Shown piece after piece: positions 1 through 32,751 of a stretch of 32,751 nt of DNA. The notes under the pieces were generated by a model that was given only the letters and a program-made list of their open reading frames with translations, had not been told where the DNA came from and made no database searches. The stretch's first letter is position 1. Every line of letters begins with the position of its first letter. The stretch comes from Actinomycetes bacterium. Lineage in GTDB: Bacteria; Actinomycetota; Actinomycetes; Streptosporangiales; Streptosporangiaceae. Location: assembly GCA_025964615.1 (NCBI GenBank), contig JAOPYM010000444.1, positions 1-32,751 on the forward strand. The letters are read 5' to 3'. The translations under genes and the position numbers were made by a program.

Positions 1-110
1 AGAAGGCCCGCGAGGAGCTCGGTGAGTTCATGGTCGGCCTGAACGCCGCCGCCACCAAGTTCGAGACCCGCCGCGACGAACGCCGCGCCCGCCAGCTGGC
101 CAAAGCCTGA
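1..110 (+). CDS. C-terminal end of a truncated CDS (..KAREELGEFMVGLNAAATKFETRRDERRARQLAKA*), product unknown
   Basis: Open frame from the window edge to TGA at 108-110; charged C-terminus. Too short to assign. Confidence 0.5.
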   Translation, partial: KAREELGEFMVGLNAAATKFETRRDERRARQLAKA

Positions 111-119
111 CGTGACATT

Positions 120-246
120 GGCGCTCGCTGTGTTCATGGCCGCGCCCTTCGGCGCGGCGCCGGGCGGGCCTTGACGCGCCGTCTTCCCTCGTCGCTCAGT
201 CGCTTCGCTCCCTCGCTCCTCAGTCCAGAGCACACGGCCCAAGCGC
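120..246. repeat. Dispersed intergenic repeat family 2, copy A
   Basis: Shares ggcgctcgct, cttccctcgtc, ctcgctcctcagtcc and cggcccaagc, in the same order, with 13716-13814. Lies between convergent gene ends. Confidence 0.6.
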
Positions 247-248
247 AC

Positions 249-1106
249 TCATATGCCGGCGGCGGTGGTCAGGGCGCGGGCGGTGAGGACGCGCGCGAGG
301 TGCTCGCGGTACTCGGCGGAGCCGTGCAGGTCGCCGGTGGGCGCGGTGCCCTCGGCGGCGTGCGCTGCGGCGGCCTTGAAGGCGTTCTGCGTCGCCACCC
401 GGCCGAGCAGCGCCCGTTCCACCTCGTGCGCCCGTACCGGAGCCGGACCCATGTTGGTGAGCGCCACGCGGCACTCTTCGATGGCCCCGTTCGCCCGGCG
501 GACCCCGCAGGCCACCCCGACGATGGCCCAGGCCTGCGCGGTCCGGTGGAACTTCTCGTAGTGGAAGCCCCAGCCAGTTCCGAGCTTGGGGATCCGCACC
601 CCGAGCAGCAGTTCCGCGGGCTCCAGAGCCGAGGTCAGGTAGTCCTCGAAGAAGTCCGCGGCGGGGATCTCCCTGGGGCCGTGCGCTGACTGGGCGATCA
701 GCACGCCGTCGAGCGCGAGGATCACGGCGGGCAGGTCCCCGGCCGGATCGGCGTGCGCGAGCGACCCGCCGAGGGTGCCCCGGTGCCGTACCGCCGGATC
801 GGCGACCGTCGCGGTGGCCTGGGCGATCAACGGCGCGTGGGCCCGCACCAGCGGGTCCTTGATGACCTGATGGTGGGTGGCCATCGCGCCGATGAACACC
901 GAGTCACCGGTGTCCCTGATCTCCCGCAGCTCCGCCACGTGGTCGAGGTCGACCAGCACCTCGGGCAGGGCGAGCCGGAGCCGCAGCAGCGGCATCAGGC
1001 TCTGCCCGCCGGCCAGTACCTTGGCGTCCTCGCCGGATTCGGCGAGCGCGGAGACGGCCTCGCCGATGGTGGTGGGCCGCAGGTAGTCGAACGATCCGGG
1101 GATCAC
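249..1106 (-). CDS. coxM: FAD-binding subunit (CoxM/CutM-like) of a xanthine dehydrogenase/CO dehydrogenase family molybdenum hydroxylase
   Basis: [21 protein letters not shown]...VLAGGQSLMPLLRLRLA...HRGTLGGSLAHADPAGDLPA is typical of FAD-binding molybdopterin dehydrogenase subunits. GTG start overlaps the coxL stop (GTGA). Confidence 0.9.
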   Translation of the reverse strand: MIPGSFDYLRPTTIGEAVSALAESGEDAKVLAGGQSLMPLLRLRLALPEVLVDLDHVAELREIRDTGDSVFIGAMATHHQVIKDPLVRAHAPLIAQATATVADPAVRHRGTLGGSLAHADPAGDLPAVILALDGVLIAQSAHGPREIPAADFFEDYLTSALEPAELLLGVRIPKLGTGWGFHYEKFHRTAQAWAIVGVACGVRRANGAIEECRVALTNMGPAPVRAHEVERALLGRVATQNAFKAAAAHAAEGTAPTGDLHGSAEYREHLARVLTARALTTAAGI

Positions 1107-3442
1107 TGGGCGACCCCTTCCTGGAGGGCGCGCCAGACGCGTTCGGGCGTACATGGCATCCGGACGTCGGACACCCCGAACGGGCGGAGCGCATCGACGA
1201 TGGCGTTGACGACCGCCGGGGTCGAGGCGATGGTGCCGGCCTCGCCGACGCCCTTCACCCCGAGCGGGTTGGTGGTCGCCGGTGTCTCGGTACGGTCGGT
1301 GGTGAAGGTCGGCAGGTCGGACGCCGACGGCACCAGGTAGTCGGCGAGCGTGGTGGTCTGCAGGTTGCCGTCCACGTCGTACACGGCCTCCTCGTAGAGG
1401 GCCTGGGAGATGCCCTGCGCGAGCCCGCCGTGCACCTGGCCCTCCACGATCAGCGGATTGACGACCTTGCCGATGTCGTCCACCGCCACGTACTTCCGGA
1501 TCTTCACGAACCCGGTCTCGGTGTCCACCTCGGCGGCGCACAGGTGCGTGCCGTGCGGGAACGAGAAGTTCTCCGGGTCGAAAGTGGCCTCGGAGTCGAG
1601 CGACGGCTCGATCCCGTCCGGCAGGTTGTGCGCCGCGAACGTGGCGCCCGCGATCTCCTGGATGGACATGCCCTGTTCCGGTACGCCTCGTACCGAGAAC
1701 CGGCCGTTCTCGAACGTGAGGTCGGACGCGTCGGCCTCAAGGAGATGCGCGGCGACGACACGTGCCTTGTCGACCACCTTGACGCAGGCGCCGACCAGTG
1801 CGACCCCGCCGACCACCAGGGACCGGGAGCCGTAGGTGTCCAGTCCCTTGTGCGAGATCGCCGTGTCGCCGTGCAGGACCCGTACGTCCTCGAACGGCAC
1901 GCCGAGCGCGTCGGAGGCGATCTGCGCCCACGCCGTCTCGTGTCCCTGGCCGTGCGCGGACGAGCCGGTGAGGACCTCGACCTTGCCGGTCGGCAGCATC
2001 CGCACGGCCGAGTGCTCCCAGCCGCCCGCCCCGTAGAACAGCGAACCGAGCACCCGGGAGGGGGCCAGTCCGCACATCTCAGTGAAGGTCGAGACGCCGA
2101 TGCCGAGCTGTACGGTGTCGTGCCGTTCCCGGCGGTCGGCCTGCTCGGCGCGCAGCTTGTCGTACTCGAACAACTGCAGCGCCTTCTCGGTCGCGGCCTC
2201 GTAGTTGCCCGAGTCGTAGGTCAGCCCGCAGACGGTCTCGTACGGGAACTCGTCGTGCTTGATCCAGTTCCGCCGCCGTACCTCGATCGGATCCAGGTCC
2301 AGCTCGTGTGCCAATTCGTCCATCAGCCGCTCGATGGCGAACGTGGCCTCCGGCCGCCCCGCGCCGCGGTAGGCGTCGGTCGGCATCTTGGTGGTGAACA
2401 CGCCGGTGCAGGTGAAGCTGTACGCGTCCATCTTGTAGATGGCGGGGAACATGAACGCGCCGAGCAGCGGTATGCCCGGCGTGACCAGCATGAGGTACGC
2501 GCCCATGTCGGCGAGCAGGTCCACGTTCAGGCCGCGGATCCGCCCGTCGGCGTCGGCGGCCAGCCGGAGCCGCTGGATCTGGTCCCGGCCGTGGTGCACG
2601 GTCTGGTTGCCCTCGCTGCGCGACTCGGTCCATTTCACCGGCTTGCCCAGCTTGCGGGCCAGGATCAGCGTGATGACCTCCTCGCCGTACACCTGCAGCT
2701 TGGAACCGAAGCCTCCGCCGACGTCCGGGGCGATCACCCGCAGGTTCTGCTCGGGCACGCCGGTGACGCTCGCCAGCATGACCCGCAGGATGTGCGGGAT
2801 CTGGGTGGAGGACCACACCGTCATCTGATCGCCGAACGGCTGGCAGACCACCGAACGGGGCTCCATCGCGCTGGGGATCAGCCGCTGCTGCACGTACTCG
2901 CGTTCGATGACCACGGCCGCGTCGAGGAACGCGGCGTCCAGGTCGCCGTTGGCGAAGACCCAGGTGTAGGACTTGTTGGTGCCCTTGTCGGAGTGCACCA
3001 GATCGGCGCCCTCGGCCAGGGCCGCCTGCATGTCCAGGACGGGCGGCAGCGGCTCGTAGTCCACATCGATGGCCTCGAGGGCGTCGGCCGCGGCGTACCG
3101 GTCGCGCGCCACCACGCAGGCCACCGGCTCACCGGAGTACCGCACCTCGGTGACCGCGATCGGCGGGTGGTCGGGCAGCACCATGTCCGGGGTGACGACC
3201 CATGCGCAGGGCAGCCCGCCCTGTTCGCCGGCCAGGTCCGCGCCGCTGAAGACCGCGACCACTCCCGGCCTGTCCAGGGCCGCCGAGGTGTCGACGTTGA
3301 CGATCCGGGCGTGTGCGTACGGGCTGCGCAGGAACGCCACGTACAGCATCCCCGGCAGCTGGATGTTGTCGGTCCACTGGGTGTTCCCGGTGATCAACCG
3401 GGCATCCTCTGAGCGCTTGCGAGCGGTGCCGACCTCAGTCAT
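1103..3442 (-). CDS. coxL: Molybdopterin-binding large subunit, CoxL-like form II (aldehyde oxidase/xanthine dehydrogenase family)
   Basis: 779 aa; [28 protein letters not shown] and [21 protein letters not shown] motifs. Confidence 0.92.
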
Positions 3443-3923
3443 GGCTCGTCACCTCGCTGTGGCTCATCTCGTGAGCGGCGGACCGGACCGCCCGCACGAT
3501 GTTCTGGTAACCGGTGCACCTGCACAGGTTGCCCTCCAGGCCCTCACGGATCTCCTCGTCGGAGGGGTCTGGGTTCTCCCTCAGCAGGTCGATCGAGGCC
3601 ATGATCATGCCCGGCGTGCAGTAGCCGCACTGCAGCCCGTGCTCGGAGTGGAATGCCTCCTGCATCGGGTGCAGTGCGCCGTTGATCCTCAGGCCCTCGA
3701 TGGTGGTGATGTCGTGGGTGTCGGCCTGTACGGCGAGGACGGAACAGCTCTTCACCGACATCCCGTCCATCAGGACGGTGCAGGCTCCGCAGTTGGTGGT
3801 GTCACAGCCGACCGGGGTACCGACCTTCCCCAGCCGATCACGCAGATAGTGGACAAGCAGGAGTCGCGGTTCGACGTCGTCCTCGTACGTCACACCGTCG
3901 ACCTCGACCTTGATCCGGGGCAT
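3435..3923 (-). CDS. coxS: [2Fe-2S] iron-sulfur subunit (CoxS-like)
   Basis: [17 protein letters not shown] and [11 protein letters not shown]...[17 protein letters not shown] [2Fe-2S] motifs. Overlaps the coxL start by 8 bp. Confidence 0.93.
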
Positions 3924-4004
3924 CCGGCCTCCTCGTTGAGGGGTGGAAGTTGAGGGGGAACCTTTCGAACGTATGCCTCGCCCCGAGTGCGCACCAGACC
4001 TTGA

Positions 4005-4020
4005 TGTGACCTATTTCACC
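4005..4020. promoter_or_regulatory. Crp-like binding site TGTGACCTATTTCACC
   Basis: Matches TGTGA-N6-TCAC(A) in the divergent coxS / cysteine dioxygenase intergenic region. Confidence 0.5.
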
Positions 4021-4039
4021 AAGATATGGCTGCGCCGAC

Positions 4040-4045
4040 TTGACA
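4040..4045 (+). promoter_or_regulatory. Candidate -35 box TTGACA for the Cys-leader transcript
   Basis: Perfect TTGACA, then 18 nt, a weak -10 candidate (TCTCCT, 4064-4069), and 7 nt to the ATG at 4077; a possible leaderless layout. Confidence 0.35.
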
Positions 4046-4076
4046 GCGGAGGGTGACGGAGTGTCTCCTAGAGCAC

Positions 4077-4160
4077 ATGCCAGCGCATTCTGCCGTATCC
4101 AGCCACCTGGGCCTCCGCCCCGTGGCCGGCGCGCTGTGTCCTTCGTGTTGTTGTCGCTGA
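4077..4160 (+). CDS. 27-aa cysteine-rich leader peptide MPAHSAVSSHLGLRPVAGALCPSCCCR, putative cysteine-responsive regulatory uORF
   Basis: ATG at 4077, TGA at 4158-4160. Four Cys in the last seven residues, all TGT codons, upstream of a cysteine dioxygenase-like gene. Not in the supplied ORF track because of length. Confidence 0.75.
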   Translation: MPAHSAVSSHLGLRPVAGALCPSCCCR

Positions 4161-4232
4161 CCTGTCCGTCTCAGCGGCTTTCCCGGTTCTGACCGTTCTC
4201 CTGGGCTGTCTCCGCGCCCGTACACGAAGGAC
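4138..4232 (+). promoter_or_regulatory. RBS-sequestering long-range helix: gtccttcgtgt (4138-4148) pairs with acacgaaggac (4222-4232)
   Basis: 11 nt of perfect reverse complementarity. The 3' arm contains the SD-like AAGGA (4227-4231), 7 nt before the GTG start at 4239; the 5' arm overlaps Cys21-Cys24 codons of the leader ORF. Confidence 0.6.
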
Positions 4233-4238
4233 TTCCCG

Positions 4239-4700
4239 GTGGATCTCACTATCCGGCTTGAAGACGTCATTCCCGACCTGGGCATGCGTGGCCAGGATGA
4301 CCCGCATGGCCGGTCCGCGCTCCGGGGCCCGCTCACCGTCGGCCAGCTGGCGACCCGCATCCACGACCTGGCCGCCCGCCCCGCCGACTGGTGGCACCTG
4401 GTGCGCTTCGACCCTGCCGGTTCGGTGCGGGTTCCGCTGGAGGACACCGACGGGGTACGGCTCTGGCTGACCACCTGGCCACCACGGTCCGGTACCGGCC
4501 CGCATGATCACGACGGGGAGACGTCGGTCTCCGCGGTGGTCGCCGGGGAACTGGTCGAGGTCACCGTCTCCTCGGACGGCGCCACCGAGAGGGAGCTGCG
4601 CGCCAACCGGGTGCGCGTACGCGGCGGCGGTCACCTGCACGAACTCCACAACCCGGGCCCCGCCTACGCCATCACCCTGCACGCTCACTTCACGCACTGA
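4239..4700 (+). CDS. Cysteine dioxygenase family protein (cupin)
   Basis: Cupin motifs GPHDHDGETSVSAVVAGELVE and GGGHLHELHNPGPAYAITLHAH; size 153 aa. Confidence 0.85.
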   Translation: MDLTIRLEDVIPDLGMRGQDDPHGRSALRGPLTVGQLATRIHDLAARPADWWHLVRFDPAGSVRVPLEDTDGVRLWLTTWPPRSGTGPHDHDGETSVSAVVAGELVEVTVSSDGATERELRANRVRVRGGGHLHELHNPGPAYAITLHAHFTH

Positions 4701-4714
4701 GGACGGAGCCGGTC

Positions 4715-4918
4715 TCAGGGGGAGCGGCGCCGGGAGCGGGTGAGGATCCGGGTCAGGCTGACCACGCCGAGGCCGATCAGCACGACCGGGAGGGTGACCT
4801 CGATCGGGGCGACCGATCTCCCGAAACCGTAGATCAGGAACCGTACGGCCACCGCCAGGAAGAACAGGGCGGCGACCAGCGACCCCCAGTCGAATCTGCG
4901 TCCTTGGCCGTTATGCAC
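4715..4918 (-). CDS. Small two-helix membrane protein, unknown function
   Basis: 67 aa with two hydrophobic segments; overlaps the upstream pspC-like gene by 8 bp (translational coupling). Confidence 0.65.
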   Translation of the reverse strand: MHNGQGRRFDWGSLVAALFFLAVAVRFLIYGFGRSVAPIEVTLPVVLIGLGVVSLTRILTRSRRRSP

Positions 4919-6194
4919 GGTTCACCTCCACGTCGCCCGCCCTGCCCCGAACGGTGAGCTCGATGACCGGGGGTTGCTTCTGCGGAACTTCGGGGAGCAG
5001 TATCCGGGTCACTCTCACCCGAGGGCCTCCGATCGTCTGCTGGTCGACTGACAGGTCGCCGAGCGTCACGGTGGCATTCAGCTCGACCCTGGCGGCGCGG
5101 GGCACGGTGATCAGTAGCTGCCCGATTCCCAGCTCGGCCCGGACCTGGATCCGCTGGCCCGGCCTGAGCCGCAGCGCGGTGAGGTCGAGCCGGGCGTCTC
5201 CCGCCGTCAGCTTGTACGTCTGCTCGGATGTGGTCACGTCGACCGGCCGCCAGATGACATGCCCGACCCTGCCTCCAGGGGTGAGGTCGCCGACGGCCGA
5301 GGTGGTGATGAGGGACAGGGAGAGCAGGGTTCCGATGGCCATGAGTCCTCCGGTACGGCCTCGCCAGGCGCCGATGAAAAGGCCCAGCGCGACGATTGCG
5401 AGTGCGGTCGCCAGCGCGATCTCCGTCCGCACGTCCCACGGGTGCCGCGAGGTGAACGGGACCGTGACGGCACCGGCCAGCAGGGCGAGCGGGAAGACGA
5501 TGCGGAACAGTGCGGACCGGGGCCTGGGCGTCCGCTTCGGCTGGTACGGGTGGTATTCGGGCCACTCGCCGGGCCCGAAAGCGGGCTCGTAGGCCGCACG
5601 CTCGCGTGCCCCGGGTTCGTACGGAGTGCTGGGGGTGCCGCTCAGGCCGGCGAGGTCGATCATTCCCTCGGCGAGCGGTTCGGTGCGGGACCGCCCGGCC
5701 TGCGGTCCCAAGCCGGGCTCCTGCGGGTGGCCCTGGAACCGCTGCGGCAGCCCGCGGAGCTCGTGCAGCAGGTTGACGCCCCGGTGCTGCGCGACCAGCA
5801 GGGCCAGTGCGAGCACTGTGAAGGCGGTGACCGGGCCGCTGAGGACCAGGCCGGCGAGGCCGCCGGCCAGGCTCCACATCATGCTGACGCCGAGCAGGGT
5901 GGCCAGGATCGCGAGTACGGCCTCACCGTCGAAGCGCCGCTTGAACAGGTTCTCGGCCGGGGCGGGACGACCGTCGTCCGGTGCCATGAGGAGCGCCGCC
6001 GCGATGTACAGCAGGATGCCCTGGCCCTGGGAGAGGGCGAGGACCGCGAAGACGACCCGGAAGATCACCGGGTCGATGCCGGTCCAGGCGCCGAGCCCAC
6101 CGCAGACGCCTGCGATCAGGCGGCCGTTGCCGGCCCTGACCAGCCGGCGGCCTGGCGGCGGGTCGTCCTGCGGCACGATCGTTTCCTCGGTCAT
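4911..6194 (-). CDS. PspC domain membrane protein with LiaF-like C-terminal domain
   Basis: GRLIAGVCGGLGAWTGIDPVIFRVVFAVLALSQGQGILLYIAAALLMAP is a PspC domain; several TM segments; C-terminal beta-rich region resembling LiaF/toastrack domains. Start chosen at MTEETIVPQ. Confidence 0.85.
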   Translation of the reverse strand: MTEETIVPQDDPPPGRRLVRAGNGRLIAGVCGGLGAWTGIDPVIFRVVFAVLALSQGQGILLYIAAALLMAPDDGRPAPAENLFKRRFDGEAVLAILATLLGVSMMWSLAGGLAGLVLSGPVTAFTVLALALLVAQHRGVNLLHELRGLPQRFQGHPQEPGLGPQAGRSRTEPLAEGMIDLAGLSGTPSTPYEPGARERAAYEPAFGPGEWPEYHPYQPKRTPRPRSALFRIVFPLALLAGAVTVPFTSRHPWDVRTEIALATALAIVALGLFIGAWRGRTGGLMAIGTLLSLSLITTSAVGDLTPGGRVGHVIWRPVDVTTSEQTYKLTAGDARLDLTALRLRPGQRIQVRAELGIGQLLITVPRAARVELNATVTLGDLSVDQQTIGGPRVRVTRILLPEVPQKQPPVIELTVRGRAGDVEVNRA

Positions 6195-6249
6195 GGCCAC
6201 CATCCTGAGCCCCGGCACGCGGGCGCGGTATCGGGGACTCCCCGGAGTC

Positions 6250-6271
6250 GACCCTGATGGCCACCAGGGTC
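6250..6271. promoter_or_regulatory. 22-bp near-perfect palindrome GACCCTGATGGCCACCAGGGTC in a divergent promoter region
   Basis: Symmetric except for one position pair; about midway between the pspC-like start (6194) and the kinase start (6319). CCCTGATG recurs at 6275-6282. Confidence 0.55.
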
Positions 6272-6318
6272 ACGCCCTGATGCGGATCACCGCTCCGGCG
6301 TGTGACCATCTGGGAGTG

Positions 6319-7530
6319 ATGAGCGAGGAGGCACGGCAGACCGGCCGGCTGGACCGGCGTGCCGATGGGCGGCTGGTGGCCGGAGTCTGTGCCGGCCTGG
6401 CCCAGCACCTGGGCCTCGAGGTGGTGATCGTGCGCCTCGCCTTCGTGCTGACGATCGTCGCCGACGGGATCGGGCTCGCCGCGTACCTGGCGTTCTGGGT
6501 GCTTGTTCCGCAGCGGTACGAGCCGCACCGCGGGCGCGACTGGATCCAGGTGCTCTCCTACGGTGCGCTCACGGTGGGAGCGTCGCTGCTCACGGCTTCG
6601 GCCGACGCGGCGCAGGCGGCGCTCTGGCCGGTGGTGGTCGTCGGGCTCGGTGGCGCGATCCTCTGGCAGCAGGCCAGTGGCGACCAGCGGCAGCGCTGGA
6701 TGCGTACCACCGCGCATCCGCTGAGGCGGATGTGGCGGCGCAGCCTGCTCGGCGCCCTCCTGGTGATCGTGGGCATCGGCACCTTCGTGGCACAGCGGGT
6801 CCAGGCGGACCAGGTCCGCCAGGTCTTCATCGCCACTGCCGTCATCCTCACCGGGGTCGCCGTGATCGCCACGCCGTGGCTGCTGCGGCTCTGGCAGGAC
6901 CTGGACACCGAGCGCCGGGAGCGGGTCCGGTCGGAGGAACGGGCCGAACTGGCCGCGCATGTACACGACTCGGTGCTGCACACGCTCACCCTCATCCAGC
7001 GCAACGCGCACGATCCCCGTGAGGTGGCGCGGCTGGCCCGGTCCCAGGAGCGCGAGCTCCGCACCTGGCTGTACGCGCCCCGGGCCGATCCCGACGAGAT
7101 GTTCGCGGCCGCCGTACAGAAGATCGCCGGAGAGGTGGAGGACCATCACGGGGTGCCCGTCGAGGTCGTCTGCGTCGGCGACTGCGCACTGAGCGAACCG
7201 CGGGGGGACTCCGGTGATCGCATGGCCGGGGGCGACATGCGCCTGGTGGCGGTCCTGCAGGCGGCCAGGGAGGCGATGGTGAACGCGGCGAAGTACTCCG
7301 GGGCCGGTTCGGTGTCGGTCTACGCCGAGGTGGAGGGCGATTCCGTCGAGATCTTCGTACGGGACCGGGGGAAGGGTTTCGACATCGATGCCATACCGAC
7401 CGACCGGATGGGCGTACGAGGGTCCATCATCGGACGTATGGAACGCAACGGCGGCACCGCCACGATCCGTACCGCACCGGGAGAGGGCACCGAAGTGCGC
7501 CTGGAGTTCAAGAGGGAGCCCAGGAAGTGA
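6319..7530 (+). CDS. PspC-domain sensor histidine kinase (HisKA_3/NarL-family type)
   Basis: N-terminal PspC domain (DGRLVAGVCAGLAQHLGLEVVIVRLAFVL), H-box AAHVHDSVLHTLTLIQRNAHDP, ATPase region FVRDRGKGFDIDAIPTDRMGVRGSIIGRM. Confidence 0.93.
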   Translation: MSEEARQTGRLDRRADGRLVAGVCAGLAQHLGLEVVIVRLAFVLTIVADGIGLAAYLAFWVLVPQRYEPHRGRDWIQVLSYGALTVGASLLTASADAAQAALWPVVVVGLGGAILWQQASGDQRQRWMRTTAHPLRRMWRRSLLGALLVIVGIGTFVAQRVQADQVRQVFIATAVILTGVAVIATPWLLRLWQDLDTERRERVRSEERAELAAHVHDSVLHTLTLIQRNAHDPREVARLARSQERELRTWLYAPRADPDEMFAAAVQKIAGEVEDHHGVPVEVVCVGDCALSEPRGDSGDRMAGGDMRLVAVLQAAREAMVNAAKYSGAGSVSVYAEVEGDSVEIFVRDRGKGFDIDAIPTDRMGVRGSIIGRMERNGGTATIRTAPGEGTEVRLEFKREPRK

Positions 7531-7561
7531 CGCCATTCGCCGTGCGAGCGGAGCGGGCGCT

Positions 7562-8191
7562 GTGACGACCGTGGTGCTGGTCGACGACCACCAGATGTTC
7601 CGTACCGGCGTGAAGGCCGAGCTGGGAGCCGGGATCGAGGTGGTGGGGGAGGCCTTCGACGTGGACTCCGCGGTCGCGGTGATCAAGGAGGCCGGACCGG
7701 AGGTGGTGCTGCTCGACGTGCACCTGCCGGGCGGCGGTGGCATCGAGGTGTTGCGCAGGCTGCACGGCTCGACCCAGGCGAAGTTCCTGGCGCTGTCGGT
7801 GTCCGACGCGGCCGAGGACGTGATCGGCGTGGTCCGGGGCGGCGCGCGCGGGTACGTCACCAAGACCATTTCGGGACCGGAGCTGACCGACGCGATCGGC
7901 AGGGTCGCCGAGGGGGACGCGGTGTTCTCGCCCCGGCTCGCCGGGTTCGTGCTCGATGCCTTCTCCGCGACGGACGCGCCCGCGATCGACCCCGAGCTGG
8001 ACCAGATCACCCAGCGGGAGCGCGAGGTCCTGCGGTTGATCGCCCGGGGCTACGCGTACAAGGAGATCGCCAAAGAGCTCTTCATCTCGGTGAAGACCGT
8101 CGAGACGCACGTGTCGTCGGTGCTGCGCAAACTCCAGCTCTCCAACCGGCACGAGCTCTCCCGCTGGGCCGCCGCGCGCCGCCTGGTCTGA
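7562..8191 (+). CDS. LuxR/NarL-family response regulator
   Basis: VVLVDDHQMFRTGVKAEL, VLLDVHLPGGGGIEVL, and C-terminal HTH QREREVLRLIARGYAYKEIAKELFISVKTVETHVSSVLRKL. Confidence 0.95.
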   Translation: MTTVVLVDDHQMFRTGVKAELGAGIEVVGEAFDVDSAVAVIKEAGPEVVLLDVHLPGGGGIEVLRRLHGSTQAKFLALSVSDAAEDVIGVVRGGARGYVTKTISGPELTDAIGRVAEGDAVFSPRLAGFVLDAFSATDAPAIDPELDQITQREREVLRLIARGYAYKEIAKELFISVKTVETHVSSVLRKLQLSNRHELSRWAAARRLV

Positions 8192-8212
8192 CCCGGGCCG
8201 CCCGGTCCGGTG

Positions 8213-9088
8213 TCAGCGGGCGTGGCGGAGGGTGGAGACGACGAGGTCGGCGAGGTGCTCGGCGGTCTCGATCCCGGCGTCCATGCTCGGGTTCCCGGTC
8301 GTCATCACCGCGACCAGGAAGTCGTGCGACCTACCGATGATCCGGCCGACGCTGTTGATCTCCCAGCCGGTGCCCTGGTAGCGCAGCGGCACCCAGCCGT
8401 TCTTCAGTGCTATCATCTCGCCGTCCTCGGCGGCGGCGCTGATCCCCCAGGCCTGTTCCGGTGCCACCCCGCTCATCAACCGCAGCACGTACCTGCGTGC
8501 GGCCGGCCGGAGCGGGCTGGACTCGTCGGTGAGCTGGTGCAGCAGGTGGATCTGGTCTGCCGGAGTGGTGTCGCTGGAGCCCCAGCTGGTCGAGTACGGG
8601 AAGGTCTCGCGGAGCCCGAGCCGCCGGTCCAGGAGGGTGAGACCCGCGCCCATGCCCACCTCACGGTAGAGGGTGTCGGCCGCCTTGTTGTCGCTGAAGC
8701 GGATCATGCGGGCCGCCGCCTCCTGCTCGTTCTCGGACAGGCCCAGATGCTGGTCCTGGCGGAGCAGGAGCAGCCCGGCGAGGATGTCGACCTTGACGAT
8801 GCTGGCGGTCATGAAGCTGCTGTGCGGTGACCAGCCGAACGAGGCCCCGGTGCGCAGGTCCCGGACCATCACCGCGGCCCGGCCCGGCCGGTCCGCGAGG
8901 TAGTCCGCGACGTTCTGGCGCAGCCCGTGGGGGCTGTATCCCAAGGTGTGCGCCACGACGGCGGTGCTCCGCACCTGCGGCGGTGCGGCCCGGTCGGCGA
9001 CCTCCCGTGTGGCTCTGTCTACTTTGGGTACGCAAGCGGTGACAATCAGTGACAGTGCGAGTCCGCAAGCCCAGCCGATGCGCCGCAT
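8213..9088 (-). CDS. Class A beta-lactamase-fold serine hydrolase, lipoprotein-like
   Basis: Lipobox-like LSLIVTAC; SIVK (SxxK), FSDN (SDN) and KNGW (KTG-like) motifs; no evident E166xxLN omega-loop motif. Confidence 0.85.
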   Translation of the reverse strand: MRRIGWACGLALSLIVTACVPKVDRATREVADRAAPPQVRSTAVVAHTLGYSPHGLRQNVADYLADRPGRAAVMVRDLRTGASFGWSPHSSFMTASIVKVDILAGLLLLRQDQHLGLSENEQEAAARMIRFSDNKAADTLYREVGMGAGLTLLDRRLGLRETFPYSTSWGSSDTTPADQIHLLHQLTDESSPLRPAARRYVLRLMSGVAPEQAWGISAAAEDGEMIALKNGWVPLRYQGTGWEINSVGRIIGRSHDFLVAVMTTGNPSMDAGIETAEHLADLVVSTLRHAR

Positions 9089-9189
9089 TCGTCCCCCCCG
9101 ATCAGAGCGGTAACCGCAGCGATCGTAGAAGTGGTGTGCCGCATGGCGAGGCACCGCGCTGACCGGATGATGAGATTTTTGCCGGTGCT

Positions 9190-9633
9190 CTACTTGTGTG
9201 CGGGGCAGCTCGCGGGGCAGCGGCCGGTGTGGGCGGCCAGGCCTCTCGCCAGGTAACGGATCATCCCGGCCACCACCGGCTTCAGGACGGCGCCGGTGCC
9301 CGGGATGCGGGGCTGAAACGTGGCGCCCCAGTGGATGGTCGTGCCTGTGTCCGCGGGCTCAAGCCGTACATCCGACCGGTAGTCCTTGATCGGACCGCCC
9401 GCCAGCAGGATGTACGCGTAGTGGCGGGACGGGTCGTACGCCACCGTCTGCTCACGGGCCGGCCAGATCCGGCGGATCGACCCCAGGCCGCGTGGGCTGT
9501 CGTCGCCGGCCCGCTCCTGCCGGGCCTGCGGGAACCGCGCCCACTTCGCCCAGGCCTCCGCCACGGCGATGTGCTCGAAGACGACCTCGGGCGGAGCGGA
9601 GGAGGACACGGTGGTCTCGACGCTGTACGGCAT
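9190..9633 (-). CDS. SRPBCC family protein (polyketide cyclase/START-like)
   Basis: MPYSVETTVSSSAPPEVVFEHIAVAEAWAKWARFPQARQERAGDDSPRGLGSIRRIW pattern. Confidence 0.8.
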   Translation of the reverse strand: MPYSVETTVSSSAPPEVVFEHIAVAEAWAKWARFPQARQERAGDDSPRGLGSIRRIWPAREQTVAYDPSRHYAYILLAGGPIKDYRSDVRLEPADTGTTIHWGATFQPRIPGTGAVLKPVVAGMIRYLARGLAAHTGRCPASCPAHK

Positions 9634-9691
9634 GGAGGGCTCCCTGGTCGGTGACCCGCACGCTAGGACACCATTCGTCACACGGGCAAGC

Positions 9692-10513
9692 TCAGCCCGT
9701 CAGCGGCATCGTCATCGTCGGCGTCACCGGTGCGGCATCGGATTTGAAGCGGGCCACCGCCGTGCCCATGGCGAAGAACTCGATGGCATGCTCACCCCAG
9801 ATCCAGTCGTCCTCGGTCACGCTCACGCCGACCACGCCGTTCGCGCCGACCTGCTGGCCCTCGTACTGCATCCGGGCCATCGAGATCTCGCGGGCGTCGT
9901 ACACCGCCTGGGTGTAGATGCCGAGCTCGGTGTTGGCCCCCAGGTTCTGCAGCACCTGCCGGAAGGACATGTGCGCGACGTGGTAGACGCAGGTGCCCAT
10001 GACCAGTGCCCGGGGCGCCCAGCCGTGCTGGAACAGTGTCCAGAAGTCCTGCCCCGACAGGTGCGAGGTGAACGGCCTGCCCTGCGGGGTCTTCAGCGCG
10101 CCCGGCTGGATGTTCGTCCCGTCCGCTCGTACCGCGGTGCCCACGGCGACGAACTCGATCACGTCGGAGGACATCGCGTAGCTCGCCGACCGTACCTCCA
10201 CCCCGATCACCCCGTCGGCGTTCAGCGCGGCGGCCTCCGACTCCATCCGCGACATCGCCAGCTCCCTGGCGTTGTAGAGCGCCTGGGTCAGGAACGGCAG
10301 CTCCTGGCTGACGTTCCAGCGGCCCTGCTGCATGCCGATGTGGTAGATGCAGGTGCCCATCACCAGGCCCAGCGGTTCGAACCCGGCCTGGGTGGTGAGC
10401 ACGAACTCGTTGACCGACAGGTCGGAGGTGAAGAACTCGCCGCCGCCGGCCTGCAGCCGGGCCTTGGCGGACTCGGGCAGCTGCTGCTGGCGCTGGGACT
10501 CGGGCATGGTCAT
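9692..10513 (-). CDS. Heavy-metal-binding / YbjQ-like protein with two tandem domains
   Basis: Internal duplication: GLVMGTCIYHIG...NARELAMSRMESEAAALNADGVIGVEV versus ALVMGTCVYHVA...DAREISMARMQYEGQQVGANGVVGVSV. Confidence 0.8.
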   Translation of the reverse strand: MTMPESQRQQQLPESAKARLQAGGGEFFTSDLSVNEFVLTTQAGFEPLGLVMGTCIYHIGMQQGRWNVSQELPFLTQALYNARELAMSRMESEAAALNADGVIGVEVRSASYAMSSDVIEFVAVGTAVRADGTNIQPGALKTPQGRPFTSHLSGQDFWTLFQHGWAPRALVMGTCVYHVAHMSFRQVLQNLGANTELGIYTQAVYDAREISMARMQYEGQQVGANGVVGVSVTEDDWIWGEHAIEFFAMGTAVARFKSDAAPVTPTMTMPLTG

Positions 10514-10560
10514 GGGGGCCCCTGTTCGCTCGTGTGCCGCTCGCACGCTACCAGTGGCGA

Positions 10561-11298
10561 TCAGGCGGTGGGGATCACCTGGAAGACCTCGGCCAGGGTG
10601 CCTTCGGGCAGGCCCGCGCTCTCGGCGTTGCGGGTGAGCCAGCCGCGCAGCATGTCCTCCAGGCCGTCCATGTGACCGGTCTGGCTGGCGTGCGCCCGCA
10701 GCGCGGCGACCTTCCGCTCGAAGTGCGGGGTGATGTCGTTGTACCTGTTCGGGGTGGGTCCGCCGGAGATCCACACCTCCTTGACCGTCCAGGCCGCAAG
10801 GCCCTCCACTTCGACGAGGTCGGTGAAGGTGTACGGATTGCGGGCGTCGGGGTAGACGGCGTCCAGCGCCGCCGAGCCGACCGCCCGGTGATCGGGGTGA
10901 CTGGCCGCGACGCGATCGTAGGTGCGCTCCGGGTTCGGGATGATCATCCGGTCGGGACGCACCTGCCGGATCACCCTGGCGATGTCCCTGCGCAGCCCCA
11001 GCGTCGCCTCGACCACCCCGTCCCGGTAGCCGAGGAACCGTACGTCCTCGACGCCCACGCACTTGGCGGCGGCCCGCTGCTCGGCCTGCCTGATCCCGGC
11101 GATCTCGCTGCGCGGCACTGCGGGGTCGAAGCCGCCGGCGTCCCCGTCGGTGACCATGAGGTAGGTCACCTCGATGCCGTTGTCGGTCCAGCCGGCGATC
11201 GTCCCGGCCGCCGAGAAGTCGATGTCGTCCGGGTGCGCCATCACGGCCAGCACCCTGCTGATCTCACTGTCGGGTAGTGCGTTCGTCACGTTGATCAC
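10561..11298 (-). CDS. PIG-L/LmbE family deacetylase (MshB/Mca-like)
   Basis: VLAVMAHPDDIDFSAAGTIAGW...MVTDGDAGGF...ASHPDHRAVGSAALDAVYPDARNP. Confidence 0.9.
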   Translation of the reverse strand: MINVTNALPDSEISRVLAVMAHPDDIDFSAAGTIAGWTDNGIEVTYLMVTDGDAGGFDPAVPRSEIAGIRQAEQRAAAKCVGVEDVRFLGYRDGVVEATLGLRRDIARVIRQVRPDRMIIPNPERTYDRVAASHPDHRAVGSAALDAVYPDARNPYTFTDLVEVEGLAAWTVKEVWISGGPTPNRYNDITPHFERKVAALRAHASQTGHMDGLEDMLRGWLTRNAESAGLPEGTLAEVFQVIPTA

Positions 11299-11351
11299 CC
11301 TAAGCCTCGGAGTCCCGCCTCCTTCCAACACCGATCGCCCCCCCTTCCTTC

Positions 11352-11415
11352 CGTTGACCCGTGGCGTTTCCCGCACCGATTCGCCGAACGGTGCGGGAAA
11401 CGCCACGGGTCAACG
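11352..11415. repeat. Palindromic repeat family 1, copy 1 (26-bp perfect arms)
   Basis: cgttgacccgtggcgtttcccgcacc (11352-11377) / ggtgcgggaaacgccacgggtcaacg (11390-11415). Confidence 0.9.
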
Positions 11416-11457
11416 AGAGGGGGCCGAAAGCGTCGGGGGTCGGCTTTAGACTCGCGG

Positions 11458-13710
11458 GTGATGCCTGAGAACTCTGCACACCCGCTGCTCGATGGACTGA
11501 ACCCCCAGCAGCGTGCCGCCGTCGTGCACGCTGGTGGGCCGCTGCTCATCGTGGCGGGTGCGGGCTCGGGCAAGACCCGGGTGCTCACCCACCGGATCGC
11601 CCATCTGCTCGGCGAACGCGACGTGCACCCGGGCCAGATCCTCGCGATCACCTTCACCAACAAGGCCGCCGGGGAGATGAAGGAACGCGTCGACGCCCTC
11701 GTCGGCCCGCGCTCCAAGGCCATGTGGGTGATGACCTTCCACTCGGCCTGCGTGCGGATCCTGCGGCGCGAGGCCAAGCGGATGGGCTTCCCGACCGGTT
11801 TCTCCATCTACGACCAGGCCGACGCGAACCGGCTGATGGCGCTGGTCTGCCGGGAGCTCGACCTCGATCCCAAGAGGTACCCGCCCAAGTCGTTCTCGGC
11901 CCAGGTGAGCAACCTGAAGAACGAGCTGATCGACTACGAGACGTACAAGAGCCGCGCCGCCACCCACATGGAGCAGACGCTGGCGCAGGCGTACGAGATG
12001 TACCAGGCGCGCCTGCAACAGGCCGGCGCGATGGACTTCGACGACCTCATCATGACCACGGTCAACCTGCTGCAGGTCTTCCCGGAGGCCGCCGAGCACT
12101 ACCGGCGCCGGTTCCGGCACGTCATGGTCGACGAGTACCAGGACACCAACCACGCGCAGTACCAGCTGGTCAGGGAGCTGACCGCGCCCGTCGAGGAGAT
12201 CGGTGCGGCGGAACTGTGCGTGGTCGGTGACGCCGATCAGTCGATCTACGCCTTCCGGGGCGCGACGATCCGCAACATCCTGGAGTTCGAGCGGGACTAC
12301 CCGAACGCCGAGACGATCCTGCTCGAACAGAACTACCGCTCCACGCAGACGATCCTGTCGGCGGCCAACGCGGTCATCGAGCGCAACGCCGACCGCAAGC
12401 CCAAGCGGCTCTGGTCCGACCAGGGCGACGGCGAGAAGATCATCGGCTATGTGGCCGACAACGAGCACGACGAGGCCGCGTTCGTCGCGCAGGAGGTCGA
12501 CAGGCTCACCGACCACCAGAACGTCAGGCCTCGTGACGTGGCGATCTTCTACCGGACCAACGCGCAGTCCCGGGTCTTCGAAGAGGTCTTCATCCGCGTC
12601 GGCCTGCCGTACAAGGTCGTCGGCGGGGTGCGATTCTACGAGCGCAAGGAGGTCCGCGACCTGCTGGCCTACCTGCGGGTGCTGGCCAACCCCGAGGACA
12701 CGGTCTCGCTGCGGCGCATCATCAACGTGCCCAAGCGCGGCATCGGCGACCGCGCCGAGGCGTGCATCGAGGCGTACGGCTCGCGCGAGCGGATCAGCTT
12801 CTGGCAGGCCTCGCGGCGGCCGGAGGACGTGCCGGGGATGGCCACCCGCTCGGTGAACGCGGTCCGCGACTTCGTCGCGCTCCTCGACGAACTGCGCGCG
12901 TCGGTGGAGACGATGACCCCCGCCCAGCTGATCGAGGACATCCTGGTCAAGTCCGGCTACCTGGCCGAGCTGCAGGCCTCCCGCGACCCGCAGGACGAGA
13001 CCCGCATCGAGAACCTGCACGAATTCGAAGCCGTGGCCAGGGAGTACGAAGATCGCCTCGACGGGGAGAGCGCGGCCGGGCGGTTGGTCGACTTCCTGGA
13101 GCAGGTGGCTCTGGTCGCCGACGCGGACTCGATCCCCGGTGCCAAGGGCGGCCCCGTGCCGCCCGGCGAGCGGGCCCCCGACAGCGACCAGGGCGTCGTC
13201 ACACTGATGACCCTGCACACCGCGAAGGGCCTGGAGTTCCCGACGGTCTTCCTCACCGGCATGGAGGACGGGGTCTTCCCGCACCTGCGCGCCATGTCGA
13301 ACCCCAAGGAGCTGGAGGAGGAGCGGCGGCTGGCCTACGTCGGCATCACCCGCGCCCGCCAGCGGCTGTACGTCACCCGGGCCTCGATGCGTTCCTCGTG
13401 GGGCGCCCCGCAGATGAACCCGGCCTCGCGGTTCCTCGCCGAGGTGCCCGACAGCCTGGTCGTCTGGGAGCGCGCAGCCGCGCAGCCCTCGATGGCCTCG
13501 CTGGCCCAGCGTCCCGGCGTCCGCTCACCCGGCAACCGCCAGGTGCCGGCGCTCTCGGCGGGCGACAAGGTCACCCACGACTCGTTCGGCCTGGGCACGG
13601 TCGTGACCGTCGACGGCCTGGGCGAGAAGGCGGCCGCGAGCATCGACTTCGGCGGCGAGTACGGCGTCAAGCGCCTGATCCTCCGCTACGCCCCCGTGGA
13701 AAAGCTCTAG
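11458..13710 (+). CDS. pcrA: ATP-dependent DNA helicase PcrA/UvrD
   Basis: LNPQQRAAVVHAGGPLLIVAGAGSGKTRVLTHRIAHLL, VDEYQDTNHAQYQLV, GDADQSIYAFRGA, VTLMTLHTAKGLEFPTVFLTGMEDGVFPH. Confidence 0.97.
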   Translation: MMPENSAHPLLDGLNPQQRAAVVHAGGPLLIVAGAGSGKTRVLTHRIAHLLGERDVHPGQILAITFTNKAAGEMKERVDALVGPRSKAMWVMTFHSACVRILRREAKRMGFPTGFSIYDQADANRLMALVCRELDLDPKRYPPKSFSAQVSNLKNELIDYETYKSRAATHMEQTLAQAYEMYQARLQQAGAMDFDDLIMTTVNLLQVFPEAAEHYRRRFRHVMVDEYQDTNHAQYQLVRELTAPVEEIGAAELCVVGDADQSIYAFRGATIRNILEFERDYPNAETILLEQNYRSTQTILSAANAVIERNADRKPKRLWSDQGDGEKIIGYVADNEHDEAAFVAQEVDRLTDHQNVRPRDVAIFYRTNAQSRVFEEVFIRVGLPYKVVGGVRFYERKEVRDLLAYLRVLANPEDTVSLRRIINVPKRGIGDRAEACIEAYGSRERISFWQASRRPEDVPGMATRSVNAVRDFVALLDELRASVETMTPAQLIEDILVKSGYLAELQASRDPQDETRIENLHEFEAVAREYEDRLDGESAAGRLVDFLEQVALVADADSIPGAKGGPVPPGERAPDSDQGVVTLMTLHTAKGLEFPTVFLTGMEDGVFPHLRAMSNPKELEEERRLAYVGITRARQRLYVTRASMRSSWGAPQMNPASRFLAEVPDSLVVWERAAAQPSMASLAQRPGVRSPGNRQVPALSAGDKVTHDSFGLGTVVTVDGLGEKAAASIDFGGEYGVKRLILRYAPVEKL

Positions 13711-13715
13711 CTGCT

Positions 13716-13814
13716 GGCGCTCGCTCCGCTCGCGCGGTGCTTGGGCCCTTACGCGCGGCCTTCCCTCGTCACTCGTTCCTCGCTCCTCAGTCCGGGCCAC
13801 GCGGCCCAAGCACC
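13716..13814. repeat. Dispersed intergenic repeat family 2, copy B, with terminal inverted repeat
   Basis: Ordered identity blocks shared with 120-246; contains 12-bp perfect inverted arms ggtgcttgggcc (13736-13747) / ggcccaagcacc (13803-13814). Confidence 0.65.
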
Positions 13815-15187
13815 TAACCCGCTCTGGGGAGCTGGTGGTCGAGGGTGTGGAGGGCGAGCAGGACCAGGGAGTCGGTCCAGCCGAGGGGGGCGACCGAGGA
13901 GGGGCGTCCGTGGTCGTCGACCTTCTCCGGGAGTACGCCCAGGCTGGTGCGGTGGGCACGGAGCCAGTCCAGCCAGCCGGTGGCCTCCGCGCTGCGGCCC
14001 GACGCGGCGGCGGCCAGCGCGAACATGGCCGTCTCCGGGGTCCAGGCCTCGGTCCGGCCGCCTGGCCAGTTCTGGCCGGGCAGCACCCCGCCGTCCGGCA
14101 GCCGCAGCTTCGACGCGGCGGACAGCACCGCCGTGTCCATCTCGGCGGACGGCGGCGCGAACGGCGGTGCGAGAAAGGTCACAGAGGCGTCCAGGTTCCC
14201 GTTGCGGACGGGGGAACGGGGATAGCCGTACGGCCCGTACCACCGGGTGATCGCCGCCGACAGCCGTCTGGCGGCGGCCCGCCAGCGCCGGGCCCGGTCG
14301 GTGGCGCCCCGGTCCGCAGCCAGCGCGGCGGCGGCCCGCAACCCGGCCAGGATCGGCGCGGACACTCCCAGCGTGGGCCGGTGCGGCGCCTGTTCGCCGG
14401 CCGGGGACCGCTCGAAGTAGTCGGAGGAGACCGGCGGCAGCCTGTCGCGGCCGAGTGAGCGGGACATCCGGTCGGCGGCCTGCCGGACCATCGGCCACAG
14501 GTCGCCGGTGTCCGAACCGGTCTCGTGCAGCAGCCAGGTGGACCAGAGCACCCAGCCGAGCCCGTCGAGCTGGATCCGCCGCCCGTCGGCGACCGCGGTG
14601 CCGTCGGCGTTGTATCGCGCCGCCCACAGGCCGTCGTGGTTCTGGGCCTCGGACAGGAACCGCAGGATCCGCCGGGCCTCGGCGACATGACCGGTGACCA
14701 TGAAGGCGGCCGCGGTGAAGGCGGCGTCACGGGGCCAGACATAGTTCCACGAGCCGAACCAGGACGCGGCCGAGGCCCCGTTGGGTCCGGTCAGCAGCCG
14801 CAGGTCGAGGAGGGCGCGCGCGGCCATGTCCCGCTCGGCGGCGGTCCGCCCCGGGATCTGCCCGCTCGCCAGCCAGCTCCGGTCGCTGTGTACGGCGGCG
14901 GTCACCTGCGGGTCGCGCATGGGCAGGATCTGCGGCGTCTCCGAGCCGGACGGGATGAGCAGCGCCCGCCCGTCACGCAGTGCGATCACCGAGCTGTGCG
15001 GGAGGTACGACGCGCCGACGGCCAGTGCGGGGTCGACGGCCGAGGTCGTGTACCGCGAGCCCAGGCCGCCGATGAGACCGGGGCTGCGCCAGGCCGGCAG
15101 GGGACCCCGGGGGATGGTCGCACCGCAGGTCGCGGTGAGGGCGGCGGCGATCAACGCCGGGACCACCGTCCGCGTCCTGACTCGCAC
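13814..15187 (-). CDS. Glycoside hydrolase family 15-like (six-hairpin glycosidase) secreted protein
   Basis: WFGSWNYVWPRDAAFTAAAFMVTGH...QNHDGLWAARYNADGT...IQLDGLGWVLWS; N-terminal signal-like VRVRTRTVVPALIAAALTATCGA. Confidence 0.8.
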   Translation of the reverse strand: MRVRTRTVVPALIAAALTATCGATIPRGPLPAWRSPGLIGGLGSRYTTSAVDPALAVGASYLPHSSVIALRDGRALLIPSGSETPQILPMRDPQVTAAVHSDRSWLASGQIPGRTAAERDMAARALLDLRLLTGPNGASAASWFGSWNYVWPRDAAFTAAAFMVTGHVAEARRILRFLSEAQNHDGLWAARYNADGTAVADGRRIQLDGLGWVLWSTWLLHETGSDTGDLWPMVRQAADRMSRSLGRDRLPPVSSDYFERSPAGEQAPHRPTLGVSAPILAGLRAAAALAADRGATDRARRWRAAARRLSAAITRWYGPYGYPRSPVRNGNLDASVTFLAPPFAPPSAEMDTAVLSAASKLRLPDGGVLPGQNWPGGRTEAWTPETAMFALAAAASGRSAEATGWLDWLRAHRTSLGVLPEKVDDHGRPSSVAPLGWTDSLVLLALHTLDHQLPRAG

Positions 15188-15417
15188 GTACTCTCCCAAC
15201 AAATAGCAATCACCGGCTATCAGTACAGCAAACGGGGTCAAAACCCATAGCCGACCTACCCCCGCCAAGATCGTCGTACCGGTCTTTTTCCATGGGAAGG
15301 GACCCACTGCCCTGATCACGGAGCGGGGTTGACTAGGCTGCCTATCCGGAGCGGACCGCCTGACGGACACCAGCCGGGCGGTCATTTGGCTGTCGATCCG
15401 TTAAGGACGAAACCCTC

Positions 15418-16602
15418 GTGGACCTGTTCGAACATCAGGCGAAGGAACTCTTCGCCGAGTACGGCGTACCGGTGCCCACCGGCAAGGTCGCCCATACTCC
15501 TCAGGAGGCCCGGGCCATCGCGGCGGAACTCATCGCCGCGGGAAGCTCGAAGGTCGTAGTGAAGGCCCAGGTCAAGGCCGGTGGCCGAGGCAAGGCCGGC
15601 GGCGTCAAGCTGGCCGACTCGGCTGAAGAGGCCGAAGCACTCGCCGCCCAGATCCTCGGCATGGACATCAAGGGCCACACGGTCCACAAGGTCCTCGTCG
15701 AGCAGGGCAGCGCGATCGCGCAGGAGTACTACTTCTCCTTCCTGCTCGACCGCGCGAACCGCACGTTCCTGTCCATCTGCTCCGTCGAGGGCGGCATGGA
15801 GATCGAGGACGTGCCGCACGAGAGCCTCGGGATGATCCAGATCTCGCCGCTCGACGGAGTGGACCTGGCGAAGGCCCGTGAGCTCGCGGTGTCAGGCCGG
15901 CTGCCCGAGGCGGCCCTCGACGGAGCAGCCGAGCTGATCGAGCGGCTCTGGTCGGTCTTCGTCGACGAGGACGCCACCCTGGTCGAGGTCAACCCGCTGA
16001 TCCTGACCGCCGACGGCAAGATCGTCGCACTCGACGGCAAGGTCACCCTCGACGACAACGCGTCCTTCCGGCAGGAGGGGCACGAGGCGCTCGAGGACAA
16101 GGCCTCGGCCGACCCGCTGGAGGCCAAGGCCAAGGCGAAGAACCTCAACTACGTCAAGCTCGACGGCTCGGTCGGCATCATCGGTAACGGTGCCGGTCTG
16201 GTCATGTCGACGCTCGACGTGGTGGCCTACGCCGGCGAGGGTCTCAACGGCGGACAACGCCCCGCCAACTTCCTCGACATCGGTGGCGGCGCCTCCGCCG
16301 AGGTCATGGCGAACGGCCTCGAGATCGTGCTCGGCGACCCGGACGTGCGCAGCGTCTTCGTCAACGTCTTCGGCGGCATCACCTCCTGTGACGCGGTCGC
16401 CAACGGCATCGTGTCCGCGTACGCGCTGCTCGCCGACCGCGGTGAGACCGTTGACCGGCCGCTGGTCGTACGGCTCGACGGCAACAACGCCGAGCTCGGC
16501 CGCAAGATCCTGGCCGACGCCGCGCTGCCGGGCGTCGAACAGGTCGAGACCATGGACGACGCGGCCGCTCGGGCCGCCCAACTCGCTGCGGCAGGTGCGT
16601 AA
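15418..16602 (+). CDS. sucC: Succinate-CoA ligase (ADP-forming) beta subunit
   Basis: [25 protein letters not shown]...[19 protein letters not shown]...[23 protein letters not shown]. Confidence 0.97.
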
Positions 16603-17492
16603 TGGCCATCTGGCTGACCGAGAACAGCAAGATCATCGTCCAGGGCATCACCGGCTCGGAGGGCCTCAAGCACGCCAGGCGGATGCACCGGGCCGGTGCC
16701 AAGGTCGTCGGCGGGGTCAACGCCCGCAAGGCCGGGACCGCCGTCGACCTGGACGGCGAGTCGCGTCCGGTGTTCGGCACGGTGGCCGAGGCCATGGCCA
16801 CGACGGGCGCCGACGTGTCGGTGGTCTTCGTGCCGCCGGCGTTCACCAAGGACGCTGTCATCGAGGCGATCGACGCGGGCATCCCGCTCTGCATCGTGAT
16901 CACCGAGGGCATCCCGATCCATGACAGCGCCGTCTTCTGGGCGCACGCCGTGGCCACCGGCAACAAGACCCGGATCATCGGGCCGAACTGCCCTGGCCTC
17001 GCCTCGCCGGGCAAGTCCAACGCGGGCATCATCCCGGCCGACATCACCACGCCGGGCCGGATCGGGCTGGTCTCCAAGTCGGGCACGCTGACGTACCAGA
17101 TGATGTACGAGCTGCGCGACATCGGCTTCTCGTCCTGCATCGGCATCGGCGGCGACCCGATCATCGGGACCACGCACATCGACGCCCTGCAGGCCTTCCA
17201 GGACGACCCGGAGACCGACGCGATCGTGATGATCGGTGAGATCGGGGGCGACGCCGAGGAGCGCGCCGCCGCCTACATCGAGCAGCACATCACCAAGCCG
17301 GTCGTCGGCTATGTCGCCGGGTTCACCGCTCCGGAGGGCAAGACGATGGGCCACGCCGGCGCGATCGTGTCCGGCTCGGCCGGTACCGCGCAGGCCAAGA
17401 AGGAGGCCCTGGAGAAGGTCGGCGTCCGCGTCGGCAAGACCCCCTCCGAGACCGCCCGTCTCATGCGCGACGTCATGAAGGGCCTGAAGTAG
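16602..17492 (+). CDS. sucD: Succinate-CoA ligase alpha subunit
   Basis: [18 protein letters not shown]...[19 protein letters not shown]...[25 protein letters not shown] overlap with sucC. Confidence 0.97.
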
Positions 17493-17502
17493 GCATGACC
17501 CT

Positions 17503-17539
17503 CGTGATCGTGTGGTCCGGTACGGGCCACACGATCACG
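17503..17539. terminator. Bidirectional intrinsic-terminator-like hairpin between sucD and the ROK gene
   Basis: cgtgatcgtgtgg (17503-17515) / ccacacgatcacg (17527-17539), extended inward by tcc/ggg; includes the ROK gene stop codon. Confidence 0.75.
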
Positions 17540-18722
17540 GGGAACCTCCCGAGTCCAGGAAACGGGCCAGGGGGAGGGTGGCGGCGCCGACGGTGACCGC
17601 GTCGGGGCCGAGCATGCCCAGCTCGATGGACGTCTGCGTGAACGGGTAGTGCAGGGCGTACTCGGCGGCGGCCTCGCAGGCGGCGGGCAGCAGCCGGGGC
17701 CCGATCATGAGCCCGGCCCAGCCGCCGATGATGATGCGCTCCGGGTTGAAGAGGTTGATCAGATCGGCGATGCCGGCGCCCAGGTACTCGGCGGTCTCGC
17801 TGAGCAGCGCGTCGGCCGCGGGGTCCCGCTCCGCGGCGCCGAGCAGCGCGGCCAGGCCCTCCTGTTCACTCAGTCCCGGCGGGGCGGCGTCCCAGCGTTC
17901 GAGCATGGCCTCAGCCCCGACGTACGCCTCAAGACAGCCTCGCGCACCGCATCGGCAGCGCCGCCCGCCGACCTGCAACGTGGTGTGACCCCACTCCCCG
18001 GCACTGCTCGCGGCACCTCGGTACGGGGTGCCGTCGGCTATCACGCAGGCGCCGACCCCGGAGCCGATCAGGGCGATCACCGCGTGCTTCGCGCCACGCC
18101 CGGCACCGAACCACATCTCGGCCTGGCCGAGCGTCTTGGCGCCGTTGTCGATGTGCAGCGGCAGCTCGGTGCCGGTGCGCAGTAGCCGGCCGAGCGGGAC
18201 CGACTCCCAGTCGATGGTCTGACCGTGTACGACGAGGTCGCCGCCCTGCTCGACGATTCCGGGCACGCCGACCCCGACGCCGAGTACCCGGTCCTGGTCG
18301 GCTCCCGTGTCGCGCAGTACCGCGGCCAGCCCGTCGAGGATCAGCTGCACGACATGGCCGACGTCGTGGCCGCTGTCGGACAGCGGGTGGTCGGTGGCCG
18401 CGAGTTCGGTCAGCGCCAGGTCGAACAGCGCGACCCGTACCCGGGTCTCGCCGACGTCCACCCCGACGAGGTAGCCGTGACCAGCCGCGATCTTGAGCAG
18501 GGTGCGCGGACGGCCACCGTCGGACTCGACGGCGCCGGCCTCCTCCACGAGGCCGTCCGCGACCAGTTCCCCGATCACGTTGCTGATCGAGCCGGCACTG
18601 AGGCCGGTGTCGCGCCCCAGTTCCTGCCTGCTCAGCGGACCCTCGAAATACAGGTGGCGCAGCAGTGCCGAACGATTCCCGCGCCGCAGGTCACGTACGG
18701 TCTGCCGGCGTCTATACGTCAT
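17535..18722 (-). CDS. ROK family transcriptional repressor
   Basis: N-terminal wHTH (LLRHLYFEGPLSRQELGRDTGLSAGSISNVIGELVADGLVEEAG) plus ROK sugar-kinase-like domain (GVDVGETRVRVALFD, GEWGHTTLQVGGRRCRCGARGCLEAYV). Confidence 0.95.
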   Translation of the reverse strand: MTYRRRQTVRDLRRGNRSALLRHLYFEGPLSRQELGRDTGLSAGSISNVIGELVADGLVEEAGAVESDGGRPRTLLKIAAGHGYLVGVDVGETRVRVALFDLALTELAATDHPLSDSGHDVGHVVQLILDGLAAVLRDTGADQDRVLGVGVGVPGIVEQGGDLVVHGQTIDWESVPLGRLLRTGTELPLHIDNGAKTLGQAEMWFGAGRGAKHAVIALIGSGVGACVIADGTPYRGAASSAGEWGHTTLQVGGRRCRCGARGCLEAYVGAEAMLERWDAAPPGLSEQEGLAALLGAAERDPAADALLSETAEYLGAGIADLINLFNPERIIIGGWAGLMIGPRLLPAACEAAAEYALHYPFTQTSIELGMLGPDAVTVGAATLPLARFLDSGGSP

Positions 18723-18764
18723 GCGGGCTCCCCTCCCCGCAGAGAATCTATCGGTCCGAAGGGC

Positions 18765-18809
18765 TTGACGCGAGCTTTTCTCAAGCGTTAAATCACGACT
18801 TGAAGAAAG
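18765..18809 (+). promoter_or_regulatory. Promoter TTGACG-N17-TTAAAT with imperfect inverted repeat flanking the -10 box
   Basis: -35 TTGACG 18765-18770, -10-like TTAAAT 18788-18793; arms cttttctcaag (18775-18785) / cttgaagaaag (18799-18809), 9/11 complementary. Confidence 0.5.
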
Positions 18810-18860
18810 TGACTTCGCTCACTACAAGATCGCCCACCCCACCCCAGAGAGGGACCCCCC

Positions 18861-20168
18861 ATGCAGACCTCCAGGGTAATCGCCGCAAGCGTGATGGCGG
18901 CCGTACTCACGGCCGGTGCCGCGGCCTGCGGCGGCGGTACCAGCACGAACAAGACCACCCCGAAGACCCTCACGTACTGGGCGAGCAACCAGGGCGCCAA
19001 CATCGAGGTCGACAAGGCGACCCTGACGCCGGAGCTGACGAAGTTCGAGCAGCAGACCGGCATCAAGGTCAAGCTGGAGGTCGTCCCCTGGTCGGACCTG
19101 CTCAACCGGATCCTGGCCGCCGCCACCTCCGGGCAGGGACCCGACGTGCTCAACATCGGCAACACCTGGTCGGCCTCGCTCCAGGCCACCGGCGCGCTGC
19201 TGCCGTTCGACGCCGCGACCTTCGCGAAGATCGGCGGGAAGGACCGCTTCGTGTCCGCCGCGCTCGCCTCCGCCGGTGCCGCGGGCAAGGACCCGGCCGC
19301 CGTCCCGCTCTACTCCCTGGCGTACGCCCTCTACTACAACAAGGCACAGTTCCAGGCCGCGGGCATCACCGCACCGCCGGCCACCTGGGACGAGCTGGTC
19401 GCCGACGGCAAGAAGCTCACCACGGGCGGCCACTTCGGGCTGGCGATGGAGGGCGCGAGCATCTCCGAGAACATCCACCAGGCCTTCGTCTTCGCCAAGC
19501 AGCACGGGGCGGACTTCTTCGACGCCGCGGGCAAGCCGCAGTTCGACTCGCCGCAGGCCGTCGCCGCGATCCAGCAGTACGTCGACTTCATGGCCAAGGA
19601 CAAGATCGCCGCGCCGGGCGACGCCGAGTACTCCGCCAACCAGTCGGTCACCGATTTCGCGACCGGCAAGGCCTCGATGCTGCTCTGGCAGGCGGCGGCC
19701 TCCAACCTGAAGGCGCACGGCATGGCCGCCGACGCCTACGGGGTGGCCCCGATCCCGTTCCAGACGGCCTCCGCGTCCGGCCCCACGGCCGTGAACTCCA
19801 TGGTCGCCGGCATCAACCTGGCCGTCTTCAAGAACACTGGCAACCTCGACGGTGCCCTGAAATTCGTGAAGTTCATGACCAGTACCGGCGAGCAGAAGAT
19901 CCTCAACATCGCCTACAGTTCGCTGCCGTCCGTCACGGACGCGCAGAGCGACCCGGCCTTCTCCACCCCGGACCTGAAGACGCTCTCCCAGGTGCTCGCC
20001 ACCAGCGCGGCCCCGCTGCCGCAGGTGGCCAACGAGAGCCAGTTCGAGACCCTGGTGGGTACGGCGATGAAGGGGCTGCTCGCCGATGCCGCGGCGGGAC
20101 GTCCGGTGACCACGGCCACCGTCAAGGCGGCTCTCACCAAGGCTCAGCAGCAGATGCCGACCTCCTGA
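18861..20168 (+). CDS. Extracellular sugar-binding lipoprotein of an ABC transporter
   Basis: Signal plus lipobox MQTSRVIAASVMAAVLTAGAAACGGG; family 1 solute-binding protein features. Confidence 0.92.
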   Translation: MQTSRVIAASVMAAVLTAGAAACGGGTSTNKTTPKTLTYWASNQGANIEVDKATLTPELTKFEQQTGIKVKLEVVPWSDLLNRILAAATSGQGPDVLNIGNTWSASLQATGALLPFDAATFAKIGGKDRFVSAALASAGAAGKDPAAVPLYSLAYALYYNKAQFQAAGITAPPATWDELVADGKKLTTGGHFGLAMEGASISENIHQAFVFAKQHGADFFDAAGKPQFDSPQAVAAIQQYVDFMAKDKIAAPGDAEYSANQSVTDFATGKASMLLWQAAASNLKAHGMAADAYGVAPIPFQTASASGPTAVNSMVAGINLAVFKNTGNLDGALKFVKFMTSTGEQKILNIAYSSLPSVTDAQSDPAFSTPDLKTLSQVLATSAAPLPQVANESQFETLVGTAMKGLLADAAAGRPVTTATVKAALTKAQQQMPTS

Positions 20169-20169
20169 C

Positions 20170-21076
20170 GTGAAGGCTCGACTGCGCAGGGTCGGCCTGC
20201 CGTACCTGCTCCTGCTCCCGGCGCTCGCACTCGAGTTGCTGATCCACCTGGTGCCGATGCTCGTCGGCATCGCGATGAGCTTCAAGCAGCTGACCCAGTT
20301 CTTCATCAGGAACTGGTCCGGCGCACCGTGGGCCGGCCTCGGCAACTACCGCACAGCGGTGGACTTCCATGCCGCGGTCGGCCAGGCGCTGCTGAACTCG
20401 TTCCTGGTCACCTGCTCGTTCACCCTGCTCGTGGTCGGCCTGTCCTGGCTGCTCGGGACCGCTGCGGCGATCCTCATGCAGGACGCCTTCCGCGGGCGGG
20501 GGGTGCTCCGCACGCTCTTCCTGGTCCCGTACGCGCTGCCGGTCTACGCGGCTGTCATCACCTGGTCGTTCATGTTCCAGCACGACACGGGCCTGGTGAA
20601 CCACATGCTGCACGACCAGTTGCACCTCACCTCGGGCAAACCGTTCTGGCTGATCGGCGGCAACAGCTTCTACGCGCTCGTCACGGTGGCGGTGTGGCGG
20701 TCCTGGCCGTTCGCCTTCCTGTGCCTGACGGCCGGGCTGCAGAACATCCCCCGTGATCTGTACGAGGCGGCGGCCCTGGACGGTGCCGGGGTCTGGCAGC
20801 AGATCCGCAGGATCACCCTGCCGTCGCTGCGCCCGGTCAACCAGGTCCTTGTCCTGGTCCTCTTCCTGTGGACCTTCAACGACTTCAACACGCCGTACGT
20901 GCTGTTCGGCCGATCCGCTCCGGAGGCAGCGGACCTGATCTCCATCCACATCTACCAGGCGTCGTTCGTCACCTGGAACTTCGGCTCGGGCTCGGCGATG
21001 TCGGTGCTCCTGCTGCTCTTCCTGCTCGTGGTGACAGCCGCCTATCTGTTCGTCACCTCCCGCAGGAGGGGGGCCC

Positions 21077-21084
<8 letters not shown>
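20170..21084 (+). CDS. Carbohydrate ABC transporter permease (MalF-like)
   Basis: Six TM segments; EAAALDGAGVWQQIRRITLPSLRP EAA loop. Confidence 0.93.
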
Positions 21085-23289
<2,205 letters not shown>

Positions 23290-23355
23290 GGACGAAAGGC
23301 GACACGCCGGGCGTACGGGCGGTGGGGTGGGCGGTTCGGCTGCCAGCATGAGGGC

Positions 23356-24768
23356 GTGAGCGAAGCGACGAGGCCGAAGGCCGCCCAGGTTCCCAGGCCC
23401 AGGACCAAGGCGCTGCCGAAGAAGGCGCCGATCAAGGGGATGGACGGGGGCCGCCCGCTGGCCGTGAAGGGGCTGGTGGCGGCCGCCTGGAGCGCCGGGA
23501 TCGGGCTGGCCGTACTCACCACCATCACGCTGATCGGCTGGATCGCCGCGCCGAGGACCGCGCTCGGCCCTGGGCTGCCCGGGGTGTTCCGTACCGCGGT
23601 CAACTTCTGGCTGGTGGCGCACCACGCCGGGTTCTCCCTGGAACACGGCAGGGTCGGCCTGCTGCCGCTCGGCCTGGCCGTACTGCCCGGAATGCTGCTG
23701 CACCGCAGCGGCGGCTGGCTGATGCGGGCCGTCGAGGTCCCGGACCGGGCCCGGATCGGCGTACTGCACGTCGCGCTCGCGCTGGCCGTGCCGTACTCCC
23801 TGCTGGCCGGGCTGCTGTCCCTGGCCGTGCGCTCCGGGGTGGTCAAGCCGTCGGCCTGGCAGGCGGTCGTCATCTGTTTCGTGCTCGCGTTCCTCGCCGG
23901 CGGCCTCGGCGCGTCCAGGGCGCTGGTCGCCGCGAGCGGCAAGCGGGTCAGGTCCGGCCTCGGCGCGCTGCTCAGGCTGCTGCCGGAGCGGCCGCGCTCC
24001 GTCGTCATCGGCGTCATCGCCGCCATCGCCGTGCTGGTCGCGTTCGGCGCGGTCCTGGTGGGGGCCTCGCTGGCCGTGCACCTGTCGCAGGCCAACGCGC
24101 TCTTCGACGCGCTGGCCCCCGGGATCGTCGGCGGGCTGCTGCTGCTCCTGGTGGAGCTGGTGTTCCTGCCCAACGCGGTGATCTGGGGCGTGGCGTACGC
24201 GGTGGGGGCGGGGTTCTCGGTGGGCACGGGTACGAGCGTCTCGCCGACCGGGGTGTTCCTGGGCAACATCCCCTCGTTCCCGCTGCTCGCGGCGCTGCCC
24301 GAACCGGGACCGGCCCCGGCGCTGTCACTCTTCGCGCTGGCCGCGCCGTTCGTGGCGGGTGCCGTCGGCGGGACGCTCACGATCCGCGCGATGCCCAGCC
24401 CGGTGTACGAGGCCGCGCCGCTGTGGGGTTTCGTCGGCGGGGCGCTGACCGGGATCGTCACGACCGGGCTCACGGCGCTGGCGGGCGGGCCGCTGGGCGG
24501 CGGGCGGATGGCCACGATGGGCCCGTCCCCCTGGCAGGTGGGGCTGATGGCCGCCCTGGAGGTGGGGATCTCCGCGGCGATCGCGGCGTGGGTCGCCAAC
24601 TGGTTGATGCTGCGCCGGGCCGGGCGTCCGGAGCCCATCGCTGAGGTGGTCGAGGAGCCGGTGGCGGTGCCTGCGCCGCCGGTACGGCCCGTACCGGCGC
24701 CCTCATCGGTGGAGTTCGAGGACGCCGAGCCGGTCCTCCGCGCCCGCCGTGATCAGAAGTTGAACTGA
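23356..24768 (+). CDS. perM: DUF6350/PerM-like cell division-associated membrane protein
   Basis: Polytopic membrane protein immediately upstream of purN-purH, matching the actinobacterial perM-purN-purH order. Confidence 0.75.
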   Translation: MSEATRPKAAQVPRPRTKALPKKAPIKGMDGGRPLAVKGLVAAAWSAGIGLAVLTTITLIGWIAAPRTALGPGLPGVFRTAVNFWLVAHHAGFSLEHGRVGLLPLGLAVLPGMLLHRSGGWLMRAVEVPDRARIGVLHVALALAVPYSLLAGLLSLAVRSGVVKPSAWQAVVICFVLAFLAGGLGASRALVAASGKRVRSGLGALLRLLPERPRSVVIGVIAAIAVLVAFGAVLVGASLAVHLSQANALFDALAPGIVGGLLLLLVELVFLPNAVIWGVAYAVGAGFSVGTGTSVSPTGVFLGNIPSFPLLAALPEPGPAPALSLFALAAPFVAGAVGGTLTIRAMPSPVYEAAPLWGFVGGALTGIVTTGLTALAGGPLGGGRMATMGPSPWQVGLMAALEVGISAAIAAWVANWLMLRRAGRPEPIAEVVEEPVAVPAPPVRPVPAPSSVEFEDAEPVLRARRDQKLN

Positions 24769-25214
24769 CTGCCCTTGTAGGTGCCCGGCGGGAGGTGCAG
24801 CTTCTTCTCGATCCGGTGGGCGAACTGGTCGCTGCACTGCTGCTGCTCGGCGATGGTGTTGGCGGCGGCCTTGCATTGGGTGAACTGCTGCAGCTCGTTC
24901 CAGAACACCACTCCGACCACCATGACCAGGACCGACACGACGAGCCCGATGGCGCCCGTCACCACTCCGGGCATCGCGCCCGGGGCGGGGATACCGGCCC
25001 GTTTCGCGGCCCGGCGGGTTCTGAAACCGATGATCACGGCGGCGAGGCCGGTGAAGATCCCGATCCAGGGGACGAAGATGGTCAGCGGCAGGGAGATGGA
25101 CCCGAGCAGCATCGCCCATCGGCCCGACCGGGCGATCTGAGCTGGGTCCTGTACGGGCGGGACCGTACTCGGGCCGGTCTCACTCAACGTCGCCTCCACT
25201 TTCAGGGGTGTCAC
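24753..25214 (-). CDS. DUF4190-like small membrane protein
   Basis: WAMLLGSISLPLTIFVPWIGIFTGLAAVIIGFRTRR and a second TM segment; overlaps the convergent perM-like 3' end by 16 bp. Confidence 0.75.
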   Translation of the reverse strand: MTPLKVEATLSETGPSTVPPVQDPAQIARSGRWAMLLGSISLPLTIFVPWIGIFTGLAAVIIGFRTRRAAKRAGIPAPGAMPGVVTGAIGLVVSVLVMVVGVVFWNELQQFTQCKAAANTIAEQQQCSDQFAHRIEKKLHLPPGTYKGSQFNF

Positions 25215-25279
25215 GTCTCACGTCGGGGCGTCCGGGAAGGGCCGATAGGCTCTTCACGTCGTCCATCAGGGGAGCTAAG

Positions 25280-25888
25280 GTGTCCGCCCGGCTTGTCGTA
25301 CTCGTCTCCGGCGCGGGGACCAACCTACAGGCGCTGCTCGACGCGTGCGCGGACCCAGCCTACGGGGCGAAGGTCGTTGCTGTGGGCGCGGACCGGCCCG
25401 CGATCGAGGGCCTGGCGCGTGCCCGCAGGGCCGGGCTCCCGACGTTCGTGGCCCAGGTCACAGACCATCCCGAACGGTCCGGGTGGGACGCCGCGCTGAC
25501 CGAGGCCGTCGCCGAACACGAACCGGACCTTGTCGTCTTGGCCGGTTTCATGAAGATCCTCGGCGCGCGCTTCCTGGATCGCTTCGGTGACCGTACGGTC
25601 AATACGCACCCTGCGCTGCTGCCCGCCTTCCCCGGCGCCCACGCGGTACGGGAAGCACTGGCGTACGGCGTCCGGGTGACCGGCTGCACCGTGCACTTCG
25701 TCGACGGCGGGGTGGACACCGGGCCGGTCATCGCCCAGCGGGCGGTGCCCGTGCTCGATGGAGACGATGAAGAGACTCTCCACATGCGGATCAAGGAAGT
25801 CGAGAATCCGCTGTTCGTGGAGACCGTGGGCCGGCTGGCCCGTGAGGGATGGACCTTGTCCGACCGAAGAGTGAGGATCGGCCGTTGA
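25280..25888 (+). CDS. purN: Phosphoribosylglycinamide formyltransferase
   Basis: [78 protein letters not shown]. Confidence 0.97.
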
Positions 25889-25893
25889 CTCGC

Positions 25894-27444
25894 ATGGTTA
25901 TCAAGCGTGCACTGATCAGCGTTTATGACAAGACCGGGCTGGAGGAGCTGGCGCGGGGCCTGCATGCGGCCGGGGTGGAGATCGTTTCCACCGGGACCAC
26001 CGCGGCGAAGATCGCCGAGGCCGGGATACCGGTCATGCGGGTGGAGAAGCTCACCGGCTTCCCCGAGTGCCTGGACGGCCGGGTGAAGACCCTGCACCCC
26101 AAGGTCCACGCCGGTCTGCTGGCCGACCGCCGGCTGCCCGACCACGTTCAGCAGCTCGAGGACCTGCATGTCGAGCCCTTCGACCTGGCGGTCGTGAACC
26201 TCTACCCGTTCCAGGCCACCGTCGCCTCCGGCGCCGGTCCCGACGAGTGCGTCGAGCAGATCGACATCGGCGGCCCGGCGATGATCCGGGCAGCCGCCAA
26301 GAACCACCAGTCGGTGGCCGTCGTGGTCTCGCCGGCCGCGTACGGCGCTGTGCTGCAGGCGGTCGCGGAGGGCGGGTTCACTCTGGAGGCCAGGCAGCGC
26401 CTCGCCGGGTCGGCCTACGCGCACACCGCCGCGTACGACGTGGCGGTCGCGTCCTGGTTCTCCAGCGTGTACGCGCCGGACGACCTCGGTGCGGAGTCGG
26501 GCTGGCCGAGGTTCATCGGCTCGGTCCGTACCCGCAAGTCCGTGTTGCGGTACGGCGAGAACCCGCACCAGAAGGCCGCGCTGTACACCAACGGGGCCGG
26601 GGGCCTCGCCGAGGCCGAGCAGCTCGGCGGCAAGGAGATGTCGTACAACAACTACGTCGACGCCGACGCCGCGCACCGCTCGGCTTACGACTTCGACGAG
26701 CCGTGCGTGGCGATCATCAAGCACGCCAACCCGTGTGGCATCGCGATCGGCTCCGACATCGCCGAGGCGCACCGCAGGGCGCACGAGTGCGATCCCGTGT
26801 CCGCGTACGGCGGCGTGATCGCCACCAACCGGCCGGTGTCGGCGGAGCTGGCACGGCAGCTCGACGGCATCTTCACCGAGGTCATCGTGGCCCCCGCCTT
26901 CGAGGCCGTGGCGCTGGAGATCCTCTCGGCGAAGAAGAACCTGCGGCTCCTGGTCTGCGACCCGCTGGAGCGGGTACCCCGATCGGACCTGCGGGCGATC
27001 AGCGGCGGCCTGCTGCTGCAGAGCGCCGACCTGATCTCCGACACGGGCGACGACCCCTCCTGGTGGACGCTGCAGACGGGCGAGGCGGCCTCTCCCGAGG
27101 TCCTGGCCGACCTCGAGTTCGCCTGGCGGGCCTGCCGGAGTGTGAAGTCCAACGCGATCCTGCTGGCCTCCGGCGGCGCCACGGTCGGTGTCGGCATGGG
27201 CCAGGTCAACCGGGTCGACTCGGCCCGCCTCGCGGTCGCCCGGGCCGGTGACCGCGCCGCAGGCTCGGTGGGCGCCTCGGATGCGTTCTTCCCGTTCGCC
27301 GACGGCCTGGAGATCCTGGCCGAGGCCGGCGTCCGCGCCATCGTCGAACCAGGCGGCTCCATCCGCGACGACACCGTCATCGCCGCCGCCGCCGCAGCCG
27401 GCATCACCCTCTACTTCACCGGCACCCGCCACTTCTTCCACTGA
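25894..27444 (+). CDS. purH: Bifunctional AICAR transformylase/IMP cyclohydrolase
   Basis: [22 protein letters not shown]...[16 protein letters not shown]...[11 protein letters not shown]...[13 protein letters not shown]...GTRHFFH. A TTG at 25885 overlapping the purN stop is an alternative start. Confidence 0.97.
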
Positions 27445-27446
27445 CC

Positions 27447-27510
27447 CGTTGACTCGTGGCGTTTCCCGCACCGGGAAGGCAGAAGGTGCGGGAAACGCCA
27501 CGAGTCAACG
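27447..27510. repeat. Palindromic repeat family 1, copy 2 (26-bp perfect arms)
   Basis: cgttgactcgtggcgtttcccgcacc (27447-27472) / ggtgcgggaaacgccacgagtcaacg (27485-27510). Confidence 0.9.
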
Positions 27511-27601
27511 AGTGGGCTTTACCTTTCGGGGACGGTTCGGTGGGGGAGTGCGGGTAGTCTCGTGGTCGATTCGTGACCATGAGTAGCCTTGCGGAGGTGC
27601 G

Positions 27602-27787
27602 GTGGACATCCTGGTGAACCTGGCCGGGCAGAGCATGGCGCTGCTGGCGGACATCCGCCCGGGGGTGGGACTCGTCGCGGGCGTCCTCGCCGCCGTACTC
27701 GCCGCACATGGTGGCTGGCACCTCACCGACCGGGTTCTCGCCTGGCGCGGGCGGGGCGGCGAGGGCCTGCAGCACGGCGAAGAGTAG
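27602..27787 (+). CDS. Small 61-aa protein, one hydrophobic segment, unknown function
   Basis: GTG start with ggagg SD at 27593-27597 and TAGTCT -10-like box at 27555-27560. Confidence 0.5.
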
Positions 27788-27854
27788 CCGCCTCCGACCT
27801 CGGAGTGCAGATCACGGACGCGGTGTGTTCGCGGCAGCTGGCAGGATTGAGTTC

Positions 27855-28697
27855 ATGACGGCACAGATTCTGGATGGCAAAGCGACCGCTGAGGCGATTC
27901 GCGCGGACCTCAAGTCGCGGGTGGCGGCGCTGCGCGACAGGGGCATCACGGTCGGGCTCGGCACCGTACTGGTCGGCGACGACCCGGGCAGTCGTTCCTA
28001 CGTCGCCCTGAAGCACCGGGACTGCGCCGAGGTCGGCATCCGCAGCATCCGGCGTGACCTGCCCGCCGACGCCACCCAGGAGGATGTCGAGCGGGCCGTC
28101 GCCGAGCTCAACGCCGATCCCGCCTGCACCGGCTACATCGTGCAACTGCCGCTGCCCAAGGGCCTGGACGAGCAGCGCGTGCTCGAGCTCATCGACCCGG
28201 CCAAGGACGCCGACGGGCTGCACCCCATCAACCTGGGACGGCTCGTCCTGATGCAGGAGGGGCCGCTGCCGTGTACCCCGAAGGGCATCGTCGCACTGCT
28301 CCGCCGCCATGACGTACCGCTGAACGGCGCGGAGGTCACGGTGATCGGCCGAGGGATCACCGTGGGCAGGCCGCTCGGCCTGCTGCTGACCCGGCGCAGC
28401 GAGAACGCCACCGTCACCCTCTGTCACACGGGCACAAGGGACTTCGCCGCGCACGTGCGCAACGCCGACATCGTGGTGGCGGCCGCCGGGGTGCCCGGCC
28501 TGATCACCGCCGACATGGTCAAGCCCGGTGCCGCCGTACTCGATGTGGGGGTCTCGCGGGTCGACGGGAAGCTCGCCGGGGACGTGACCATGGACGTGTA
28601 CGACGTCGCCGGCTGGGTGGCCCCGAATCCGGGCGGCGTCGGCCCGATGACGCGGGCCATGCTCCTCACCAACGTCGTGGAGGCGGCCGAGGGGTGA
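27855..28697 (+). CDS. folD: Methylenetetrahydrofolate dehydrogenase/cyclohydrolase
   Basis: [88 protein letters not shown]. Confidence 0.97.
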
Positions 28698-28735
28698 TGG
28701 TGCGGCGGGTCTCGGGGAATCCGCCGCACCATCAC
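28694..28735. terminator. 15-bp perfect-stem hairpin between convergent folD and the FHA gene
   Basis: gtgatggtgcggcgg (28694-28708) / ccgccgcaccatcac (28721-28735); the folD stop (28695-28697) lies inside the stem. Confidence 0.75.
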
Positions 28736-28746
28736 ATTCCCACGCC

Positions 28747-29466
28747 CTAGCTCGCCCTTCGCCGGACCGCCGTACCGGGCGGTGCGGCCCTGGCCGCCGC
28801 AGGCACCGCGCCCGTGCGGATCGGGGTCCGCATCTCCCCGGACGGCCTCCCGTCCGCCGGTGGCCGGGCCTGCTGGGGTACGTGGACCGGCGGCAGCGGC
28901 CGGACCAGTCCCATGGCGATCACCTCGTTGGCCAGCCGGGTACGCCGGTTGACCCCCTCGGGGATCCGGAACTTCTGGTAGAGCCGCAGTAGGTGCTGCT
29001 TGACCGCGGCCTCGGTGACGACCAGGTCGGTCGCTATGTCGCGCGCCGTCGCGGGTGCGACGAACGCCTCGTCGGACAGGGCTGGACGGCAGAGCGAGGT
29101 CAGTACGTCGACCTCGCGGCGGGTGAGTTCGGGAGCCACGGCACGCCGCAACTCTGTGTCCGGATCGACCTCCTCACGGGGGATTCCCCCCAGCCGGCAG
29201 CGCGCGGCACCGAAGCTGATGACGTCGCCGTCCTCAAGCACCCGCCGGGCGATCGGACGCCCGTTGACCCGCGTGCCGTTGCGTGACAGACCCATGTCCA
29301 CCACGTACACGTACGGGCCTCGCCGAATGATCTCGGCGTGCAACCGGGACACGCTCGGGTCATCGAGGCGGACATCGACGCCCCTGCCTCGCCCGATCGT
29401 CGTGACATCGGGGCGCAGCGGCATGACCATGCCGCTGTCCTCGATCCGTATGAACGGCCCCTCCAC
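28747..29466 (-). CDS. FHA domain protein with C-terminal helix-turn-helix-like region
   Basis: TTIGRGRGVDVRLDDPSVSRLHAEIIRRGPYVYVVDMGLSRNGTRVNG FHA motif; LTRREVDVLTSLCRP...TARDIATDLVVTEAAVKQHLLRLYQKFRI. Confidence 0.88.
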   Translation of the reverse strand: MEGPFIRIEDSGMVMPLRPDVTTIGRGRGVDVRLDDPSVSRLHAEIIRRGPYVYVVDMGLSRNGTRVNGRPIARRVLEDGDVISFGAARCRLGGIPREEVDPDTELRRAVAPELTRREVDVLTSLCRPALSDEAFVAPATARDIATDLVVTEAAVKQHLLRLYQKFRIPEGVNRRTRLANEVIAMGLVRPLPPVHVPQQARPPADGRPSGEMRTPIRTGAVPAAARAAPPGTAVRRRAS

Positions 29467-29638
29467 GGCAGTTCCTCCCAGCTAGTAAGCGACCCCTGTC
29501 TGCACGGTTACCCGGCAGCGCGGGGGTCACCCCACCTACTGGCGGGTAGGACCGTGCGCACTGGGGATTCGGCATCTCGGCGAGGCCGGATTAGACTGTG
29601 TCGGCTGGGGTCGAGTCGTCGTCGGAAGGGGCCGCGCC

Positions 29639-29950
29639 ATGGCGGAAATGCGGCGCCGGCGGCGGACCGGCCCGGATCGGGGCCCCCGAAGGCTCGCCCA
29701 GCTGCCGTACACCCTCGTCCTGTGCGGAGTCGTGGCGGGGCTGACCATGGTCGCCCTGAATCATTTCAAGCGCGGCAGTGCCCTGGTCGCGGTCGCCGTA
29801 CTGCTCGGTGCGGTGGCCCGGATGGTGCTGCCTGAGTCGCGGGTGGGCATGCTCGCCACCCGTAAGAAGACGACCGACGTGATCATCATGGTCGGTTTCG
29901 CGATCGGGATCGCGGTGGTGGCGTACTTCGTCCCGCCGCCGAAGACGTAA
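29639..29950 (+). CDS. DUF3017 domain membrane protein
   Basis: Small TM protein LVAVAVLLGAVARMVLPESRVGMLATRKKTTDVIIM, near folD as is common in actinobacteria. Confidence 0.8.
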   Translation: MAEMRRRRRTGPDRGPRRLAQLPYTLVLCGVVAGLTMVALNHFKRGSALVAVAVLLGAVARMVLPESRVGMLATRKKTTDVIIMVGFAIGIAVVAYFVPPPKT

Positions 29951-29984
29951 GCCGTGCGGACAACCTGCGCGGACATCAAAGTGG

Positions 29985-30024
29985 CGAGCCCAGGTCTAGA
30001 CCTTTTCCTGGGCTCGGATAGCCT
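29985..30024 (+). promoter_or_regulatory. icd promoter region: stem cgagcccagg/cctgggctcg, embedded palindrome AGGTCTAGACCT, -10 TAGCCT
   Basis: Arms 29985-29994 and 30007-30016; 12-bp palindrome 29992-30003; TAGCCT 30019-30024. Confidence 0.45.
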
Positions 30025-30078
30025 CCCAGCGAGCCTTACGAAGGACTGCTGGCCGGTGAGGAAAGGGACAGCTACAGT

Positions 30079-31293
30079 ATGCCCAAGATCAAAGTAAAGG
30101 GCCCGGTCGTCGAACTCGACGGCGACGAAATGACGCGGATCATCTGGCAGTTCATCAAGGACCAGCTGATCCTCCCGTATCTCGACGTCGATCTGAAGTA
30201 CTACGACCTGGGCATGGAGAACCGGGACGTCACCGACGACCAGGTCACCATCGACGCCGCCAATGCCATCAAGCAGTACGGCGTGGGTGTGAAGTGCGCC
30301 ACCATCACCCCCGACGAGGCCAGGGTGGAGGAGTTCGGCCTCAAGAAGATGTGGAGGTCGCCCAATGGAACGATCCGCAACATCCTCGGCGGCGTAGTCT
30401 TCCGTGAGCCCATCGTGGTCTCCAACGTTCCCAAGCTCGTTCCCGGGTGGACCAAGCCGATCATCATCGGCCGCCACGCGCACGGCGACCAGTACCGCGC
30501 CTCCGACTTCGTGGTGCCCGGTCCCGGCACGGTGACCATCTCCTACGTCCCGGACGGCGATGACGAGCCGATCGAGATGGAGGTCGCCAAGTTCACCGGC
30601 GGCGGTGTCGCGATGGGCATGTACAACTTCGACGACTCCATCAGGGACTTCGCCCGCGCCACCATGCGGTACGCGCTGGACCGCGACTACCCCCTCTACA
30701 TGTCGACCAAGAACACGATCCTCAAGGCCTACGACGGCCGGTTCAAGGACCTGTTCCAGGAGATCTTCGAGGCGGAGTTCGCCACGGAGTTCAAGGCCGC
30801 CGGTATCACCTACGAGCACCGCCTCATCGACGACATGGTCGCCGCGGCGCTCAAGTGGGAGGGTGGTTTCGTCTGGGCCACCAAGAACTACGACGGTGAC
30901 GTCCAGTCCGACATCGTCGCCCAGGGCTTCGGCTCGCTCGGCCTGATGACCTCGGTGCTGATGACCCCCGACGGCAAGACCGTCGAGGCGGAGGCCGCCC
31001 ACGGCACGGTGACGCGGCATTACCGGCAGCACCAGCAGGGCAAGCCGACCTCGACCAACCCGATCGCGTCGATCTTCGCCTGGACCCGGGGCCTCGCGCA
31101 CCGGGGCAAGCTGGACGGCACCCCCGAGGTCACCGAGTTCGCCGACACCCTTGAGCGCGTCTGCGTCGAGACCGTCGAGGCCGGTCAGATGACCAAGGAC
31201 TTGGCCTTGCTGATCGGCGCGGACGCCCCCTGGCTGACGACCGAGGAGTTCCTGCACGCCCTCGACGTCAACCTGCAGAAGCAGCTCCATTAG
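30079..31293 (+). CDS. icd: NADP-dependent isocitrate dehydrogenase (homodimeric, eukaryote-like type)
   Basis: [42 protein letters not shown]...[19 protein letters not shown]...[15 protein letters not shown]. Confidence 0.96.
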
Positions 31294-31306
31294 AGGTACT
31301 GAGCGC

Positions 31307-31333
31307 GGCCGCCCCGATGAACCCGGGGCGGCC
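31307..31333. terminator. Intrinsic-terminator-like hairpin after icd
   Basis: ggccgccccg (31307-31316) / cggggcggcc (31324-31333), 7-nt loop. Confidence 0.65.
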
Positions 31334-31400
31334 TTCGCGTTCATGACGTACGCGCCATACCGGTTGGGGACCTCGGGGGTGCGGCGGGGCGGGCGCGCGA

Positions 31401-31433
31401 TAGCCTGGCAGGCGGGGTATCTCGACGACGAGA
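31401..31433 (+). promoter_or_regulatory. mdh promoter: -10 TAGCCT (31401-31406) and operator-like palindrome TCTCGACGACGAGA (31420-31433)
   Basis: TANNNT box in a GATAGCCTnnCAG context shared with icd; TCTCG-N4-CGAGA symmetry 58 bp before the mdh ATG. Confidence 0.4.
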
Positions 31434-31472
31434 GACCTGGAGGCGGCTCGCCACCCCGAAGCCAACCGGTAA

Positions 31473-32498
<1,026 letters not shown>

Positions 32499-32500
32499 TA

Positions 32501-32537
32501 CCGAAGGGGCCCCGGGTCGTCCTGGGGCCCTTTTCGG
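32501..32537. terminator. Terminator hairpin after mdh
   Basis: ccgaaggggcccc / ggggcccttttcgg with one bulge, 10-nt loop. Confidence 0.75.
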
Positions 32538-32551
32538 TTTGACATGGAAAT

Positions 32552-32565
32552 ATGACATAGGTCAC
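32552..32565. promoter_or_regulatory. Second Crp-like site ATGACATAGGTCAC (reverse complement GTGACCTATGTCAT)
   Basis: Shares the 9-mer GTGACCTAT and half-site spacing with 4006-4019; upstream of the CDS at 32637. Confidence 0.4.
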
Positions 32566-32636
32566 GATTGTCCACGGATTCACCGCGCGAATCCGCTGGG
32601 CGCACCTCAGCGCCCGCTACCTCACCAGGAGGATGC

Positions 32637-32751
32637 GTGGGAGTGACCGACTGCAACTGGGACGACGATGACGTCACCGCTGCGGAGAAGGCGCAACTGG
32701 CGTGGGACAAGGCGGTGGCCTCAATGGGCCGTCAGGACGCCCTGGCAGTGA
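32637..32751 (+). CDS. N-terminal part of an unknown acidic protein (VGVTDCNWDDDDVTAAEKAQLAWDKAVASMGRQDALAV...), truncated by window end
   Basis: GTG start preceded by aggagg SD (32627-32632); frame open to the window edge. Confidence 0.55.
   Translation, partial: MGVTDCNWDDDDVTAAEKAQLAWDKAVASMGRQDALAV

Follow-up and report, generated by a model that had tools for sequence, protein, structure and literature searches.

Cysteine-codon runs were noted in leaders preceding cys operons of Actinobacteria in 2005, and Rho was proposed for the mycobacterial ones because no terminators were found (PMC1262725). The same work described the LEU element upstream of leuA in Actinobacteria, where a run of Leu codons pairs with the leuA Shine-Dalgarno (SD) sequence (Seliverstov et al. 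2005, PMC1262725). Polycysteine short ORFs were then proposed in mycobacteria in 2015 (PLoS Genet, PMC4633059) and, as two later articles relate it (PMC9031893, PMC13236596), these leaders act by attenuation (Canestrari et al. 2020, Mol Microbiol 114:93-108); the first of the two ascribes control over the downstream gene's translation to ribosomes that pause at the Cys codons (PMC9031893). The first-pass annotation of the window, by which we mean the whole 32,751-nt stretch of DNA analysed, had appealed to this mycobacterial principle for a leader ahead of a cysteine dioxygenase-like gene, and the precedent is indeed on record (PMC4633059, PMC9031893).

By every computable feature the window leader works like the known Cys-leaders. 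Like the mycobacterial polycysteine leaderless attenuators, as far as those accounts describe them, it is a short ORF, probably lying at the 5' end of its transcript, whose Cys codons cluster close to the stop and which is followed by a sulfur-related gene. The differences lie in the target, a dioxygenase-fold gene where the mycobacterial targets are sulfur-assimilation genes such as nirA and cysA2, and in the setting, a gene standing alone in a Thermomonosporaceae-like rather than a mycobacterial lineage. The LEU element differs in serving leucine and a biosynthetic gene and in having a conserved pseudoknot. We also compared the NCBIfam mycobacterial leader families NF042933 (Ms5788A), NF042936 (Ms4527A) and NF042934 (cis_reg_atten). 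NF042934 did not match the window leader, two leaders from the window leader's family reached 13.2-13.3 bits against a cut-off of 27, and membership in these families was rejected on such scores. Four other leaders of the same genome (L122-L125) do score above the NF042934 cut-off; read by eye, L122 and L125 precede ABC transporter binding-protein-like genes and L123 lies at a membrane-protein/rhodanese-like locus. A search of the literature, which covered Canestrari et al. 2020 through articles that cite it, found no published description of this leader family with its target, and a text search gave no relevant paper linking cysteine dioxygenase, Streptomyces and a leader. The leader family and its dioxygenase-like target thus appear to be undescribed so far.

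We read the ORF at 4077-4160 as the sensor of a translational attenuator that is ON under Cys-tRNA shortage and whose target would be useful in scarcity, and we give this reading a probability of roughly 85%. The features it involves are as follows.

4040-4045, plus strand: TTGACA, a putative -35 element that lies 37 nt upstream of the leader ATG and is conserved in nearly all orthologs.
4077-4160, plus strand: leader ORF of 27 codons, MPAHSAVSSHLGLRPVAGALCPSCCCR, with ATG at 4077-4079 and TGA at 4158-4160.
4137-4154, plus strand: proposed sensor, the Cys-Pro-Ser-Cys-Cys-Cys codons (TGT CCT TCG TGT TGT TGT), marked by the codon bias of the family's leader tails.
4138-4148, plus strand: anti-SD arm GUCCUUCGUGU, within the Cys-Pro-Ser-Cys codons, pairing with 4222-4232 and co-varying with the SD across clades.
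4222-4232, plus strand: SD arm ACACGAAGGAC, including the Shine-Dalgarno GAAGGA at 4226-4231, identified by the stem, by covariation and by release under a masked ribosome.
4239-4700, plus strand: the gene proposed to be controlled, encoding a thiol-dioxygenase (CDO_I)-fold protein of 153 aa with a GTG start, assigned by Pfam CDO_I and an AlphaFold model.

The sequence bears out the coordinates first given for the leader, a 27-codon ORF from ATG 4077 whose stop lies 78 nt before the GTG of the dioxygenase-like gene at 4239. Its four Cys codons (4137-4139, 4146-4148, 4149-4151 and 4152-4154) are all TGT, which had been called notable for a high-GC genome; that remark holds, as Cys in the window's long high-GC3 frames is encoded by 89 TGC and 16 TGT. 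Among 799 open seven-codon stretches preceding a stop on both strands of the whole window, the 4077 leader is the only one with at least four Cys. This uniqueness, together with the presence of the leader in 64/64 orthologs, rules out a chance ORF. Antisense to leader and gene runs a 209-codon open frame (4068-4697, minus strand), probably a by-product of high G+C, which is worth knowing because gene finders may favour it.

Orthologs were gathered from relatives, from named genomes (Actinomadura, Thermomonospora, Spirillospora, Actinocorallia and one Actinoallomurus MAG) and from 345 genomes of the family; dropping identical leader regions left 64 non-redundant orthologs, mostly from Actinomadura and its relatives. 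Alignment of these upstream regions was the check that the first-pass annotation had set beforehand, and a Cys-ended leader persists in all 64, in frame and upstream of the target gene, with none missing. The consensus approximates M[PS]AR...PVALRRVASALCPSCCR*, the start is ATG or GTG, and frame and peptide are kept throughout. Codon choice in the tails is narrow: Cys is encoded by 201 TGT and 5 TGC, Pro nearly always by CCT and Ser nearly always by TCG, and third codon positions are almost invariant at the stem (CCT TCG TGT). The tails differ in how many Cys they have and how these are spaced, ranging from CPSCG to CCSCPSCCCR, with Cys codons gained as whole triplets and pairing to the SD retained, and the residues PVALRRVASALC preceding the Cys run are likewise conserved. 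A leader upstream of every dioxygenase paralog was considered and rejected: distant paralogs mostly have no Cys-ended leader, with few exceptions, and the two other dioxygenase paralogs in the genome have none of this kind. Outside the set of 64, an Actinomycetota MAG whose protein is 40% identical (L082) carries a leader ...FCSSCCCC*, and here too the tail folds onto the SD of that locus.

The TGT codons belong to a stem that pairs with the SD, a point absent from the first-pass annotation. In the predicted RNA, 4138-4148 and 4222-4232 form a perfect 11-bp stem in both the minimum-free-energy and the centroid structures, and the SD within it (GAAGGA, 4226-4231) ends 7 nt before the GTG at 4239. 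The 204-nt leader region has a fold z-score of -3.0; the segment 4134-4250 scores -2.8, and starting at 4146, which removes 4134-4145 and with it most of the arm, gives 0.05. The stem matches no Rfam family.

To examine co-evolution, leaders and SD regions were exchanged between orthologs and pairing energies compared. Leaders paired with their own SD at a mean of -24.9 kcal/mol against -23.1 for random swaps, a value matched in 0 of 5000 permutations. Because most sequences are of one type (PSC), the comparison between types is the clearer test of covariation. Within the main clades (PSC, PAC and PCC/LCC) own pairs lie at -24 to -25 kcal/mol and most swapped ones at about -17 to -19: PAC leaders fall from -24.4 with their own SD to -18.3 with PSC SDs, and PCC/LCC/PRC leaders from -25.4 to -16.6 kcal/mol, while PSC-type leaders still pair fairly well with SD regions of the PCC/LCC clade (-23.0). 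In the non-PSC clades both the arm and the SD side have shifted, as in L098, where CUGUUGUUGUCGC faces GCGACGACAACAG. Since the orthologs are related, this covariation should be counted as a few clade-level shifts, not as 64 independent events. Synonymous recoding of the same peptides tells a similar story, real leaders of the family pairing at -25.1 against -18.8 for recoded ones (median p 0.027); taken alone, the window leader is not significant (p 0.27), so that the case rests on the family. The earlier claim that a Cys-codon leader controls the downstream gene is therefore strongly supported by conservation in 64/64, codon constraint, the SD-sequestering stem and covariation between clades.

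We modelled the ribosome as a footprint masking leader codons and then computed the probability that the SD is unpaired. In the window this probability rises from 0.02 in free RNA to 0.41 with the ribosome on the Cys codons; the ortholog median rises from 0.003 to 0.37 with the ribosome at the first tail Cys, and accessibility increases by more than 0.05 in 56/64 orthologs when the tail Cys codons are masked. Stalling early in the leader leaves the SD closed in the model. A terminating ribosome on the stop codon opens the stem too (0.36), so that the switch hinges on dwell time alone. On the favoured reading, when Cys-tRNA is abundant ribosomes would traverse the leader and depart, letting the Cys-Pro-Ser-Cys codons fold onto the SD and block the gene, and when Cys-tRNA is scarce they would linger on the UGU codons, covering the anti-SD arm and leaving the SD free for translation. 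The target would then assist the cell under sulfur or cysteine scarcity, perhaps as a thiol dioxygenase whose substrate is some non-cysteine thiol or, for many of the species, in a metal-independent role.

Control might instead be exerted on transcription: ribosomes stalled at the Cys codons would release or impose termination, Rho-dependent or intrinsic, within the 78-nt spacer. The spacer is pyrimidine-rich in orthologs, and Rho is what was suggested in 2005 for the mycobacterial cys leaders, where terminators were not found (PMC1262725). However, a consensus scan of the spacer gave no intrinsic terminator, its one weak hit (4128-4140) falling within the leader ORF, and a classical transcription attenuator was rejected for want of a terminator hairpin with a T run. 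Moreover, the partner with which the Cys codons co-vary is the SD itself, which such control would not need. We regard transcriptional control as improbable, the best placed of the alternatives all the same. As to where the transcript begins, the spacing from TTGACA to ATG would place its start at or near the leader ATG, and the orthologs have cTTGACAAcg and GTGTCTCCTAG...C upstream of the leader start codon at a near-constant distance. No recognisable Shine-Dalgarno precedes the leader start codon in the window or in the orthologs. The transcript is probably leaderless, starting at the leader start codon; we go no further than probably because the -10 position (about 4064-4069, TCTCCT) is non-canonical and weak and a consensus scan gave no sigma-70 promoter.

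The nature of the target bears on the sign of the response. The window protein scores 33.1 bits against Pfam CDO_I (cut-off 23), and its AlphaFold model has a pLDDT of 80 with residues 1-17 at low confidence. The best PDB match of the model is ergothioneine dioxygenase, cysteine dioxygenases ranking lower, and the solved structure closest to the window protein in both sequence and fold is that of the Thermocatellispora tengchongensis enzyme (PDB 8qfl-8qfr; 28% identity, TM about 0.7, 30 bits). An HxH plus third His metal site is present (H89, H91, H134), and the position of the dioxygenase-triad tyrosine holds His in the window protein and is variable in the family. We considered the target as an ergothioneine dioxygenase ortholog and ruled this out, as its 30 bits fall far short of the 178 scored by a different protein encoded in this genome. 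That protein, the third dioxygenase copy (L135, G000:C436:3500-9500), has an EgtD homolog next to it on the opposite strand, which makes ergothioneine an unlikely task for the window protein.

The metal site is intact in 30-31 of the 64 orthologs, and the leader is kept in groups with and without it. Parsimony counts six changes of the metal site, on a tree with weak forks and some long branches. The group lacking HxH has a dN/dS ratio of about 0.42, against 0.38 where HxH is present, and its N-terminal motif stands at 0.18, so the HxH-less orthologs do not look like decaying genes. This motif, VPDLTMRGQDDPHGR, is near-invariant in the subfamily, though it is of low confidence in the model and the metal site is absent in many members.

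A genuine cysteine dioxygenase induced in cysteine excess, by completed translation of the leader, would agree with the Pfam CDO_I match, with the Cys-rich leader before an intact dioxygenase elsewhere (the second genus discussed below), and with the opening of the stem by a terminating ribosome in the model. We consider it slightly less probable than transcriptional control: the metal ligands are gone from roughly half of the leader-bearing orthologs and, since free RNA hides the SD and stalling on Cys codons frees it, shortage and not excess should raise expression. Induction by Cys shortage in turn argues against simple cysteine catabolism, as degrading cysteine would then be futile. That the substrate is cysteine, as the first-pass annotation took it to be, is thus unproven, given the nearest structure, the incomplete retention of the metal histidines among the orthologs and the shortage-induction geometry. 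As conjecture, the picture would suit a dioxygenase that liberates sulfite from some thiol besides cysteine, or a protein without a catalytic role. One may go on to speculate, tentatively and with the odds somewhat against it, that the Cys-shortage switch drives a pseudo-enzyme (e.g., a thiol sensor or regulatory partner) in sulfur starvation; on this view the metal site would have been lost several times with the switch and VPDLTMRGQDDPHGR kept, and in the second genus an intact relative would be under a switch of like kind.

Less probable again is that the peptide is itself the product, either a short Cys-rich polypeptide that reacts with metals or thiols and acts in trans or a nascent-chain arrest peptide, with RNA pairing secondary. 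The conserved PVALRRVASALC and a resemblance to NF042934, a family of sulfur-gene leaders (13 bits against the cut-off of 27), speak for it; the variation of Cys number and spacing with SD pairing kept, and the constraint on synonymous positions just as the stem requires, speak against it. A structured RNA (thermosensor or riboswitch) with an incidental ORF is very improbable. The strong conserved SD-hiding stem, which requires no reading frame, speaks for it; against it, frame, start codon and peptide are kept in 64/64, Cys codons are added as triplets and Rfam has no match.

If the 4077 leader acts by translational attenuation, control through cysteine codons is no longer confined to mycobacteria but also governs a conserved unit of one gene in Actinomadura-type bacteria. 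It also poses a puzzle, that a gene annotated as cysteine-degrading is yet seemingly built for switching on under cysteine shortage; either the annotation would be wrong for the whole subfamily, or sulfur starvation would need a thiol oxidation that has been overlooked.

A second large genus of the same class, probably Streptomyces, may use cysteine-codon attenuation in a different geometry. Its genomes are mostly 6-12 Mb and have the dioxygenase gene in 119/121. At 45 of the 50 loci examined, an unlike Cys-rich leader (typically MLANLALTSTRTAGSHGAARARCSCCCCSSC*) precedes an intact dioxygenase relative (loci L012, L144, L147-L150, L152, L154-L161, L165 and most of L169-L218). SD pairing of the window type was not found in these leaders; their Cys codons are complementary to codons just past the gene start (AUGAACAGCGAC). 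Own pairs were no better than swapped ones, so that this start pairing shows no sign of covariation in the genus. When the Cys codons were masked at 16 loci, the start region became more accessible, the mean going from 0.27 to 0.51.

In the window's own lineage the target is a lone gene, adjoined in most relatives by a phosphatase-like gene (identity read by eye) on the opposite strand. A cysteine operon was rejected, the neighbours not being conserved as sulfur genes. Upstream of the leader-gene unit the window holds a divergent molybdenum hydroxylase operon of the aldehyde/CO dehydrogenase type with three subunits (249-3923, minus strand), which in most relatives is swapped for an unrelated divergent gene.
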